Positions 1 through 64,000 of a stretch of DNA of 64,000 nt are shown piece by piece; positions within the stretch are counted from its first letter, which is position 1; the number at the start of each line of letters is the position of its first letter. This DNA comes from Clostridium rhizosphaerae (GTDB lineage Bacteria > Bacillota > Clostridia > Clostridiales > Clostridiaceae). The translations under genes were made by a program, and so were the position numbers. The notes beneath the pieces are model-generated. The model had not been told where the DNA came from, searched no databases, and saw nothing but the letters and a program-made list of their open reading frames with translations. The stretch is taken from positions 310,001 through 374,000 of the forward strand of contig NZ_JAESWC010000018.1 in assembly GCF_016765585.1 (NCBI RefSeq). Reading direction: 5' to 3'.

Positions 1-696
1 CATAATAATAGTAGTTATTTCAGGATGTTTTTTAAGTAAAGCTTTTATAAAATCATTTTTGCCGGGAAATACTTGTGAAGCTGTTATAAGCACCACCATA
101 ACCTCGTTGCTTACAAAGCCGGTTTTAACTAAAACGTGGCGAAGAAATCCCTGCCCCCTATCTTCATCATAGGCCCTCAGTTTGAAAGATTTCATTAGTT
201 CCTTTACACTTGCTATTATCATATCGGCTCTTTTATCTTGAATCATACACTTTTCAATAGGAATAACACGATGGGTGTTTTCTTCATAAATTCCAGATAC
301 TATTTTCCCCTTTTGATCTTGTGAAAGAGTGGAATGAATCTTATTTCTATAATAAAAAGGCTCTGCCATAGTTAAAATCTTATTTATCTTGCCAAAAGGC
401 TTCATAAGCTTTTCTATTTTTTGCTGCTTGAATTCAGCTTGACTTTCATAAGACATGTGCTGAAGCTGACAGCCACCGCAATTATTAAAATAAGGACACT
501 TTGGTGTTATCCTGCTCTTTGCTTTCTCATCAATTTTAATAACTTTTGCCTTTACAAAATCTTTTTTTTGTATTATCTCCACTATAGCTGTTTCACCCTC
601 AAGCAAGTTAGGCACATGAACAATTTTGTTTTTTATCTTTACAATTCCTTTTCCTTCTTCATCCATTCCAATACATTTTACTTTTATTTGTTCCAT
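1..696 (-). CDS. TrmA/RumA-family RNA (uracil-5-)-methyltransferase, N-terminal part (cut by window edge)
   Basis: The frame is open from an ATG at 696 to the first base of the window, so 232 residues are visible and the catalytic C-terminus lies outside. Residues 1-60 look like a TRAM RNA-binding domain. Cys67, Cys73 and Cys76 form the CX5CX2C pattern of the [4Fe-4S] cluster in RumA/RlmD-type enzymes, and a further Cys follows in the middle of the protein. The family makes 5-methyluridine in rRNA or tRNA with S-adenosylmethionine. An AGGTG-like ribosome site precedes the ATG. A complete paralogue lies at 1459-2817, on the other side of the small ssb gene. The family is clear; which RNA and which uridine cannot be told. 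Confidence 0.9.
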   Translation of the reverse strand, partial: MEQIKVKCIGMDEEGKGIVKIKNKIVHVPNLLEGETAIVEIIQKKDFVKAKVIKIDEKAKSRITPKCPYFNNCGGCQLQHMSYESQAEFKQQKIEKLMKPFGKINKILTMAEPFYYRNKIHSTLSQDQKGKIVSGIYEENTHRVIPIEKCMIQDKRADMIIASVKELMKSFKLRAYDEDRGQGFLRHVLVKTGFVSNEVMVVLITASQVFPGKNDFIKALLKKHPEITTIIM

Positions 697-910
697 ACTA
701 TTTTTCACCTTTTCGTAATTATTTGCTCTTTATAGATAATGCGCGCTGAAATTTAACTTACTACAGTAAAAATAGTTAAAGTAATTGTCTTCTTCACTGT
801 TTATAAGCTTATATTTGATGCTGTTTATCTATAATATCATCTGTACATTACTTAATTATGTATCAATTATATATAATTGTGTATGCTTTCTCAAGTTATC
901 ATTAGCTAAA

Positions 911-1012
911 TATAATGCAATAAAGTTCTTACATTAATGATGTCACAAAATATCCAATCTTCAAGGATTTTTGGGACATCATTAATGTGTTAGAACTTTT
1001 GCATTGTATATA
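911..1012. repeat. Palindromic repeat element, copy 1 of 3
   Basis: About 102 bp of imperfect palindrome. The left arm (911-944, containing AATAAAGTTCTTACATT) pairs with the right arm (975-1012, containing TTAGAACTTTTGCATT) around a core of about 30 bp. Near-identical arms occur at 27551-27656 and 29904-30006. It fills most of the gene-free stretch 697-1084, in which I see no other feature. It carries no ORF. It could be a MITE- or REP-like element. The core reads in the opposite sense to copy 3 when the arms are aligned. Confidence 0.85.
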
Positions 1013-1084
1013 TAAAAAAATTTCAGAACATATGTTTGCAATTCGAAAATTTGGAAATACTTTAAGAAAAAGGAGATGAATATA

Positions 1085-1420
1085 ATGAATAATGTATTAT
1101 TAACCGGTAATTTAACAAAAGATGCTGAGCTATTGGAATTTAATGATAGCAAAAGAAAAGCAATAAAATTTATCTTAGCAGTAAGCAAAAATCGTAAAAA
1201 TTCTGATGGTTCAAAAGATGTAGATTTTATTCCTGTGATTTACTTTACAAATTATTCTGAAAAACTCATTACCTATTTAACTAAAGGTAGAACTATATCT
1301 GTTTCGGGAAAACTAAGCATTAGATCAGCTGTAGGAACTGATGGTACAAAAAGATATTTTACAAATGTAGTAGCAAATAATATTGATTTTCTAGGCAGTA
1401 ATAAGACAAAAGCACAATAG
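1085..1420 (+). CDS. ssb: Small single-stranded DNA-binding protein
   Basis: 111 residues forming one OB fold of the bacterial SSB family; the N-terminus MNNVLLTGNLTKDAEL is typical of strand 1. It should bind single-stranded DNA as an oligomer. The start is set by AGGAG at 1071-1075, which lies nine bases before the ATG at 1085; the in-frame ATG at 1076 abuts the ribosome site and is unlikely. The protein ends soon after the OB fold (DFLGSNKTKAQ) and lacks the acidic DDDIPF-like tip with which the main SSB recruits repair proteins. It is therefore probably an accessory paralogue rather than the essential SSB. It is monocistronic, with a terminator just after the stop. Confidence 0.85.
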   Translation: MNNVLLTGNLTKDAELLEFNDSKRKAIKFILAVSKNRKNSDGSKDVDFIPVIYFTNYSEKLITYLTKGRTISVSGKLSIRSAVGTDGTKRYFTNVVANNIDFLGSNKTKAQ

Positions 1421-1422
1421 AA

Positions 1423-1446
1423 AAGCAGAGGTTTATGCCTCTGCTT
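1423..1446. terminator. Bidirectional intrinsic terminator between ssb and the methyltransferase
   Basis: A perfect 9-bp stem, AAGCAGAGG / CCTCTGCTT, with a 6-base loop. Convergent genes end on both sides. The minus strand has a TTTTCT run after the stem, and the plus strand a weaker AAATTTCT. Confidence 0.8.
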
Positions 1447-1458
1447 AAATTTCTAACT

Positions 1459-2817
1459 TTATAATTTTTTACTTAATTTAACTACAGTTTCGATGTGAGG
1501 GGTATGAGGAAATAAATCCATTAAAACTACTTTTTCAACTACATATCCTTCAGAAGTTAAAGTAGTTAAATCATTAACCAAACTCTTTGGGTTGCAGGAT
1601 ACATAAATTATATCCTTAGCATTAAAATCTATTACATACTTTAATGCGGTCGGATGAACTCCTGGTCTTGGAGGATCAAGAATTATAATATCCGGCTTAT
1701 CTTTAACCTGTGTAATTACCTTAGCTACATCACCTGCAATAAAGGTGCAGTTGTTAAGTCCATTCAATTTTGCATTTTCATTTGCTGCTTCAACTGCTTC
1801 CTCAATAAGTTCAATCCCAATAACCTTTTTTGCATTAGGGGCAACAATCTGGCCTATTGTTCCTGTACCGCAGTATAAGTCGAAAACCACTTTTGAATCG
1901 GAGTCCTCCATAAAGTCTCTTACTAAACTATAAAGCTTTTCTGCTCCCTTTGAATTTGTCTGAAAGAAGGAAAATGGAGTTATTATAAACTTCAAACCTA
2001 AAAGCTTCTCAATAATATAGTCTCTGCCGAAAAGTATATTTACTTTGTCTGCAGCAACTACATCAGATAATGAATCATTTACTGAATGGATTATTCCTGT
2101 AAGCAGCCCTTCATAAGGCATACTTCTTAAAATTTCTGTTATTTCGCTAAAATCAAAATCTATTTGCGAGGTTGTAACTATATTTATTAATATTTCGCCT
2201 GTATTTTTAGCTTTTCTAATAACTAAATTTCTTAAAAATCCTTCATGTTTCATAACTTTATACTGAGGCAGATTTTTTTCTCTAAAGTACTTTAATACAG
2301 AAGATAATATCTTTCTATAGTCCTCATCAATAATTTGACAGCTATCAACTGTAACAATTCCAAAACTCTTTCCTTTTATGTGCATACCAAGTGACAATTC
2401 TCCGCCTTTTTCATAATCACCAAAGGTAAACTCCATTTTATTTCTATATTCAAACTCTTCAGGGCTTTTTTCAATACCTAGAAATTCAAAACCTTTTATA
2501 TCTCCTTGTTCTAATAACTCAAGCACTTGCTGCTTTTTAAATTCAAGCTGTTTTTCATAAGATATAAATTGGTGAGTACAGCCTCCACATTCATTAAAAT
2601 GAGGACATTTGTTTTCAATCTTATAGTTTACATCTTCCAATACTTCAAGAGTCTTAGCCTCAGCATAGCTATCTTTTTTCTTTGATATTCTTCCTAAAAT
2701 CTTTTGTCCTGGAAGAGCATTCTTTACATATACCTTCTTATCTTCAACATTTCCAACCCCAAAGCCTGGAAACTCAGTTTTTTCTATTAGAATTTCATAT
2801 TCTTTTCCTTTTCTCAT
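1459..2817 (-). CDS. 23S rRNA (uracil-5-)-methyltransferase RumA/RlmCD-type
   Basis: 452 residues and complete. A TRAM domain (about 1-60) is followed by Cys71-X5-Cys77-X2-Cys80 for the [4Fe-4S] cluster and a C-terminal Rossmann methyltransferase domain. DPPRPG lies at 381-386, the catalytic Cys is 408 in VSCNP, and an HTPHIETV motif follows near the end. The enzyme makes m5U in RNA using S-adenosylmethionine. The start is the ATG at 2817, because AGGAGG sits at 2823-2828 directly before it; the longer frame from 2841 would put the ribosome site inside the gene. It is paralogous to the partial gene at 1-696. Target uridine unknown. Confidence 0.92.
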
Positions 2818-3107
2818 ATATTTCCTCCTGTTGTGCGGCATAATCCTTTATTTAATTTACCTACATTTGCGCAACATAATCTATTATGCTATAGCATTTA
2901 TATTATGTAAATATATATTAATGAATGAATTGTGTAATTTAAAAATAAAATGCACATTCTATATTTAGATAAATATAAAAATTTCCAAAAATGACTTAAT
3001 ACTTTTTAATAAATTCGTTACAATTTATTCATTATTCTGTTGATGTTTAGACATAAAACAAGCTTATACTTGAGTAATTGAAATTTTTCCTGGGGGTTTT
3101 TATAAAA

Positions 3108-4970
3108 ATGAAAAAATTTAATTCTTTTATATTACATAATGTTGACATATATTTATTCTTTATTTCATTAGTTATAAAAATACTTATATTCAGCAGACAA
3201 ATACAATCCAATTATTTTTCTTATAAATCTATATTAAGTCCTATAATTGCTTCAACTTTGATTTTATGCAGTTTTTTATTTTTAATTAACAAAAGAAAAA
3301 GAATAAGATTTATAATGTTCTTAGATTTATTTTTAAGCTTTATAATTATCTGTGATATAAATTATTATAGGTATTTTAAAGATATTCCTTCAATTTCCGT
3401 TGTTCGAAACGGGCTATTGCTTGGTGATGTTAAGTCCAGTGTTGGCAGCCTGTTTAAGTTTAGTGATTTACTGTTTTTAGCAGACTTAGCCATATTTTTT
3501 ATAATTAAAGAATTTTATAATCACATATCTTCTAAAAATCAATTTCTAAGCATGAAATTTGCATCATTTGCCTTGGTACTATCTTTAGGATGTGTACTAA
3601 ATGGCTACTATATAAATAAACTTTCTATTGAACAGCCAAGACTCTTAAGCACAATGTTTAATAGAGTATATATTGCAAACGAGCTTGGTATCGTAAATGC
3701 TCATGGTGTTGATATCTATAATGAAATAAAAAATGATATTTCAAAGCATACCCTACTTTCAAAAGAAAAAGAAGCTGATATAAAAACCTTCTTAGAAACA
3801 AACACAGAACAAGAAAGTACAGAGCTTAAAGGAGAAGGAAAAGGAAAAAACCTCATAATGATACAAGTAGAAGCTCTTCAGCAGTTTGCAATAAATAAAA
3901 CAGTTAACGGTCAGGAGATTACTCCTAATTTGAATAGATGGATAAAAAAGAGTGCTTATTTTAATAACTTTTTTTATCAAGTATCAGGAGGGGGCACCTC
4001 AGATGCTGAATTTATGACTAACAACTCTATATACCCTGCCCCTTCTGGTGCTGCCTATTATTTATATTCTGACAATGAATATAATTCTCTAGGAACTGCA
4101 CTTAAGAAAGAAGGCTATAATACCGCTGCTTTTCATGGTTATAAAAGCACATTTTGGAATAGAGATGTTATGTATAAAAATGAGGGAATTGATAATTTTT
4201 ACAACGAAAGAGATTTTAATATTGATTCACAGGTTGGTTTGGGGCTTAGTGATAAATCCTTTTTGGATCAATCACTTGAAAAAATAAAAACTATGCAAAA
4301 GCCATATTACTCTTTCCTTATCACCTTAAGCAGCCATTTTCCTTACGATGATCAAAAGGGCTATGGAAACTTTTATAATGGTGAATTAAGCGGAACATTA
4401 GTTGGAGATTATATTAATGCTATACATTATACTGACGAAGCTTTAGGAAGCTTTTTAGATAATCTTGATAAAGAAGGTATCTTAAAAGACTCGATTGTAG
4501 TTTTATACGGTGACCACAACGCTATACCAGATGATAAAAAAGAGGTTTTAGCAAAATTTGAGGGAGTGTCATCTATTAATGATTTGCAGTGGGCAATGCT
4601 TCAAAAAGTTCCTATGTTTATCCATTTTCCAGATGACAAGCACAGCGGTATATATGATACCTTTGGAGGAGAGATGGACATTTATCCCACTCTGGCTAAT
4701 ATCTTTTCTATAGAATCTAAAAATATGCTTGGTAAGGATTTATTTAATGCCACAAAAGGAAATGTATTGTTTAGAAATGGATCTTTTACTGACGGCAATA
4801 TATATTACCACGCCCCAAGCAATACTTATTATAACATCGCCAGTGGAGAAAAACTTGCTGAAGACGAAAGCTTAAAAAGCAAAAAGGAAGATACTTTAAC
4901 TCAGCTTGAGTATTCAGATGATATTTTAAAGCATAATCTTTTAAAGAAATATATAGATGACTCTAATTAA
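3108..4970 (+). CDS. LtaS-family membrane sulfatase-fold phosphoglycerol transferase
   Basis: 620 residues. Five N-terminal hydrophobic helices (about residues 10-170) anchor an extracellular alkaline-phosphatase/sulfatase-fold domain. The LtaS metal and nucleophile residues are visible: Glu255 in QVEALQ, Thr297 in GGGTSDAEF, SHFPY, and the Asp/His pair in YGDHN. The positions closely match Staphylococcus LtaS (Glu255, Thr300). The family moves glycerol phosphate from phosphatidylglycerol to lipoteichoic acid or to a primer. The ATG at 3108 lies 11 bases after GGGGG; an in-frame TTG at 3078 has no ribosome site. It is monocistronic with its own terminator. A role in another phosphoglycerol polymer is possible. 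Confidence 0.88.
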   Translation: MKKFNSFILHNVDIYLFFISLVIKILIFSRQIQSNYFSYKSILSPIIASTLILCSFLFLINKRKRIRFIMFLDLFLSFIIICDINYYRYFKDIPSISVVRNGLLLGDVKSSVGSLFKFSDLLFLADLAIFFIIKEFYNHISSKNQFLSMKFASFALVLSLGCVLNGYYINKLSIEQPRLLSTMFNRVYIANELGIVNAHGVDIYNEIKNDISKHTLLSKEKEADIKTFLETNTEQESTELKGEGKGKNLIMIQVEALQQFAINKTVNGQEITPNLNRWIKKSAYFNNFFYQVSGGGTSDAEFMTNNSIYPAPSGAAYYLYSDNEYNSLGTALKKEGYNTAAFHGYKSTFWNRDVMYKNEGIDNFYNERDFNIDSQVGLGLSDKSFLDQSLEKIKTMQKPYYSFLITLSSHFPYDDQKGYGNFYNGELSGTLVGDYINAIHYTDEALGSFLDNLDKEGILKDSIVVLYGDHNAIPDDKKEVLAKFEGVSSINDLQWAMLQKVPMFIHFPDDKHSGIYDTFGGEMDIYPTLANIFSIESKNMLGKDLFNATKGNVLFRNGSFTDGNIYYHAPSNTYYNIASGEKLAEDESLKSKKEDTLTQLEYSDDILKHNLLKKYIDDSN

Positions 4971-4975
4971 TTTAT

Positions 4976-5006
4976 AAAGGTGTCAGAACTATATGCTGTC
5001 ACCTTT
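4976..5006 (+). terminator. Terminator of the LtaS-type gene
   Basis: An 11-bp stem, AAAGGTGTCAG / CTGTCACCTTT, with one T-T mismatch and a 9-base loop. It begins 5 bases after the stop codon and is followed by the T-rich TATATTATCC. Confidence 0.75.
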
Positions 5007-5104
5007 ATATTATCCTCATACTATTTTTATTGGACTTGTTATACAGATTTATGATAAACTTTATATTGTTTGATAATATTTAATAAGCTTAGGACGGTGT
5101 TAAT

Positions 5105-5890
5105 ATGCCTCTCAATTCAAATTTAAGTCATGATTTTTTAATGAAGCTTCTTATACTTTGCCCGGCAGGTTTTTTAGCTGCATTAGTTGATTCTATAGCT
5201 GGAGGAGGCGGGCTCATAAGCGTACCTGCCTATCTATTAGCTGGCATCCCACCTCATGTTACCTTAGGAACAAATAAATTTTCCTCAACTGCTGCTTCTT
5301 TTACAAGTTCTCTTAAGTTTGCTCGGTCAGGCAAAATTAACTTCAATATTATGAAATATTTAGCACCACTCACCCTTGTAGGTGCAGTCCTAGGTGTAAC
5401 TTCTGTACTAAAAGTTGATCAAAGCTTTTTATATAGTTTAGTACTTATATTAATTCTTTGCGTTGGAGTTTATAGCTTTTTTTCAAAATCTATAGGCATG
5501 GAGGATAAGTTTAAAGGCACTTCAAGAAAAACAATTTTACTTGGAATGATACTTGCGCTTGCCTTAGGTTTTTACGATGGATTTTTCGGACCTGGTACAG
5601 GCTCCTTTTTAATCTTTGGGCTCATAAGTATTTATGGTTTTGACTTTGTTAAGGCAAGTGGAAATGCAAAGTTTTTGAACTTTATCAGCAATATAACTTC
5701 TTTATTACTTTTTGCTGCACATGGACAAATAAACTATATTCTTGGAATACCTGTAGCTATATTTATGATATTTGGAGCTCGCTTAGGTACCGTAATGGCA
5801 ATTAATAAAGGTTCAAAGCTTATAAAACCAATTTTTATTACTATGTCTTTAGGTGTCGCTGTAAAAATGTTATATCAAATGATTTTCTAA
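5105..5890 (+). CDS. TSUP-family (TauE/SafE-like) membrane permease
   Basis: 261 residues made almost wholly of hydrophobic helices (about seven or eight). The first has the glycine-rich AALVDSIAGGGGLISVPAYL pattern of the sulfite-exporter TauE/SafE (TSUP) family, and the second half repeats it as LGFYDGFFGPGTGSFL, which shows the internal duplication of the family. TSUP proteins move sulfite, sulfonates or other small organosulfur or carboxylate anions. The neighbours give no hint of the substrate. The ATG follows AGGACGGTG. The gene has its own strong terminator. Confidence 0.88.
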   Translation: MPLNSNLSHDFLMKLLILCPAGFLAALVDSIAGGGGLISVPAYLLAGIPPHVTLGTNKFSSTAASFTSSLKFARSGKINFNIMKYLAPLTLVGAVLGVTSVLKVDQSFLYSLVLILILCVGVYSFFSKSIGMEDKFKGTSRKTILLGMILALALGFYDGFFGPGTGSFLIFGLISIYGFDFVKASGNAKFLNFISNITSLLLFAAHGQINYILGIPVAIFMIFGARLGTVMAINKGSKLIKPIFITMSLGVAVKMLYQMIF

Positions 5891-5901
5891 AAAGCAAATT
5901 T

Positions 5902-5942
5902 AAAAGCCTAGGTTTAATTAATTTTTTTAAACCTAGGCTTTT
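5902..5942. terminator. Strong bidirectional terminator
   Basis: A perfect 16-bp stem, AAAAGCCTAGGTTTAA / TTAAACCTAGGCTTTT, with a 9-base loop. It lies between the convergent TSUP gene and the zinc-ribbon gene, with T runs on both strands. Confidence 0.88.
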
Positions 5943-5943
5943 A

Positions 5944-6189
5944 TTATAATATCTTTCTCAACTTTTCCCCATTATATTCTCTAATAAATTTACTGTTACT
6001 CTCATCCCTTATCAAAAGTCTTGCTGTATTATCTTTTATTTTTAATACTTTACCCTTTAATTTTGTACCTATAACATTAACGGGAGCTCCTACTGCCAGC
6101 TCATCAATATAGCTGCTGCTGCAGTAACTGCAGCTTTCTCCATTACTTATTACCCTTTTACATTCGTTACAATAGTAAAGCTTATCCAT
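5944..6189 (-). CDS. Small zinc-ribbon protein
   Basis: 81 residues. CNEC at 7-10 and CSYC at about 20-23 form a treble-clef or rubredoxin-like zinc ribbon. The second half (about 30-81) is predicted to be a small beta-rich domain (VGAPVNVIGTKLKGKVLKI), similar in look to an SH3/KOW-like fold. AGGAGG lies 9 bases before the ATG. Function unknown. It is transcribed alone, ending in the terminator shared with the TSUP gene. Confidence 0.75.
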   Translation of the reverse strand: MDKLYYCNECKRVISNGESCSYCSSSYIDELAVGAPVNVIGTKLKGKVLKIKDNTARLLIRDESNSKFIREYNGEKLRKIL

Positions 6190-6330
6190 GTGTTCCCATC
6201 CTCCTAAAAATTAGTTGTTAAGTTTAAAACCTCTCATAAATTCTAAACTTCTTAACTCTATAATTATATTCTATATTTTCTAAATATTTCCTTCCATATT
6301 TTAGAAATTTTTGATAATATTTAATTAAAA

Positions 6331-6368
6331 AAGAAAACTTCAGGTTTAAATTTACCTGAAGTTTTCTT
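6331..6368 (-). terminator. Terminator overlapping the 3' end of the HAD phosphatase gene
   Basis: A 15-bp stem, AAGAAAACTTCAGGT / ACCTGAAGTTTTCTT, with an 8-base loop that contains most of the stop codon of the minus-strand gene. It is followed on the minus strand by TTTTTAATTAAA. Confidence 0.85.
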
Positions 6369-6999
6369 CACTAACTATATTAAGAATATCTTTTATATTG
6401 TCTATAGAATAATCTGGTGAATAAGCCATAATCTTATCTAAAGGAAGCACCGTATATTTTACTACACAAGATTTCGCTCCTGCATTCTTTCCACAAAGTA
6501 TATCAAAATGGCTGTCTCCAACCATTAGAGATTCATATGGCTTAACACCTAATATACTGCAGGCCTTTTCAATAGGCTCCGCTTCTGGCTTATGTTTTAC
6601 TGTATCCTCAGGAGTAATAACAACATCCATAATGTCTAGCATATTAAAAAGCTTTAGCCCTCTTTCAGCTATACCTCTTCTCTTCGATGTTACTATACCA
6701 ACCTTTATACCTAAAGCTTTAAGCTCCTCTATTGTCTCTTTAGCTCCAACAATTTCTTTTGTTAATTCATCATGTATTGCCTCATTATGTGCCCTATAGG
6801 TTTGAATTAGAATATGTGCATTTTCCTTATCATATCTTGCTAGAGTATCTATAAGTGGTTCCCCAAAATATAAAACTATTTCACTTTCCGAAACCTCTTT
6901 ATTAAGATGCTTTTTAAATGTATGCTTAAAAGATTGTATAATGAGATTGTTTGTATCAATTAATGTACCGTCTAAATCAAATAAAACTGCTTTTATCAA
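6352..6999 (-). CDS. HAD-superfamily phosphatase, PpaX/Gph-like
   Basis: 215 residues. Motif I is DLDGT at 8-12, so Asp8 is the nucleophile. Motif II is the Ser/Thr in GIVTSKRR, motif III the Lys in KHKPEAEP, and motif IV GDSHFD. The alpha-helical cap between motifs I and II is of the beta-phosphoglucomutase/phosphoglycolate-phosphatase type. The closest named relatives are PpaX (pyrophosphatase) and Gph. It starts at TTG, eight bases after AAGGAG; no ATG is available. Substrate not determinable from sequence alone. Confidence 0.85.
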   Translation of the reverse strand: MIKAVLFDLDGTLIDTNNLIIQSFKHTFKKHLNKEVSESEIVLYFGEPLIDTLARYDKENAHILIQTYRAHNEAIHDELTKEIVGAKETIEELKALGIKVGIVTSKRRGIAERGLKLFNMLDIMDVVITPEDTVKHKPEAEPIEKACSILGVKPYESLMVGDSHFDILCGKNAGAKSCVVKYTVLPLDKIMAYSPDYSIDNIKDILNIVSEENFR

Positions 7000-7074
7000 A
7001 TTACGTTCTCCTTATGCAATTAATTTTATTAGTATCTATTATATAATTAAAATATTATTTGTGCAAATAAAGAA

Positions 7075-7094
7075 GGTACAGAATAATCTGTACC
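7075..7094 (-). terminator. Terminator of the purine permease gene
   Basis: An 8-bp perfect stem, GGTACAGA / TCTGTACC, with a 4-base loop, followed on the minus strand by TTCTTTATTTG. It starts 6 bases after the permease stop codon. Confidence 0.85.
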
Positions 7095-7100
7095 AAAGCT

Positions 7101-8525
7101 TTAGTGAGGAAGAAGTATAAATCTTAGAATAAACAAAGCTGCCAATATATATATAATAGGGTGTACTTCCTTACGTTTTCCTGTCGCTAATTTTACTATT
7201 GGATAGAATATTATACCTGATGCTATTCCATTTGCTATACTGTAGCTAAAAGGCATAATTGCTATTGTAAAGAAAACTGGCAGTGCTTCAGTAAAATCGC
7301 TAAAGTCTATTTCTTTAATTGCTCCAAGCATTAATGCTCCAACAATAACTAATGCTGGTGCTGTTGCCTCTGGTGGAACAATCCCTACAATTCCACTGAA
7401 GAATAAGGAAAGAACAAATAAAATTCCAACAGTAAAGGAAGTCAGTCCAGTTCTTCCTCCTTCAGTAATACCTGCTGTAGATTCAACACAAGTTACTAAG
7501 GTGCTGGTTCCGAGCAATGAACCAAAAGTAGTTGCAACTGCATCGGAAAGCATTGCTTTGTGCATGTTTTTAACCTTACCATCAGGTTCTAGCATATTTG
7601 CCTTTTGTGCTGTTCCAACTAGTGCCCCTATAGTGTCAAATAAATCTACCAAGCTAAAAGTTATAATAACCATTAGGACACTGCTCAGCGCCCCCACAAC
7701 TCCAACACCTCCATGACCTAACAATCCTTTGAAATCTAAGTGAAATAAGGTTGGAGCTATAGATGGTGGAGCACTTAAAATCTTTACGCCTGAGAGATTT
7801 GTGATTCCCATAGGTATTCCTATTATCGTAGTTAACAGTATTCCTAAAAGCATAGCTCCTTTAATTCCTCTAGCCATTAAAATTGCTGTTATTGTTATTC
7901 CTATTATAGTTAAAAGAACTCTTACATTAGTAAAGTTACCAAAAGACACAAGTGTATCTGGATTTGCAACAATAATACCACCGCTTTTAAGCCCTATAAG
8001 AGCTATAAATAATCCTATTCCTCCTGAAATTGCAAGCTTCAAATTATGCGGCAGTGCATTTACTATTTTCTCTCTTATTGATGTTACTGTTATTATAATA
8101 AATAGAATTCCAGATATAAATACCGCCGCAAGTGCCTGCTGCCAGCTGTACTTTAATGTTATACAAACACTAAAAGTAAAGAAAGCATTAAGTCCCATTC
8201 CTGGTGCTAGTACAAAAGGAAGATTTGCATATAAAGCCATTATAAAAGTACCAATTGCTGCTGATATGCATGTAGCTGTAAACACAGAAGCAACTATTGG
8301 ATCATTAAGGGCATTAAAGGCTGCTGCAGCATCTCCTTTAACTCCATTAAGATTCATACCCGCAAATCTTAATATATTGGGGTTAACAAAAATAATATAA
8401 GCTACAGTTATGAAAGTAGTTATACCAGCTAATATTTCAGTTTTTAAATTAGTATTATTCTCTGAGAGTTTAAAAATTCTCTCAAATAATGACTTTTTTG
8501 TATCCTTAGTGTTATCACGATTCAT
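7101..8525 (-). CDS. NCS2-family purine (guanine/hypoxanthine) permease
   Basis: 474 residues with about 12-14 membrane helices. It belongs to the AzgA/PbuG branch of nucleobase:cation symporters: NPNILRFAGMN near the N-terminus, the PFVLAPGMGLNAFF motif near residue 105, and GALVGTAQKANML in the middle. It imports guanine and/or hypoxanthine. The guanine-class riboswitch in the leader supports a purine substrate and predicts repression when guanine is plentiful. The ATG follows TGGAGG. It is monocistronic, with a terminator at 7075-7094. Confidence 0.92.
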   Translation of the reverse strand: MNRDNTKDTKKSLFERIFKLSENNTNLKTEILAGITTFITVAYIIFVNPNILRFAGMNLNGVKGDAAAAFNALNDPIVASVFTATCISAAIGTFIMALYANLPFVLAPGMGLNAFFTFSVCITLKYSWQQALAAVFISGILFIIITVTSIREKIVNALPHNLKLAISGGIGLFIALIGLKSGGIIVANPDTLVSFGNFTNVRVLLTIIGITITAILMARGIKGAMLLGILLTTIIGIPMGITNLSGVKILSAPPSIAPTLFHLDFKGLLGHGGVGVVGALSSVLMVIITFSLVDLFDTIGALVGTAQKANMLEPDGKVKNMHKAMLSDAVATTFGSLLGTSTLVTCVESTAGITEGGRTGLTSFTVGILFVLSLFFSGIVGIVPPEATAPALVIVGALMLGAIKEIDFSDFTEALPVFFTIAIMPFSYSIANGIASGIIFYPIVKLATGKRKEVHPIIYILAALFILRFILLPH

Positions 8526-8571
8526 TGGTTGTCCTCCATTTTTTGTATTTTAAAAACAAAAATCCCCTACT

Positions 8572-8650
8572 GGACTATGTGTAAATCCAATAGCGGAAAT
8601 GAAATTCTAAAATAAAAATAATGAGGCTACTAAGGATTCACCCATAGTCC
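8572..8650 (-). promoter_or_regulatory. Long alternative hairpin in the riboswitch expression platform
   Basis: On the minus strand, GGACTATGGGTGAATCC (8650-8634) can pair over 17 positions with GGATTTACACATAGTCC (8588-8572), with a G-U pair and one mismatch. The upstream strand includes the 3' side of aptamer helix P1, so the two structures exclude each other. A T-rich run (ATTTTTGTTTTT) follows about ten bases later. This is probably the switching element of the purine riboswitch. Which state terminates is not clear to me. Confidence 0.6.
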
Positions 8651-8709
8651 AAAGATTTACGGCCTTTGTGTAGAAACTCTCGAACCCTATTATCGAGAAT
8701 ATATGGATG
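8639..8709 (-). promoter_or_regulatory. Purine riboswitch aptamer, guanine class
   Basis: The minus strand shows P1 as CATCCATA / TATGGGTG (8 bp), P2 as TCTCG / CGAGA, the conserved J2/3 GTTTCTAC, P3 with loop GCCGTAAA, and the J3/1 sequence GGACTAT. The base that pairs with the ligand (position 74 in B. subtilis xpt numbering, after GA) is C, which specifies guanine or hypoxanthine rather than adenine. The permease gene begins about 115 bases downstream. It is the main content of the gene-free stretch 8526-8910. Confidence 0.93.
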
Positions 8710-8910
8710 GGATATTCAATTTTCTATGGGTAAATATTATCATCTCATTCTACAAAAGTCAACAATATTTTCAATTTGCATATCTGCTTTCTACGCTAAT
8801 TTTGATTAAATTATACATTCAAATCATAAAACTTTAATTTTAACTTTAAAAACTAAATAATAACAGCTATACTCTATATGTATTTATAAAAATATAAGGG
8901 GGATTTTACT

Positions 8911-9330
8911 TTGCTTAATATAGTTGTAATTGATGGTCAAGGCGGCGGACTTGGAAAATCAATAATTAGTAAATTAAGAACTGAGTTCTCTAATGAAATA
9001 AATATTACTTCTCTCGGAACAAATTCCCATGCCGCAAAAGCTATGCTAAAAGCTGGTGCTAACTCATCATATTTTGGTGATGAGTATATAACTAATTACA
9101 TAGATAAGAATGATATAAGCTGCTTGATTGCACCTATAGGTATTTTATGTACTGGTGGTTTAAATAATGAAGTTACACCTAACCTTTCAGAAGCTGTTTT
9201 TAAAAAGGAATGCACAAAATATATAATACCTTTAAGAAAACATGGCTTTTACATACCTGGAACCACAAGCTTAGAAATAAAAGATATACTTAATGAGATT
9301 ATTTACGATATAAAAAATGCCAAGAATTAA
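8911..9330 (+). CDS. DUF3842 family protein
   Basis: 139 residues. The N-terminus has a beta-strand followed by VIDGQGGGLGKSI, a glycine-rich loop like that of nucleotide-binding folds. The rest (GTNSHAAKAMLKAGAN, APIGILCTGGLNNEVTP) matches my memory of the DUF3842 family of Clostridia. Function unknown. It starts at TTG, with AAGGGGG 6-7 bases before it. Its 3' end overlaps that of the convergent permease gene by four bases inside a shared hairpin. Confidence 0.75.
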   Translation: MLNIVVIDGQGGGLGKSIISKLRTEFSNEINITSLGTNSHAAKAMLKAGANSSYFGDEYITNYIDKNDISCLIAPIGILCTGGLNNEVTPNLSEAVFKKECTKYIIPLRKHGFYIPGTTSLEIKDILNEIIYDIKNAKN

Positions 9331-9346
9331 TTTCTTGACATTTTTT
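9312..9346. terminator. Bidirectional terminator overlapping both stop codons
   Basis: A 15-position stem, AAAAAATGCCAAGAA / TTCTTGACATTTTTT, with one C-A mismatch. The stop codons of the DUF3842 gene (9328-9330) and the Ni/Co permease (9327-9329 on the minus strand) both lie in the loop. Confidence 0.8.
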
Positions 9347-10289
9347 TCACCAGCTTCAATAATAAAAATATTATTAGAATCCCTGCTGCTGCAGAGACTA
9401 CATATCCTAAAATTTCATTTACTCCTCGCAAATTGTAATCTGGCATAATTGCATTAAAATTAAAGCCATTTTGCATTCCTTTCGGTATAAATCCTAATAT
9501 GTCTTTTATTTCATCAGTGCCCCATTCTCCCCAAGCAGTTCCTGAAGCTAAAAGTCCTATGGGTGATAATAATACAAGTCCGATTATTAAATTATATATT
9601 GGTTTTAATTTTATTTTTTCACCTTCGTATATGCTGTCTGGAGAAACCTTCTTAATATAGCTGTATATTCCCAATGTTATAATTCCTTCTAATACTCCTA
9701 CTACTAATAAATGAGGTATCATCATAGCAGGTATAGATACTTTTAATCCATAAGGACAATATAATGGCAATCCAGCTGAGTCTTTAAAAAGCAAAGGTTG
9801 AATCCCAAACTCAATTGCAGCCGCTAAAGCCGCTAAATTAACACCTATATAGCTTGCTGCAAAAACTGCTGCAAGTTTACCTTTCTTACTATTAAATCTA
9901 TCACTTACATATTTATAAATCAAATATCCTGAAAACGGCATAATAAACGCCATATTGAAACAATTGGCTCCAAAAGCTAATATTCCCCCATCTCCAAAAA
10001 ATAAGGCTTGTATAAGCAATGCTGTAGTAATTGATATAGATGCTGCATAAGGACCTATCAGTATTGCCGCAAGTACGGCACCTACAGCATGTCCCGTAGT
10101 TCCTCCTGGCAGAGGTATATTAAACATCATAATTAAAAATGAAAATGCAGCACATACCCCAAGAAGAGGCAGCTTTTTTTTCTTAAAGTTTTTATTTACT
10201 TTAATTATTGATTTTTTCCAAGCTGGAATCATTGCGGCTCCTAAGACAGCGCAAGTTGATGGACTTAAAAAATTATCTGGTATATGCAT
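9327..10289 (-). CDS. ECF-type nickel/cobalt permease (CbiM/NikM with fused C-terminal CbiN/NikN-like part)
   Basis: 320 residues. It begins MHIPDNFLS, the hallmark of CbiM/NikM proteins, which bind the metal through the N-terminal amine, His2 and another His; His67 in GGTTGHAVGA fits that role in NikM. About six or seven membrane helices follow. The C-terminal 70 residues (after residue 250) hold an extracytoplasmic stretch and a last helix, resembling a fused PDGLE/NikN domain. No CbiQ (T component) or CbiO (ATPase) gene adjoins, so partners must be elsewhere. ATG after GGGGGAAG. A regulatory leader lies directly upstream. Confidence 0.87.
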   Translation of the reverse strand: MHIPDNFLSPSTCAVLGAAMIPAWKKSIIKVNKNFKKKKLPLLGVCAAFSFLIMMFNIPLPGGTTGHAVGAVLAAILIGPYAASISITTALLIQALFFGDGGILAFGANCFNMAFIMPFSGYLIYKYVSDRFNSKKGKLAAVFAASYIGVNLAALAAAIEFGIQPLLFKDSAGLPLYCPYGLKVSIPAMMIPHLLVVGVLEGIITLGIYSYIKKVSPDSIYEGEKIKLKPIYNLIIGLVLLSPIGLLASGTAWGEWGTDEIKDILGFIPKGMQNGFNFNAIMPDYNLRGVNEILGYVVSAAAGILIIFLLLKLVKKMSRN

Positions 10290-10316
10290 TTGTCTTCCCC
10301 CATTTTTAAAATAAAA

Positions 10317-10404
10317 AAGGTAGAGCTATTAAACTCTACCTTCGTGGTAAACAGTATAAAACACTTAATAAAACTATCACATCTTAATAAAACCTTCGTG
10401 GTTT
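10317..10404 (-). promoter_or_regulatory. Tandem-hairpin leader with intrinsic terminator (candidate antitermination switch)
   Basis: Reading the minus strand: hairpin 1 (10404-10390) is AAACC-ACGAA-GGTTT; hairpin 2 (10350-10336) is TTACC-ACGAA-GGTAG, with the same pentaloop and the same CC/GG closing pairs; then a terminator (10342-10317), AAGGTAGAG / CTCTACCTT followed by TTTTTTATTTT. The 3' side of hairpin 2 is the 5' side of the terminator stem, so only one can form. This is the layout of two-hairpin antitermination leaders (for example ANTAR targets). The loops are five bases, not the six with A1 and G4 known for ANTAR, so the ligand is open. Confidence 0.7.
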
Positions 10405-10504
10405 AATAAAATTATAACAATTTATATAAATATATTCAATATATATTAGTTATATCCTATTAAATATAAAAGCAATTACAAATATTTGATATTTCTATTT
10501 TCTA

Positions 10505-10915
10505 TTAATAGTTTTCTAAGGAAAACGCCCCAAATAAATATGTTATTCTTTCAATAATGCATTTACTTATTAAGCTTACTATGTCATTATAGTTTTTTAT
10601 TTTCACTAAATATTCTTCAAAGTTAGAACATATATTAACCTTATAAACCTTTGGCATACATTGGCTGGCTTTGAACTCCATAATTGGCAGTTGTTCCTTA
10701 ATGTGTCTATATATTTGTATTTCTGGTGCATAATTAAGCACTAAAGCACTTAATTTTTCTATCTCTTGTTTTATAGAATCTGTCAAGAATACATCACAAC
10801 ACTCTATATCAATAGAATATCCATATTCTTTATCTTCAAAGTTTTTGGTTCTGCTCTTAACAAATATTTTCACGATAGAAACTTCATCCGCTTCGGTATT
10901 ATAAAGGTGTCCCAT
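10505..10915 (-). CDS. Hypothetical protein, 136 residues
   Basis: Not recognised. It is soluble, slightly acidic and without signal peptide or membrane helix. It has five Cys, including a CC pair near residue 40 (IDIECCDVF), and alternates short strands and helices. The start ATG follows AAGAAGG at eight bases. It stands alone between the Ni/Co permease leader and a group of very small genes on the same strand. No terminator or partner gene points to a role. Codon use and a good ribosome site support it being real. Confidence 0.6.
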   Translation of the reverse strand: MGHLYNTEADEVSIVKIFVKSRTKNFEDKEYGYSIDIECCDVFLTDSIKQEIEKLSALVLNYAPEIQIYRHIKEQLPIMEFKASQCMPKVYKVNICSNFEEYLVKIKNYNDIVSLISKCIIERITYLFGAFSLENY

Positions 10916-11022
10916 GTATAAAACCTTCTTTCTAAAAACTTATACATAGATATTGTTTACAAATTATCGCTTTATATACCAATTAAGAAAAAATTTCTAA
11001 ATTATAGTAGATTTTTTATAAA

Positions 11023-11244
11023 TCATTTGGCTATTATTTTTCCATGAAAATTTGCAGTGTGTTCATCTTTTATTTTTTGATAATTATCAGCTTCCATAGT
11101 ATTTGGATTAATCTGCGTAAAATCTGTCACAGTATCAACTCCCATAGCAAATGTTCCTATATTTGCCGCTTGAGCTATGCCATTTTGAACAACAGCTTCA
11201 AAATTATTTAAATCATCTATTCTTGCATTTCTATCTTTATTCAT
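11023..11244 (-). CDS. Small hypothetical protein, 73 residues
   Basis: Not recognised. The ATG at 11244 is chosen because AGAGGTG lies directly before it; the longer frame from 11265 would overlap that site. The protein is polar and hydrophilic, with no membrane segment (ARIDDLNNFEAVVQNGIAQ, then TVTDFTQINPNTMEADNYQ). It lies 13 bases after the stop of the 53-residue gene at 11258-11419, so the two are probably co-transcribed. Small soluble pairs like this are common among clostridial sporulation genes, but nothing in the sequence proves that link. Confidence 0.5.
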   Translation of the reverse strand: MNKDRNARIDDLNNFEAVVQNGIAQAANIGTFAMGVDTVTDFTQINPNTMEADNYQKIKDEHTANFHGKIIAK

Positions 11245-11257
11245 TTTGCACCTCTTA

Positions 11258-11419
11258 TTAATCATTGTCCGGTTTGTAATTATAATTAGTAACTATTTGA
11301 GTCCCTATTCCCTCATCATTTCCATAATATATAGAATTAATTTCAACCTCATCTTTAGGATTCAAGCTTTTAAATTGACCTCTTTCAGCTGTTTTTCTGT
11401 TTTTATCATTATTTTTCAC
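11258..11419 (-). CDS. Small hypothetical protein, 53 residues
   Basis: Not recognised. It starts at GTG (11419), seven bases after GAAAGGAG; an in-frame ATG at 11440 lies before that ribosome site and is less likely. The protein is very polar and rich in Asn, Lys and Asp (NDKNRKTAERGQF, then a NYNYKPDND tail), with no hydrophobic segment. It is first in a two-gene unit with 11023-11244. A terminator hairpin at 11489-11504 separates it from the next gene upstream. Confidence 0.45.
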   Translation of the reverse strand: MKNNDKNRKTAERGQFKSLNPKDEVEINSIYYGNDEGIGTQIVTNYNYKPDND

Positions 11420-11488
11420 GATAACACTCCTTTCAACCATAGCTTATCCTTGAAATTCTGTATTATTCTCTTTTTTAGCTAAAAAAAA

Positions 11489-11504
11489 AGAGCTTATATG
11501 CTCT
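11489..11504 (-). terminator. Short terminator after the 51-codon gene
   Basis: On the minus strand AGAGC / GCTCT (5 bp, 6-base loop) is followed at once by a run of nine T. It lies about 40 bases after the stop codon at 11542. Confidence 0.6.
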
Positions 11505-11541
11505 CCTAAATTCTTAATAATTTACTATATAAAATATGTAC

Positions 11542-11697
11542 CTATGATGCTATTTTGTGATTATATGCGTCGATGTATATGTTTGTTGTACATAGCTCCT
11601 TTACGGTTGGGGAAATTCCCTGAACTTTAAAAAACATTACTAATTTCCTTAATTCCTTTGTATTCATTGCTATTCCTTTTAAGCTGCTGCTTATCAT
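11542..11697 (-). CDS. Small protein, 51 residues, with faint LexA N-terminal likeness; probable SOS-regulated gene
   Basis: The ATG at 11697 follows GAAGGAGATG at a good distance, and the frame closes with TAG at 11542. An internal ATG at codon 11 is an alternative start. The stretch ELRKLVMFFKVQGISPTVKEL looks like the first two helices of a LexA-type winged helix (where GYPPTVREI is usual), but the recognition helix and protease domain are absent. The promoter carries a GAAC-N4-GTTC box (11793-11804) overlapping its -35 region. It may be a small SOS-induced protein or the stump of a lexA-like gene. The gene call rests on the ribosome site, promoter and terminator rather than on homology. 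Confidence 0.5.
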   Translation of the reverse strand: MISSSLKGIAMNTKELRKLVMFFKVQGISPTVKELCTTNIYIDAYNHKIAS

Positions 11698-11766
11698 ATA
11701 AATACATCTCCTTCTCATAGGTTATATAAGATAATATTCCATATACAAAAAATCTATTACTAAAAT

Positions 11767-11804
11767 ATTATATAGAACTTTAAAGCAGTTCTGAACATTA
11801 GTTC
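11767..11804 (-). promoter_or_regulatory. Promoter with overlapping LexA-like operator
   Basis: On the minus strand a -10 TATAAT (11772-11767) lies 17 bases after a weak -35 TTCAGA (11795-11790). The perfect half-sites GAAC-ATTA-GTTC (11793-11804) overlap the -35, where a bound LexA would block polymerase. This matches the Firmicute LexA box core GAAC-N4-GTTC. The predicted transcript starts about 60 bases before the 51-codon gene. Confidence 0.6.
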
Positions 11805-11839
11805 GTATAACTTATTATATAATTATATTTTGAAAAAGT

Positions 11840-11851
11840 AAACATCTGTTC
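11840..11851. promoter_or_regulatory. Second, imperfect LexA-like box
   Basis: AAAC-ATCT-GTTC differs from GAAC-N4-GTTC at one position and is flanked by G on the GTTC side (GTTCG), as in the Bacillus consensus. Its centre is 47 bases from the first box. A lone GAAC half-site follows at 11873-11876. Confidence 0.4.
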
Positions 11852-11879
11852 GTGTATTTTTTTGAATTTGTCGAACGAA

Positions 11880-11920
11880 AAAACACTCCTAGGATTTTAT
11901 AAACATCCTAAGAGTGTTTT
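11880..11920 (-). terminator. Terminator after the 62-residue gene
   Basis: AAAACACTCCTAGGAT pairs with ATCCTAAGAGTGTTTT over 16 positions with one C-A mismatch and a 9-base loop. The minus strand continues with TTTCG. It separates the gene at 11965-12153 from the LexA-like region. Confidence 0.8.
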
Positions 11921-11964
11921 AGCGTATATTTTATTCTTTTCTAGTTACATGGTTATTAATTATG

Positions 11965-12153
11965 TTACAAGTTTTTTCTGTAGGCATCAACTGCCTGCTT
12001 TTCTTTCTCATTCTGCTTTGAAACATTTTTATTGGATTTAACTGCATATTCATAGTCCTTAGCTAAGTCATCCTTTGACTCTCCAGACATTTTTTCAGTC
12101 ATCCTGTCTAAGGATGCCCTCATCTCAGGAACTAAATTATCATTATCTGGCAT
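11965..12153 (-). CDS. Small hypothetical protein, 62 residues
   Basis: Not recognised. Highly charged and probably all helical, with Lys, Asp and Glu spread through it (MTEKMSGESKDDLAKDYEYA, then SKQNEKEKQAVDAYRKNL). It has no Cys, signal peptide or membrane segment. A strong AGAAGGAGG ribosome site lies 7 bases before the ATG, and a terminator follows the stop, so it should be expressed. Small charged helical proteins of this sort occur among clostridial spore or stress proteins, but I cannot assign a family. Confidence 0.6.
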   Translation of the reverse strand: MPDNDNLVPEMRASLDRMTEKMSGESKDDLAKDYEYAVKSNKNVSKQNEKEKQAVDAYRKNL

Positions 12154-12294
12154 TGTATTTCCTCCTTCTGCTTCTTAATTTTATCCTTATATGCCGCAAT
12201 AGTTTTATTCAAGTCTATCTTAACCACATTACTTCAACTTATTCTTTACGTTCCCAGCAGCAGCTTTTAAAAAATTTTGCTTCTAAATAGAAAA

Positions 12295-12332
12295 ACACTT
12301 CGGCATGTAACCTACTGTACATGCCAAAGTGT
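12295..12332 (-). terminator. Terminator of yebC
   Basis: On the minus strand ACACTTTGGCATGTA / TACATGCCGAAGTGT (15 positions, one G-T pair, 8-base loop) is followed by TTTTTC. It begins 13 bases after the yebC stop codon. Confidence 0.88.
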
Positions 12333-12345
12333 AGTGAATTTTATA

Positions 12346-13083
12346 TTATTCTTCAAAGCCCTCTGGGAACTCTGCATTGTGGTAAACATCCTGAACATCG
12401 TCATCTTCCTCAAGAGCATCAAGCATCTTTTGGATTTTAACAGCTGTTTCTTCATCTACAGCAGTGTACATATCAGGTATAAGTTTTATATCAGCTTCAA
12501 GGAATTCAATTCCGTTAGACTCTAATGCTTCTCTTACAGTGCCAAAGTCTTCTGGAGTTGTTGTAACAACAAATACTTCATCTTCTGAAGCAAAATCCTC
12601 TGCTCCAGCATCTAAAGCCATCATCATTACTTCATCTTCATCAAGTTCATCAGTTTTTTCTATAACTAATTCACCCTTCTTCTGGAACATGAAAGATACG
12701 CAGCCAGAAGATCCCATATTTCCGCCGTATTTAGTATAAGCATGTCTTACGTTTCCAGCAGAACGGTTTTTGTTATCTGTTACAACATTTACTATAACTG
12801 CAACCCCTCCTGGAGCATAACCTTCATAAACTATTTCTTCATAATTTACTCCAGCTAATTCTCCTGCCCCTTTCTTTATAGCTCTTGTTATAGTATCTTG
12901 AGGCATGTTGTTTGCTTTAGCTTTGGCTATAACATCACGAAGTTTAGCGTTTGTATCCGGGCTAGAACCATTCCTTGCTGCCATGATGAGCTCTTTACCT
13001 ATCTTTGTAAAGATTTTACCTCTTTTAGCATCAGCCTTACCTTTTTTAGCTTGTATGTTATGCCATTTTGAATGTCCTGACAT
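12346..13083 (-). CDS. yebC: YebC/PmpR-family protein (TACO1 family)
   Basis: 245 residues, the usual family length. It begins [11 protein letters not shown] and continues [15 protein letters not shown], the conserved N-terminal helical domain; [18 protein letters not shown]-type and acidic C-terminal segments follow. Family members have been described as DNA-binding regulators, and more recently as translation factors that help ribosomes at polyproline stretches. The start is the ATG at 13083 with AGGAGG 6 bases before it; a longer frame to 13155 lacks the family N-terminus. It has its own terminator. Confidence 0.93.
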
Positions 13084-13213
13084 AAAATCTCCTCCTAATT
13101 TAACCGTATATATGTATTTATGGTTTTTATATTGTTTATTTATAAACAAATGCACACAACATTATACCATATAAATCAATAATGCCACAACTATGAAAAA
13201 CAATGTAAATTTC

Positions 13214-13861
13214 CTAACATTCCGCAAATAATCTGTTATTAAGCTTAAAGTAATATTCTTTTTCACTTTCAGTAAATATTGCTTTGCCTGAAGTGCTTTC
13301 AACTATGCTATTTTTAATTTTTTCAACATTTGAAATCTCACAGTAAAGCTTTACTACTACTTTATCAGTATAAGCAGTATCTTCAATATGCCAATAGTTT
13401 TGTCCACAAATATACTGAATTTTTCCCAGCTGATCATAATCAATAGTTATATATAAAGCACATCCTTTAACCTTCTCAACTATTCCTCCTTTTTTTATAG
13501 CTTCAGAAGCTCCTTTTGAATAAGCCCTGACAAGTCCCCCCGCTCCAAGCAGAGTTCCTCCAAAATATCTTGTTACAACTACAACTATATCTGTGATTGA
13601 ATTCTTTTTAACAACATCAAGTACAGGCACCCCTGCTGTGCCTTGTGGCTCTCCATCATCGCTGTATCTTTGAATGCCCATATTCTCTCCTATAATGTAA
13701 GCATATACATTATGAGTGGCTTCTCGATGTTTACTTCTAATTTCATTTATAAATTTCTTAGCTTCATCCTCATTATATATTCTCCTTACATTTCCAATAA
13801 AAATAGACTTTTTCTCTTCAAATTCACTGCTTGCTTCGTCTTTTATTGTAAGGTAAGCCAT
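13214..13861 (-). CDS. YigZ/IMPACT-family protein
   Basis: 215 residues. The N-terminal IMPACT (UPF0029) domain shows FIGNVRRIYNEDEAKKFI, the HREATHNVYAY segment and YSDDGEPQGTAGVPVLD. A DUF1949-like ferredoxin-fold domain occupies the last 70 residues. Members are linked to translation control or stress, but the biochemical role of the bacterial ones is not settled. The ATG follows AAAGGGGG. It begins 14 bases after the HEAT-repeat gene and probably shares its transcript. Confidence 0.9.
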   Translation of the reverse strand: MAYLTIKDEASSEFEEKKSIFIGNVRRIYNEDEAKKFINEIRSKHREATHNVYAYIIGENMGIQRYSDDGEPQGTAGVPVLDVVKKNSITDIVVVVTRYFGGTLLGAGGLVRAYSKGASEAIKKGGIVEKVKGCALYITIDYDQLGKIQYICGQNYWHIEDTAYTDKVVVKLYCEISNVEKIKNSIVESTSGKAIFTESEKEYYFKLNNRLFAEC

Positions 13862-13875
13862 TTTTCGTTCCCCCT

Positions 13876-14532
13876 TTATGCTTCAAAGGTTTTTATAAAT
13901 TCTTCTGCGGCATTTCTTAAATAATCTTTTTCACTGGATTTATAAATTTGTTTTATTTTTTCAAGTGCTCTTTCACTTTTTAATTTCAAAAGAGCCTTAA
14001 CCGCATACATAACAACTTGAGGATTTTCATCTTCTAATGCTCTTATAAGAGGTACTTCACAGGCTTTTTCTGAAAGTTTTCCCATAGCCGATACCGACAT
14101 TCTTCTTATATTTACATGTTTGTGAACAAGGGCTTTATTTAGTATATCTATAAAATTTGAAGCCTTTAACTCCCCAATTATCCATATAGCAGTTTCTTTA
14201 TGTTTTGAATTCATTTCTGAATACTTTTTTCTTATAAACTCCAAAAGTTTTGTTCTATTTTCATCATCAATGCCATAAAGCAAAGAAAGCTTATCCTGTT
14301 TACCTGCATTACATAAAGTCATAAATAATTCCTGTTCATTTTTACTTTTAGCCAAAAAACGATATTTAACTTTCCCTTCAATAATCTGCCTTTGAACTTC
14401 TTCCCTATCCATTTTTCTTATTCTGCATATAGCCTCTACAGTTTTTCCTTCTAATGATAAAAAATAAGTTATATCCTCTTCAGTAAGATTATCTAGTTCG
14501 TTCCAATTTATTTTTACTAAACCTCTATCCAA
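13876..14532 (-). CDS. HEAT-repeat domain protein
   Basis: 218 residues. The first 100 residues form a helical domain with no family I can name (NWNELDNLTEEDITYFLSLEG, then AICRIRKMDREEVQRQI). Residues about 105-215 are two to three HEAT-type helical repeats (IRRMSVSAMGKLSEKACEVPL, NPQVVMYAVKALLKLKS), which usually bind other proteins. It starts at TTG (14532), preceded by AAAGGTAG at eight bases, and sits 7 bases after the MocR-type gene, so it is probably translated from the same message. Function unknown. Confidence 0.75.
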   Translation of the reverse strand: MDRGLVKINWNELDNLTEEDITYFLSLEGKTVEAICRIRKMDREEVQRQIIEGKVKYRFLAKSKNEQELFMTLCNAGKQDKLSLLYGIDDENRTKLLEFIRKKYSEMNSKHKETAIWIIGELKASNFIDILNKALVHKHVNIRRMSVSAMGKLSEKACEVPLIRALEDENPQVVMYAVKALLKLKSERALEKIKQIYKSSEKDYLRNAAEEFIKTFEA

Positions 14533-14539
14533 TATATCA

Positions 14540-15949
14540 CTACCTTTTTAGCAGGTTGTTTATTATATTTAAACCTTTATATATTTCATTATTATCAACC
14601 TTTGAAAAACCTAATCTAAAAAATCTTTCTCCATCTTTAATATTTTTATAAAACAAAACTCCTGGTGTAAGAAGTACTTTATTTTCTCTGCATTCATAAA
14701 AAAGCTTAATGCTGTCTAAGTCAATTGAGTCAGAGAGCTTAATGTAAAAATTAAGACCTCCTCCTGGCAAATTAAATTCTACCTTTTGCTGAAAAATATT
14801 TTTAAGCTGCTCTTTCATAAAATTATATCTATCTTTATAAATTATATTTAAATGATTTATATATTCTTTCCAAAAACCCTTCTCTATATATAAATGAAGA
14901 GCTCGCTGCATAAGACTTGAGGTAGATATATCTGTATCAATTTTAGAATTTTGTATACTTTCTTTAAATCTTTCAGGGCAAATTAAATATCCTATTCTTA
15001 TCCCAGGCAAAAATATTTTTGAAAAACTCTTTATATAAATTACTCTGTCATTAACATCTAATGTTTTAAAACTCTTATATTCTATATTTGTATCATAAAT
15101 AAGTTCAGATAAATAGTCATCTTCAATTATATAAAAATCATACTCTTCAGCAATCCGTAATATTTCATTTTTTTTATCTATGCTGTAGGTTGCTCCAGTA
15201 GGGTTTTGAAAATAACTCATCAAATAAAAGCACTTTATTTTATTTTTCTTTAGAATTTTTTTAAAAACTTCAATATCAATACCATTCTCTTCTACTGGAA
15301 CTTCAAAAATATTAGCTCTTCTGCCCTTAAAAACTGAAAGTGCTCCACTGTAGGTAGGTTTTTCTACTATAACATTATCATTTACATTTATCATTGCTTT
15401 TGAAACAATATCAATACCCTGTTGAGCTCCAGATACTATTAAGATATTATCGTTATTCAAACTGCTTTCCCAAAAATACTTATTAATACTGTCTCTTAGT
15501 CCAATGTATCCAAGCATTTCCTGATACGCAAGCGCTTCTGCCCCATCCCTGTCTAATACTTCATTTAAGACTCCTTTAAAACTTGAAACAGGAAAAAAAT
15601 CACTGCAGGCATTTTCTCCAGTAAAATCTATATAATTTTTTGCTTCATCAGCAGACATCTTTTTAAAAATTTCCGAGTATTGCTTTTTAAAGTTCTTATT
15701 TATTTCCTTTTTTTTGGCGTACGTTCCACTTCCTATCTTTTGCACGGCACAACCTTCAGTCTGAAGCTTCTTATATGCATTAATAATTGTATCATTGTTC
15801 ACATTTAAAAGCTTGGAAAGCATTCTTATGGAAGGCAGCCTCTCTCCGTCATTAACTTCATTTATATCAATAAGCCTCTTTATATGCTTTGCAATTTGAA
15901 CATATTTAGGGATATCGCTTTCATATAGCTCTATTCTATATTTATCCAT
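14540..15949 (-). CDS. MocR/PdxR-type regulator (GntR DNA-binding domain fused to an aminotransferase fold)
   Basis: 469 residues. Residues 10-78 are a GntR winged helix (ERLPSIRMLSKLLNVNNDTI). The rest is a fold-type I aminotransferase with NPTG at about 249-252, DDY at 277-279 and the PLP lysine Lys311 in SFSKIFLPG. Members sense PLP or an amino-compound aldimine and control vitamin B6, GABA or amino-acid genes. The nearest genes downstream (HEAT, IMPACT) do not suggest a target; no divergent target gene adjoins. The start ATG lies after AAGGTGAACC. Confidence 0.88.
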   Translation of the reverse strand: MDKYRIELYESDIPKYVQIAKHIKRLIDINEVNDGERLPSIRMLSKLLNVNNDTIINAYKKLQTEGCAVQKIGSGTYAKKKEINKNFKKQYSEIFKKMSADEAKNYIDFTGENACSDFFPVSSFKGVLNEVLDRDGAEALAYQEMLGYIGLRDSINKYFWESSLNNDNILIVSGAQQGIDIVSKAMINVNDNVIVEKPTYSGALSVFKGRRANIFEVPVEENGIDIEVFKKILKKNKIKCFYLMSYFQNPTGATYSIDKKNEILRIAEEYDFYIIEDDYLSELIYDTNIEYKSFKTLDVNDRVIYIKSFSKIFLPGIRIGYLICPERFKESIQNSKIDTDISTSSLMQRALHLYIEKGFWKEYINHLNIIYKDRYNFMKEQLKNIFQQKVEFNLPGGGLNFYIKLSDSIDLDSIKLFYECRENKVLLTPGVLFYKNIKDGERFFRLGFSKVDNNEIYKGLNIINNLLKR

Positions 15950-15974
15950 GGTTCACCTTCAAAATAATAATTAA

Positions 15975-16008
15975 GCTACTGGAATAACCTTTTAGATTAT
16001 CCAGTAGC
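15975..16008 (-). terminator. Probable terminator after the nucleotidyltransferase gene
   Basis: GCTACTGG (15975-15982) pairs with CCAGTAGC (16001-16008), extended by TTAT/ATAA with a one-base bulge. The minus strand continues TTAATTATTATTTTG, a broken T run. It lies between the nucleotidyltransferase stop and the MocR-type start. Confidence 0.6.
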
Positions 16009-16017
16009 CCTGATATT

Positions 16018-16914
16018 TTATATAAAATAAACATTTTCCTTAAAAAGAACTTTACCATCCTCAGTTTTATAATCTCTGCTGTCTTTTTTTATTATATTTT
16101 TCTCCCAAAGTTTGTTTAATACGTCTTCCAAGGCAATATCATAGTTTACAAATAATTTATCATTTTTTATATCCTCAGTGCTTAGAAAACAATCTTTTTC
16201 TCTCATATAATTTACTAATATTGAAGCTGTATTTCTTATATTGTCATCTATAGAACTTTCTATATATTCTACTGCTGCACTAATTGCTTTTGCAGTATCC
16301 TGCTTGTTAAAAAACAATTCATCCACACATCGTTTAAAATTATCATTTAAATTCATAGCCATTGTCATAGCATCTTTACTAATCATATATCCAGAATAGT
16401 TAACATGCAGCCTTGCGTAATTCTCAACACATTTTACAGCAGCTCCATAGGCAGTATATACACCATCATTTGAAAGATATTTTTTACAAATATCTATGCT
16501 TTTTAAAACCTTGCCTAGGTACACCATATTCCATCTCTCTCTATCTAAGTCCGGGTAATATCTTCCGCTATCATACTTTATGGTAATTTCCATATCCTTT
16601 GAAAAAACCAATCTAGAGGAAGAAAACATTCTATGCATGAAGCCTCCTCTTAAGTCCTCTTCATAGAGCTGTATAAACTTGTTCTTGCTCATAAGCTTTA
16701 TATGTACAGGTACCTGCTTTTCCTCTGTATATATATTTTTTATATTTGCTATTTTTTTATCTAGTATTACAAACAAATCAATGTCAGATTCATCCCACAA
16801 ATCTCCGGTAACCATACTTCCAAATACCATAACAGCTAAAACAGCTTCATTTGACTTAAGCCTATCTATTATACTGTTAAACGCTCTTTGGTATTGTATA
16901 ATAGTTCTTTCCAC
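16018..16914 (-). CDS. Nucleotidyltransferase-domain protein (pol beta-like)
   Basis: 298 residues. The N-terminal 110 residues show the minimal nucleotidyltransferase signature: GS at 32-33 with Asp44 and Asp46 in ESDIDLFV. The C-terminal 180 residues are helical and resemble the HEPN- or kanamycin-transferase-type companion domain. Members transfer a nucleotide to a small molecule, RNA or protein. It starts at GTG (16914), seven bases after AAGGAGG; an earlier in-frame GTG at 16920 overlaps the ribosome site. Not a two-gene MNT/HEPN toxin pair, because both parts lie in one chain. Substrate unknown. Confidence 0.75.
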   Translation of the reverse strand: MERTIIQYQRAFNSIIDRLKSNEAVLAVMVFGSMVTGDLWDESDIDLFVILDKKIANIKNIYTEEKQVPVHIKLMSKNKFIQLYEEDLRGGFMHRMFSSSRLVFSKDMEITIKYDSGRYYPDLDRERWNMVYLGKVLKSIDICKKYLSNDGVYTAYGAAVKCVENYARLHVNYSGYMISKDAMTMAMNLNDNFKRCVDELFFNKQDTAKAISAAVEYIESSIDDNIRNTASILVNYMREKDCFLSTEDIKNDKLFVNYDIALEDVLNKLWEKNIIKKDSRDYKTEDGKVLFKENVYFI

Positions 16915-17021
16915 AAACACCCCTCCTTATGAAAATTAAAATATAAAACTTATATTAATTATAATATAAATTGACATAAAAACAATACATTTCCTAGTTA
17001 CATGAATAAAAGCTTTCAATA

Positions 17022-17246
17022 TTATATAGATATTTTTTTTATTTGAACCTTTTCTTTATTATGACATGAATTGCACTTAAAAACATGGATACAATAATCA
17101 GATGAATCATTTATAGGCATATTTGCAGTATAATCATCTTGATAAACTTCTTGTGCTCTTCCTAGATCGGTCATCTCTACTCTACAGCTACTGCATATAT
17201 ATTTTTCAATACCAAGTTTATTACAATTAGGACAAACTACTTCCAT
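17022..17246 (-). CDS. Small zinc-ribbon protein
   Basis: 74 residues with three CXXC pairs: CPNC (5-8), CSSC (18-21) and CNSC (about 60-63), enough for one full ribbon plus a second half-site. The middle is acidic and polar. AGGAGG lies 7 bases before the ATG. It begins 21 bases after hflX and is likely co-transcribed with it. Function unknown; the ribbons suggest binding to nucleic acid or protein. Confidence 0.7.
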   Translation of the reverse strand: MEVVCPNCNKLGIEKYICSSCRVEMTDLGRAQEVYQDDYTANMPINDSSDYCIHVFKCNSCHNKEKVQIKKISI

Positions 17247-17267
17247 ATTAAAGCCTCCTGTTATTGA

Positions 17268-19052
17268 CTAATCGTTAGCTAAATATTTCTCACATTTATT
17301 AAAAACTTCATCATCAACTTGTGCTAAAATATAAGTTCCTTCTTCTTTAAACTCTTCCTCTAGAACCTTTGAGTTTCTATGTAAAAATGCTGCAGCTGAC
17401 TGATCACTATATGGAATTAAATATTGAGCCTTCCTTAAACTATATGGGAGAGCTTTTGAAACTTCATCAAGCAGAACATCAAGATTTATATTTTCTCTTG
17501 CTGATATTTCTATTATCTTCATATTCTTTAGGTTTTCTTTTAATTTATTAATATCCTCTTCACTCGCTTTGTCAACCTTGTTTAAAAGAATCAGAATAGG
17601 TTTGTCTATAGCTCCTAATTCTTTTAATACCATATTTACAGCCTCTATTTGTTCAAGGCTGCTTTCAGAGGATGCGTCTACAACGTGCAGAAGCAAATCG
17701 GAATAAACAACTTCTTCTAAAGTAGATTTAAAGGCTTCTACGAGATCATGAGGGAGTTTTCTTACAAATCCAACAGTATCACTAAGTGTTATAGGTCTGT
17801 TATCAAGCAAGACTATGGCTCTTGTAGTTATATCAAGTGTAGCAAAAAGCATATCTGCCTCAAATACTTTTTCCTTAACTACCGCATCCTTTGGCATAGC
17901 TATATCGCAAAGTTTATTCCTGAGTGTAGACTTTCCTGCGTTAGTATACCCAACCAGTGAAACCTTAGGAATCTCGTTTCGTCTTTCTCTTTGCGTCTCT
18001 CTGTGCTTTCTTATCTTTAGAAGTTCGCTATTGAGGTCGTATAGTCTTTCCTTTATATGCCTTCTGTCAACTTCAAGCTTCTTCTCTCCAGGACCTCTTG
18101 TTCCAATTCCTCCTCCAGTTCTAGAAAGTACGCTCCCAAGCCCCATAAGTCTTGGAAGTCTATATTTTAACTGTGCAAGTTCAACTTGAATTTTAGCTTC
18201 TCTGCTTTTTGCTCTCTTGGCAAAAATATCTAATATTAAAGTTGTTCTGTCTATTACTTTTGCTCCAGTAAGCTCTTCAAGATTTCTTACCTGAGAACCA
18301 GTAAGCTCATCGTCAAAAATTATTAAATTAGCCTTTAAAGCCTGCCTTAGCATAGCAATTTCTTCAAGCTTTCCTTTTCCAACGTAAAAAGTAGTATCCA
18401 TTTTGCTTTTTTTCTGAAGAACCTTATAAATTACATTAACTTCACAAGCTCTTGCAAGCTCCGAAAGTTCTTCTAAGCTTTCATCACTTTCTATTCCAAC
18501 TATTATAGCTCTCTCGCTGTTATCTTCTTCTATATTGCTTAATTTAAGCTGACTTTCCAAATAGTTTACTTTATCTAAAAAGTCTACTTTTATAGCTTCT
18601 TCAATTGCCATAGGCCCGATACTTTCCGAAACTAGAATATCATTTTCTATGGTACAAAATCCTACTGTTGCTTCGTTACATTTTCCGTTTTCTTCAGCTA
18701 TTGCCACTATACAATCCAGCTTCAATTTTAATAAGGCTGAAAGATCCAATGCTGAAAGCTGAGATATTCCGTTAGGATGAGTATGTATTATCCTAATTCC
18801 TGAAAGCTTTTTCTCTTTTATATCAACAAGCGGTACATCCACAGTTGTACTATCTCCTACTGCAATACTTGTAACTCTTCCCTTTCTATCTATTGCAGCA
18901 CTGATTTCTCTACCTATTTGATTAGTAACATCACACAATACGGAAGACAGATCTATAGGAAAAATAGTTTGTTTATCGACTTTTAAATCATAGAGACTTT
19001 CGAGTTTATCTAATACAGAATTTCTTATCCCCTCAATATTTCCAAATATCAT
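17268..19052 (-). CDS. hflX: Ribosome-associated GTPase HflX with JAMM-like N-terminal domain
   Basis: 594 residues, against about 410-430 for the common form. Residues 1-180 are an extension with HTHPNG at 90-95, Ser100 and Asp103, the HXHP-X(n)-S-X2-D spacing of JAB/MPN (RadC-like) metal-binding domains. The typical HflX domain follows ([45 protein letters not shown]). The GTPase domain has [14 protein letters not shown] and NKVD. HflX splits stalled or idle 70S ribosomes after stress. ATG after TGGAG. Whether the extension is an active peptidase is not known. Confidence 0.92.
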
Positions 19053-19160
19053 TATATCAACTCCATTTATTTTTTGTTTCTATATATATACTTGACAACT
19101 TTCATATAATTTTATACTATTAAAACAATATTGTAAATATCTACGATTTGGAGGCTTACA

Positions 19161-19685
19161 ATGGATAATAAAAAAAGAAATATTATCATAACTAAGGAAC
19201 AAATAGAAAATAGAATTAGTGAATTGGGTGCTGAAATTTCAAATGATTATGAAGGTAAAAACCTTTATGTTTTATCACTTCTAAGAGGAAGCTTTATTTT
19301 TGCTGCTGATTTGGTTAGACATATTACTGTACCTACAAAGATCGGTTTTATGACAACATCAAGTTATGGTCACAGCGAGCAAAGCTCAGGCAGTGTTAAG
19401 GTTATTAATGATATTCCTGATAATATCGAGGGTTATGATGTCTTAATAGTTGACGATATTGTAGATACTGGCATAACAATGCAGTTCGTTGCTGAGCATG
19501 TAAAGTCTTTAGGTGCAAGAAGTGTTAATTGCTGTGTTCTTTTAGATAAGCCTGATAGAAGAAAAGTTGATATCACACCTGATTACTGCTGTTTTCAAAT
19601 TGCTGATGTATTCGTTGTTGGTTACGGATTAAATTATGGCGACTACTATAGAAATGTTCCTTATGTATTTAATTGGGAAGATTAA
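19161..19685 (+). CDS. hpt: Hypoxanthine phosphoribosyltransferase
   Basis: 174 residues. The type I phosphoribosyltransferase signature VLIVDDIVDTGITM (94-107) binds PRPP, and SLLRGSFIFAADL forms the early conserved loop. The enzyme makes IMP and GMP from hypoxanthine and guanine, so it would use the bases brought in by the riboswitch-controlled permease at 7.1-8.5 kb. ATG after TTGGAGG. Monocistronic, with a terminator shared with the convergent yunB gene. No purine riboswitch is seen in its own short leader. Confidence 0.93.
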   Translation: MDNKKRNIIITKEQIENRISELGAEISNDYEGKNLYVLSLLRGSFIFAADLVRHITVPTKIGFMTTSSYGHSEQSSGSVKVINDIPDNIEGYDVLIVDDIVDTGITMQFVAEHVKSLGARSVNCCVLLDKPDRRKVDITPDYCCFQIADVFVVGYGLNYGDYYRNVPYVFNWED

Positions 19686-19699
19686 TCACATTTTAAATA

Positions 19700-19727
19700 A
19701 AAATCTGCCGCTTTTATGGCAGATTTT
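19700..19727. terminator. Bidirectional terminator between hpt and yunB
   Basis: AAAATCTGCC / GGCAGATTTT forms a 10-bp stem with an 8-base loop; TTTATTTT follows on the plus strand and AAAATG on the other side. The yunB stop codon lies in the loop. Confidence 0.85.
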
Positions 19728-20382
19728 TATTTTGCTCATTAATCTTATATCCCGCTCCATTTAAGTCTAAGTTTATGGATGTATCTGGTGTCTTTCCCAC
19801 AATTATAGTTTCTGATATAGGGACTTCACTTTTTACTTCTATGTCATCTTTTTTTGTAGGAATTATAATTCTTACTTTAGCATATACTTGTACATATATT
19901 TTATGTCTGGTTTGGTTTATTCCTGCACTTTCAAATTCAGATTGATATTTTGTTTCTATGTACCCTATAGGCTCCATTTTTACAGATACATCTGGTCCTA
20001 TATTTGCCAAGATATTATTATTAAAAATATATCCTATTGGCACTTTTATACCTATATGTCCTAAAGCTTTAAGTTCCTTTTGAGAATTCAAAGCTACATC
20101 ACTTGCTATTTTGCTCATCTTAAGCGTATCTGCCTTAAGCATAGATATATTTCCATGTTCATCTTTTTCTACTTTTATAATATCATCATAATTAAACTGT
20201 TTTGAGTACTCCTTTAATATTGATGTATTTATGATTTCCATAGACTTTGCTCTCATTTCTGCATCTGCCACCGCCATAACCGTTGGTGTTACAACTTTAT
20301 CTAATATATAAATAAAAATATTAAAGAAAGCTACTACCAATAGTAATCCTAAAACTATTTTTATTTTGGTATTTCTTCTAAT
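19714..20382 (-). CDS. yunB: Sporulation protein YunB
   Basis: About 222 residues in the reading used here. A basic head (RRNTKIKI), one membrane helix (VLGLLLVVAFFNIFIYIL), then an extracytoplasmic domain with the YunB pattern MAVADAEMRAKSMEIINTSI near the membrane and VPISETIIVGKTPDTSINL near the end. In Bacillus yunB is made in the mother cell under SigE; its molecular role is unclear. The start is uncertain. ATT at 20382 follows GAGGTG at five bases and gives the basic head seen in relatives; the alternative is TTG at 20340 after AGGA, which would cut off the basic head and part of the helix. Confidence 0.82.
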   Translation of the reverse strand: MRRNTKIKIVLGLLLVVAFFNIFIYILDKVVTPTVMAVADAEMRAKSMEIINTSILKEYSKQFNYDDIIKVEKDEHGNISMLKADTLKMSKIASDVALNSQKELKALGHIGIKVPIGYIFNNNILANIGPDVSVKMEPIGYIETKYQSEFESAGINQTRHKIYVQVYAKVRIIIPTKKDDIEVKSEVPISETIIVGKTPDTSINLDLNGAGYKINEQNKNLP

Positions 20383-20598
20383 ATTAACACCTCATTTCAA
20401 TTTTATATTCCCTTTTCAATTAATCATTAGTATAATCTATTATATACTCGTAGCTTTAATCACAACTTCCGAATATATTTTTGATTTTTGGGAATATTTG
20501 TAATATAATAATATTTATATAAAATATTGCTATATTTATGATAAAATTATATTTGGACGAGCGTTCTTTATTAGAAAGTACTCAAGGAGGCTTCACAT

Positions 20599-23076
20599 AT
20601 GGAAGAAGAGAAAAATACGAAACGAAAAAATATAAAGAAAAAAAGAAAGGGGTTTAAAATATTTAAAATCATAATATTTACATTTTTAAGTATTATAATT
20701 TTAGCAGGTGTAGCAGGTGCAGGTGTAGTTTTAGCTATAGTTAAAACCGCTCCGCCTTTAGACGTAGATCAAATACTAACCTTAAATGAACCTTCAACTA
20801 TATATGATAATAAAAATCAATATATAGATGCGGTTGCAACAAGGGAAAAAAGAGATGTAATCTCTATTAATGATGTCCCTAAAAATTTATCCAATGCCTT
20901 TATAAGTATTGAAGATGAGAGATTCGAAAAACATAATGGTATTGACTATCAAAGAATTGCAGGAGTTATCTACATAGACATACTTAATAAGCTTAAAGGA
21001 AAAAGTTCACTTCAAGGTGCTTCTACTATAACTCAACAGGTTGTTAGAAATACAATGCTTACTAACATCGAAAATGAAAAAAGCTTTAAGGAATCTGCTA
21101 CTAGAAAAATCCGAGAAATGTACTTATCTCTTGAATTAGAGAAGAAATTATCAAAGCCGCAAATACTTGAGGCCTATATGAACACAATACCTTTTGCAGG
21201 AACAGTATATGGTGTAGAGGCTGCTTCTAATTACTATTTTAATAAGCCTGCTAAAGATCTAACCTTGCTTCAGTGTGCTTATATAGCTGGTCTTCCTCAG
21301 AGTCCGACTAGATATAATGCTTTTTCTGATAGCGCTAAAAAAGATCCTTCTGTATACTTAACTAGAACAAAGTCAGTACTAACAATGATGTATAAAAATA
21401 ATTATATTTCAAAAGCTGACTATGATAAGGCAGTAAGCGAACTAAATCCGAAAAACTTAGCCTTTAATCAAGCATCAACTGCTAGTAAAAACAGGTTAAA
21501 TTATGAATGGTTTGCACTTCCAGCCATTGAACAGATAAAAAAAGATATGCAAAGCCAATATCATTACAGTGAAACAGAAATAGATAATCTATTAATGTAT
21601 GGCGGACTTAAAATTTATACAACAATGGATAGATCTCTTCAAGATTCAGTGCAGCAAATTATAAATGATAGCAAAAATATAGGTTCTGATACTCCACAAG
21701 CTGCAGCAGTTTTAATGGACTACCATACAGGTGAGGTTAAAGCGATTGTAGGCGGAAGGGGTGAGCAGCCTGCTCGTTCTTTTAATAGAGCAGCTTATAA
21801 TGGCTCCAAGAGCTTTTTAAAACCAGTTGGTTCTTCAATTAAACCTCTCACTGTATACTCTGCAGCGATAGATTCTAAACAAGCTACTGCGGCAACTGCA
21901 GTAGAAGATTCTCCAATAGGTTCAGATATTAGAAAGGCATGGCCTTATTGGGATCCTAAAAATGATGAGCCGACTCATTTTAGAGGATATATTACTCTAA
22001 GAGAAGCAATGAAGTATTCTGTAAACTTAGTTGCGATTAAAGAGGAATTTAATATAGGTATTAAAACTGGAATATCTTATGGTGAGAAATACGGATTAAC
22101 TTTTAATAATAATGATAAAACAAGTTTAGCTGCACTTTCATTAGGAGAATTAAATAATGGTGCAAATCCACTTATTATGGCAGCTGCTTTCGGAACCTTT
22201 GGCAATAACGGAATGTATACTGATCCGAGGCTTTATACAAAGGTTGTAGATAGAAGAGGAGTAACTATTCTTGAAAGCAAAACTTCAAATCGTAAAGTTA
22301 TATCTCCTCAAAGTGCGTATATAACCTATGATATGTTAAAAGGACCTGTTAACGGAGGTACTGGAACACGTGCTAAATTTGGCTCTATGCCTGCTGCAGG
22401 TAAAACTGGTACAACTGCTGATAGAAAAGAAGTCTGGTTTAATGGTTTAACTCCTTATTTTTCTGCATCTGTTTGGATTGGTAATGATACTCCTGCTGTA
22501 CTTCCAAAGGGTATAAGCAGTGGTACGTCTGCATATGTTTGGGGAAAAATAATGGCAATTGCAAATAAGGATTTACCAGTAACTGATGTAGAGAGACCTT
22601 CCGGAATAGTGGCTGTACCTGTGTGCAGAGATTCCGGGAAAATACCAACTGATCTATGCTCAAAGGATCCAAGAGGAAGTCGAGTGTATACTGAGTTATT
22701 TATTGATGGTACTCAACCGACTACTTTATGTGATGTGCATGTAGAAGCTTCTATAAATAAATCTAATGGCAAAATAGCTAATGAAAATACACCAAAAGAT
22801 TTATTAGAAAAAAGAATATTTATAAAGAGAGATTATAAACCATCTGTTCATTTAGATGATGAAGCTTATGTGCTTCCAACAGAAGTTGATGATACAAAAC
22901 CAGCTCCACCTGTTCAAACTCCTGTTGATCAAGGTAATACAAATACTAACACTCAAACTAATAATGGCAATAATACTGGTAATAATACTGGTGGTAACAC
23001 TCAAACTAATACTAATCAAACTCCTACCTCAAATGGTAACCCAGCAGACCAGCCTGGAAAAAATACAAATAATTAA
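20599..23076 (+). CDS. Class A penicillin-binding protein (PBP1A type)
   Basis: 825 residues. A Lys/Arg-rich cytoplasmic head, membrane helix at 23-47, GT51 glycosyltransferase domain (catalytic Glu105 in EDERF; STITQQVVRN at 142-151) and a transpeptidase domain with Ser412-X2-Lys415, SVN 474-476 and KTGT 602-605. It polymerises and cross-links peptidoglycan outside the membrane. The last 60 residues are almost wholly Asn, Thr, Gln and Gly, a flexible extracellular tail common in clostridial PBPs. AAGGAGG precedes the ATG. Monocistronic with a terminator. Confidence 0.93.
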   Translation: MEEEKNTKRKNIKKKRKGFKIFKIIIFTFLSIIILAGVAGAGVVLAIVKTAPPLDVDQILTLNEPSTIYDNKNQYIDAVATREKRDVISINDVPKNLSNAFISIEDERFEKHNGIDYQRIAGVIYIDILNKLKGKSSLQGASTITQQVVRNTMLTNIENEKSFKESATRKIREMYLSLELEKKLSKPQILEAYMNTIPFAGTVYGVEAASNYYFNKPAKDLTLLQCAYIAGLPQSPTRYNAFSDSAKKDPSVYLTRTKSVLTMMYKNNYISKADYDKAVSELNPKNLAFNQASTASKNRLNYEWFALPAIEQIKKDMQSQYHYSETEIDNLLMYGGLKIYTTMDRSLQDSVQQIINDSKNIGSDTPQAAAVLMDYHTGEVKAIVGGRGEQPARSFNRAAYNGSKSFLKPVGSSIKPLTVYSAAIDSKQATAATAVEDSPIGSDIRKAWPYWDPKNDEPTHFRGYITLREAMKYSVNLVAIKEEFNIGIKTGISYGEKYGLTFNNNDKTSLAALSLGELNNGANPLIMAAAFGTFGNNGMYTDPRLYTKVVDRRGVTILESKTSNRKVISPQSAYITYDMLKGPVNGGTGTRAKFGSMPAAGKTGTTADRKEVWFNGLTPYFSASVWIGNDTPAVLPKGISSGTSAYVWGKIMAIANKDLPVTDVERPSGIVAVPVCRDSGKIPTDLCSKDPRGSRVYTELFIDGTQPTTLCDVHVEASINKSNGKIANENTPKDLLEKRIFIKRDYKPSVHLDDEAYVLPTEVDDTKPAPPVQTPVDQGNTNTNTQTNNGNNTGNNTGGNTQTNTNQTPTSNGNPADQPGKNTNN

Positions 23077-23103
23077 GTCCCTCATTAGTTTATAACTATA
23101 TTC

Positions 23104-23136
23104 AAAAAGGAAGTGATGCAAAGTCACTTCCTTTTT
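23104..23136. terminator. Bidirectional terminator between the PBP gene and the spoVA operon
   Basis: A perfect 13-bp stem, AAAAAGGAAGTGA / TCACTTCCTTTTT, with a 7-base loop. Its last base touches the stop codon of the convergent spoVAEA gene. Confidence 0.88.
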
Positions 23137-23708
23137 TATGAAAAATTAGTAAGCTCCTTATTATAGTTTTTTATTATTTCATCCATAGCTTTAGAAATGA
23201 TAGGTGCTCCGATTGTTATATTATCTTTTCCATCCATTTTGCCAGGGTCGCCAATCCCAACTATATATTTAACTTTCATTGAAGAAAGCATATTAACAGT
23301 GTCACCTTTAAGTAACCTATTAAGCAAAGCATTTCCATACTTATCTACTGCTTTATTTATTATGTTGCCATACTTATCTATTGAACAATCTACCATAACT
23401 CCTTTAGCTTTAGCGGTGTTAGAAGCAACTGCTACAATGCCTATAACTTCAATACCTTCATCCTTCATAATTTTATACATTACTTTCTCACCATAGCCCA
23501 TACCTATGTCTCCCCTATCATCAACCATCACTACTACAGGATCATACTTTGCTATTTTGATTAACTCTATTATTTTTTCTCCGCTTAGTATAGTAGGATT
23601 GCCTGCTGATAAAGATATGCATCGTCCTCCAATGTTTCTTGCAGCTTCTTCAACTGCATTTTTCGCTATATCATCTCCATCGGTAACAATAATAACTCTT
23701 CGCTTCAA
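23136..23708 (-). CDS. spoVAEA: Stage V sporulation protein AEA
   Basis: 190 residues, soluble. VTDGDDIAKNAVEEAARNIGG at the N-terminus and MVDDRGDIGMGYGEKVM in the middle are typical of SpoVAEA. It is a non-membrane member of the SpoVA system that carries dipicolinic acid into and out of the spore. It is last of four genes. It starts at TTG (23708), eight bases after AAGGAG; the in-frame GTG at 23717 overlaps that site. The spoVAE stop at 23714 is six bases before, so translation may be coupled. Confidence 0.88.
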   Translation of the reverse strand: MKRRVIIVTDGDDIAKNAVEEAARNIGGRCISLSAGNPTILSGEKIIELIKIAKYDPVVVMVDDRGDIGMGYGEKVMYKIMKDEGIEVIGIVAVASNTAKAKGVMVDCSIDKYGNIINKAVDKYGNALLNRLLKGDTVNMLSSMKVKYIVGIGDPGKMDGKDNITIGAPIISKAMDEIIKNYNKELTNFS

Positions 23709-23713
23709 AACCG

Positions 23714-24070
23714 TCACTCCTTCGTCTTAGGATTAAAAAGAAGTGCCATTAGATATCCAAATATGATAGCCCCTGTTATTCCTCCTGCGGTACCTTTTAT
23801 TCCTCCAGTAAATGCTCCTAGTAATCCACTCTTATCAACCTCTTTGATAACTCCTTTTGCTAATGCATAACCAAAACCCGGCAATGGTACAGTAGCTCCT
23901 GCTTTCCCTAATTTCACTATAGGTTCATACACATTTAATGCTCCTAATATTACTCCTAAAGTAACAAAGGTAACCAAAATTCTAGCAGGTGTCAGTTTAG
24001 TTTTATCAATAAGTATTTGAGCTATTACACAAAATATTCCTCCTACAATAAAGGCATTAACATAGTCCAT
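23714..24070 (-). CDS. spoVAE: Stage V sporulation protein AE (membrane)
   Basis: 118 residues with three to four membrane helices. Conserved parts are the N-terminal AFIVGGIFCVIAQILID, the central GATVPLPGFGYALAKG and the C-terminal GGITGAIIFGYLMALLF. It is a paralogue of SpoVAC, as the shared GGI/L-C-VGQ and G-VPITGF patterns show. With SpoVAC and SpoVAD it forms the minimal dipicolinate channel in the spore inner membrane. AAAGGAGAG precedes the ATG. Confidence 0.92.
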   Translation of the reverse strand: MDYVNAFIVGGIFCVIAQILIDKTKLTPARILVTFVTLGVILGALNVYEPIVKLGKAGATVPLPGFGYALAKGVIKEVDKSGLLGAFTGGIKGTAGGITGAIIFGYLMALLFNPKTKE

Positions 24071-24140
24071 TATTTAGCTCTCCTTTCTGTAATAATATTT
24101 TAAATACAAATTACCTGAGTTCTCATTTAATTATTTATGT

Positions 24141-25148
24141 TTATATTTCAACTGCAACAGCATGAGCGATTCCAGGTATATTAAGACCTTGAAAACAGGA
24201 GGTAGAACTTAATAATGCTCCAGTTGATACAAGAAGAACCCTCTTAAATTTTCCATTTAACATATTTTTGTAAATATATCCGCAATCTACTACAGCCGAA
24301 CATCCACAGCCGCTTCCACCTGAATTCGTTTTTTGCCTTTCATGCTCAAAAATTTCATCACCGCAGTCTATATAGTTGTCTTTTAATTCAAATCCATGCT
24401 CTAGAAGGAGTTCTTTTGTAATTCTTTTACCTACCTTACCAAGATCTCCTGTGGCAATAATATCATAGTAATCCGGAGTTCTTCCTGTGTCTCTTAAATG
24501 CTGTGCTATAGTATCTACCGCTGCAGGTGCCATAGCTTCTCCCATATTATTGACATCGTTCACTCCATAATCTTTTACCTTTCCCATTGTTACATAGCTT
24601 ATATATGGAAAGTTTCCTTCTCTTCCAAGAAGCATAGCACCAGAACCAGTTACAGTCCACTGAGCAGTGGGAGGTCTTTGACTTCCATATTCTAATGGAA
24701 ATCTAAATTGCCTCTCTGCAGAAGAAAAATGTGAAGATGTAGCTGCAATAACATGATTTGCATAACCTCCATCTATCATTAATGATCCCATAGCCAATGA
24801 TTCTGTCATTGTTGAACAGGCCCCAAAGAGTCCAATAAATGGAATATCCATATCCTTAGCTGCAAAACAAGCTGAAGTTAATTGGTTTAACAAGTCTCCT
24901 GCCAGTAGATAATCTATATTTTCTTCTTTGAAATTAGCTTTTTTTATAACTTCATTTACAGCGGTATACATCATGCTGCTTTCAGCTTTTTCATAAGTAT
25001 CCTTTCCATTCAAATCATCTTCTAATATAATGTCAAAATAATCTTTTAATGGTCCTTCACCTTCCTTAGGACCAACAATACTTGCTGTTGCAATTATCCT
25101 TGGCTTGCTTGGGGTTTCTATAGTCTGCTTTCCTACCCTTTTATTCAA
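24141..25148 (-). CDS. spoVAD: Stage V sporulation protein AD
   Basis: 335 residues with a thiolase/ketosynthase-like fold (FIGLFGACSTMTESLAMGSLM holds the nucleophile-elbow Cys position). SpoVAD is the soluble subunit of the SpoVA channel and binds dipicolinic acid directly in Bacillus. Tail IPGIAHAVAVEI is typical. The likely start is TTG at 25148, six bases after AGGTG; the longer frame from GTG 25157 lacks a ribosome site. It begins nine bases after spoVAC. Confidence 0.94.
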   Translation of the reverse strand: MNKRVGKQTIETPSKPRIIATASIVGPKEGEGPLKDYFDIILEDDLNGKDTYEKAESSMMYTAVNEVIKKANFKEENIDYLLAGDLLNQLTSACFAAKDMDIPFIGLFGACSTMTESLAMGSLMIDGGYANHVIAATSSHFSSAERQFRFPLEYGSQRPPTAQWTVTGSGAMLLGREGNFPYISYVTMGKVKDYGVNDVNNMGEAMAPAAVDTIAQHLRDTGRTPDYYDIIATGDLGKVGKRITKELLLEHGFELKDNYIDCGDEIFEHERQKTNSGGSGCGCSAVVDCGYIYKNMLNGKFKRVLLVSTGALLSSTSCFQGLNIPGIAHAVAVEI

Positions 25149-25157
25149 TATTATCAC

Positions 25158-25607
25158 CTACTTTGAAATATAGTATATAATTCCTACGATTACAGAAGAT
25201 CCAATTCCATAAACTAGAACCGGCCCCGCAATTGTAAACATTTTTGCAGCTACACCAAATATAAATCCCTCTCTTTTAAATTCCATAGCTGGGGATACGA
25301 TTGAATTCGCAAAACCAGTTATTGGTACCAAGCTTCCTGCACCTGCAAAAGCTGCTAATTTATCATAAATCCCTATACCGGTTAATAAGGCTCCTATAAA
25401 TACCATAATAATAGATACCCATCCTGAAACATCATCCTTAGGTAATCCAAGTTTCATAAAATAATTGTTAAAAAACTGACCTACATCGCATATTAATCCA
25501 CCTATTATAAAAGCACGAATACAATTTCTAAGCAAATGTGATGTTGGCCTTACTTCAGAAGATATCTCTTTAAATTTCTGCTTCATTTTTTCGTCTTTTT
25601 TATTCAT
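25158..25607 (-). CDS. spoVAC: Stage V sporulation protein AC
   Basis: 149 residues. A basic head (NKKDEKMKQKFKEI), then four membrane helices with RAFIIGGLICDVGQFF and AGSLVPITGFANSIVSPAMEFKREG-type segments, typical of SpoVAC, the mechanosensitive membrane subunit of the dipicolinate channel. It is first in the operon spoVAC-spoVAD-spoVAE-spoVAEA. The ATG at 25607 is set by AAGGAAG at eight bases; the in-frame GTG at 25616 lies too close to it. In Bacillus the operon is read by SigG in the forespore; I could not identify a convincing SigG promoter here. Confidence 0.94.
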   Translation of the reverse strand: MNKKDEKMKQKFKEISSEVRPTSHLLRNCIRAFIIGGLICDVGQFFNNYFMKLGLPKDDVSGWVSIIMVFIGALLTGIGIYDKLAAFAGAGSLVPITGFANSIVSPAMEFKREGFIFGVAAKMFTIAGPVLVYGIGSSVIVGIIYYISK

Positions 25608-25664
25608 CAAAGCCACTTCCTTAAATTTTAGTTATTACTTCAAGTTTTATTTTATGCAAAATAA

Positions 25665-25686
25665 AATCCGTTATTCAAAACGGATT
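25665..25686 (-). terminator. Terminator-like hairpin in front of spoVAC
   Basis: On the minus strand AATCCGTT / AACGGATT (8 bp perfect, 6-base loop) is followed by TTATTTTG. It lies about 95 bases after the sigF terminator and 58 bases before the spoVAC start. It could be a second stop for sigF transcripts or part of the spoVAC leader. Confidence 0.55.
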
Positions 25687-25780
25687 ATCTTAAAATAATT
25701 GATTGCTTGCAAAAAATAGCTTGACACGCGAATCACAAATTTTTATTCAAATATTTCTTCATAAAATGGAAATAAATAAT

Positions 25781-25801
25781 AGGATGCAATAAATGCATCC
25801 T
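25781..25801 (-). terminator. Terminator of the sigF operon
   Basis: AGGATGCA / TGCATCCT, 8 bp perfect with a 5-base loop, then ATTATTTATTT on the minus strand. It overlaps the sigF stop codon by two bases. Confidence 0.82.
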
Positions 25802-26555
25802 ATCCACTCAGTCTTTCTTTCATAAGCTTTAAAACTTTTTTTTCTATCCTTGATACTTGAACTTGACTTATACCAAGCATTTTTGCTACTTGAACCTGAG
25901 TTTTGTCCTTAAAGTATCTAAGCATAATAATTTGTCTAGACTTATTATCTAAGTTAGTCAACGCTTCCTTCAATGCAAGCTTATCAACAATTTCATTGTC
26001 TTCTTCAAAGTTTTCACTAAGTTTATCGATAAGGAGAACTGGTGAACCATCGTCTTGATGAATAGTATCATAGAGATATTGCATACCATTAGCTGATTCT
26101 AAAGCAAAAATAATGTCTTCTGTATTAACTCCAGAATATTGTGCTAGTTCTTCAATTGTTGGATCTCTATTCAACTTTTTGCATAAAGCTTCCTTATCAT
26201 AATGAAGCTTTCTTGCTACATTTTTTACGCTTCTGCTAACTTTAATTATTCCATCATCTCTTAAAAATCTCTTTATCTCACCCATTATCATAGGCACGGC
26301 ATATGTTGAAAACTTAACATTAAAGCTCGGATCAAAATTATTAACTGCTTTTACAAGCCCCATTGAGCCAATTTGGAAAATATCTTCATACTCATAGCCT
26401 CTGTTTAGAAATTTTTTGCTTACTGCGGAAACAAGAGGTAAATTTAATTGTATTAATTTATTTAAGCAATCCTTATCCCCTGTTCTTGCCCTTTGGATTA
26501 GTTCTAAATTGTCATCATAATTAAACTCTTGCTTTTTCAGAATCTCTTCATCCAT
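25800..26555 (-). CDS. sigF: Forespore RNA polymerase sigma factor SigF
   Basis: 251 residues. Region 2 includes FLNRGYEYEDIFQIGSMGLVKAV and NVKFSTYAVPMIMGEIKRFLRDDG; region 3 follows; region 4 ends with the helix-turn-helix QVAKMLGISQVQVSRIEKKV. It directs the first forespore-specific genes and is held inactive by SpoIIAB until SpoIIAA is dephosphorylated. Its place as third gene after spoIIAA and spoIIAB confirms it over SigG. The ATG at 26555 is chosen because AGGTG lies six bases before it. Confidence 0.96.
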   Translation of the reverse strand: MDEEILKKQEFNYDDNLELIQRARTGDKDCLNKLIQLNLPLVSAVSKKFLNRGYEYEDIFQIGSMGLVKAVNNFDPSFNVKFSTYAVPMIMGEIKRFLRDDGIIKVSRSVKNVARKLHYDKEALCKKLNRDPTIEELAQYSGVNTEDIIFALESANGMQYLYDTIHQDDGSPVLLIDKLSENFEEDNEIVDKLALKEALTNLDNKSRQIIMLRYFKDKTQVQVAKMLGISQVQVSRIEKKVLKLMKERLSG

Positions 26556-26564
26556 AATTTTCAC

Positions 26565-26993
26565 CTAACTTAAAGATTTAAAAACTTTTTTCATTATTAC
26601 CTTTGTTCCCTTTTCATCTTCTGACTTTACTTCCAAACTATCCATAAAGGTTTCCATAACAGTAAACCCCATTCCTGACCTTTCTAAGTCCGGTCTTGAG
26701 GTATATAAAGGCTGCATAGCAAGTTCGATATTTTCTATTCCAATTCCCTCATCACTAATTTCTATTGTCAATTCATTTTTTTCAATCATTGCTTCTATTC
26801 TAACTACTCCATCTTTCCCTCCGTAGCCATGAATTATAGCATTGGTAACCGCTTCAGATACAGCAGTTTTTACATCTGTTATTTCTTCTATGGTTGGATC
26901 TAATTGTGATGCAAAAGCCGCTACTGCCACTCTTGCAAAACCTTCATTCTGAGATTTACTTGAGAATTCTATTTTTATCTTGTTATCGTACAT
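26565..26993 (-). CDS. spoIIAB: Anti-sigma F factor and kinase SpoIIAB
   Basis: 142 residues, a GHKL ATPase/kinase. The N box is [13 protein letters not shown], followed by the G1 loop ISDEGIGI and the G2 loop [10 protein letters not shown]. It binds SigF and phosphorylates SpoIIAA using ATP. It sits between spoIIAA and sigF, separated by 15 and 9 bases. The ATG follows GGGGGAT. Confidence 0.96.
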
Positions 26994-27008
26994 TTTTATC
27001 CCCCCACA

Positions 27009-27344
27009 TTAAATGCTCTTCAATGCTTGTTCTACATTGTCATAAAGTTTTATAATTTTAAACATACCCGACAGATCGAACACTCTTTTTACAGAGTTAT
27101 TTACATTTGTAATACAAACATCTCCCTTTTTTAGGGATATTTTTTTGAAGCGCCCAATAACAACTCCAATACCTGAACTATCCATAAAGGTTACATTAGT
27201 AAAATCCATAACAAGCTTGTTTATATTTTCTCTATCAAGCCTGTCATCAATTTTACTTCTAACCTCTTCAGCGCTATGATGATCCAATTCTCCCATCATA
27301 TATACCACAAGTTTCTCATCTTCTTTTTGAAACTTTAAATACAT
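27009..27344 (-). CDS. spoIIAA: Anti-anti-sigma factor SpoIIAA
   Basis: 111 residues, a single STAS domain. The phosphorylation loop is MDSSGIGV at 54-61; Ser57 is the residue expected to be phosphorylated by SpoIIAB and dephosphorylated by SpoIIE. The free form releases SigF. First gene of the operon, after GGGGGAA and a SigH-type promoter. Confidence 0.96.
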   Translation of the reverse strand: MYLKFQKEDEKLVVYMMGELDHHSAEEVRSKIDDRLDRENINKLVMDFTNVTFMDSSGIGVVIGRFKKISLKKGDVCITNVNNSVKRVFDLSGMFKIIKLYDNVEQALKSI

Positions 27345-27403
27345 GCTTATTCCCCCTAAAGTTTTAAATTACGCATAAAAGTAAAATTTTGCCTAATATC
27401 TAT

Positions 27404-27430
27404 ATTCTAGATATTACATTATTTTCCTTC
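27404..27430 (-). promoter_or_regulatory. SigH-type promoter of the sigF operon
   Basis: On the minus strand GAAGGAAAA (27430-27422) fits the SigH -35 consensus RNAGGAWWW in full. After 11 bases CTAGAAT (27410-27404) fits the -10 RNNGAAT except for its first base. spoIIA is SigH-dependent in Bacillus. The start codon lies about 60 bases downstream. Confidence 0.72.
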
Positions 27431-27550
27431 TATATTTTTAAAAAAATTACATAGATTTTTATATTTTTCCCTAATTCATAATAAAATATTCAGTAATATC
27501 AACTTTTCTAATATTTTATACTAATTATGCCTATAAAAATAAATACTTTT

Positions 27551-27656
27551 ATATATAATGCAAAAGTTCTAATACATTCCTGATGTCCCAAAAATTCTTG
27601 GCAATTGAATATTTTTTGACACCATGAATGTAAGAACTTTATTGCATTATATATAT
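27551..27656. repeat. Palindromic repeat element, copy 2 of 3
   Basis: About 106 bp of the same palindrome as at 911-1012, in reverse orientation: the GCAAAAGTTCTAATACATT arm comes first and the TAAGAACTTTATTGCATT arm last. It is the most diverged copy (TTCCTGATGTC and CACCATGAATG in the arms). It lies between the divergent sigF operon and speE, in the gene-free stretch 27345-27750. Confidence 0.82.
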
Positions 27657-27750
27657 CCCACACTATTGCTCATAAAAAAAAACATTGTTATAATTATCAT
27701 TGTTTACTATAAGATTTAAATTGATAATATGGTTATAAGGAGGTCTACAT

Positions 27751-28578
27751 ATGGATATGTGGCTGAAAGAAGGACAAATAAGCGATGCTGCCATGACATA
27801 TAAAATTAAGGAGACTTTAGTTAGAAAGCAAACTGAATATCAAGATTTAGCTATACTAGATACATATGCTTTCGGCAGAATGCTTGTACTTGACGGAATT
27901 GTGCAAACTACTATAAAAGATGAATTCGTTTATCATGAAATGATATCACATATTCCTCTATTTACTCATCCTAACCCTAAAAAGGTTTTGGTTGTAGGCG
28001 GAGGAGACGGAGGTGCAATCAGAGAGATATTAAAGCATCCATCTATAGAAAAGGCTGTGCTCTGCGAAATAGATGGTTCAGTAATTGAAGAATGTAAAAA
28101 ATATCTTCCTGAGATAAGCTCTGAGCTAAATAACCCAAGATGTGAAATATTTGTTGGTGACGGCATAAAATATGTACATGAACATAAAAATGAATTTGAT
28201 GTTATTATTGTAGATTCTACAGATCCCTTTGGAGCAGCTGAAGGATTATTTGGAGGAAGTTTTTATAAAGAAATCTATGAATGCTTAACTGAAGATGGAA
28301 TTTTCATTGCTCAAACTGAAACTCCATTTTATCTTCCCGAAGTAGTTAAGAAGGTATTTAATGATGCTAAGGCAGTATTCCCTGTAACTAAGCTCTTTAT
28401 GGCTGGAATACCTACATATCCAGGAGGATATTGGAGTTTTACAGTAGGTTCAAAAAAGTATGATCCTGAAACTGTAGATTTATCAAATAAAATTGATTTT
28501 GAAACTAAGTATTATACTAAAAAGCTTCATAAAGCCTGTTTTACACTTCCAAAGTACATAGAAAACTTAATAAAGTAG
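27751..28578 (+). CDS. speE: Spermidine synthase (polyamine aminopropyltransferase)
   Basis: 275 residues, the usual length. The N-terminal strand region is followed by the Rossmann domain with [14 protein letters not shown] (81-94), the GDG motif near 136-138 and the catalytic VDSTDPFG (Asp155, Asp158). It transfers aminopropyl from decarboxylated S-adenosylmethionine to putrescine. AAGGAGG lies 7 bases before the ATG. No speD lies in the window, so the donor must be made elsewhere. Own terminator. Confidence 0.94.
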
Positions 28579-28582
28579 AAGC

Positions 28583-28612
28583 AAAAGGTTTCCTTTTTAC
28601 AGGAGACCTTTT
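28583..28612 (+). terminator. Terminator of speE
   Basis: AAAAGGTTTCCT / AGGAGACCTTTT, 12 positions with one T-G pair, 6-base loop, then TTCTTG. Begins 5 bases after the stop codon. Confidence 0.82.
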
Positions 28613-28714
28613 TTCTTGAATAAAGCTTTTTATTAGTAAAATAATAAGATTGAATAATTTTACTTAAGTCAAATAAAGAAGACAGGCAAAATACATATAT
28701 AAGGAGGACTTTTA

Positions 28715-29902
28715 ATGATTAAATTAATAAAAAACGGCTTAGTTTATACCCCCGATTACATTGGCAAAAAAGATATCTTAATTTGTAATGATAAAATTGC
28801 TAAAGTTGAAGATTTTATACCCTTGCCTCCAAAAGAATTTTATGAAGTTGAGGTAATAGATGCTTCAAATCAGATTATTACTCCAGGCTTTATTGACCTT
28901 CATGTTCATCTTATTGGTGGCGGCGGTGAGGGAGGCTATACTACAAGAACTCCTGAAATTCAGTTATCTCATATTACAACTTATGGAGTGACAACTGTTG
29001 TAGGATGCTTAGGTACAGATGGTACTACTCGTTCTTTAAATTCTCTTCTTGCAAAAGCCAGAGCCTTAGAAGAAGAAGGTATTAATACTCTTATATGGAC
29101 TGGATGTTATCAATTTCCTACAAGAACGATTACTGATAACTCCCGTGATGACATAGTTTTAATAGATAAAATAATCGGTGTAGGGGAAATTGCAATTTCC
29201 GATCATAGAAGCAGCAAACCAATAAAGCAGGAAATAGAACGATTAGCTTTAGATTGCAGAGTGGGAGGCTTATTATCTGGCAAGTGCGGTGTTTTACATA
29301 TTCACGTTGGTGATGATAAAGAAGGAATATATCCTCTTTTAAAAATAATAAGTGAAGAAGCTGTACTATCTCAAAATATGCTCCCAACACATATTAATAG
29401 AAATAAGACCCTTCTTTACCAAGGAATCAAATACATAAAGAAAGGCGGGACCTTAGACTTAACTTCTGGTATAGTGAGGACCGAATTCGATACCGCTCCT
29501 GTGGATGCTTCTTATGCCTTTAAATATTTACTCGATAATGGCTGCTATATAGAAAATATAACTCTGAGTTCAGACAGCAACGGTAGCATGCCTGTATTTG
29601 ATGAAAACGGGAAACTAACAAGCATAGGTATTGGTTCAATTGAAAGTAATATTGTTGAGTTTAAAAAGATGGTAGAGCTATATAATATACCTGTTGAAAA
29701 AGCTCTCTACCCATTAACTAAAAATCCCTCAAAAATATTAAAATTAGACTATACCGGTACAGTTGAAATAGGAAAGCAAGCTGATATTTTAATAATGAAC
29801 AAGGATCTCTCACTTGATTATGTTTTATGTAAAGGAAAAACCTTAGTGCAGCATGGCACTGCAGTAAGGTTCGGTACATTTGAAAAAGCAATAAAAAGCT
29901 AA
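28715..29902 (+). CDS. iadA: Beta-aspartyl (isoaspartyl) dipeptidase
   Basis: 395 residues of the amidohydrolase superfamily. Metal ligands His63 and His65 lie in PGFIDLHVHLIGGGGEGG; GEIAISDHRSS follows the carboxylated-Lys region; HIHVGD and LPTHINRNKTL give further His ligands; SSDSNGS carries the active Asp. The enzyme splits isoaspartyl dipeptides released from damaged proteins. AAGGAGG precedes the ATG. Downstream lies repeat copy 3 in place of an ordinary terminator. Confidence 0.92.
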   Translation: MIKLIKNGLVYTPDYIGKKDILICNDKIAKVEDFIPLPPKEFYEVEVIDASNQIITPGFIDLHVHLIGGGGEGGYTTRTPEIQLSHITTYGVTTVVGCLGTDGTTRSLNSLLAKARALEEEGINTLIWTGCYQFPTRTITDNSRDDIVLIDKIIGVGEIAISDHRSSKPIKQEIERLALDCRVGGLLSGKCGVLHIHVGDDKEGIYPLLKIISEEAVLSQNMLPTHINRNKTLLYQGIKYIKKGGTLDLTSGIVRTEFDTAPVDASYAFKYLLDNGCYIENITLSSDSNGSMPVFDENGKLTSIGIGSIESNIVEFKKMVELYNIPVEKALYPLTKNPSKILKLDYTGTVEIGKQADILIMNKDLSLDYVLCKGKTLVQHGTAVRFGTFEKAIKS

Positions 29903-29903
29903 T

Positions 29904-30006
29904 TATATATAATACAATAAAGTTCTTACATTAATGATGTCCAAAAATCCTTGAAGATTGGATATTTTGGACATCATTAATGTACTAGAACTTTTGCATT
30001 ATATAT
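29904..30006. repeat. Palindromic repeat element, copy 3 of 3
   Basis: About 103 bp and the most symmetric copy: ACATTAATGATGTCCAAAA (29928-29946) pairs perfectly with 29965-29983 over 19 bp. The arms run in the same sense as copy 1, but the central 30 bp (CCTTGAAGATTGG) is the reverse complement of that in copy 1. The element sits between convergent genes and contains the stop codon of the methyltransferase gene. Confidence 0.88.
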
Positions 30007-31747
30007 TAATGTTTTCTTCTATAATTTTTATTTCAAAATCTTCAAGTTCAAAATAACTATATAAAAAGTTATCTATATCTTCACTTATGTCAATCATTGT
30101 AGGAATACAAAGTTTCATTAGGTTATTAGGATAATACTCGTATAAGTCTTCGCCAAGCTTTTTTGCAAAGCTCTTAAAATAATACTCATAGATACTGCTG
30201 TTTAAAATTTTTAGAAGATATTCATAATTAAAAGGCATATTATCCTTTATTAATAGGCAGTATACATCCGCACTAAAATAGCTGCCTTTATCTAAAGAAA
30301 ATCTATTTGAACTTGCCTTGAAGGGGAATACTATTTTTTCTCCTTCAAATATTCCTTGATTTCTACCCCATTGCAGCTCATACCATAGTCTAACTTTATT
30401 CTTACATTCTCTTCTTTCCATAAGCTTGCTTTTATGCTGTTGCATATGGTTTATACAGTTAATATAATTATTTTCTTCATCTATTAAATTTGAGTAAATC
30501 AGATACTTATCTGATCTAATTATTTGATTTTTATTTATGTAACTGCTTTTTATCCAAGGTTTAATAATTACTTTTTCTAAGGCTTCTTCATTTATAGTAC
30601 ACTCATTTACTACAAAAGCCTTATCACAACCTGTTATTATACCTTGATAACTGTCACATATATTTCCTAAGGTTGTGAAACATTTCTTCTCGATTTTATT
30701 TACTATATTTCTTTCTTTTTCTTCTCTAAGTACCCAGCCCTTATCATTCAATATATTTTTATTTATCTGAAAGCTTAAATAACTTGTACTCTTATTATGA
30801 AATACTGCATTAATAAATTCTTTTTCTTTTTTTATAACTGGCTTAATTATCTCAATATCTTTATTGTTATCACCCAATGTCATAAAAAGTATAACAGGAT
30901 CTATTCCAATATTTTTAAAGGGTCTAATTCCATAAAAATCCACTATCTTTTCTATTGAGCAAAACTCCTTTAAAGTTTTTCTAAGATTTTCGCCGCTTGG
31001 TGATTCAAGAAAATACCTAGATGTAATAAAGCTAAGTTTTCCGCCTTTTTTCAGCTTATTTAACGCTGCTCCAAAAAAACAGTAAGATAAATCTCCTTTA
31101 TCCCTATATAAATCCTTATAAATTTTTTTGAGATTAATTGAGTATTCTCTGCTTATAGTTTTATGTCCTATATATGGAGGATTTCCAATAAAAACATCAT
31201 ATTTATATTCATTAGAATATACTAAAAAGTCGCTGCATTTAAAATTGTCTATCTCAATTAATTGACTTACTTGATACAAGTCAATAATTAAAAGCTTTAA
31301 AGCAAAATCATCTATGTCAAAGCCAAACAAATTATTCTTAACTATATGTTCATTAATATCTTTTTCTTCTAAATTAATATTATTTACTTCATTAATAGCT
31401 TTTAAATTATGCTTATAAATAATTTGCAAATAAAAAAAACATGGAATTATCAAATTGCCGGAACCGCAGCTTGGATCAACAATTTTCAAATATGGATTTT
31501 TAATTATATCCTCAGCTTTTATAGTGTTTTTAAGCATATAGTCTGCAATTTCTATAGGTGTGTAGACCATTCCTTTTAACTTTTTATCAAAACTTATTTT
31601 ATAATAATATTCTCCAAAGTTTTCATTTTTACCAATATTTAAATCAGTTTTGCATTTATTAATAGCAGTAATTTTGAACATAATATCTATAGGTTGTAAA
31701 AGTATATTATAAATTTCATATATTTTTTCTCTAAAGTATTCAATCAT
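29999..31747 (-). CDS. Orphan N6-adenine DNA methyltransferase (Eco57I/TaqI-like, CamA-like)
   Basis: 582 residues. Motif I is DPSCGSGN (91-98), motif IV NPPYIGH (189-195), and an early YTPIEIADYML segment is typical of class gamma methylases. The C-terminal 220 residues (GIITGCDKAFVVN, GRNQGIFEGEKIVFPFK) form a TaqI-like target-recognition domain. It should methylate adenine in a specific DNA site. No endonuclease or specificity subunit adjoins. Size, domain order and solitude recall CamA of Clostridioides difficile, an orphan methylase tied to sporulation; that link is inference. The ATG at 31747 follows GGTGA; an earlier in-frame ATG at 31765 lacks a site. The stop lies inside repeat copy 3. 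Confidence 0.85.
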   Translation of the reverse strand: MIEYFREKIYEIYNILLQPIDIMFKITAINKCKTDLNIGKNENFGEYYYKISFDKKLKGMVYTPIEIADYMLKNTIKAEDIIKNPYLKIVDPSCGSGNLIIPCFFYLQIIYKHNLKAINEVNNINLEEKDINEHIVKNNLFGFDIDDFALKLLIIDLYQVSQLIEIDNFKCSDFLVYSNEYKYDVFIGNPPYIGHKTISREYSINLKKIYKDLYRDKGDLSYCFFGAALNKLKKGGKLSFITSRYFLESPSGENLRKTLKEFCSIEKIVDFYGIRPFKNIGIDPVILFMTLGDNNKDIEIIKPVIKKEKEFINAVFHNKSTSYLSFQINKNILNDKGWVLREEKERNIVNKIEKKCFTTLGNICDSYQGIITGCDKAFVVNECTINEEALEKVIIKPWIKSSYINKNQIIRSDKYLIYSNLIDEENNYINCINHMQQHKSKLMERRECKNKVRLWYELQWGRNQGIFEGEKIVFPFKASSNRFSLDKGSYFSADVYCLLIKDNMPFNYEYLLKILNSSIYEYYFKSFAKKLGEDLYEYYPNNLMKLCIPTMIDISEDIDNFLYSYFELEDFEIKIIEENINI

Positions 31748-31842
31748 TTTAAAAATCACCATCATATTAGTATTATAAATTAATAACTAAGCCTAACTCT
31801 TATAATATAAAGAGTATATCACAGTTTGAGGAGGCCATAAAT

Positions 31843-32790
31843 ATGAATAAAAAAATAATATCTGCAATTTTAGTTATTCCTATTTTATTTGGTGGATGTA
31901 CTAAAGCTAGCAATCTATATATAGAGACAATAAAACCCTCTGTAGATGGCACAAGTAATAATAAGCAGCCTACTTTTGAAGAAAATATAGTAGTTCCGCA
32001 AGACAATGAAGAGGAAACAAGTGAAAAGAAAGAAGTAAAAGATGAATCAAACGAAAAATTTAAAATTTCAAAAACTGATGGTTCAAAAATAAGCATAACT
32101 GAAAAAAGTTGGTTTTATCAACCTAAAAAAGATGGAACTCCATCTGGAGAACCTCCTGAAATATTAGAACTTATAAAGAAATACTCTGCCTATTATTTAG
32201 GGGATACTTCAAAAAAAGTATTGTATCTAACTTTTGACGAGGGCTACGAAAATGGATATACTTCAAAGATATTAGATACTCTAAAAGCAAATAATGTTAA
32301 AGCAGCTTTTTTTGTTACTACACCTTATATAAATGCTAACAAAGACTTAATTAAAAGAATGGTAGCTGAAGGACATTTAGTATGCAACCACTCTAACAAT
32401 CACCCATCTATGGCTCAGGTAGCGTTAAAAGACAAAACTAAATTTGAGCAGGAATTTACGGTTACAGAAGAAGCTTTTGAAGAAGTTACTGGACAAAAAA
32501 TGCCTAAATTTTTTAGACCTCCTATGGGAAAATACAGCGAATTATCTTTAAGTTATACTAAGGATCTTGGATACAAAACAATTTTCTGGAGCTTTGCATA
32601 CAAAGATTGGATTCCTACTGAGCAGCCCTCTATAGAAAAAGCTAAAAAAGTTATTATGGAGCGTACGCATAATGGTGGAATTGTTCTTCTTCATGCTGTA
32701 TCTAAGACAAATACTGAAATAATGGATTCTATTTTAAAGGAATGGAAAAGCAAAGGGTTTGAATTTAAAACTTTAAATGAACTTCCCTAA
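31843..32790 (+). CDS. pdaA: PdaA-type polysaccharide deacetylase lipoprotein (muramic delta-lactam formation)
   Basis: 315 residues. A lipoprotein signal ends at Cys19 (LFGGC), then a polar linker to about residue 85. The NodB-like domain has TFDEGYENGYT (motif 1, with the E found in PdaA proteins), NHSNNHPSM (motif 2, metal His) and FRPPMGKYSE (motif 3). PdaA removes acetyl from N-acetylmuramic acid, a step in making the delta-lactam that marks spore cortex for germination lysis. GAGGAGG before the ATG. The lipobox is a difference from Bacillus PdaA, which has a cleaved signal peptide. Confidence 0.86.
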   Translation: MNKKIISAILVIPILFGGCTKASNLYIETIKPSVDGTSNNKQPTFEENIVVPQDNEEETSEKKEVKDESNEKFKISKTDGSKISITEKSWFYQPKKDGTPSGEPPEILELIKKYSAYYLGDTSKKVLYLTFDEGYENGYTSKILDTLKANNVKAAFFVTTPYINANKDLIKRMVAEGHLVCNHSNNHPSMAQVALKDKTKFEQEFTVTEEAFEEVTGQKMPKFFRPPMGKYSELSLSYTKDLGYKTIFWSFAYKDWIPTEQPSIEKAKKVIMERTHNGGIVLLHAVSKTNTEIMDSILKEWKSKGFEFKTLNELP

Positions 32791-32797
32791 GAAGTAA

Positions 32798-32835
32798 AAA
32801 AATTCTAAGGATATTGGAGTATCCTTAGAATTTTT
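32798..32835. terminator. Bidirectional terminator between pdaA and the hut operon
   Basis: A perfect 16-bp stem, AAAAATTCTAAGGATA / TATCCTTAGAATTTTT, with a 6-base loop, serving the convergent pdaA and fchA genes. Confidence 0.9.
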
Positions 32836-32837
32836 AC

Positions 32838-33473
32838 CTATAATTTTGAATTAACTATATCGATGATAGAATTCTTCTTAGCCGTTCCTTCTTCAACAAT
32901 AAGTTTACATTGTTTTTCAATTTCTATTTTATATTCTTCATTTTTAATACTGGACAAGTTAATCTTAACATTTAACACTGCACTTTCAACAGCTGTTTGT
33001 ATTAATAGAGCCGCTACCCCAGCATCTGATATGGCATTTTTATTTCCATATTTAGCTGCAATCTCTATGTATTTATACAATTCGAAAGCTTTATTTGCAA
33101 CTTTGTAAGGAATTTCTAAAGCTTTTTGATATCCGTCCTGTATTTTTATTTCTCTAAGGTTCTTTTCTTCTTCACTATTTTTAGGAAGTTTAAATGCAGA
33201 CATCAACTCTAAAAATTCTTCTGCATCCTTATCCATAAGATTTAAAAATTCGTTTTTATTTGAATTTGTATTTTCTAGAGATTTTAATATATTATTTTTT
33301 ATATCTTCTTCATATTCATTATAAGCCTTTTTATTTATAGTCAAATTGAATACCATTGATCCTAGTGCGCTTGCCAGTGCTGCTGATAAAGCTGCTGCAC
33401 TCCCGCCTCCAGGTGCTGGTGAATTAGAAGATAGTTCATCTATAAATTCTTTAACATTTAGATTTTGAAGCAT
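32838..33473 (-). CDS. fchA: Methenyltetrahydrofolate cyclohydrolase / formiminotetrahydrofolate cyclodeaminase
   Basis: 211 residues, all helical, of the FTCD_C family. SPAPGGGSAAALSAALASA near residue 20 is the conserved glycine/alanine motif that binds folate. It converts 5-formimino-THF to 5,10-methenyl-THF and ammonia, completing the use of the formimino group that FtcD takes from formiminoglutamate. The start ATG at 33473 follows AAAGGA; a TTG at 33482 would overlap hutI. Last gene of the hut operon. Confidence 0.9.
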   Translation of the reverse strand: MLQNLNVKEFIDELSSNSPAPGGGSAAALSAALASALGSMVFNLTINKKAYNEYEEDIKNNILKSLENTNSNKNEFLNLMDKDAEEFLELMSAFKLPKNSEEEKNLREIKIQDGYQKALEIPYKVANKAFELYKYIEIAAKYGNKNAISDAGVAALLIQTAVESAVLNVKINLSSIKNEEYKIEIEKQCKLIVEEGTAKKNSIIDIVNSKL

Positions 33474-33474
33474 A

Positions 33475-34743
33475 CTAATCAATTCCTTTCACGATATTTC
33501 CGTTTTCCACTACTAATTTACCATTTTTAATTACACTCTGTACAGCATTAATTCCAAAATGATAAACTAAGTAATTTAAATTCTTGCTGTTAAAAATAGT
33601 AATATCTGCTTTCTTACCTGTTTCTATGCTTCCTATTTGCTTTTCTCTATTAATTGCACAAGCAGCATTTATAGTCATAGCATTTATAATTTCTTCAGGT
33701 AAAAGTTTCATTCCAAAACATGCAAATGTCATAATAGTTTGAAGTGATTCTGTTGGTGAAGTGCCGGGATTACAGTCAGTAGCCAGCGCAATTGGAACTC
33801 CTGCTTCAATCATAGCTCTAGCATTTGCAAATTTATTAAGCATTAAATAAAAGGAGGTTGCCGGAAGCAGCGCTGCCACAACTTTTTTCTTAGCCATAGC
33901 TTTTATACCTTCGGTAGATGCGCCTACAAGATGCTCTGCTGAAACAGCATTTAACTCAGCAGCAAGCTCTGCTCCCCCTATTGCCTCAATTTCGTCTGCA
34001 TGAAGCTTCACCTGTAAATTATTATTAAGTGCTGCTTGTAAAATCTTTTTACTTTCCTCTACTGTAAATACTCCTTCCTCACAGAAACAATCAACAAATT
34101 CAGCTAAAGAATTTTTAGATATATAAGGAATGATTTGATTTATTATTAAATTTATATAATCATCTCGTTTATTCTTATACTCCTCTGGAACAGCATGAGC
34201 TCCAAGGTAAGTTGAAACAACATCAATAGGATGCAGCTCATTTAGACTCTTGTTAACTTGAAGCATTTTAATTTCATCATCAAAATTTAAACCATACCCT
34301 GATTTGCTTTCTATAGTTGTTGTTCCATGCATAAGCATTAAGTCAACCCTTTTCCTGCTTTTATCAATTAACTCCTCGATAGAAGCTTCTCTAGTTTTCC
34401 TAACGGTGCTTAATATACCTCCGCCGCTTTTTAATATATCAATATAGCTAACGTTGTTTAGCTTTAAAGGAAGCTCATTTTCCCTTGAGCCTGCGTATAC
34501 TACATGAGTATGACAATCTATAAGCCCAGGAGTGACTGTCTTTCCTTTACCGTCTATTATGACATCCTGTGAACTCATATAACTTCTGTAGCCATCGCCG
34601 CATCCTACAGCCTTAATCTTATCCTCTTCCAGCGCAACATATCCATTTTCAATTATTCCTGCATCTTTCAAGTCATCTTTTGTTTTCTTATAACTGCCCT
34701 TACAGGTCACCAAACAGTCAATGTTTTTTATAATTATAGCCAA
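33475..34743 (-). CDS. hutI: Imidazolonepropionase
   Basis: 422 residues, amidohydrolase fold. GLIDCHTHVVYAGSRENE carries the HXH metal site and the family RENE; KSGYGLNFDDE, GAHAVPEEY, CEEGVFT, KLHADE and ATDCNPGTSPTESL are all HutI signatures. It hydrolyses imidazolone-5-propionate to formiminoglutamate. It starts at TTG (34743), seven bases after AAGGAG. A 225-base spacer with an inverted repeat separates it from ftcD upstream. Confidence 0.95.
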   Translation of the reverse strand: MAIIIKNIDCLVTCKGSYKKTKDDLKDAGIIENGYVALEEDKIKAVGCGDGYRSYMSSQDVIIDGKGKTVTPGLIDCHTHVVYAGSRENELPLKLNNVSYIDILKSGGGILSTVRKTREASIEELIDKSRKRVDLMLMHGTTTIESKSGYGLNFDDEIKMLQVNKSLNELHPIDVVSTYLGAHAVPEEYKNKRDDYINLIINQIIPYISKNSLAEFVDCFCEEGVFTVEESKKILQAALNNNLQVKLHADEIEAIGGAELAAELNAVSAEHLVGASTEGIKAMAKKKVVAALLPATSFYLMLNKFANARAMIEAGVPIALATDCNPGTSPTESLQTIMTFACFGMKLLPEEIINAMTINAACAINREKQIGSIETGKKADITIFNSKNLNYLVYHFGINAVQSVIKNGKLVVENGNIVKGID

Positions 34744-34763
34744 TTTATCACTCCTTAATAAAA

Positions 34764-34958
34764 TTGCGAATTAAATGTTTGCAGGCTTTGTTAAAAGCAA
34801 GTAATGGCCTTTTTATCATTCTTATGTTTATATATAAACCTATAAAAATATTTAAATATTTAAATATTTACTGTAATCATGCTGGTTTGCAGTAGATTTG
34901 CTTTCTACACAAGGCTCTAAGGACTTTACGCCATAGCCTGCGGCAATTTAATTCGCAA
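34764..34958. repeat. Inverted repeat inside the hut operon
   Basis: The 24-base segment at 34764-34787 (TTGCGAATTAAATGTTTGCA...) matches the reverse complement of 34935-34958 at about 20 of 24 positions. The two bracket about 147 bp of non-coding DNA between ftcD and hutI. I find no gene in it. It could be a degenerate mobile insertion or a regulatory structure. Confidence 0.55.
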
Positions 34959-34968
34959 TCTATTTATA

Positions 34969-35865
34969 CTATTCCCATATTCTCTTCTCTAAAACTTGTT
35001 CCATGGAAAAGTTTTCAACCTGAAGATAATACTCTGCACTCTGTATTAAAGCAGCCATCGGTACAAGTCCTATTATTTCGCTTCCAACAACAGGTACTCC
35101 GTAACGCTTTGCTTCCATCTTCACCATTTCGAATGCTCTATATACCGCAGTTTTTTCATAATTTACAAGGTTCATGGATACTTGAGCTATATCTCTATCC
35201 TCAAGCTTTACTCCCATTGCTTTAACAAATCTTAGACCTCCGCCTATATGTCTTACAGACTTTGCTATATTATTTGCTATTTCAATATTATTTGTTCCAA
35301 GATTAACGTTAAAAGCAACTAATGGTACTCTTGCACCTACAGCAGTGCATCCGCTCTTAACATTCATTTCACATGGGCCATAATCCGGCTTCCAATCTTC
35401 CTTTTTTATTTTTTCAAAAAAGCCTTCATACTGTCCTTTTCTTACGTTGGCAAGGTTTTGCCTGTCAGAACTTTTAGCTGCATCCTCATATAAATAAACA
35501 GACACATTAAATCTTTCTCCAATTGTTTTTCCAACTCTATTAGCAAGCTCAATGCATTCTTCCATAGTTACTCCGCTTACAGGTACAAATGGAACTACAT
35601 CTAATGCACCCATTCTAGGATGCCCGCCATCATGTTTTGTCATATCTATATTCTCATAAACAGTTTCGGCAAAATCAATGATAGCTTTTTCAACACCTTC
35701 AGGACTTCCAATAAAAGTTACTACAGTTCTATTATGATCAGAGTCAGAGGAATAGTCTAATAACTTTACCCCTTCTTTTCCTCTTAATTTATCCATTATT
35801 TTTTCTATTACTTCCTTATTCCTTCCTTCACTGAAGTTAGGAATACATTCTATAATTCTACCCAT
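34969..35865 (-). CDS. ftcD: Glutamate formimidoyltransferase
   Basis: 298 residues, only the formiminotransferase half of the animal FTCD enzyme; the cyclodeaminase half is the separate FchA. IIECIPNFSEGRNKEVIEKI at the N-terminus, DSDHNRTVVTF and KHDGGHPRMGALDVVPFVP hold the catalytic His and folate contacts. It moves the formimino group from formiminoglutamate to tetrahydrofolate, giving glutamate. AGAAGGGTG precedes the ATG. Confidence 0.95.
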   Translation of the reverse strand: MGRIIECIPNFSEGRNKEVIEKIMDKLRGKEGVKLLDYSSDSDHNRTVVTFIGSPEGVEKAIIDFAETVYENIDMTKHDGGHPRMGALDVVPFVPVSGVTMEECIELANRVGKTIGERFNVSVYLYEDAAKSSDRQNLANVRKGQYEGFFEKIKKEDWKPDYGPCEMNVKSGCTAVGARVPLVAFNVNLGTNNIEIANNIAKSVRHIGGGLRFVKAMGVKLEDRDIAQVSMNLVNYEKTAVYRAFEMVKMEAKRYGVPVVGSEIIGLVPMAALIQSAEYYLQVENFSMEQVLEKRIWE

Positions 35866-35891
35866 TTATATCACCCTTCTGCTATAAAATT

Positions 35892-37544
35892 TTATTTCAT
35901 CATAGGTATTTTTATATCGCTGTGCGTTTTTGCAAACTCAATTGCTTCTTCATAGCCGGCATCAGCATGTCTTAATACTCCCATGCCTGGATCTGTTGTA
36001 AGTACTCTCTTTATTCTTTCATCTGCTTCATGGCTTCCATCACAAACTAAAACCTGACCTGCGTGCTGAGAATAACCAATACCTACCCCTCCACCATGAT
36101 GGAAGGAAACCCAACTAGCCCCGCCAACTGCATTTATAGCAAAGTTTAAAAGTGCCCAATCAGATATTGCATCGGAGCCATCCTTCATACCTTCTGTTTC
36201 TCTGTTTGGCGATGCAACCGAGCCGCAGTCTAAGTGATCTCTTCCTATAACAATAGGTGCTTTGATTTCGCCATTTCTAACCATTTCATTTATTGCAAGT
36301 CCAAATCTTGCCCTTTCTCCATAACCAAGCCAGCATATTCTTGAAGGAAGTCCCTGAAACTCAATTCTATCCTGAGCCATGTTAATCCATCTATTTAAAT
36401 GAGTATCCTTTGGAAAAAGTTCAAGTACCTTTCTATCTGTAGCATAAATATCTTCCGGGTCTCCTGAAAGTGCAGCCCATCTAAATGGCCCTTTTCCTTC
36501 ACAAAATAGAGGTCTTATATAAGCAGGTACAAAGCCTTGGAAGTTAAATGCATTTTCTACTCCTTCTTCAAAAGCAACCTGTCTTATGTTGTTGCCATAA
36601 TCAAATACCTCTGCACCTTTTTTCTGGAATTCAAGCATACATTCAACATGTATTCTAATACTCTCTCTAGCCTTCTTGATATATTCTTTAGGATTACTTT
36701 CCCTTAGCCTTAACGCTTCTTCGTAGCTTATACCTCCCGGAACATAACCTCCCAAAGTATCATGAGCAGAAGTCTGATCTGTAACTATATCAGGAATAAA
36801 TCCCATTTCTATAAGCTTAGGATATACATCAGCACAGTTTCCAAGTAGTGCAATAGATAATGCTTTTCCTTCATTTTTGGCTTTATTGGCAATCTCCACA
36901 GCTTCCTCTACATTTTCTACTAAAATATCAACATATCTAGTATCAAGTCTTCTTTGAATTCTATTTCTGTCAACCTCAACACAAATAGCTACACCTTCAT
37001 TCATTGTAACAGCTAAAGGCTGAGCACCACTCATTCCTCCAAGTCCGCCTGTTAATGTAATAGTGCCTTTTAAAGAATCTTTAAATTTTTTATGTGCTAT
37101 AGAAGCCAATGTTTCATAAGTTCCTTGAAGTATTCCTTGAGAGCCGATATAAATCCAGCTGCCGGCTGTCATTTGTCCATACATTGTAAGACCTTTTCTC
37201 TCAAGTTCTCTAAAGTATTCCCAATTAGCCCAATGAGGAACTAAGTTAGAATTTGCAATTATAGCTCTAGGTGCATCCTTATGACTTTTAAATACTCCTA
37301 CAGGCTTTCCTGACTGAACCAGCATCGTTTCATCATCTTCTAGTTCTTTAATGGTTTTAACTAAGGCATCAAAGCATTCCCAGTTTCTAGCGGCTCTTCC
37401 TGTTCCTCCATACACTATAAGATTATCTGGATCTTCAGCATTAGCAGGATCTAAATTATTCATAAGCATTCTAAGAAGCGCTTCCTGCTGCCAGCCTTTA
37501 CAGCTTATTTCTGTTCCTCTTGGAGCAGTTATTGTTCTTTTCAT
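35892..37544 (-). CDS. hutU: Urocanate hydratase
   Basis: 550 residues, the standard length. [12 protein letters not shown] near residue 45 binds [36 protein letters not shown] and [15 protein letters not shown] are urocanase signatures. It adds water to urocanate to make imidazolonepropionate, using tightly bound NAD as an electrophile. GGGGGAG before the ATG. It begins 18 bases after hutH. Confidence 0.96.
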
Positions 37545-37562
37545 AATATATCTCCCCCATAT

Positions 37563-39086
37563 TTAATATTTTAAATTTACTTTTCTTTCTACAGCCTCTA
37601 AAATCGAACCATTATTTATTAGTTCAGTGCACTTATCTAATTCCTTATACATTACTTTATCTTCTTCTATGAAATCTATATTCTGCCTTACTACTTTATA
37701 CGCCTCCATAGTACCTTTTCCCAAATTCAGATTATCTCTAAAATCTATAGCTTGACATGCCGCCATTATTTCAGTAGCTAAAACTCTCTTAACATTCTTT
37801 ACTATGTCTAAACTCTTCCTTGCTGCTATGGTTCCCATGCTTACATGATCCTCTTGGTTTGCCGAAGATGGTATTGAGTCTACTGAAGCAGGATGAGCTA
37901 ATATCTTATTTTCTGATACCAAAGCTGCTGCTGCATATTGGGTAATCATAAAACCTGAATTAAGACCTCCTTTTTTAACTAAAAAGGCAGGAAGGTCATT
38001 AAGCTGATAGTTTATAAGTCTTTCAAGCCTTCTTTCTGATATATTGGCAAGCTCTGCAACTGCTATACCCAAAAAATCAAAGGCTAAAGCCATTGGCTGT
38101 CCATGGAAATTACCTCCGGATATAACAATATCCTCAGAAATTATTATTGGATTGTCTGTAGCTGAGTTCATTTCTATGCTGTGTTTTTCCTTAACATAAT
38201 TTACTGCATCCTTGCTTGCTCCGTGTACCTGCGGTATACATCGTAAGGTGTATGCATCTTGTACTCTAAGTTCACCCTGTTTTGTAATAAAGCTACTGCC
38301 TTCTGTGAGACTTAAAATATTCTCTGCTGTATTAATTTGTCCTGCATGTGGCCTTATACGATGTATTTCAGAATAGAATGCATCTTCAATTCCTCTTAAT
38401 GCCTCCATAGTAAGTGCAGCTGCTATATCACTGATTTTTAATAAGTTAATACTATCATAAAGAGCTAGAGCACCAACTGCAGTCATAACTTGAGTTCCAT
38501 TAATAAGTGCTAATCCTTCCTTTGCTGTAAGTTCTATAATTTGAATACCAGCTTCATTCATAGCTTCTTTTCCATTTAGAACTCTTCCCTCAAACTCTGC
38601 TTCACCCTCTCCTATCATAGGTAATACCATATGTGAAAGAGGCGCTAAATCTCCTGATGCTCCAAGTGAACCTTTTTCCGGTATACAAGGATGTACTCTC
38701 TTATTTAGCATTTCAATTAGTGTTTCTAATGTTTCCAGTCTAATTCCAGAGTACCCTTTAGATAGAGCATTTGCCCTAAGCAGCATTATCGCTCTTACTA
38801 TTTCCTTAGAAAGATTATTTCCATATCCACACGCATGAGACAAAATCAAATTTCTTTGCAGAGTTTTACAATCGTCCTGTGATATTGTAACATCTGAAAA
38901 CTTTCCAAAACCTGTTGTTATTCCATAGACTACTTTATTATTTTCAACTATGCTGTCAACAATTTTTCTTGATTTTAATACCCTTTCCCTCGCTTCTTCA
39001 CTTAATTCTACCTTATAATTTTCTCTAGCTACCTTTACTACGTCTTCGAGAATAAGATTATTTCCGTCAATAGTTATAATTTTCAT
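37563..39086 (-). CDS. hutH: Histidine ammonia-lyase
   Basis: 507 residues. Ala143-Ser144-Gly145 in GSLGASGDLAPLSHM form the MIO cofactor by self-cyclisation; YGITTGFGKFSD, NGTQVMTAVGA, QDAYTLRCIPQVHGA and SSANQEDHVSMG are further signatures. It removes ammonia from histidine to give urocanate, the first step of the pathway. First gene of the operon, behind a sigma-A-like promoter and a CodY-like box. GTGGGGTGGGG precedes the ATG. Confidence 0.96.
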   Translation of the reverse strand: MKIITIDGNNLILEDVVKVARENYKVELSEEARERVLKSRKIVDSIVENNKVVYGITTGFGKFSDVTISQDDCKTLQRNLILSHACGYGNNLSKEIVRAIMLLRANALSKGYSGIRLETLETLIEMLNKRVHPCIPEKGSLGASGDLAPLSHMVLPMIGEGEAEFEGRVLNGKEAMNEAGIQIIELTAKEGLALINGTQVMTAVGALALYDSINLLKISDIAAALTMEALRGIEDAFYSEIHRIRPHAGQINTAENILSLTEGSSFITKQGELRVQDAYTLRCIPQVHGASKDAVNYVKEKHSIEMNSATDNPIIISEDIVISGGNFHGQPMALAFDFLGIAVAELANISERRLERLINYQLNDLPAFLVKKGGLNSGFMITQYAAAALVSENKILAHPASVDSIPSSANQEDHVSMGTIAARKSLDIVKNVKRVLATEIMAACQAIDFRDNLNLGKGTMEAYKVVRQNIDFIEEDKVMYKELDKCTELINNGSILEAVERKVNLKY

Positions 39087-39136
39087 AGCCCCACCCCACT
39101 TAAATAAATTATTCCTATAATACTAATATTCTCCAT

Positions 39137-39184
39137 AGTATACAAATAACCTCTAAATTTGTCTATTTAAATTGTCTGAATATT
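39137..39184 (-). promoter_or_regulatory. hut promoter with CodY-like box
   Basis: On the minus strand -35 TAGACA (39165-39160), a 17-base spacer and -10 TATACT (39142-39137) make a near-consensus vegetative promoter about 50 bases before hutH. Just upstream (39184-39170) AATATTCAGACAATT matches the CodY motif AATTTTCWGAAAATT at 13 of 15 positions. CodY represses hut in Bacillus. Confidence 0.55.
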
Positions 39185-39234
39185 TTTTATTTAGTAGCAT
39201 TTTAATATAATAAATCGATGCAATATAAAAAAAA

Positions 39235-39271
39235 GAACTTTTCTAAGCAAAGTATCTGCTTAAAAAAGTTC
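39235..39271 (-). terminator. Terminator of the surface-glycan cluster
   Basis: GAACTTTTCTAAGCA / TGCTTAAAAAAGTTC, 15 positions with one mismatch and a 7-base loop, followed on the minus strand by a run of eight T. It begins just after the last gene of the cluster. Confidence 0.88.
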
Positions 39272-39274
39272 TCA

Positions 39275-40189
39275 CTAACCTTTTAAGTAATATTCAATTT
39301 TTTCTCTATCAATTCTATCTTTGTCGGCCTTAACACCTTCTAAATAAAATTTAAAAAGTTTAATAGACTCTCTTCTTATAATTATTCTTCCAAGTCCCTC
39401 AAAAATAATATATATGGCAAATATTATACTTTGTATTATATTTGCGTTTCTCCTCATAAAAACAATTCTGTTTCTATTTAAAAAATAGTAACTGAGCCCA
39501 CTAAACTTTGATATGGTAGCAGATCTTTTATGATAAACCCTGCTCTCAGGCAGACAAATAAGCTTGTATCCTAATTTTCTGGCCTTAAGGCAAAATTCTG
39601 TTTCTTCATAGAATAAAAAGTAATTCTCAGGTATTAACCCAATTTTTTTTAATACCTCAGCTTTTACTACGAAGCAAGCACCTCCAAGGTAATCGACATC
39701 AATAGGACTATGAGTAATATTATTATATTCCTCACCTTCACCCTGGCCCATTGCTAATCCTCTGTAAAGGTTAATATATGCGCCCATAGCTTGTACTATA
39801 TTTCTATTTGAGTATTCGCAAATACATGGTCCCACCATACCAATATTATTATCAGTAGAGAATTTTTTAATTAGTGGTTCTAAGAACCCCTCTTCTACTA
39901 CAACATCATTGTTCAAAATACATATATACTCTGCACCTTGCTTTAATGCATACTCAATTCCTATATTATTTCCGCTGGCATAGCCCATGTTTTCATTACT
40001 AACAAGCAGTGTATGTTTAGAACAGTGCTTCTTTATTTCTTCTACAGAATTATCCTTAGAATTATTATCTACTATTACTATTTCATAATTATCATATGAT
40101 ATATTTTCAATGCTTCTTATACAATCTATAGTATCTTTATAAGAATTAAAATTTAGTATAACGATATATACTTTTGGAAGCTTGTTCAT
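39275..40189 (-). CDS. GT2-family glycosyltransferase, rhamnosyltransferase-like
   Basis: 304 residues. The GT-A fold starts VYIVILNFNSYKDTIDCIRS; the metal-binding DXD-like motif is LNNDVVVE near residue 95; GGACFVVKAEVLKKIGLIPENYFLFYEETEFC is the acceptor region typical of WbbL-like rhamnosyl- and related transferases. It adds a sugar to the lipid-linked repeat unit at the inner face of the membrane. The ATG at 40189 is set by GAGG; the TTG at 40198 overlaps the upstream gene. Last gene of the cluster. Donor sugar unknown. Confidence 0.88.
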   Translation of the reverse strand: MNKLPKVYIVILNFNSYKDTIDCIRSIENISYDNYEIVIVDNNSKDNSVEEIKKHCSKHTLLVSNENMGYASGNNIGIEYALKQGAEYICILNNDVVVEEGFLEPLIKKFSTDNNIGMVGPCICEYSNRNIVQAMGAYINLYRGLAMGQGEGEEYNNITHSPIDVDYLGGACFVVKAEVLKKIGLIPENYFLFYEETEFCLKARKLGYKLICLPESRVYHKRSATISKFSGLSYYFLNRNRIVFMRRNANIIQSIIFAIYIIFEGLGRIIIRRESIKLFKFYLEGVKADKDRIDREKIEYYLKG

Positions 40190-40194
40190 TGTAA

Positions 40195-41325
40195 TCAACC
40201 TCGATTAATGTTTAATATTCTTTGATGTAAAACTTCAATTATATTATTCCAGTCATACTTTTCTCTACATATTTTCTCAGTCAAAGCTGATAGTTCGTAT
40301 AAATCATCACAGTACATAAGCTTTTCAATACTTTTTGAAAACATCTCTTCATCTTGAACATCAACTATGATTCCATTATTGCTTCTAACCAATTCCTTAG
40401 CAATACCAACATCAGTGGATACTATAACGTCACCAAAGGACGCAGCCTCAATTAGAGCAATCCCAAAACTCTCATAATTTGAACTTAGACAAAATATCTT
40501 TGCTTTCTTATATTCTTCAAAAAGCTGCTCTCTATCATACACAGCACCTTTAAATTCTACAACACCTTTTAAATGCGCATTCTTTTCAAAAAAATCATCA
40601 ATATATTCTTTAAATTTTTCTTCAATAGGCCCTACTATATTTATTTTCCATCCACTATTTTCTATATCTTTAATATTTTTAACTGCATTCAGCAGAATAT
40701 CTGTTGCTTTCTCTGGACTTCCTATTCTGCCTACATGAAGTATAATATTTTCTTTATCCTTAAAATTTAAACTATTATATTTATCAGCGCCTTGAAAATC
40801 AATACCATTTGGAATAATAAGCAACTTCTTACTCTGCTCACTTAGAATATTTCTTAATTGCTCATAAAGTGTTTCCTGCTCTACGCCAATTATATCTACT
40901 TTATTTAAAAAAGCATTTAACATTTTATACTTTATACCGTTTAATGATTTAATAACATCTATAAGTCTGTTTGTACAATCAAGCTTAACAAATATCTTAC
41001 CTTTTGGATTAAAAAACTTATATATTAAAGTATAAAACACTGTTCTAAGTGTTACATGAAACAACTGAAGCACATCAATACTTTTAGCATTCCTTTTAAT
41101 ATAACTTATACCATCCAAGATATCATTGTTATATCTTCTTTTTATAAAATTAAGCTTTAGTCCTTTAACCTCTTTTTTTAAATAATCATAACTGCCATTT
41201 TCATAGCAAGCCACTGATGCATCATAATCATATGCTTTAAACAACTTATATGCAATCATGCCTACATCCTTAATTAGGTGCACATTTTCAGCCTGTGGAT
41301 AAAGAACACAATATCTTATCTTCAT
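40195..41325 (-). CDS. GT4-family glycosyltransferase
   Basis: 376 residues, GT-B fold. The C-terminal half has IILHVGRIGSPEKATDILL and SSNYESFGIALIEAASFGDVIVS, the EX7E retaining motif of GT4 enzymes. The N-terminal acceptor domain is poorly conserved. The ATG overlaps the stop of the flippase gene by four bases, which indicates translational coupling. Probably adds one sugar of the repeat unit; donor unknown. Confidence 0.85.
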   Translation of the reverse strand: MKIRYCVLYPQAENVHLIKDVGMIAYKLFKAYDYDASVACYENGSYDYLKKEVKGLKLNFIKRRYNNDILDGISYIKRNAKSIDVLQLFHVTLRTVFYTLIYKFFNPKGKIFVKLDCTNRLIDVIKSLNGIKYKMLNAFLNKVDIIGVEQETLYEQLRNILSEQSKKLLIIPNGIDFQGADKYNSLNFKDKENIILHVGRIGSPEKATDILLNAVKNIKDIENSGWKINIVGPIEEKFKEYIDDFFEKNAHLKGVVEFKGAVYDREQLFEEYKKAKIFCLSSNYESFGIALIEAASFGDVIVSTDVGIAKELVRSNNGIIVDVQDEEMFSKSIEKLMYCDDLYELSALTEKICREKYDWNNIIEVLHQRILNINRG

Positions 41326-42773
41326 ATTGTACCTTCCTTACTAAAAAGCATTTTTACTTCTTTTAAAGAAATAGTTCTAAATATTATAGCTGAAGCAAAA
41401 TATACTAATACTGCAAATAAAATATTTATTAGAACACTTAAATTTAGTGTCTTAATTAGCATAATTACAAAACTCATAACTATTGTTGGAATAAGAGTTT
41501 TTATAAAATACGTAAAAACTTTTATTTTTAATATATTTTCAGTATATTTCTTCATTAATACTAGATTTACAATTTCTGATATTACTGTAATAAATGCAGC
41601 AATATTCATTCCGTAAATAGGAGTAAATATCAAATTAAATACAAGATTTATCATGGAAGATATAAAAACAATCTTTAAGTAAGTTTTTTCAAAATTCCAT
41701 GCATTAAGACAATAACCATATATTTCTCTTACGAATAGAATTAAAATATAAATCATAAGAATGGCAAAAGAAATATAGCCTGATTCATACTTATACCCAA
41801 AAAGCAATAGAATAATATCCTTAGATAAAATTACTCCTCCAGCAAAAATAGGCAATGCTATAAAGGATATGATTTTAGCCAAATTATTAACTACTGAATT
41901 AAGCCTGCCAAATTCCTTTTCATGAAAATACTTAATAAGCAGAGGGAACATAGGCGTAAATATTAGTGTTATAATATTTGTTAAAAACATTATTATATTA
42001 TATCCTGCAGAATAAATACCTGCTTCCCCTGAACTTCTAGTAAACTCAATTACTATTCTATCAACATTGCAGTTTATCATAGCTAAAACGCCTGAAAACA
42101 TAAATGGAAGACCATAAAAAATATATTTTCTTATTTCTTCTTTATTAATGCGTATTGAAATTTTAAATTTTCTTTTCTTGAAAAAAACATATATTTGATA
42201 TATCAATGCAAAAAATAATCCCAATAGCGTAAACAAAGGTATTAAAAACAACTGTTTTTCGGTCTTAAAAAATATAAAAATCAGAAAACACGGAATCAAA
42301 TTTTTTATAAGATTATATACTGCATTATACTGCATTTCCTGTAGTCCTGAAAACACCCAATCCAAATTTAATGCTGCAGGTAAAAGTGTTATTCCATATA
42401 TAAGCAGCAAATTACCAAAAATGCTGTTTCCTTTATGCACAAAATAAAAAACAACTATTAAAGCATAGCTTATAAAAAATGCTATTGTTCTCAAAAAAAC
42501 AACTTTGCCAACAATACTCTTTATATTATGTTCATACTTCGAAACTTCCCTTGTTCCAAAGGTCTGAAGTCCAAGCATTACAAACATTGTAAAGTACATC
42601 ATTATAGCCTGTACAGTAGATACATGTCCAAATATATCAGTGCCAAGTATCCTAGCATAATAAGCTACAACGAGGAAAGTCAACACTTGTGATGTAAAAT
42701 TTGCAAAACTTATTGATAGAAAGTTTTTTATTACTTTATTTATTGTGATCACCATCCAATTTTCAATTTCCAT
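41322..42773 (-). CDS. Wzx-type polysaccharide flippase (first of two)
   Basis: 483 residues with about 14 membrane helices (MATE/MOP superfamily). It begins VIKNFLSISFANFTSQVLTFLVVAYYARILG, a common Wzx N-terminus, and carries GTREVSKYEHN after helix 2. It flips undecaprenyl-linked repeat units to the outer face. Start uncertain: ATG at 42773 or 42755 lack a good ribosome site; GGTGATC sits just before an ATA that would give INKVIKNF. Upstream lies a 98-base gap with two weak hairpins. Confidence 0.85.
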   Translation of the reverse strand: MEIENWMVITINKVIKNFLSISFANFTSQVLTFLVVAYYARILGTDIFGHVSTVQAIMMYFTMFVMLGLQTFGTREVSKYEHNIKSIVGKVVFLRTIAFFISYALIVVFYFVHKGNSIFGNLLLIYGITLLPAALNLDWVFSGLQEMQYNAVYNLIKNLIPCFLIFIFFKTEKQLFLIPLFTLLGLFFALIYQIYVFFKKRKFKISIRINKEEIRKYIFYGLPFMFSGVLAMINCNVDRIVIEFTRSSGEAGIYSAGYNIIMFLTNIITLIFTPMFPLLIKYFHEKEFGRLNSVVNNLAKIISFIALPIFAGGVILSKDIILLLFGYKYESGYISFAILMIYILILFVREIYGYCLNAWNFEKTYLKIVFISSMINLVFNLIFTPIYGMNIAAFITVISEIVNLVLMKKYTENILKIKVFTYFIKTLIPTIVMSFVIMLIKTLNLSVLINILFAVLVYFASAIIFRTISLKEVKMLFSKEGTI

Positions 42774-42871
42774 AATAAAAAAATAAGAGCCTTGTATAGC
42801 TCATTTATAAGGTAAAGATCTTATACTTAATTATATAAGTATAAAAAATATATTTCAATATAAATTAGTAT

Positions 42872-43525
42872 TTAAAAAGCTCCATCTTTTTTTACAACAT
42901 TAGCAAATGTCTTAATAATTATCTTAAAATCAAGCCATAAGGAAAACTTTTTTATATATTTCAAATCATAATAGATTGTCTTACCTAGTTCTATTTCTCC
43001 TCTTCCATTAACTTGAGCAAGCCCAGTAATACCAGGTACAACCATCAATCTTTGCTTATAAGCATCAGGATAATACTTCACGACATCTGGTATCTCAGGT
43101 CTTGGTCCAACCAAACTCATCGTCCCAAATAAAACATTAAATAATTGTGGAATTTCATCCAAGCTTGTCTTCCTTAGGAAATCTCCCACTTTAGTTATTC
43201 TATTATCACTTTTACTTTGAAAAACAAAACTATCAATATTACTTGGATCTATATCTAGTGTTCTTTTACTTTCTGCATTTACAATCATAGTTCTGAATTT
43301 GTAAATAGTAAATTTTTTTTCATCCATCCCTACTCTTACTTGTTTAAAAATAGCCGGTCCTTCTGAATCAAACTTAATAGCTATAATTATTAACATATAT
43401 ATTGGAGATAAAATAGCTATACCAATTATAGATAAAATAATATCAAATACCCTCTTCATTGCATACTGATATCTTTTAGATTTTATATCTTCATTTACAT
43501 CAATTGCTTCAAATTCCTCTATCAT
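42872..43525 (-). CDS. Initiating undecaprenyl-phosphate sugar phosphotransferase
   Basis: 217 residues, the short bacterial form of the PglC/WbaP family. A single re-entrant helix (RVFDIILSIIGIAILSPIYMLIIIAIKFD) is followed by FKQVRVGMDEKKFTIYKFRTM, the catalytic region, and LVGPRPEIPDVV. It moves a sugar 1-phosphate from a UDP-sugar to undecaprenyl phosphate, starting each repeat unit. It is the only initiator in the window although two flippases and two polymerases are present. AGGAGGGC before the ATG. Confidence 0.92.
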   Translation of the reverse strand: MIEEFEAIDVNEDIKSKRYQYAMKRVFDIILSIIGIAILSPIYMLIIIAIKFDSEGPAIFKQVRVGMDEKKFTIYKFRTMIVNAESKRTLDIDPSNIDSFVFQSKSDNRITKVGDFLRKTSLDEIPQLFNVLFGTMSLVGPRPEIPDVVKYYPDAYKQRLMVVPGITGLAQVNGRGEIELGKTIYYDLKYIKKFSLWLDFKIIIKTFANVVKKDGAF

Positions 43526-44781
43526 AAGCCCTCCTGAATAGTCACACTGTTATTTACCTTATAATGTAATGCCTCTCCTATAGCAATTATAATCCAAAAA
43601 TATGATGCAATCTTAGGAACCATAAAGAAATCATCAGACATGTTAATAAATGCAAAAGCAGCAAGCGAAGCCAAGGCCCCCTTAAAAAATGCCACATATT
43701 TATCATCTATATTCATGCTTATGAGTTTTTTAATTCTTATCATAGCTGAAAATATCATTCCCAAAAAACCTATTGTTCCTATAATACCCAACTCGCTTTG
43801 AATCTTCAAATAATTATTATGCACAGAAAACTCTTTATGATCATTGTAGCGCAATTGCGGGTACTTAGTTATATAATATGAATATAACTTTTGATAATTA
43901 CCATTTCCAATTCCTCTAATAGGATGTTCCTTTATTATAATTAATGCAATTTCCCAAAGTCGAATTCTTCCGATGTTTTGAGACATATCAGTAAGTTCTT
44001 TTAATCTAGTAGATACCTGAGGAAAAAGCAATGTTACAGTTCCTATTCCTAGAAATGCAAAAATCAGCTTTATATTATATATTATAGCTAGTATAACAGA
44101 ACCTATCGCAAGACCCAACCATGCATTTCTTGACTCTGTCAATATAATATTAGAAAACATCAAAAGAGAACATATTAAGTAGAGAAGTTTAGTTTTCTTT
44201 TTTCTCTCATTGATGCATAACATGATTACAGGAAATATAGAGAGTAGCAGAAGACCACCAAAGCTGTTAGGATTACCTAAAGTTGAAGGTACACGTACTC
44301 TTGTTCCAAAGCTTCCATGATATATGAATTCACTTACCCCTATTCTTGTAAATATCTGTATCAGCCCTATAATACATAAAAAAGATGTAGTTGCTATGAA
44401 ACATTTAATAATATTATCAATTGTATTTTTATCATTAACTTCATACTTTATAATAAAGTACAAGATAATATAACCAGAAAATCTAAAACTTTCAGAAACA
44501 GCTGGTAATTTGTACTTTGCATATACGCTAGATACAAGCATCATAACTAATAAGAGAGTAGCAAAAATACTAAAATAATTAGAAAAAAAATCTTTTATTC
44601 CATATATAAAATTATTTCTATTATTTTTATATAATATTACTAATAAAGCATATAGCAGAATGATACCTCCAAGGATTATATCAGCATTTACAGGTATAGA
44701 GGCCACTCTAAGCTTGCTTGGAAATAAAGGTAATAATACTATATATAAATAAACTAGAATACGTAAGCTCTTATTGCCCAT
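43522..44781 (-). CDS. O-antigen ligase/polymerase (Wzy-type), first of two
   Basis: 419 residues with about 11-12 membrane helices. The Wzy_C/WaaL signature lies in the long loop after helix 8: IIKEHPIRGIGNGNYQKLY, followed by the HNNYLKIQSELG segment. It joins repeat units or transfers the chain outside the membrane. The ATG at 44781 is chosen because AAGGAG lies ten bases before it; a GTG at 44805 has no site. Its stop overlaps the start of the initiating transferase. Confidence 0.83.
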   Translation of the reverse strand: MGNKSLRILVYLYIVLLPLFPSKLRVASIPVNADIILGGIILLYALLVILYKNNRNNFIYGIKDFFSNYFSIFATLLLVMMLVSSVYAKYKLPAVSESFRFSGYIILYFIIKYEVNDKNTIDNIIKCFIATTSFLCIIGLIQIFTRIGVSEFIYHGSFGTRVRVPSTLGNPNSFGGLLLLSIFPVIMLCINERKKKTKLLYLICSLLMFSNIILTESRNAWLGLAIGSVILAIIYNIKLIFAFLGIGTVTLLFPQVSTRLKELTDMSQNIGRIRLWEIALIIIKEHPIRGIGNGNYQKLYSYYITKYPQLRYNDHKEFSVHNNYLKIQSELGIIGTIGFLGMIFSAMIRIKKLISMNIDDKYVAFFKGALASLAAFAFINMSDDFFMVPKIASYFWIIIAIGEALHYKVNNSVTIQEGL

Positions 44782-44817
44782 TTTAGTTAAACTCCTTAAT
44801 TTCACTTAGATTATTTT

Positions 44818-46035
44818 TTATAAATCTTCTAAAATCTTTTCTAGTTTTTTTGTAATTGTTTCTCTCGAATAATTTTCTGATACGTATTTTCTTCCATTTC
44901 TTCCAAGTTCTTTTCTTAACTCAATATTATTATATAAGTCAAGCACTGCTTCAGCAATCTGTTTAGAGTTCTCAGGTTCTACTACAATACCAGCATTAGC
45001 GCTCCTTATCAATTCCTCTGCTTCACCTTCTACCGCTAAAATGATAGGAAGCTCTGAAGCCAAGCACTCAAACATTTTCGATGGAAGTGCTCCTTTAAAT
45101 AAATCTAATTTCTTCAGTGGTATAATTGTTGAATCCATGGAGGCTATTAGCCGGGGCATATCCTTTTTAGGATATAATGGTAAAAAGGTAACGTTATTCA
45201 ACGATTTTTCTTCTTTTATAGAAATTAATTTTTGTTTTTCGGGACCATCCCCAACAAATATAAACTGGATTTCTTTATGAGATCTTAATATCTCAGCTAC
45301 TTCAACTATAACTTCTAGGCCTTGAGCAATACCATGAATGCCAGCATAGCAAACACAAAATTTGTCATTTATATTTAATTCTTTTCTAGTATTTTCATCT
45401 TTGTTTTCTTTACTAAATAATTCTATATCTACACCATTAGTAATAAGATGTACTTTTTCTTTAGAAAATCCTCTATTAATTATATTATCTACAATTCCTT
45501 TGGTTTGGCAAGTTACTGCTGCTGCCTTTTTATAACAGAACTCCTCAAGCCAAGTAGACATTCTTATGAACATTTTATTATTTAATACTCCCAATTTTAC
45601 TGCAGACTCAGGCCATAAATCAGAAACATTAAAAACAAATTTAGATTTTTTAATCTTTGAAAGTATATATCCCGACCAACCTAAGAATAAAGGGGGAGAC
45701 TCTGTAATAATCACATCTTGTTTTTCTATAAGTTTTGCTCCTTGAAGCACTGATGAAAATGTAAAAGATAGATAATTTCTAAGCCTACTAGAAAAACTCT
45801 TAGATTTTGTTGCGTAGATTCTTGTCCTGATTACCTTAATACCGTTAATTTCTTCAATAAAAACTTTTTTACCTTTATACTCTTTAAATATCTCACCTTT
45901 TGGGTAATTTGGCATAGCTGTAAGTACTGATACATCATGTCCATTTTTTTTCAACTGTTTAGCAAACTCAAATATTCTATTCTGTGGCGCTCCAACCTCT
46001 GGTGGAAAATATTGAGTTAAAAATAAAATTTTCAT
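44818..46035 (-). CDS. GT4-family glycosyltransferase, WbuB-like
   Basis: 405 residues. FLTQYFPPEVGAPQNRIFEFAKQL at the N-terminus is the hallmark of WbuB (N-acetyl-L-fucosamine transferase) and relatives; NVSDLWPESAVKLGVL lies in the linker; KMFECLASELPIILAVEGEAEELI carries the EX7E-like donor site. Often it adds the second sugar of a repeat unit, sometimes FucNAc, but FucNAc synthesis genes are not visible here. ATG at 46035 follows AGGTG. Confidence 0.87.
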   Translation of the reverse strand: MKILFLTQYFPPEVGAPQNRIFEFAKQLKKNGHDVSVLTAMPNYPKGEIFKEYKGKKVFIEEINGIKVIRTRIYATKSKSFSSRLRNYLSFTFSSVLQGAKLIEKQDVIITESPPLFLGWSGYILSKIKKSKFVFNVSDLWPESAVKLGVLNNKMFIRMSTWLEEFCYKKAAAVTCQTKGIVDNIINRGFSKEKVHLITNGVDIELFSKENKDENTRKELNINDKFCVCYAGIHGIAQGLEVIVEVAEILRSHKEIQFIFVGDGPEKQKLISIKEEKSLNNVTFLPLYPKKDMPRLIASMDSTIIPLKKLDLFKGALPSKMFECLASELPIILAVEGEAEELIRSANAGIVVEPENSKQIAEAVLDLYNNIELRKELGRNGRKYVSENYSRETITKKLEKILEDL

Positions 46036-46097
46036 AATTATCACCTAGATTCTTTTAAATTGCTAGTTTTAATGATACCTCAAATTTAAATTAGTTC

Positions 46098-47177
46098 TTA
46101 TCTAATTAATTTTAAATATTCATTTTCAATAATATTCATATTGTTTTCCCATATAGCTCTTTGTAATATAATTTTACGATTTTCTATATTACATCTTTTC
46201 TGTAGATTTTCGTCGTTAACTGCTTTTATAAGGGCTTCAAAAAGTAAGTCCTCATGTATATTTTCTATTACTAGTCCATTATGATTGTGAATAACCCACT
46301 CTCTATTTGCAGGTAAATCAGAAACTATAGGTAATATTCCACAAGCCATGGACTCTAATAATGTTACTGATGTTGAATCTGATGTAGGAATAGATATATA
46401 AATATTTGATTTAAGCAACAATTCTAACAAATTACTTCTCGAAATAAATCCAAGTAATTCTACTTTATCATCTAACCTTAAATCATTAATAAGTTTTTTA
46501 ATGTTATATATCTCTGGTCCGCTATTTGCTATTATTAGCTTCGAACTAGTATATTTACTATTAAATTTGTTAAAGGCTTTAATAATATAATCTATATTAC
46601 AATTTTTATCAACTGTTCTAAGGCTTAGAATAATAATTTCATTAGACGATTTTATTCCTTTCATTTGACAAATCAGTTTATCTATACCCATTGGTACAGT
46701 TATTACTTTACTTTGAGTATATTTTTTAATCTCATTAGTCATATGCTCAGAATCAGAAGTAATCAAGCAACATTTTTTCAGCGCATACTTCGTAATATAT
46801 TTATAAATAAAGTTTTTCTTAGGTGCAATTAATATATCACTTCCCCATGCAGATATAACAAATTTTTTTCTAGTAAGTAAAGAAACTATAAATCCATAGC
46901 TCGTGACGTAATGCGCATTAATAATGTCAGGTTTTATTTTCCTTAAAACTTTTTTTAGTTTAATTATATGCAACATGTACATCCAGTTTTTTCCGTCAGG
47001 ATTTATTGATATGTTTCCAATTTGATGTAAATAAAATTTTTTTTGTTTAAAGCCTTCTTTTAAATTTTTACTATCCCTAAATGTCACCAAGTGGATCTCA
47101 TAATTTTTATCTAAAAAATAATCTATCCAACGTATTAAATGCACACTACCTCCATCACCAAAAAAACAAATTTTCAT
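46098..47177 (-). CDS. GT4-family glycosyltransferase
   Basis: 359 residues. KICFFGDGGSVHLIRWIDYF at the N-terminus, NAHYVTSYG and SAWGSDILI in the acceptor domain, and SVTLLESMACGILPIVSDLPANREW at the donor site. It is a clear paralogue of the protein at 52697-53776, with the same motifs in the same order. The ATG at 47177 follows GAGGGGGA; an ATG at 47210 would overlap the upstream polymerase gene. Donor sugar unknown. Confidence 0.85.
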   Translation of the reverse strand: MKICFFGDGGSVHLIRWIDYFLDKNYEIHLVTFRDSKNLKEGFKQKKFYLHQIGNISINPDGKNWMYMLHIIKLKKVLRKIKPDIINAHYVTSYGFIVSLLTRKKFVISAWGSDILIAPKKNFIYKYITKYALKKCCLITSDSEHMTNEIKKYTQSKVITVPMGIDKLICQMKGIKSSNEIIILSLRTVDKNCNIDYIIKAFNKFNSKYTSSKLIIANSGPEIYNIKKLINDLRLDDKVELLGFISRSNLLELLLKSNIYISIPTSDSTSVTLLESMACGILPIVSDLPANREWVIHNHNGLVIENIHEDLLFEALIKAVNDENLQKRCNIENRKIILQRAIWENNMNIIENEYLKLIR

Positions 47178-47202
47178 ATATCCCCCTCGATAAGCATTAC
47201 TT

Positions 47203-48744
47203 TTAAACATTTATTTGCTGAATATTTTTATCTTTTATAGAACTATATGATAGACCTAAAGCTATCCAAAATATAGTATGAGATATTATAGAACTTGATG
47301 CAAATGATAATGGAATTAATATGATTAAACTTACTATATTTATTATTAAAAACATACTAAAGATTATATTTTTTGATTTTTTAGATAACTTGGACAGGCC
47401 AAGTATTAGGTTTATATAGATATAGAGTAAGTACAAAAAAATTATTACTCCAAAATCAGCTAAAATTTCAAACCAAAAGCTATGAACATTTAATATGTCA
47501 TTAGTATTATTAAATGAAGCTTCCAGTACAACGCTATTCCCTACACCATACCCCAAATAATGTTTTTTAATAAAGATTCCATTAATAACATTATAGATTA
47601 GAGTGTACCTTTCATTGTTTGATCCTTTTCCACCTAATTCCAGATTGTTATTTTTATCAACTTTGTTTTTATTCTCGTTAGAATTATCATTAGATTTAAT
47701 AGAATTTATACTATAAATTTTTCCTACATAAGGAATGGATTCAATCTTTCCGAAATATGGTCTCGATATAGTATTAATTGAAAACACAAAGAAAAAAATG
47801 ATAATATAAGTCAATAATATAATTTGAGATTTTATATATTTATATTTTTTAGATTTTTCAATATTGCACATAAAGATAACAAATGCAGTTATAATTGATG
47901 ATAAAATAAAGCAAATCCACCCTGTTCTAGATGCAGTAAAAATAAGATTAACTTGTCCTATGCTAAATATAATTAATAACTTTAATTTTTCTTTTAATTT
48001 TTCGCTAAACATAATAAATACATTTATTATTATAAGCATGATTACTAAATAAAAAGCATAGTCATTGGGATTGAAAAAGAATACTACTGGTATTCTTTTA
48101 ATATACGCATCAGCTAGCGAATATCCTGCTTCAATAAAATGATTTCTCATTCCGAATCTTACTCCGAATATTTCAAATAGTCCTCCCAGTTCTATTCCTA
48201 CAAAGAGATATATCAAAAACGTTATTGTTTTCTTAATATTTTTCATAGACTTATTATATCGGCTAATAATCATTAATACTATAAAAAAGTTAAAATATAT
48301 AAATATATATTTAATTGCATAAAGCTTATTAGGTGCCCATAAAATGCTGATTATCGCATAGATTAGAAATATGGTAATAAATACATTATATTTATTTAAT
48401 TTAATAATGTTTTTAAAACTAATTCCCTTTTGTTTATGAAGATTTATAGCCCCAATTATTATAAATATAAATATTAAAATATGATAGTAATAAATTTTTA
48501 TAGATTTCGTTATCTCTATAGAGAATGAAAAATCAATTATTAGCAATAACAAAAGGGTGAAATATAAAAATTCAATATTACTTTTTGAAAACTTATAATA
48601 TATTATGGATATATAAATTAATGAAAATATAATAATAAATATCAACTTAGGATTAATAACAAAATATAATAAAATAAAAATAATTGTTAAAACAGGAACT
48701 ATCCATCTATAATTCAGAATTTTCCTGCTCATTTGATACTTCAT
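47203..48744 (-). CDS. O-antigen ligase/polymerase-like membrane protein, second of two
   Basis: 513 residues with about 12 hydrophobic segments. The Wzy-like loop contains IFIKKHYLGYGVGNSV and NVHSFWFEILADFGVIIF, corresponding to the HXX[N/F]-type region of O-antigen ligases. A polar, Asn/Lys-rich insert (NSIKSNDNSNENKNKVDKNN) lies between helices 9 and 10. The ATG at 48744 is set by GGAGG at five bases; TTG at 48756 is not needed. Its DNA is markedly richer in A and T than the first polymerase gene. Confidence 0.78.
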   Translation of the reverse strand: MKYQMSRKILNYRWIVPVLTIIFILLYFVINPKLIFIIIFSLIYISIIYYKFSKSNIEFLYFTLLLLLIIDFSFSIEITKSIKIYYYHILIFIFIIIGAINLHKQKGISFKNIIKLNKYNVFITIFLIYAIISILWAPNKLYAIKYIFIYFNFFIVLMIISRYNKSMKNIKKTITFLIYLFVGIELGGLFEIFGVRFGMRNHFIEAGYSLADAYIKRIPVVFFFNPNDYAFYLVIMLIIINVFIMFSEKLKEKLKLLIIFSIGQVNLIFTASRTGWICFILSSIITAFVIFMCNIEKSKKYKYIKSQIILLTYIIIFFFVFSINTISRPYFGKIESIPYVGKIYSINSIKSNDNSNENKNKVDKNNNLELGGKGSNNERYTLIYNVINGIFIKKHYLGYGVGNSVVLEASFNNTNDILNVHSFWFEILADFGVIIFLYLLYIYINLILGLSKLSKKSKNIIFSMFLIINIVSLIILIPLSFASSSIISHTIFWIALGLSYSSIKDKNIQQINV

Positions 48745-48787
48745 ACCTTCCTCCAACTACTACAAAACTAATTAAATTTTTAAAAAA

Positions 48788-49852
48788 CTAATTAAAAGAA
48801 CATTCACTAATTTTATTTAATATTTCAGTTGATGCATTACCATCACCAAAAATATTTTTTTGAATACCTGAGGGGCTAAATTCTGCTATAGCTTTAGATA
48901 TCTTATCTTTATTAGTTCCTACAATAATATTCCATCCTGCTTCTACAGTTTCTACCCATTCAGTTTCATTTCTTAGAGTTATACAAGGTTTTGCCATAAA
49001 GTATGCCTCTTTTTGTACTCCACCACTATCAGTTACAATTTTTTCTGAATTCATTTCTAAATTAAGCATATCAAGATACCCAACAGGTTCTATAACTTTA
49101 ATATTATTATTGAGTACAAGATTATAACTTTCTATATATTTTTTTGTTCTTGGGTGAAGTGGGAGAACAATTGTTTTACTTGTCTCATTAAGTGCCTCAA
49201 TAATATTCTTTAAATTACTAATATTATTTGTATTTTCAGCCCTATGTATGGTTGTTAAAATAAACTTCTTCTTTAATAAATCTAATTTATCTATTATAGA
49301 TGAATTTTCCTTAGATATATTTGTAAAATGCTTAACAGCATCATACATTACATCACCAACATTATAAATATTGTTTTTTATTCCTTCATTGTATAAATTT
49401 TTCACAGCTGATGTAGTTGGAGTAAATAATAATGTAGATATATGGTCAGTCAATATCCTATTTTGTTCTTCAGGCATATTCATATTAAAACTTCTTAACC
49501 CTGCTTCTATATGAGCTACAGGTATCAATAACTTACTTGCACATAAAGCTCCAGCTAGAGTCGAATTGGTATCACCATATACTAATACCAAATCCGGCTT
49601 TTCCTTTACAAAAATATCTTCTAATTTTATAAGCATGTTTCCTGTTTGTACGCCATGACCTCCAGATCCAACTGTCAAGTTATAATCGGGAATAGGAATT
49701 TTTAATTCATCAAAGAAAACCTTCGACATATTTTCATCATAATGTTGTCCTGTATGAATCAAAATTTCATTATATTTACTTCTTAATACTTTTGATACTG
49801 CGGCAGCTTTTATAAATTGCGGTCTTGCTCCTATGACAGTCAATATCTTCAT
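48788..49852 (-). CDS. wecB: UDP-N-acetylglucosamine 2-epimerase (non-hydrolysing type)
   Basis: 354 residues. GARPQFIKAAAVSKVL and HTGQHYDENMSKVFFDEL at the N-terminus, VYGDTNSTLAGALCASKL, HIEAGLRS, LTTIHRAENT and TDSGGVQKEAYFMAKPCITLRNETEW are WecB/MnaA signatures. It converts UDP-GlcNAc to UDP-ManNAc. A NeuC-like hydrolysing role, or epimerisation of a modified UDP-HexNAc for this glycan, is also possible because these enzymes are closely related. GGAGG before the ATG. Confidence 0.9.
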   Translation of the reverse strand: MKILTVIGARPQFIKAAAVSKVLRSKYNEILIHTGQHYDENMSKVFFDELKIPIPDYNLTVGSGGHGVQTGNMLIKLEDIFVKEKPDLVLVYGDTNSTLAGALCASKLLIPVAHIEAGLRSFNMNMPEEQNRILTDHISTLLFTPTTSAVKNLYNEGIKNNIYNVGDVMYDAVKHFTNISKENSSIIDKLDLLKKKFILTTIHRAENTNNISNLKNIIEALNETSKTIVLPLHPRTKKYIESYNLVLNNNIKVIEPVGYLDMLNLEMNSEKIVTDSGGVQKEAYFMAKPCITLRNETEWVETVEAGWNIIVGTNKDKISKAIAEFSPSGIQKNIFGDGNASTEILNKISECSFN

Positions 49853-49889
49853 AAAATTTCCTCCATTGTTTACTAAATTTGATTTACTT

Positions 49890-51215
49890 CTATAAGTTTT
49901 TTATTATAATAGATAATTGCTTTGCAATATTTTCTCTTTCATATTTTTTCACTTCGTTCCAGTTAATATTAAGAGGCCTTCCTTCATTAAGCCATATTTT
50001 ATAAGCTGTATTTATAACTTCAGCTATTTCTTTAATTGAATTTGGGCTGCAACACATACCTGTATTTGTTTCTTGAATTAAATTTTTCGCTACTCCCTCT
50101 GGAACAATTCCAATAATAAATCTTCCACTTCTTATATATTCAAAAACCTTTCCCGTATAAATGCCTTCGCTACCTTCTCCGCCTTCTATAATTAAAAGAA
50201 GTGCAGAAGATCTCTCCAACTGCTTTATACTTTGTTTATGTGGTAAGTATTCTATTAATTCTACTTTATCATTGTATTTGTATACAAATTCTTGTATTTC
50301 TCTTTTACCATCATTACCAAGTTGACCAACAAATTGTATAATAATATTTTTTTTATCTATTTTATGATCAATAATAAGACTATCAACTGCCTTTAAAAAA
50401 TTTTTCGGAGATCTCTTTCCATATATTGTGCCATTATATGTAATTATAAATTTATCAATTTTTTTATTAATATCGTAATCATTAAAATCCTCTTCATCAT
50501 ATCCATTAGTAATTACGGAAAATTTATTTTTATCAATTTTTTCGTATCTATTAATAAAATCATCAATAATAGGCTTGCTAACCGAAATTACCCTATCTGA
50601 TTTTTCTATTACTTTCCTTTCTAAATATTTATTTATTTCTTTAGGTATAAACATATACTTGACAAAAGGATTTGATACCCATTGATCTCTAAAATCCGCA
50701 ATCCATTTCAAATTTGTTTTTCTTTTCAATTCATAAGCAATTAAATGACTTGTATATGGTCCAGAAGTAGAATAAATAATGTCTATACTGTTTTGATGTA
50801 TAATTTCAAGACCTAATCTTACAGCATCTTTTCTCCAAGATATCTTATCATCAGGTATATTTATATTTGCATATATCTTTTTAAAAATGTTTTTTATCAC
50901 ATTTTTAATTTTTATATTTACTGACTTATCAGAGCTTAGATTGTCATGACGAATATAAAGTTTTGATTCTTTATTTTTCGATATATTACTACTTAATGAT
51001 ATATATTTTCCCTGTTTTGCTCTATAAACTTTTATTCCATCAATAACCTCTAAAGTCATTGAATCATCCTTTATAGTATTTGAATCATTAAGTACAGTAA
51101 GGACAGATATATTATAGCCCATTTTTGATAAAAACTTAGAAAACTTCAAAGTTCTCTGTACTCCTGCCCCTCCTAATGGAGGATAATAATAGGCTATCAT
51201 CAAAATATTTCTCAT
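49890..51215 (-). CDS. GT4-like glycosyltransferase
   Basis: 441 residues. AYYYPPLGGAGVQRTLKFSKFLSKMGYNI is the N-terminal nucleotide-sugar glycosyltransferase signature; WIADFRDQWVSNPF precedes the inter-domain region; the C-terminal half (ITYNGTIYGKRSPKNFL, GIYTGKVFEYIRSGRFIIGIVPEG) holds the donor site with Glu in KVFEYI. Members of this branch act in exopolysaccharide and teichuronic-type synthesis. GGGGAT before the ATG. Donor unknown. Confidence 0.83.
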   Translation of the reverse strand: MRNILMIAYYYPPLGGAGVQRTLKFSKFLSKMGYNISVLTVLNDSNTIKDDSMTLEVIDGIKVYRAKQGKYISLSSNISKNKESKLYIRHDNLSSDKSVNIKIKNVIKNIFKKIYANINIPDDKISWRKDAVRLGLEIIHQNSIDIIYSTSGPYTSHLIAYELKRKTNLKWIADFRDQWVSNPFVKYMFIPKEINKYLERKVIEKSDRVISVSKPIIDDFINRYEKIDKNKFSVITNGYDEEDFNDYDINKKIDKFIITYNGTIYGKRSPKNFLKAVDSLIIDHKIDKKNIIIQFVGQLGNDGKREIQEFVYKYNDKVELIEYLPHKQSIKQLERSSALLLIIEGGEGSEGIYTGKVFEYIRSGRFIIGIVPEGVAKNLIQETNTGMCCSPNSIKEIAEVINTAYKIWLNEGRPLNINWNEVKKYERENIAKQLSIIIKNL

Positions 51216-51249
51216 AATTTATCCCCTGTCTATGCTTATAGTATATTTA

Positions 51250-52683
51250 TTATGCATTGTTAATCACTTTATTTATAATATTCATACAACTATTAGATTC
51301 GCAGTTTCTTTGTGACAATTCGTAATATATCCATTTAAATAAATCTTTACTAAAGGGATTATATTCGTCACATATTGCTGAATTATGCCATAGTAAGGCA
51401 AAAACGCCATTATACTTTTCCACTTCATTTATTAGATTAATGCAATATATCTTTGCCTCATCACCATTTAATTTCATATACTGCAGCAGGCTACCTTCCA
51501 TTACAATCAATGGAACTTCCCAAAAATCTAAAACAGTATTCCTTGATAAACTATAAACCTTATATGGTAAACAATAGCCTGCTTTAAAGCCCGCAACCTG
51601 GGGATAGCAAATTGACGTATCATATATTGCTCCAGCGTCATTTTGAATCTCCCAAGTAGTTCCACTTATAAATGAAAGATAATGCTGTCTTATACCTAAC
51701 TTATTATTTCTCCCAATATATTTGTTAAATAACTGCTTTTGCTTATTAAATATTTCTATGTTATTACTAGTTCCTAGTCCTGGATGAAATCCGATTTCAG
51801 AGTTATAACTTTTTATCTTCTGTACTATTGACTGTGTCGCTTTATCGGTAACCATATATGTTTTATTGTCTGCCATAAAATAAAAAGTGGACTTAAAGCC
51901 ATACTTTTCTTCAATCTTTAAAATGTATTCAAAAGTATCAAAGGGATCTTTATACCGCTTGTTTATTTTTTTATTTATATAACCGAAGAATCTATTACAA
52001 AATTGCTTTGGTCTTTTATCGGCTATAAGTAAACTAAGTTGCAGTCTTAATTCCTTCTTAAAAGGTAAAAACTTGCTTATACAATCTACATCATGTGATA
52101 ATATCGAAGCGAAGTTTTTATCTCCCCATAGTGGTTTCACCGATATATCTAAATGGTAGTATTTATTTAATAAATCAATTAAATATTGTATAAGCATATT
52201 TACAACTGGAATTGAAAGTAAATTATTTTTGTAAAGTATGCTTTTTTCAATATTAGCTCTTCCATACTTATCATAATCATTAACTACGTAATCTTCATAG
52301 CAGGTTAAGAAAAAAAATGCGGTTTGAATTATATCGTTATTTATAATAAATCTACTGTTTTCTTTAAGCTCATAGAAATTATACTTTTCATCAAAAAAGA
52401 ATATTGGTAATGTATTGTAGTAATTAACCTCAACAGGTAATGATTCAGACTTCAAATAGCTATCACTAAATAAACCAGATTCAATTATCCATATATCACA
52501 ATAAATATCGTCTTGTTTTTTCCCATAATAAATTATAGTTTCATAATTTGACTTATCGTATTTATCGTCAGAAACACAGAACAAATCAAAACTAACATTA
52601 TAGTTTTGAAGTATAGTTCTAATACTGTATTCAATTTTATCTTTAAACTCTACATTACTATATAAAAAAGCAATTTTTTTCAT
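51250..52683 (-). CDS. Polysaccharide deacetylase-fold protein of capsule clusters
   Basis: 477 residues. An N-terminal domain of about 180 residues without a familiar name is followed by a NodB-like region: SHDVDCIS, a loop with STFYFMAD, GFHPGLGTSNN (metal His) and RQHYLSF, then EVPLIVMEGSLLQYM and ALLWHNS. There is no signal peptide, so it should act in the cytoplasm, perhaps on a nucleotide-linked or lipid-linked sugar. Such proteins are frequent in surface-glycan clusters but their substrates are not known. Confidence 0.72.
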   Translation of the reverse strand: MKKIAFLYSNVEFKDKIEYSIRTILQNYNVSFDLFCVSDDKYDKSNYETIIYYGKKQDDIYCDIWIIESGLFSDSYLKSESLPVEVNYYNTLPIFFFDEKYNFYELKENSRFIINNDIIQTAFFFLTCYEDYVVNDYDKYGRANIEKSILYKNNLLSIPVVNMLIQYLIDLLNKYYHLDISVKPLWGDKNFASILSHDVDCISKFLPFKKELRLQLSLLIADKRPKQFCNRFFGYINKKINKRYKDPFDTFEYILKIEEKYGFKSTFYFMADNKTYMVTDKATQSIVQKIKSYNSEIGFHPGLGTSNNIEIFNKQKQLFNKYIGRNNKLGIRQHYLSFISGTTWEIQNDAGAIYDTSICYPQVAGFKAGYCLPYKVYSLSRNTVLDFWEVPLIVMEGSLLQYMKLNGDEAKIYCINLINEVEKYNGVFALLWHNSAICDEYNPFSKDLFKWIYYELSQRNCESNSCMNIINKVINNA

Positions 52684-52696
52684 TATAAGCTCCTAA

Positions 52697-53776
52697 TTAA
52701 TATGAAAACTTGTCAATAAGCATATCATATATCCCTTCCATTATCTTAACATTTTTATCCCAAGAAAATTTTTTTTGTACAAATTCTCTTCCATTTTTCC
52801 CGAATTGCCTTGCTAAATCCATATCCTTTATAAAAATTTCTATTTTATTGGCTATTTCCTCGCTACTTTTTGCTTCTATTAGGAAACCTGTTTTATTATC
52901 TATAACAACTTCCTTCAACCCACCCACATTGCTTGCTACAACCGGTCTTTCACAGGCCGAAGCTTCTACTGCTGAAACTCCAAAACTTTCACTCAATGAT
53001 GGTATACAAACTATATCCATTTGATTTATATGTTCAACAATGTCCTCATTAGCAACAACACCAGCAAAAAATACTTTATCCATTATACCTAAATACTCGC
53101 AAAACTTAGTTAATTCTTCCTTTTCTGATCCGTCGCCTACAATTAAAAGTTTCAAATCTCTGTGTGGAAATCTCTTTAAGATTTTTGAAAAACCCTCAAT
53201 TAAAAAATTTATACCATATACTGCTTCTAGGCTTTTTGTTACACCGATTGTAATATTTTGTTTACTAAAAATAGGATTTTGTTTTTGAAAAATATTAATA
53301 TCAACACCAAATGGAGTTATAAATATATCTCCATTATAATATCTTTGAGTAACATTTTTCATATCTTCACTGGTTGAACATACTGCCTCCGCACCATTTA
53401 ATATATACTTTAGCAAGATTTTGTTTAGGATATTTTGCTCAGGAAATTGATATATATCGCTTCCCCAAACAGAAACTAGAAAGGGGTGATAGTTGCACAT
53501 TCTGCCTAGCATTCCATAACTAGAAGCATAGTGACTATGCAATATATCTGGTTTTATATTATACACTAATTTTCTTACCTTGTTAATTAATAAAAAATAG
53601 CTAAGTTTATTTGTTGAACTTGGACTAATATAATGAACCTTTACGTTTGGTTTATATTCATATTTAGTATCCGTAAGAGTAATTATTTCTATTGAGTATT
53701 GTAAATCAGAAAAATATTCCACCCACTTTTGAGTATGGATACTATTAGCGTTCGCCAATAAACATAACTTTTTCAT
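52697..53776 (-). CDS. GT4-family glycosyltransferase
   Basis: 359 residues. KLCLLANANSIHTQKWVEYF, SHYASSYGMLGR and SVWGSDIYQFP match the paralogue at 46098-47177; the donor site is ESFGVSAVEASACERPVVASNVGGLKEVV with a full EX7E motif. The pair may add the same type of sugar to different acceptors. AGGAGAATGAA before the ATG; 11 bases after the upstream gene. Confidence 0.87.
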   Translation of the reverse strand: MKKLCLLANANSIHTQKWVEYFSDLQYSIEIITLTDTKYEYKPNVKVHYISPSSTNKLSYFLLINKVRKLVYNIKPDILHSHYASSYGMLGRMCNYHPFLVSVWGSDIYQFPEQNILNKILLKYILNGAEAVCSTSEDMKNVTQRYYNGDIFITPFGVDINIFQKQNPIFSKQNITIGVTKSLEAVYGINFLIEGFSKILKRFPHRDLKLLIVGDGSEKEELTKFCEYLGIMDKVFFAGVVANEDIVEHINQMDIVCIPSLSESFGVSAVEASACERPVVASNVGGLKEVVIDNKTGFLIEAKSSEEIANKIEIFIKDMDLARQFGKNGREFVQKKFSWDKNVKIMEGIYDMLIDKFSY

Positions 53777-53787
53777 TTCATTCTCCT

Positions 53788-55503
53788 CTAGTCATTGTAT
53801 TTATCCGAACTATTTATAACTCTTACTATCCTATCTGCTACATTACCATCAACAGCATAGAAATTATCTTCAATATACAACTTCATTTTATTCATATATC
53901 CAAAATCTCTTGAAGATAGATATTCAGCTAATTTATATTCATCACTTACTCCAAGTGAAATACCATCCTTAACAAATCCACCCTCATCATTATATTTAGG
54001 CAATAATATACAAATAGAAGGTTTTCCCATTAACGCCCCTTCCAGCACAACTGTTGAATGAACACTGATAATAATATCGCACCAGGAAATTAAATTATAC
54101 AAATCTTGATCTTTTATTATAGAAGCATTCTTAATATTATAATTTTCTATAAGCGTATTATAGAAATCTGTATAATTATCTGCAGGGTGTAACTTAATAA
54201 TAAGTTCATATTCAGTCTCTAGAAGCTTCAATGCTTTAAACAGCATTTCTGTGGCTGGTTCAAGAAGATCCTTTAAATATTGAGTAGCATAAAGTATACG
54301 TATCTTTTTACTATTATTATCTAATCTATCCTTATACTGCTTTAATAAATCTGTTCTAGCTTGCCCAACTATAACCGTGTTTGCATTGCTGTAAATACTA
54401 GTATTATTAAGAAGCATATTCTGATATCTTCTTCCCCATAGAAAAGAGATAGTAGGAACTATATTAGTTTCACCTTTAGATTTTATAATATAATTTGGAG
54501 ATGTTTCATTTATTATTCCATGTTGTACTGCATAGCAGGGTACTCCCGCACGATGACTAGCCACTACAAAACATCTTCCTCTATCCCCTTCCCCTGCAAT
54601 CAGGCATTTTACGAATTTATATTTTTTAATAAATCGTTCTGCAGCTAAAATTTCTATCAAATAGTTTAAACATTCCTTTTTAAAATTAATAAGAGTTTCG
54701 AAAACAATAGCCTTGATATCATATTTTTTATAAGTATAATTTAAACTCTGAAAGTAACTTGTATAATCTTTTATTTTTGTTTCATCAACTAACTTCTTAG
54801 AAACGAGCCTTTTATATAAAATAAAAAACTCAAAAGGGCAATATTCATTCTTATACTGTGAAGCCTTATCTATTTGACTCCTACTGCTAAGAAGTTGTAA
54901 TTCTAAAACATTGTTTGATATTTTAAGCTTATTAATGGCCTTTCCAAGCTGAGTATCAAAATAACCTCTATAGTCATCATTATTAATAAAATTAATATCA
55001 GCAGAATGGGTTAATGCTAAAGTTCTTCCTTTCGTACCTCTAAAGGAAAATTTAAATAAATTCACTGATCCTTTAATATACCTTTTAGCTAAGCCGAAAT
55101 AATACTTAAAGTCAAAACGTTTGGTTATCTGTATCTCTGATTCTACCATCTCTGCTCTTATTTTAAATAAGTCTTTTGCAACAGTATATAATACTTTATC
55201 ATCCGTTTTAAGCAAGTACTTATCTGATTCATTATTGACTATATTCTTCATTAATTCAATGAAGAATATAATATTCTTTAATTTACCATAAAGTGTAGGT
55301 CTAACAAAAAAATACATTGGTATTCCATCGTAGGTGAAAAAGTCTTCTATGGTCTTATTATCTGTCATCTGACCTTCCAGATATTGAATAAAATCAAATG
55401 AAACTTCGTCGACAGACAGAGAACCTGTAAAATCAAATAAGTTAATTATTTTATTATTATTAGAAATAGTTTTTTGGACATCAGTATATATTATTTCTAT
55501 CAT
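53788..55503 (-). CDS. GT-B-type transferase, polysialyl/CDP-glycerol-transferase-like
   Basis: 571 residues. The first 300 are not recognised. The C-terminal half resembles capsule, polysialyl and CDP-glycerol glycerophosphotransferase-like proteins: CLIAGEGDRGRCFVVASHRAG, AVQHGI, ILYATQYLKDLLEPA, ELIIKLHPADNYTDF and IISVHSTVVLEGALMGKPSICI. The HPAD and HST-X4-E segments are the usual donor-binding motifs. It may add glycerol phosphate, Kdo-like or sialic-acid-like units; a nonulosonic acid donor would fit the LegB/LegC genes upstream, but this is inference. ATG after AAAAAGG. Confidence 0.68.
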   Translation of the reverse strand: MIEIIYTDVQKTISNNNKIINLFDFTGSLSVDEVSFDFIQYLEGQMTDNKTIEDFFTYDGIPMYFFVRPTLYGKLKNIIFFIELMKNIVNNESDKYLLKTDDKVLYTVAKDLFKIRAEMVESEIQITKRFDFKYYFGLAKRYIKGSVNLFKFSFRGTKGRTLALTHSADINFINNDDYRGYFDTQLGKAINKLKISNNVLELQLLSSRSQIDKASQYKNEYCPFEFFILYKRLVSKKLVDETKIKDYTSYFQSLNYTYKKYDIKAIVFETLINFKKECLNYLIEILAAERFIKKYKFVKCLIAGEGDRGRCFVVASHRAGVPCYAVQHGIINETSPNYIIKSKGETNIVPTISFLWGRRYQNMLLNNTSIYSNANTVIVGQARTDLLKQYKDRLDNNSKKIRILYATQYLKDLLEPATEMLFKALKLLETEYELIIKLHPADNYTDFYNTLIENYNIKNASIIKDQDLYNLISWCDIIISVHSTVVLEGALMGKPSICILLPKYNDEGGFVKDGISLGVSDEYKLAEYLSSRDFGYMNKMKLYIEDNFYAVDGNVADRIVRVINSSDKYND

Positions 55504-55546
55504 TAGCCTTTTTCCTTTATCATTTAGTATCTAAAGTAACCTATAA

Positions 55547-56524
55547 TTATCTATTTTTAATTATAACTTTTCCTAATTGCTTTGCAATATTTGAAAGCTT
55601 ATATAACTTTGAATAATCCTTCCATATTTTATAATAAGGCTTTTGCGTTGAACCAAAAGCTCTAAAGAATCGTTCAATTGGCTCAATCATACTGCCTTCA
55701 AAATCAAATTTTTTTACTACTGTAGATGCAAACTTAATTGCATTCCATAACAATAACGTAGTGGCTTCACTATTCCTTAACTCTGGATCAGCACCACCCA
55801 TTAAATAATACATGCTGGTATCATCCCAAACTAAATAAATAGCTGCATGAATTCTACCTTGCAAATCTTCCGCATATAAAATCTTTCTGCATCTATTTTC
55901 TTTACATGCCATATCTATTCTTTCTATAAGTTCAAATGAATATGGCATACTCATATTTTGTCTTTTAAAAGTCAAAAATATCATTTTATAAAAAGTTTCT
56001 ATAGAACAGTCTTCTTTTACAGATACAACTTTTTCCGACTTTCTAATCTGAGTTTTAACTTTACCGTCTGTTTCCTGATAAACCCTATCTATATTTGATA
56101 AGTCATCAATTACATAGGTGTATCTTGTAGATTGATTATACTGTTTCCAATAGAAAGGTAGCCAATTAGTAAATGTATAGTCATAGTTTTGTACATAGAA
56201 ATCCAATTTCAATACTTCAATCTTGTTAATTATTTCATTAATAATATCTTTTTCATAGCTAAGTTTGCTAGTATACTTTTGATTATCAGGATAACAAATC
56301 CATATTCCATTTTTTTGAGTAAGAAGAGGCATTGAAATTCCTTTAAATATCTTGTTCTTTGTTGTTGTATATGGCATAGATGCAATAATCTTACCACCCT
56401 TTTCTACAAGCAGCACATCCCAGTTTTCTTCTCCACATACAGCATCCAACCACCATGACCTAGAAAATATAGGAATGGTTTTTTCTTTGTCACATAATTC
56501 TCTATACTTTTCTTTGCTAGTCAT
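55547..56524 (-). CDS. FemAB/GNAT-fold acyltransferase (BioF2-like), first of two
   Basis: 325 residues. SRSWWLDAVCGEENWDVLLVEKGGKIIASMPY at the N-terminus and the second GNAT half (AEDLQGRIHAAIYLVWDDTSMYYLMGG, NSEATTLLLWNAIKFA, FDFEGSM) match FemAB-like proteins found in exopolysaccharide clusters. They probably transfer an amino acid or acyl group to an amino sugar or to peptidoglycan. The ATG at 56524 follows AAGGAG at eight bases. A distant relative is at 63256-64000. Confidence 0.8.
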   Translation of the reverse strand: MTSKEKYRELCDKEKTIPIFSRSWWLDAVCGEENWDVLLVEKGGKIIASMPYTTTKNKIFKGISMPLLTQKNGIWICYPDNQKYTSKLSYEKDIINEIINKIEVLKLDFYVQNYDYTFTNWLPFYWKQYNQSTRYTYVIDDLSNIDRVYQETDGKVKTQIRKSEKVVSVKEDCSIETFYKMIFLTFKRQNMSMPYSFELIERIDMACKENRCRKILYAEDLQGRIHAAIYLVWDDTSMYYLMGGADPELRNSEATTLLLWNAIKFASTVVKKFDFEGSMIEPIERFFRAFGSTQKPYYKIWKDYSKLYKLSNIAKQLGKVIIKNR

Positions 56525-56559
56525 CAACAATTCTCCTTAAAGTTTCATTAGTTGCTCAT

Positions 56560-57303
56560 TTACTGATTTCTTAACAATTGATTTTCTGGTACATTTCTCA
56601 TTGGTTTTGATGGGTTTCCGCAAACAATTGTTTCTGCTTCAACATCTTTAGTAACAGTACTACCTGCAGCAACAAAACCATCTTCATTAATTATTTTTCC
56701 AGGCAGTATTGTAGCCTGAGCACCAATTCTTGCTCCTTTTTTAACTGTAACGCCTTTAAATTTGCCAAATCTTTCTTTTGATCTTGCGGCAAAATTATCA
56801 TTAGATGTTACCACTCCAGGTGCGATAAAAACATAATCCTCTAACTTAGAGTACGCAGTTATATATGCATTTGTTTCCAGCTTACAATTTGAACCAATTT
56901 CACAGAAATTTTCAACAGCTACTCCTCTTCCTATTATTGTTTTACTCCCAATAGATACATTTTCACGTATAGTAGCCAAGTCTGCTACTAAAGTTTTTTC
57001 ACCTATTTTGCAGCCACTGTATATAATTACACCAGCTCCAATTAAACAATTGTCCCCTAACTCCGCTGGCGAAAGCTTTTCGTCATCTTTAAAGATACTA
57101 TTTGCAGCTCTCATAGGCTCCTTACCTATAACAGTATTATCATCTATTCTAACATTTTTTCCAATTATACTACCTTTTCTTATAATCACGTTATGACCAA
57201 TAATACAATTTTTTCCTATTTGAACACCATCTTCTACTACACTAAAATGTCCTAAAGAAACATTATCAGCTATTGTTGAATTATCAGAAATAAAACAGTC
57301 CAT
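56560..57303 (-). CDS. Left-handed beta-helix acyltransferase (WlbB/LpxA-like hexapeptide repeats)
   Basis: 247 residues built of hexapeptide repeats from about residue 8 to 230 (IADNVSLGHFSVVEDGVQIG, IIGHNVIIRKGSIIG, VGSxVTKDV at the end). It should form a trimer and transfer acetyl or another acyl group from CoA to a sugar amine. The gene follows a Gfo/Idh-type dehydrogenase by 29 bases, the order seen in wlbA-wlbB-type pathways for diamino-sugar acids, so the pair may act on one nucleotide sugar. GGAGATGAG before the ATG. Confidence 0.82.
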   Translation of the reverse strand: MDCFISDNSTIADNVSLGHFSVVEDGVQIGKNCIIGHNVIIRKGSIIGKNVRIDDNTVIGKEPMRAANSIFKDDEKLSPAELGDNCLIGAGVIIYSGCKIGEKTLVADLATIRENVSIGSKTIIGRGVAVENFCEIGSNCKLETNAYITAYSKLEDYVFIAPGVVTSNDNFAARSKERFGKFKGVTVKKGARIGAQATILPGKIINEDGFVAAGSTVTKDVEAETIVCGNPSKPMRNVPENQLLRNQ

Positions 57304-57332
57304 ACTCTCATCTCCATTATACTACTATTAAA

Positions 57333-58433
57333 TTATTTATCTTCTGTATTAATCATATCTAATGTAGAAAAATCATTCAAAGGAAATTTAACAGGCATAT
57401 CAGTAAGTCTTGATTTGTATGCAGCCAAAATTATAGACATCCCTTTTTTTCCTTCTAAACCATTTATCAATGGTTCTCTATTTTTATTGATAGAGTCAAT
57501 CATGTCCTTAAATAAAGGTATATGACCGTAACCATAAACTGAATCAGGATCATTTTCCTGAGCTCTTAAAATGGTATCCTCACTATCTATATTATCTGAA
57601 AATCTCCAAACTTCTATTTTATTTACAGCAAGTCCTCCAATACAAACAGTTCCATTTTCACCAAAAATGCTAAGCGTTTCTTCTAAATTTTTAGGAAATA
57701 CACATGCACTTCCTTCTACGATTCCTATAGCTCCATTCTTAAACCTTATAACAATTGCTCCAAAGTCTTCAGCTTCAATATCCCTTAAGAAGGTATCACT
57801 TTGAGAATATACCGTATCTATATCTCCACCCATCATCCACTGAAGTAAATCAATATTATGTATGCATTGATTCATCAACGTTCCGCCATCCAGTTTCCAT
57901 GTACCTCTCCATGGAGCCTGTTGATAATAGCCCATATTTCTATTCCACAGTATTCTAGCTGTTCCATTTACAAGTTTTCCAAATCTATTTTCTTCTACAG
58001 CCTTTCTAAGCTCTTGTATTGATTTATTAAATCTATTTTGGTGACATACACAAAGCTTAACATTATTGTTTTCAGCACACTTTATCATATTATCAGCATC
58101 GGTAATTGATAATGCCATTGGTTTCTCAACTATTACATGTTTACCTTTATTCATACAATGCATAGCTATCTCTGGATGGTATCCGCTCTCTGTAGCTATA
58201 GTAACTACATCTATGCCTATTTCATCAAGCATCTTGGTTAAATCAGTGTAAACGCTGATATTTACCGGGCTACTTATTTGAGATAAATACTCATCTCTTC
58301 TCCTTACTGCGTTTTCCTCTATCACATCACATACCGCAACAAGCTCTGCCTCTGCATAATTATTTGCAATAGCCTCTACATGCTTATAAGAAATTCTTCC
58401 ACAACCTATAATAGCAAACTTTAATTTCCTCAT
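57333..58433 (-). CDS. Gfo/Idh/MocA-family sugar oxidoreductase
   Basis: 366 residues. An N-terminal Rossmann fold (FAIIGCGRISYKHVEAIANN) is followed by VEKPMALSITDADNMI with the EKP motif (catalytic Lys), and the C-terminal half by GGTLMNQCIHNIDLLQWMMGG (catalytic His/Asp region). It oxidises or reduces a sugar, probably the 3-position of a UDP-HexNAc(A) if it is WlbA-like. The ATG at 58433 follows GAGGTG at six bases. A promoter and a terminator lie in the gap upstream, so this gene may begin a new transcript. Confidence 0.85.
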   Translation of the reverse strand: MRKLKFAIIGCGRISYKHVEAIANNYAEAELVAVCDVIEENAVRRRDEYLSQISSPVNISVYTDLTKMLDEIGIDVVTIATESGYHPEIAMHCMNKGKHVIVEKPMALSITDADNMIKCAENNNVKLCVCHQNRFNKSIQELRKAVEENRFGKLVNGTARILWNRNMGYYQQAPWRGTWKLDGGTLMNQCIHNIDLLQWMMGGDIDTVYSQSDTFLRDIEAEDFGAIVIRFKNGAIGIVEGSACVFPKNLEETLSIFGENGTVCIGGLAVNKIEVWRFSDNIDSEDTILRAQENDPDSVYGYGHIPLFKDMIDSINKNREPLINGLEGKKGMSIILAAYKSRLTDMPVKFPLNDFSTLDMINTEDK

Positions 58434-58529
58434 TAAATACACCTCTATTCAGTATTTTCTTTATTAACAACTAATTCTATAATTAACTTCTTAGTTCCCA
58501 TTTTTGTTTTTTCATATTCCTCTCTAATC

Positions 58530-58557
58530 ATTTTACATCATTTTTAAAATTAATCAA
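58530..58557 (-). promoter_or_regulatory. Internal promoter of the glycan cluster
   Basis: On the minus strand -35 TTGATT (58557-58552), a 16-base spacer and -10 TAAAAT (58535-58530). It lies 95 bases before the Gfo/Idh start and just after the terminator at 58587-58612, so it would restart transcription for the downstream genes. Confidence 0.5.
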
Positions 58558-58586
58558 CTTCTTAGGCAAAAAACGTTGAATAAAAA

Positions 58587-58612
58587 AACATCAAGAGTAA
58601 TATCTTGATGTT
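58587..58612 (-). terminator. Internal terminator of the glycan cluster
   Basis: AACATCAAGA / TCTTGATGTT, 10 bp perfect with a 6-base loop, then TTTTTTTA on the minus strand. It overlaps the stop codon of the flippase gene. Confidence 0.85.
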
Positions 58613-60029
58613 ATTTCTTAAGCAGAATAACTTGTATTTTATTTTTTATAATATAAAATGCCAATGTTATACCTGTTATTATTATGATATATCTTATTAC
58701 CCACAGTGATTTAAGAATATAAAACATACCAGCTACAGCAAAGATAAAAACTATACTAAACACAAAATATCTCGTTTCAAATAGCTTACCTTTAGATAAT
58801 ACATTTGCGATAATATAATGATAAAGAAAAAGTAATATATATGATACTAGTGTTGTATAAGCCCCTGCTATATAGCCATACTTCGGTATTAATAGTAAAT
58901 TTAAAATTATATTAATAAAACCAGATAAAAATGTACCTATAGATATCAAGTAGGTCTTTTTCATATAAAATTCATAGTTAACTGGCAAGCTATACAAAAA
59001 TACAAAAAAATAGGAAATCATAATTATTGGAACTAACTTAAGTCCTTCCCAAAATCCTTTGCTCGACATCATCATTACTAGTTCTGGTGAAACAAATATT
59101 AGTATACTAACTATTACAGAAAATAGAATAATATAGTATTTCATTTTTTGCTTTATATCATCTACATTCCTCTTATCCATCTGTTCAAAAAACCAAGGTA
59201 CCCAGGCTTTATTTGTAGATGCCCATACCACGCTAACTATCATCCCCATATTATATGCAAAGCTATATATACCAGTTGCACTAAATCCTACATATTTTCT
59301 AATAAGAATTCTATCAAACTGAGATAAAATTAATCCAGATATACTATGAGGTATCAATGGTAGAGACAATGCTAAAGCATACTTCCAATACTTAATATTA
59401 ATTAGTTTTTTTCCCTTTACCAATATCAATATAAGTAGTACTATACCATATACACTTGTAACAACAAATCCTCCACCTATTCTGCCAATATACTTGTTTT
59501 GCGTTAAGCTTAATATAAGTACTATTGAAAGTATAACATTAAGTACAGTACTGCTAATTGAAATAAACAAATACTTTTTATATTGATATTCTATAGTATA
59601 TTTAGTGCTTACATAATCTACAACATAAGCAAAAAAACTTTGAAAAATTAATATCATTATCAGACTCACAGGAAGCTGTGTTGCAAAAGCTATACTATTT
59701 TTAAAAATGCACCCCAAAAAAACTGCCACAATTAACGAGATTATACTTAAAAAAAGAATAGAAGACAGGTAACCATCATAATCTTCTTTAAAGTCATGTT
59801 TAGCTTTTGACACACTTGAAGCTAGTCCTAAACTAATAATATACATGAAGGTTGACTGCCAAGTTGAATATAAATTTACAACCCCATAATTATCTGTATT
59901 TAACAATCTTGTAAATATGGGTATGGTTATAAAAGATATCCCTTGAAGAAAAAAGTTGCCTATAGTGTACCAGAACCCACTCTTTATTAGAGTATTTTGG
60001 GAAGCTTTATTTACAATGGCTTTAAACAT
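58611..60029 (-). CDS. Wzx-type polysaccharide flippase (second of two)
   Basis: 472 residues, about 12-14 membrane helices. SGFWYTIGNFFLQGISFITIPIFTRLLNTDNYGVVNLY is a standard Wzx N-terminus; LPLIPHSISGLILSQFDRILIRKYVG marks the middle of the chain. It should move a lipid-linked repeat unit across the membrane. It begins eight bases after the aminotransferase gene and ends in a terminator, so it closes the upstream transcript that also holds the LegB/LegC-type genes. It is not closely similar to the first flippase. Confidence 0.88.
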   Translation of the reverse strand: MFKAIVNKASQNTLIKSGFWYTIGNFFLQGISFITIPIFTRLLNTDNYGVVNLYSTWQSTFMYIISLGLASSVSKAKHDFKEDYDGYLSSILFLSIISLIVAVFLGCIFKNSIAFATQLPVSLIMILIFQSFFAYVVDYVSTKYTIEYQYKKYLFISISSTVLNVILSIVLILSLTQNKYIGRIGGGFVVTSVYGIVLLILILVKGKKLINIKYWKYALALSLPLIPHSISGLILSQFDRILIRKYVGFSATGIYSFAYNMGMIVSVVWASTNKAWVPWFFEQMDKRNVDDIKQKMKYYIILFSVIVSILIFVSPELVMMMSSKGFWEGLKLVPIIMISYFFVFLYSLPVNYEFYMKKTYLISIGTFLSGFINIILNLLLIPKYGYIAGAYTTLVSYILLFLYHYIIANVLSKGKLFETRYFVFSIVFIFAVAGMFYILKSLWVIRYIIIITGITLAFYIIKNKIQVILLKK

Positions 60030-60037
60030 ATATATAT

Positions 60038-61147
60038 CTATTTTCCTTTCCCAAGTTCCTTAATAACTTCACTTACTAGATTGATATCTTCATGAGTTAA
60101 CCCTACAGAGCTAGGTAGGTTTATACCTTTATTATATAAGTCGTTTGTTACATCTAGGTTACCACGCTTGCACATTTTGTATGGAGGCATATCGTGAATA
60201 GGCATAAAGAATGGCCTGGATTCAATCCCCTTTTCCTTAAGCCTGATAATGAGCTCATCTCTTGCTATGCCATATTCGTCCTCAACCACTACTGAATAGA
60301 GCCAAAAACAGTTTTTTACCCATTCTTTTTCCACTGGAATGGTTATACCTTTTACTTCATTTAGCTGTTTATTATAGTATTTAGCATTGCTTCTTTTTAC
60401 CTTAAGAAATTCTTCTATATTCTCTAATTGTGCTACCCCAAAGGCAGCAAGCAGATTAGGCATTCTAAAATTATAGCCTACTTCTGGATGATAAAACGCC
60501 TTGTTCTCCAGCACTACCTTTGTTTGAGTAGATAAAAACTTTGCTCTATCCGCATACTCTTCATTATTAGATACAAGCATACCGCCTGCTCCAGTAGTTA
60601 TTAGTTTATTTCCATTAAAGCTATAACATCCAATATGACCAACTGTACCAACCATACCTCCCTTATACTCAGAACCTAGGGCTTCGGTAGCATCCTCAAT
60701 TACAAATAGGTTATGCCTCCTAGCTATATCCATAATCATATCCATATCAGCGGGATGACCGTATATATGTACTGGTAATATAGCTTTTGTTTTTGGTGTA
60801 ATTAGTTCTTCTATTTTTTCAGCATCCATTACATACGTATCTCTGCAAACATCAACAAATACAGGCGTCGCTCCTACATATTTTATTGCATTTACTGGCG
60901 ATATAAACGTTAAAGAAGGAACTATAACTTCATCTCCTTCACCTACACCCAGCGTAACTAGGGCAAGCTGTATTGCTGCTGTTCCATTCATTGTTACAAC
61001 AGCTTTCTTAGCCTTAACATATTCAGCAAATTTTATCTCAAAAAGATCTACATAGCTTCCAACTGATGAAACCCAGCCTGTATCAATACAGTCCTTTACA
61101 TACTTCCACTCGTTACCTCTTATTTCGGGAATACTTAATGGTATCAT
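60038..61147 (-). CDS. LegC-type PLP-dependent sugar aminotransferase (DegT/DnrJ/EryC1 family)
   Basis: 369 residues. VTMNGTAAIQLALVTLGVGEGDEVIVPSLTF binds the PLP phosphate, EDATEALGSEYKG holds the Asp that contacts the ring nitrogen, and Lys181 in YSFNGNKLITTGAGG forms the Schiff base. The sequence is of the LegC kind (ISPVNAIKYVGATPVFVDV, VHIYGHPADMD), which aminates position 4 of a 4-keto-6-deoxy-HexNAc nucleotide made by LegB. legB lies directly upstream. AAAGGAGG before the ATG. Confidence 0.87.
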   Translation of the reverse strand: MIPLSIPEIRGNEWKYVKDCIDTGWVSSVGSYVDLFEIKFAEYVKAKKAVVTMNGTAAIQLALVTLGVGEGDEVIVPSLTFISPVNAIKYVGATPVFVDVCRDTYVMDAEKIEELITPKTKAILPVHIYGHPADMDMIMDIARRHNLFVIEDATEALGSEYKGGMVGTVGHIGCYSFNGNKLITTGAGGMLVSNNEEYADRAKFLSTQTKVVLENKAFYHPEVGYNFRMPNLLAAFGVAQLENIEEFLKVKRSNAKYYNKQLNEVKGITIPVEKEWVKNCFWLYSVVVEDEYGIARDELIIRLKEKGIESRPFFMPIHDMPPYKMCKRGNLDVTNDLYNKGINLPSSVGLTHEDINLVSEVIKELGKGK

Positions 61148-61179
61148 AGAAATACCTCCTTTAAATTTATTCTTTAGTA

Positions 61180-62172
61180 TTAAACGTTATATATATCAGT
61201 CTTGAAGTAGCTAAGATTGTTTCCAATCCACTCAATAGTTTCCTTTAATCCTTGTTCTAAAGAGTATTTCGGTTCCCATCCTGTCAACTCTTTTATTTTT
61301 TTGTTATCAGCCCATAATCTATTAACTTCACTCTTCTCTGGTCTCAGCCTTTCTTCATCGCAAATTACTTTTACGTCCTTGCCAATTACTTCTATTATCT
61401 TTCTTACAGTATCACCAATTGAAATCTCATAATTTGATCCGGCGTTAACCACTTCTCCTATAGTACTATCACTCTCAGCTACCTTGATAAATGCATTAGC
61501 AGTATCCTTTACATAGTTAAAGTCACGAGTAGGTGTTAAGCTTCCAAGCTTCAGCTCTGTTTTTCCAGACAGAATTTGAGAAATAATTGTTGGTATAACT
61601 GCTCTTGCAGATTGTCTAGGCCCGTATGTATTGAATGGCCTGATTGTAGCCACGGGAACATTAAAGGATTTATAGAAGCTTTCTGCCATCTTGTCTGCAG
61701 ATATTTTAGAGGCTGAATATGGAGACTGTCCCTGCATAGGATGTTTTTCATCTATTGGCACATATAAAGCTGTTCCATAAGTTTCACTTGTTGATGTATG
61801 AACTATTTTTTCAACTCCAAATTCTCTACATGCCTCTAAAACATTGGTTGTTCCTTCAACATTAGTTCTAACATAAGCCATAGGAGAAGAATAGGAATAA
61901 GGAATAGCTATTAAAGCTGCCAGGTGAAAAACAACATCCTGACCTTTTATAACTCTTTTAAGACCATCATATTCCCTTATATCTCCTGTAACAATATTTA
62001 AGCTTTTTTTAATGTCTTTATGAAACGTATCGATCCAACCCCAGTTATTAAAAGAATTATATTGAACAAGTGCAGTAACTTCAGCTCCCAGTTCAACTAA
62101 CTTTTCTGTCAAATGACTTCCAATAAAACCTTCTGAACCGGTTACCAATACTTTTTTTCCTGATAAATTCAT
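61180..62172 (-). CDS. LegB-type nucleotide-sugar 4,6-dehydratase
   Basis: 330 residues, extended SDR. LVTGSEGFIGSH (9-20) binds NAD; TSTSETYGTA and Tyr152-X3-Lys156 in YSASK are catalytic. It should remove water from UDP- or GDP-GlcNAc to give the 4-keto-6-deoxy sugar for LegC. The likeness to LegB (UNALVQYNSFNNWGWIDTF-type segment, SPMAYVRTNVEGT) is strong in my reading. GGAGG before the ATG; 32 bases precede legC. Confidence 0.87.
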   Translation of the reverse strand: MNLSGKKVLVTGSEGFIGSHLTEKLVELGAEVTALVQYNSFNNWGWIDTFHKDIKKSLNIVTGDIREYDGLKRVIKGQDVVFHLAALIAIPYSYSSPMAYVRTNVEGTTNVLEACREFGVEKIVHTSTSETYGTALYVPIDEKHPMQGQSPYSASKISADKMAESFYKSFNVPVATIRPFNTYGPRQSARAVIPTIISQILSGKTELKLGSLTPTRDFNYVKDTANAFIKVAESDSTIGEVVNAGSNYEISIGDTVRKIIEVIGKDVKVICDEERLRPEKSEVNRLWADNKKIKELTGWEPKYSLEQGLKETIEWIGNNLSYFKTDIYNV

Positions 62173-62199
62173 TATTTTTTAATCCTCCGCGTTAGTTTA

Positions 62200-63246
62200 T
62201 TAAAAATATTTCTTTATATCCTCATTAGCTTTATAATAGTCTTTTAACTGTCCTATATCCATCCAATACTCAAGTATAGGGTAACTTCCCACTTTATCCT
62301 TGTTTTCTAAAACTTTGTTTATCAATTCAGTTATATCGAAATAATCATTCTCAGGTATATATTTAAGCGTATCCGGGCTAAGAACATATATACCGCCATT
62401 TACATAAAAGTTCACTATTGGTTTTTCTTCTATTGACGTAACACATGTATCATCAATATTAAGGACTCCATACGGAATCTGAGTCTCATAGTTTCGAGCG
62501 CCAATTGTCATCTTAAAATTATTTTGCTGATGATACTCAAGAAGTCTGTTAAAACAAACATTAGTAAGTATATCACCATTAATTACAAAAAAATCTTTAT
62601 TTAAAAACTGTTCTGCAAGTTTTATTGCACCTGCAGTCCCCATTCTCTTATCTTCCCTAATATACTTTATAGATACTCCAAAATCAGAACCATCTCTAAA
62701 ATAATTTTCTATGATTTCTGATTTATAATTTACAGATAGTAATATATTTTTATAACCCTTTATCTTGAATTGTTCAATTATAGTTTCAAGTATAGGTTTA
62801 CCGCCAACTTTTAACATTGGCTTTGGCAAATCATTTGTTAAGGGTCTAAGTCTTGTTCCTAACCCTCCAGCCATAATTAATACGGGGTTATCCCTATAAA
62901 CACTGAAATTATCATTATCTACTTCTAATAAATCTATAACTACATTGTACTGATCTATTATAGGTATAAACCTAATTTTATCATTCTTAAATATATTTTC
63001 TATATCTTTTTTATCATAATTATCAAGCAGATACTTACATTTCTTATTATAAATCTTTGTTATGGTTGATGAAGTACCGGCACCGTCGATAATAGCCCTT
63101 CTTATATCTCCATCTGTTATAGTTCCAATCAGTTCTTTATTATCACTTACAACTATAGCAATACCTTTTGCATTACTGTCTATTTTCTTAAGAGTTTCAA
63201 TTATAGTTGTTTGTTCTGTTACTAATAAATTATCTAAATACGCCAT
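62200..63246 (-). CDS. Sugar-1-phosphate nucleotidyltransferase with N-terminal CBS pair (PtmE-like)
   Basis: 348 residues. Residues 1-115 are two CBS domains (AIVVSDNKELIGTITDGDIRR in the first), usually adenine-nucleotide sensors. Residues 121-348 are a nucleotidyltransferase with MAGGLGTRLRPLT (125-137), KPMLKVGGKP and FFVINGDIL. The same two-domain order occurs in PtmE of Campylobacter, which makes GDP-glucosamine at the start of the GDP route to legionaminic acid. Its place before legB and legC fits. The base it uses cannot be proved from sequence. GGGGG before the ATG. Confidence 0.85.
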   Translation of the reverse strand: MAYLDNLLVTEQTTIIETLKKIDSNAKGIAIVVSDNKELIGTITDGDIRRAIIDGAGTSSTITKIYNKKCKYLLDNYDKKDIENIFKNDKIRFIPIIDQYNVVIDLLEVDNDNFSVYRDNPVLIMAGGLGTRLRPLTNDLPKPMLKVGGKPILETIIEQFKIKGYKNILLSVNYKSEIIENYFRDGSDFGVSIKYIREDKRMGTAGAIKLAEQFLNKDFFVINGDILTNVCFNRLLEYHQQNNFKMTIGARNYETQIPYGVLNIDDTCVTSIEEKPIVNFYVNGGIYVLSPDTLKYIPENDYFDITELINKVLENKDKVGSYPILEYWMDIGQLKDYYKANEDIKKYF

Positions 63247-63255
63247 ATTAACCCC

Positions 63256-64000
63256 CTAAATCCTCATTTTGTACTGGAGTAATATACTTGCTTTTCTATT
63301 GTTTTTTTGTTCCCATTCATCTATTAGGAATTTATAGATACTCTTATTATGTATTCTTTTCCCTATATAGTAATCTGCCAGCTTATTTGAAAAACTGCTT
63401 TTAAACTTAAAAAGATTATCAGATTCGCTATTAGATAATCCTCCACCAAAATGCATCAATTTTGCATCAAGGCTGTGAGCTATTTTTATTGCTTCCCATA
63501 ATAACAAATTATTAGGTGCCAAATTCAAATACTCCTTCAAACTTCCAGCAAGATGATAATGAAAATATTCTCCGTAAATCATAAATATTGAAGATGCAAT
63601 AACTATATCCTTATACATAACATTCATTAGAGTAAAGTTATCATAGTTTTTTATATAGTTAAAATAGCCCTCATTAAAATAATAATAACTATCTGCGGAT
63701 ACTTTGTCCATAGTTAATTTATAGATATTTCTAAATGCTCTATACTCCTTGTTAACTATAACATTTAAACCATTTTTTTCTGCTTTCCTAATCATATTGC
63801 GGTTTTTACTCGTGATATCCTGCTCCCAGATACTATTTATATCTTTTTCTACATCTAAATACACTGTTTTTCTATTGTGAATTACTTCTATATTTTTTTT
63901 AAAAATAGAAAAATTATTTATAAGAGGATGAAATCTTATAAATTCAGCAACTATATTGTTTTTATTGCAATACTCTAAGAATGCATTTTCAAAATTACTT
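63256..64000 (-). CDS. FemAB/GNAT-fold transferase, second of two (5' end outside the window)
   Basis: The frame stays open from the stop at 63256 to the right edge, giving 247 visible residues; a GTG at 63864 is not needed as a start because the upstream codons (AEFIRFHPLINNF) read as coding and match the family. The second GNAT half shows SIFMIYGEYFHYHLAGSLKEY and NNLLLWEAIKIAHSLDAKLMHFGGG. Like the protein at 55547-56524 it probably moves an aminoacyl or acyl group to a sugar or to peptidoglycan. It lies 9 bases before the PtmE-like gene. Confidence 0.8.
   Translation of the reverse strand, partial: SNFENAFLEYCNKNNIVAEFIRFHPLINNFSIFKKNIEVIHNRKTVYLDVEKDINSIWEQDITSKNRNMIRKAEKNGLNVIVNKEYRAFRNIYKLTMDKVSADSYYYFNEGYFNYIKNYDNFTLMNVMYKDIVIASSIFMIYGEYFHYHLAGSLKEYLNLAPNNLLLWEAIKIAHSLDAKLMHFGGGLSNSESDNLFKFKSSFSNKLADYYIGKRIHNKSIYKFLIDEWEQKNNRKASILLQYKMRI

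Follow-up and report, generated by a model that had tools for sequence, protein, structure and literature searches.

How a cell decides when to make a nickel or cobalt transporter is the question raised by the leader of the cbiM/nikM-type gene of Clostridium rhizosphaerae, in which the earlier note had seen two hairpins with the same loop ahead of a terminator and had guessed at a protein- or metal-responsive switch of an unfamiliar kind. The RNA of this leader corresponds to the minus strand of the window (i.e. the whole stretch of 64,000 nucleotides that was analysed), which holds the following parts:

10411 to 10439, minus strand: sigma-70-type promoter, TTGAAT-17-TATAAT, from which the +1 is predicted near 10404, where P1 begins
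10390 to 10404, minus strand: hairpin P1, AAACC-ACGAA-GGTTT, predicted to form the extreme 5' end of the transcript, with covariation
10352 to 10389, minus strand: A+T-rich linker of 38 nt, which contains most of the CTTAATAAAAC repeat and varies among relatives
10335 to 10351, minus strand: hairpin P2 (the putative antiterminator), TTTACC-ACGAA-GGTAGA, which excludes the terminator, with covariation
10316 to 10343, minus strand: intrinsic terminator stem-loop of 12 pairs, with a U-rich tail to about 10307
9327 to 10289, minus strand: the controlled gene, a CbiM/NikM-type Ni/Co ECF transporter component with a PDGLE domain (Pfam CbiM 1.7e-63, PDGLE 1.3e-13)
8911 to 9330, plus strand: DUF3842 protein gene (Pfam PF12953, 6.7e-34), convergent with cbiM and, from its co-occurrence, a candidate trans-acting factor

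P1 and P2 do carry the same five-base loop, ACGAA, and the 11-mer ACCACGAAGGT, with two copies in the 64-kb window (expected 0.00 from 100 shuffles), has no more than these two in the whole host genome of 4.85 Mb; both lie in the leader hairpins. The mutual exclusion that had been claimed for the second hairpin and the terminator was borne out as well, since the terminator (10343-10316) reuses in its 5' arm the loop end and the 3' arm of P2. Folding of the 101-nt leader gives z = -3.46. In all 18 leaders folded, out of the 47 of the host's family, the second hairpin overlaps the terminator, and the free fold (with the terminator) beats a forced P1+P2 fold by 2.6-14.3 kcal/mol, so that the terminator is the more stable fold and read-through probably requires a bound factor. 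For 44 of the 47 family leaders the position of the P1 loop could be fixed, and in 35 of these 44 a -10-like box ends 10-15 nt before it, compared with 11.8% in shuffled upstream DNA; from this spacing it seems that in most leaders the RNA is predicted to begin with P1. The repeat CTTAATAAAAC that had been reported for the linker is present (at 10364-10374 and 10383-10393, in plus-strand coordinates), but its conservation was looked for in the aligned relatives, among which the linker varies in both length and sequence, and was not found; the repeat is probably incidental.

Elsewhere around cbiM, a purine riboswitch (Rfam RF00167, 78.7 bits) lies at 8625-8726 of the minus strand, upstream of a Xan_ur_permease-family gene (7101-8525, minus strand). 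Upstream of the promoter, a gene of 136 amino acids (10505-10915, minus strand) has no Pfam match, and a gene that reads similarly stands in the same place at the congener locus L135.

As a search set for leaders, 80 CbiM-type relatives were collected from GTDB genomes. Model R1, at E <= 0.05, recovers the leaders of 13 of them, and 12 of these belong to the seed; full or partial variants of the motif were judged by eye at L022, L031, L036, L038 and L059. In the seed alignment (MAFFT, 13 leaders, i.e. the window and 12 relatives), the five-base loops give 93.5% of stem cells paired, compared with 73.9% after shuffling and at most 40.6% with slid partners (38.7-40.6% when the partner is slid one column), and changes on both sides occur in 12 of the 12 pairs. 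The 60 aligned leaders, in an alignment that was fitted to the model, give 94.3%, compared with 73.8% and at most 42.1% respectively, again with double changes in 12 of 12 pairs. The hairpin pair is thus conserved and covaries strongly in both sets.

Model R1 gives 48 matches in 42 of the 194 genomes of the host's family, 31 of them new and the other 11 belonging to the host or the seed. Within the host genome, the matches C1:340707 (E 2.4) and C1:77698 (E 4.8) were rejected because the hairpin pair is absent, and the fourth match (E 0.25) overlaps the window's leader itself. The motif is rarer in the phylum than in the family: of 398 phylum genomes, 17 (host included) have a match to model R2, and among the 16 non-host genomes both hairpins were found in 9 by scan and one hairpin only in four (G371, G382, G424 and G575), with no convincing hairpin pair on reading in G220, G444 and G553. 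Nor does the leader fall into a family already catalogued in Rfam 15, which gave no match at gathering score for the window's leader, only unrelated families far below threshold at E up to 10, and no match for the leaders of 11 relatives' loci. Among the listed papers of one open-access library no report of the element or of nickel antitermination was found, and the main text of a bacterial attenuator paper (PMC2965389) contains neither 'cobalt' nor 'cbi'.

The loops themselves suggest the rule A-Y-G-A-A/G across loci. In 53 family loci position 2 is C in 96 of 96 loops (70 ACGAA and 26 ACGAG), and 23 other loci, which include 6 family genomes of a second DUF3842 clade, have 27 ATGAA, 11 ACGAA, 2 AAGAA and 1 AGGAG, a contrast in letters that is biased, since ACGAA loops were the basis of the model and only A-N-G-A-A/G loops were counted. 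Ahead of one cbiM each, L126, L136 and L137 show two successive motif matches, perhaps two copies of P1 per P2.

The first gene behind the leader is CbiM-type at 28 of the 47 family loci, an ECF S component at 5, CbiQ at 4, NiCoT at 3, a NikB-like permease at 2, and a NikA-like binding protein, LarC and FmdE at 1 each; it is unknown at 1, and none was found at 1. The recurrence in 42 of the 194 family genomes is mostly before Ni/Co uptake genes, with LarC as a gene specific to nickel. The gene families were checked on representatives (CbiM, NicO, LarC, binding-protein-dependent permease, SBP_bac_5, FmdE and ECF_trnsprt); LarC behind the motif is an NCBIfam equivalog above cut-off, and the NikA-, NikB- and NiCoT-specific NCBIfam models score below their cut-offs, so that similarity is the basis of those three names. 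Across the wider phylum, the motif is followed by NikA-like proteins, FmdE, CooT with CbiM, NikM-type CbiM and DUF3842 itself. Of 40 motif loci, 10 have hypB-like genes and 3 have urease genes at a distance of up to about 8 kb, and one locus reads, in order, DUF3842, hypB-like gene, motif, nik-like permeases with binding protein and ATPases, motif, binding protein and urease (urease alpha being identified, the nik ATPases and both small urease genes by reading only). These neighbours (LarC, urease, hypB/hypA and CooT) indicate nickel rather than cobalt, and the same probably applies to the window's own CbiM, a protein which alone cannot separate the two metals. The guess at a metal-linked switch thus holds up, with a covarying element that is met again and again ahead of Ni/Co and nickel genes and has no Rfam match. 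Of the two outcomes named beforehand as speaking against it, a hairpin pair not conserved in relatives and a match to a known Rfam family, neither occurred.

Some of the genes behind the motif are less easily assigned. At L108, L112, L119, L120, L129, L133, L155 and L157 (the last one scanned) the motif stands ahead of an ECF transporter S component without an assigned substrate, and in some of these loci the next gene reads as a methyltransferase; this is possibly a nickel-chelate importer. The motif also precedes proteins outside known families, at L127 (no Pfam match) and L197 (no Pfam or NCBIfam match); the first gene of L156 resembles that of L197 by BLAST, and both are followed by genes that look like parts of a NikK/NikM-type transporter. 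For a neighbour of 900 amino acids in L130, CODH was rejected, as Pfam gives an FAD/Fe-S oxidoreductase.

Other cbiM loci may be controlled differently. No cobalamin riboswitch replaces the motif in the 20 motif-less CbiM loci scanned (of the 80), a scan in which a T-box was met elsewhere in L047. Near the promoter of 16 of the 80 cbiM loci, all without motif (L009, L012, L015, L021, L055, L060, L063-L065, L067, L069-L071, L074, L076 and L078), there is a C-tract/G-tract pattern (like ATCCCCC..GGGGCTTG), which we take to resemble CsoR/RcnR-type operators and which is perhaps another clade's way to control cbiM. Upstream of cbiM in L003-L006 and L030, TCTCA-N3-TGAGA-like palindromes or half sites form a possible third control element.

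The distribution of DUF3842 makes it a strong candidate for the loop-binding factor. It is present in 40 of the 42 motif genomes compared with 20 of the 152 others (p = 5e-24, 194 family genomes), and in 29 of those 40 it lies at most 5.5 kb from a motif. Where the genus was listed, genus g18 has DUF3842 in 8 of 8 motif genomes versus 3 of 40 without motif, and genus g25 shows no visible link (10 of 11 versus 3 of 4, p = 0.48). In the 80 CbiM loci DUF3842 occurs in 7, all 7 with motif, i.e. it tracks the motif and not cbiM. A check on 20 of these 80 organisms found it above cut-off in 7 of 8 with motif versus 2 of 12 without ('motif' here including by-eye variants, and L048, one of the 8, already belonging to the family set). 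The motif stands directly ahead of the DUF3842 gene in four loci (L151, L167, L186 and L204), and DUF3842 is the commonest non-transporter gene near the motif, in 26 of 40 neighbourhoods that were hand-picked from motif matches, partly after distances were known (the next being the hypB-like genes, in 10).

In the phylum, DUF3842 is far commoner than the motif (181 of 398 genomes, compared with 17), and it occurs in 13 of the 16 non-host motif genomes versus 167 of 381 (p = 0.004), or in 12 of 13 when G220, G444 and G553 are dropped (p = 0.0008). The motif occurs without DUF3842 in G042, G111, G224 and the genome of L059. Around the 30 top-scoring distant DUF3842 loci, some of them cut by contig ends, the hairpin pair was found within about 1.5 kb in only 2, and for the 20 family genomes with DUF3842 but without a genome-wide motif match, a motif near DUF3842 was also not seen in 7. 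The protein falls into two clean clades, which go with two loop habits in a loop sample biased by the model. In distant genomes it adjoins genes read as hypE, nadE or cobU. In G047, G098, G108 and G173 (L151-L154 and L210-L213) a CooT gene adjoins DUF3842, and L269 and L270 have CooT behind a motif.

The predicted fold of DUF3842 is Rossmann-like (pLDDT 94.6) with a glycine-rich loop, and the copy in the window has a pI of 6.7. Foldseek gives as best match an FMN-dependent UbiX-like decarboxylase (TM about 0.5), with no RNA-binding protein among the matches listed, and a PDB sequence search with the DUF3842 profile gave a best E of 0.17. Such a fold gives no sign of RNA binding, and it is therefore from the co-occurrence that we infer a link between DUF3842 and the leader. 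Among the listed papers of the open-access library no report on the function of DUF3842 was found.

Following these results, the leader is, in our judgement, probably a transcription attenuator of a nickel regulon, worked by a loop-binding protein that nickel releases and that is likeliest DUF3842. The transcript would begin with P1, and as RNA polymerase advances the RNA would fold either P2 (the antiterminator) or the overlapping terminator. Unaided, the leader would form the more stable terminator and the gene would be off. When nickel is short, a protein reading the two like A-Y-G-A-A/G loops, probably as a dimer with one subunit per loop, would clamp P1 and P2 and so prevent the terminator from closing, allowing transcription to reach the uptake genes; nickel would then release the protein. 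That DUF3842 itself is this nickel-responsive RNA-binding antiterminator of paired hairpins, acting when nickel is scarce and controlling its own gene in some genomes, can be put forward tentatively, as a reading of its role somewhat less likely than not.

Several known systems are comparable in part. In BglG/LicT RAT and PyrR control, a protein likewise decides between antiterminator and terminator, and PyrR shows that a metabolic-enzyme fold can bind RNA loops; RAT, however, is a single asymmetric hairpin, the PyrR loop is different, and the signals are sugar (BglG/LicT) or pyrimidine (PyrR). The NiCo (czcD) riboswitch, presumably Rfam RF02683, is likewise RNA control tied to Ni/Co genes. 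It has been described upstream of putative cation efflux genes in PMC9294342, whereas the present leader stands mostly before uptake genes and has no Rfam match (and therefore no NiCo/czcD match). NikR regulons have target genes of the same kind, nik transporters (PMC2667541), but NikR acts on DNA and not on RNA. NikR_C matched 11 of the 194 family genomes, at 22-27.5 bits with a cut-off of 22, and NikR was not found in the host genome by a search whose control was positive in 5 of 14 named genomes; NikR as the factor was rejected, being rare in the family and absent from the host. CooT (PF10133) was rejected on distribution, occurring in 22 of the 194 family genomes, among the 42 motif genomes only in G066 and G088, and not being found in the host genome.

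The closest analogue is formed by the ANTAR-target antiterminators (the EutV, NasR and AmiR leaders), with two small hairpins of like loop, the second excluding an intrinsic terminator. According to PMC3369931, a dimerising protein reads these loops, and the published model is off by default, with read-through upon binding of the factor. The present leader could then be the target of an ANTAR protein with unusual five-base loops, and it does share this architecture of tandem like-loop hairpins, the second overlapping an intrinsic terminator. ANTAR targets, however, have six-base loops with A1 and G4, whereas the loops before these Ni/Co genes have five, A-Y-G-A-A/G, so that A1 holds but the conserved G is at position 3, a mismatch that had been noticed from the outset. 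The linker, moreover, is 38 nt in the window, compared with 5-12 nt for the eut genes of E. faecalis in PMC3369931. No ANTAR domain was found in the host genome by a search that matches 118 of the 194 family genomes, and ANTAR occurs in 17 of the 42 motif genomes (one below cut-off; none found in 25) versus 101 of the 152 others. On the loop rule and this distribution an ANTAR protein was rejected as the factor, and such a target is very improbable; failing in hexanucleotide loop, G4 and protein, the leader therefore seems to work like an ANTAR target without being one by these tests. It could also simply be a DNA operator followed by an ordinary terminator, the repeat being a repressor site over the start point, since P1, a palindrome around a 5-bp centre, coincides with the predicted transcription start. 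Yet the stems vary by compensatory double changes with the loop alone fixed, of which an operator would show the reverse, and the second copy shares sequence with the terminator in each of the 18 folded leaders, which makes an operator scarcely credible.

A riboswitch, in which the tandem hairpins would themselves be the receptor of Ni2+ or a nickel compound and work without a protein, would suit a short, structured RNA in front of Ni/Co and nickel genes. It is nonetheless unlikely, as the conserved part consists of two separate 5-nt loops on short stems with a variable linker, a conserved junction or core was not seen, Rfam gave no match, and the minimum free energy fold computed without ligand contains the terminator in each of the 18 leaders that were folded. 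A different protein could also bind the same attenuator, with DUF3842 sharing the neighbourhood as a nickel-metabolism protein (an enzyme or a handler of metal or nucleotide). Its Rossmann-like fold with a glycine-rich loop, its being much commoner than the motif and missing from a few motif genomes, and its distant copies beside genes read as hypE, nadE or cobU are all consistent with this, but DUF3842 alone among the non-transporter genes is found in a majority of the 40 motif neighbourhoods, it tracks the motif rather than cbiM, and its two clades go with different loop letters (in a biased sample). We consider another binder quite possible, if somewhat doubtful. An attenuator read by DUF3842 would remain the reading to start from.

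The leader belongs to a conserved new family that seems to work like dual-hairpin antitermination and probably controls nickel uptake, which would give many clostridia an RNA-level answer to this task. One likely circuit joins several types of Ni/Co transporter to LarC, the protein of the nickel pincer cofactor, and some of the loci also have hypB-like and urease genes nearby. The uncharacterised DUF3842 family gains a directly testable role, and dual-hairpin antitermination would be seen not to be confined to ANTAR proteins. If the proposal for DUF3842 is true, NikR would have in this protein a counterpart at the RNA level, and the RNA-binding regulators would include a new kind.

What the first reader, a model, noticed from the sequence alone, without database searches (positions are those of the whole stretch)
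10317..10404. Tandem identical-loop hairpins before a terminator in the Ni/Co permease leader
Two hairpins with the same CC-ACGAA-GG loop lie 39 bases apart. The second shares its 3' strand with an intrinsic terminator just ahead of the cbiM/nikM-type gene. This mutually exclusive layout is that of dual-hairpin antitermination systems (ANTAR/EutV is the known example), but the loops do not match the ANTAR rule of six bases with A1 and G4. The linker also repeats CTTAATAAAAC. It may be a protein- or metal-responsive switch of a kind I do not know.
Basis: partly seen in the sequence, partly recalled or inferred. Interest (0 to 1): 0.74.

Follow-up and report, generated by a model that had tools for sequence, protein, structure and literature searches.

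The report
Twin-hairpin nickel-uptake RNA switch
A conserved pair of small RNA hairpins sits in front of nickel-uptake genes in many clostridia and some bacilli, looks like an on/off switch for transcription, and travels with an unstudied protein that may operate it.

Summary
On the minus strand, before cbiM, two hairpins share the loop ACGAA; the second competes with an intrinsic terminator. The pair recurs in 44 of 206 same-family genomes and, with loops such as ATGAA or AAGAA, elsewhere in Clostridia and in two Bacillus genomes. Stem covariation is strong (123 double-changed cells; 0 of 500 shuffles reach it). Of 50 family copies, 48 precede cbiM/QO, nik, NicO, ECF-S, FmdE-like or larC genes. 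The element tracks one protein family of unknown function, DUF3842 (window 8911-9330): 42 of 44 element genomes have it against 22 of 162 others, also within genera. ANTAR does not track it; the window's genome has neither ANTAR nor NikR matches. Best reading: protein-dependent antitermination that works like ANTAR dual hairpins but with another loop and another protein, probably DUF3842, switching nickel uptake. Element, regulon and association rest on comparison; RNA binding and metal response are inferred. Many DUF3842 genomes lack a detected element, so DUF3842 has other roles or partners.

The parts
10411..10439 (-). promoter-like site TTGAAT-17-TATAAT; expected start near 10404 (inference), so HP1 would form at the 5' end of the transcript
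   Evidence: consensus scan; a TATAAT-like box (5 of 6 or better) lies close before HP1 in 43 of 48 leaders, shuffled mean 26.4, max 34
10390..10404 (-). HP1: first hairpin, AAACC-ACGAA-GGTTT
   Evidence: sequence; changes on both sides in 6 of 6 pairs of this helix across relatives
10352..10389 (-). linker between HP1 and HP2, not conserved in sequence or length
   Evidence: alignments A1, A4
10335..10351 (-). HP2: second hairpin (antiterminator), TTTACC-ACGAA-GGTAGA
   Evidence: sequence; helix 2
10306..10343 (-). intrinsic terminator sharing the 3' strand of HP2, with U-run
   Evidence: scan; predicted to exclude HP2 and to be 9.2 kcal/mol more stable here (row L003)
10333..10407 (-). match to the covariance model of the twin-hairpin family
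   Evidence: 55.2 bits with model R3, built without this sequence
9327..10289 (-). cbiM with PDGLE domain, Ni/Co ECF transporter component, the gene behind the leader
   Evidence: PF01891 1.7e-63, PF13190 1.3e-13; NF005598 over its cut-off
8911..9330 (+). DUF3842 protein (139 aa), candidate trans-acting RNA-binding regulator, tail to tail with cbiM
   Evidence: PF12953 6.7e-34; co-occurrence with the leader

Best explanation
The leader is a transcription antitermination switch for nickel (perhaps nickel/cobalt) uptake. Left alone, the nascent RNA forms the terminator and cbiM stays off. A trans-acting protein recognises the A-N-G-A-R loops of HP1 and HP2, binds both hairpins (probably as a dimer), holds HP2 and so blocks the terminator: genes on. 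The protein is most likely DUF3842, whose gene lies beside cbiM. The simplest logic is that it binds RNA when nickel is scarce and lets go when nickel is plentiful. Shown by comparison: the RNA element and its helices, the nickel-centred set of genes behind it, and the association with DUF3842. Predicted by folding: that HP2 and the terminator exclude each other. Inferred: RNA binding by DUF3842, its oligomeric state, and the metal signal.
For: RNA: HP1 6 of 6 and HP2 3 of 5 pairs with changes on both sides; 90.7% of cells paired against 70.4% in shuffles and at most 45.1% in slid controls. Switch: in 42 of 48 leaders HP2 bases re-pair downstream in the minimum-energy fold; forcing HP2 costs a median 9.15 kcal/mol (the 48 were chosen to have a T-run). 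Regulon: 48 of 50 family placements precede cbiM or cbiQO (31), an ECF S-component of unclear substrate (6), nik ABC genes (4; one followed by carbonic anhydrase and urease genes), NicO (3), FmdE-like genes (3; two followed by metal-type ABC genes, one at a contig end) or larC (1). Partner: 42 of 44 element genomes have DUF3842 against 22 of 162 others, p 4.7e-25; stratified by genus p 7e-11; class sample 19 of 21 against 96 of 320, p 4e-8. Among family genomes with a full-length cbiM-PDGLE homologue, 7 of 7 with the leader and 0 of 11 without it have DUF3842. HypB, as a marker of nickel use, associates far less (odds ratio 3.3 against 134). DUF3842 is within about 6 kb of an element in 31 of the 42 and more than 300 kb away or on another contig in 11 (places), so linkage alone does not explain it. 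Starting from DUF3842 genes, leaders with loop ATGAA were found, also in Bacillus. No ANTAR or NikR match in the window's genome.
Against: No binding or expression data. DUF3842 resembles Rossmann-like nucleotide-binding domains, not a known RNA-binding fold. 96 of 115 DUF3842 genomes of the class sample have no R2 match at E up to 0.05. DUF3842 of Desulfobacterales sits among ParA, ParB and LytB genes without this leader. Of nine order genomes without a leader seen before cbiM, four still have DUF3842. Element without a DUF3842 match: G058 and G136, G343 and G521, and G051, 64% complete. Candidate metal residues C80, C101 and H111 are invariant only in the Clostridium subfamily and mostly differ in the other homologues shown.
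Confidence: 0.57

Rival explanations
1. The twin hairpins are a riboswitch aptamer that binds a small molecule directly, as guanidine-II does; DUF3842 makes, modifies or handles that molecule and therefore co-occurs.
For: Two small hairpins with near-identical loops are the architecture of guanidine-II (passages of PMC5486947). DUF3842 has a Rossmann-like, enzyme-compatible fold.
Against: The C-G loop-loop pairs that build the guanidine-II pocket cannot form in ATGAA or AAGAA members. Each hairpin conserves about five loop bases and little else, which is small for a lone aptamer. Loop-to-loop spacing runs from 25 to 68 nt in the aligned leaders and is over 100 nt in L113, L114 and L117.
Confidence: 0.2
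2. Another, unidentified RNA-binding protein is the antiterminator, and DUF3842 is a nickel-metabolism protein that shares its fate.
For: G058, G136, G343 and G521 have the element but no DUF3842 match; DUF3842 also occurs without the element.
Against: DUF3842 is the most frequent neighbour that is not a transporter part (cluster c1 in 22 of 40 fetched regions; one region, L084, and some others were short) and is near-universal in element genomes. I did not screen other protein families beyond ANTAR, HypB and NikR.
Confidence: 0.15
3. The RNA senses Ni(II) or Co(II) directly, as a metal riboswitch.
For: The genes behind it are nickel/cobalt-type.
Against: Stabilising the hairpins would switch an uptake gene on, the wrong sign for a direct metal sensor (inference). 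No match to any Rfam riboswitch at the leader. It would not explain DUF3842.
Confidence: 0.05
4. It is a DNA operator repeated at the promoter, not an RNA element.
For: ACC-N5-GGT is partly palindromic and one copy overlaps the expected transcription start.
Against: Loop bases stay while stem bases change on both sides together; HP2 competes with a downstream terminator in 42 of 48 leaders.
Confidence: 0.02

Closest known systems
ANTAR dual-hairpin antitermination (EutV, NasR, AmiR)
   Same: two short tandem hairpins with conserved loops and a variable linker; the second hairpin competes with an intrinsic terminator; a protein is expected to bind both loops
   Different: loop is five bases A-N-G-A-R, not six with A1 and G4 (rule from passages of PMC3369931); no ANTAR match in this genome; partner appears to be DUF3842; controls nickel-type uptake genes
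guanidine-II (mini-ykkC) riboswitch
   Same: twin hairpins with nearly identical ACGR-type loops
   Different: five-base instead of four-base loop; the C-G kissing pair is not conserved; no guanidine exporter genes seen behind the inspected copies; no Rfam match
NikR nickel repressor
   Same: expected physiological role, control of nickel uptake
   Different: NikR is a DNA-binding repressor; no match in this genome
NiCo (czcD) and cobalamin riboswitches
   Same: metal or cobalt related leaders in Firmicutes
   Different: different architecture (recalled); no Rfam match at the leader

Membership tests
ANTAR dual-hairpin element | hexanucleotide loops with A at 1 and G at 4 | tested here: not met
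   loop is five bases, A1 N2 G3 A4 R5, in both hairpins of all 48 aligned leaders (these were chosen with a pattern for that loop); in 17 class loci found by model, by my reading 15 first and 17 second hairpins have A-N-G-A-A
ANTAR dual-hairpin element | an ANTAR-domain protein in the genome | tested here: not met
   no PF03861 match in the window's genome; 19 of 44 element genomes have a match against 105 of 162 others (two of the 124 matches are below the family's cut-off)
ANTAR dual-hairpin element | second hairpin overlaps an intrinsic terminator | tested here: met
   window and 42 of 48 leaders
guanidine-II riboswitch | match to the Rfam model | tested here: not met
   no match at gathering score; none listed at E up to 5 for the window leader
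guanidine-II riboswitch | ACGR tetraloops that pair C-G with each other | tested here: not met
   pentaloops; position 2 is C, T, A or, once, G
NikR regulon | nikR gene present | tested here: not met
   no PF08753 match in the window's genome; 2 of 18 genomes searched have a match just over the cut-off
protein-dependent antitermination by DUF3842 (proposed) | leader and protein co-occur beyond relatedness and shared function | tested here: met
   controls ANTAR and HypB
protein-dependent antitermination by DUF3842 (proposed) | DUF3842 binds the hairpin loops | not testable with these tools
   needs purified protein and RNA

The most novel reading that the evidence does not exclude
DUF3842 is the founding member of a new family of RNA-binding, metal-responsive antiterminators: a small Rossmann-like protein that reads A-N-G-A-R loops of paired hairpins and governs a nickel regulon (uptake systems, urease, nickel-pincer cofactor genes) in Firmicutes that lack NikR.
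Probability: 0.5. Interest if true: 0.9.

Novelty: new variant of a known kind. Interest (0 to 1): 0.8.

Why it matters
[quoted passage not shown] This element and its likely partner are a concrete candidate for such control in clostridia and bacilli. It would also give a function to a widespread domain of unknown function, and add a second protein family to dual-hairpin antitermination, for which ANTAR is the example I know. The word DUF3842 occurs in none of the papers of the library searched.

Tried and rejected
Rejected: ANTAR, guanidine-II, DNA operator, the linker repeat CTTAATAAAAC as a functional part. The guanidine-IV variant paper PMC9788692 (abstract, introduction and the first of three parts of the results seen) describes two hairpins joined by a pseudoknot, most often before transaminase genes, not this element. 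Weak Rfam matches of the leader (best by score DUF3800-I, 23.3 bits against a cut-off of 44.2) look like chance. I first thought loop base 2 (C or T) followed the DUF3842 subtype; class-level leaders mix C, T and A with the core subtype, so I dropped that claim. No solved structure is related to DUF3842 by sequence at E up to 1. Foldseek and VIA-align gave only general Rossmann-like matches, which do not test RNA binding. PADLOC found nothing for DUF3842. PMC2965389 and PMC11477304 were searched for terms only (passages); neither passage describes this element.

Limits of the counts: loop counts in A4 are biased because those leaders were picked with a loop pattern and a T-run, 48 of the 62 listed there. 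Two rows, L075 and L086, are misaligned in HP1 in A4 and were kept. A5, used for R3, drops five rows of A4 (L003, which is the window, and L066, L075, L086, L184). The leader pair of L131 seen is not in the R2 list. Paper searches for earlier reports; I saw no description of this element in their listings.

Full report
What is there. The cbiM-PDGLE gene (9327-10289) and its leader are on the minus strand. Reading 5' to 3' on that strand: a promoter-like TTGAAT-17-TATAAT (10439..10411), HP1 AAACC-ACGAA-GGTTT, a 38-nt linker, HP2 TTTACC-ACGAA-GGTAGA, and a terminator that begins in the HP2 loop and uses its 3' strand. The leader folds far better than its shuffles. Rfam 15 has no match at the leader at gathering score (only weak matches).

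Conservation. Of 30 loci fetched around homologues of the gene, 16 carry the same pair on the gene strand; L032 has one hairpin only. Aligned, HP1 changes on both sides in all six pairs while the loop stays. With 48 leaders (A4) 90.7% of cells pair, against 70.4% in shuffles and at most 45.1% when one strand is slid; 123 cells change on both sides, against 35.2 in shuffles; 0 of 500 shuffles reach the observed value in any of the five measures. These 48 were chosen with a loop pattern and a minimum of paired bases next to the loop (at least three in HP1, two in HP2, seven together), so loop counts and the innermost pairs are partly selected. A model made from 43 leaders without the window's sequence finds the window leader with 55.2 bits.

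Switch anatomy. In 42 of 48 leaders the minimum-energy fold from HP2 to the first U-run pairs HP2 bases downstream; in the other 6 HP2 is present. Forcing HP2 costs a median 9.15 kcal/mol over the 48 (a T-run was a condition of selection). The terminator takes either the 3' strand of HP2 (as in the window) or its 5' strand and loop as well (for example L021, L171, L188). A TATAAT-like box lies just before HP1 in 43 of 48 leaders, against a shuffled mean of 26.4 and maximum of 34. So the default is probably off, and something must hold HP2 for read-through.

Regulon. Model R1 gives 50 placements in 44 of 206 family genomes at E up to 0.01. By my reading of downstream frames, clusters and profiles they precede cbiM or cbiQ-cbiO-cbiM (31), an ECF S-component of unclear substrate (6), nik ABC genes (4, one set followed by carbonic anhydrase and urease gamma, beta and alpha genes), NicO transporters (3), FmdE-like genes (3: L068 with a FecCD-type ABC transporter, L086 with nik-like ABC genes, L075 at a contig end), larC (1), a short methyltransferase frame (1, L070) and no same-strand gene nearby (1, L040) (not every frame was profiled). 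In the class sample the 17 new loci precede cbiM, an ECF S-component, or the DUF3842-nik operon, judged by sequence likeness; in L211 cbiM starts about 500 nt or more downstream. Nickel is the common theme: NicO, LarC, nikA with urease, and HypB as a frequent gene just upstream.

Partner. In 40 fetched regions DUF3842 (cluster c1) is present in 22, in each on the strand opposite to the element. In 206 family genomes 64 have DUF3842: 42 of 44 with the element, 22 of 162 without (Fisher p 4.7e-25). Stratified by genus, seven genera are informative and the association remains (p 7e-11; genus labels partly assumed, 183 of 206 genomes used); counting genera alone it is 17 of 18 against 11 of 28 (p 1.6e-4). 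The control families behave differently: ANTAR 19 of 44 against 105 of 162, HypB 36 of 44 against 93 of 162, p 0.003. Among family genomes with a full-length cbiM-PDGLE homologue, 7 of 7 with the leader and 0 of 11 without it have DUF3842; the 11 upstream stretches were re-read for any A-N-G-A-R pair and have none. In the neighbouring family the leader was seen in nine genomes, eight with DUF3842; the ninth is 64% complete. Of nine other order genomes without a leader seen before cbiM, four have DUF3842; these were not searched with the model. In the class sample 19 of 21 R2-positive genomes have DUF3842 against 96 of 320 (p 4e-8). By the places printed, DUF3842 lies within about 6 kb of an element in 31 of 42 genomes, and more than 300 kb away or on another contig in 11.

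Going the other way. I fetched the neighbourhoods of DUF3842 in 20 regions, 19 of them from genomes with no R1 match, and 80 named loci (the tool kept 80 of more). Among eight loop patterns tried as controls on the 80 named loci, twins appeared in 0 to 3 loci each, against 7 for ACGAR; for the fuller pattern ATGAAGG, 5 loci against 0 for 13 scrambles, but ACGAAGG in that frame also gave 0 because of the stem rule used, and short loop patterns such as AAGAR or AGGAR gave 5 to 6 loci, so the ATGAA leaders rest on their position, stems and terminators rather than on that count. In Firmicutes the core-type DUF3842 is often the last gene of cbiMQO or nik operons, or the first gene after the leader. 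Of the 80 named loci, 11 have an R2 match at E up to 0.01 within the fetched flanks, several of which are in the model's own training set; the Desulfobacterales and Nitrospirae loci have none, and the Desulfobacterales ones lie among ParA, ParB and LytB genes.

How it most likely works. The hairpin pair with conserved loops, an antiterminator helix that is weak by itself, and a co-travelling protein are the logic of ANTAR antitermination (passages of PMC3369931), but neither the loop rule nor the protein is ANTAR. Guanidine-II shares the look (passages of PMC5486947), yet its C-G loop contact cannot form in ATGAA or AAGAA members. A metal riboswitch would have the wrong sign. I therefore favour DUF3842 as the binder, at about 0.57, with the metal response as the least certain step. 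The RNA element as a conserved antitermination leader I hold at above 0.9.

Against. DUF3842 is much commoner than the element (115 against 21 genomes in the class sample), five genomes have an element without it (G058, G136, G343, G521, G051), its fold is that of nucleotide-binding enzymes, and there is no experiment. The strict filters used for large searches lose weak elements, so the counts of genomes without an element are upper bounds.

Novelty. Dual-hairpin antitermination is a known kind; the loop, the partner and the nickel regulon are new to Rfam 15 and to the searches made, which cover only open papers. [quoted passage not shown]

Noticed in passing
window 8625-8726 (-): Purine riboswitch (RF00167, 78.7 bits) before a xanthine/uracil-type permease (7101-8525).
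   Followed up: no
window 9327-9330: DUF3842 (+) and cbiM (-) overlap tail to tail by 4 bases.
   Followed up: no
window 10505-10915 (-): 136-aa reading frame just upstream of the leader, no Pfam or NCBIfam match, with a related frame at the same place in G001 (same genus; cluster c49).
   Followed up: partly
L067, L081, L092, L100: An ECF S-component of unclear substrate (folate-family match below its cut-off) and a class I methyltransferase follow the leader together; a metal-chelate system is possible.
   Followed up: no
L069: Two leaders in one cluster: before nikB-nikC-nikA-type genes, and before a second nikA-like gene followed by carbonic anhydrase and urease genes.
   Followed up: partly
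L150, L189, L193, L200 and similar: In Desulfobacterales DUF3842 sits among ParA, ParB and LytB genes (profiles run on L200 only), with no twin-hairpin leader found; its role there is unexplained.
   Followed up: partly
L107, L116 upstream of nikB-type gene: Possible HP1 variant with a long stem and loop G/T-CGAA-T, HP2 normal: loop drift or a different recognition.
   Followed up: no
L040 / L091: A well-formed leader with no same-strand gene close behind it, next to DUF3842; perhaps a remnant after transporter loss.
   Followed up: no
L171, L184, L188, L068, L086: FmdE-like genes recur with DUF3842, the leader and nickel-type transporters; their role in nickel handling is unexplained.
   Followed up: partly
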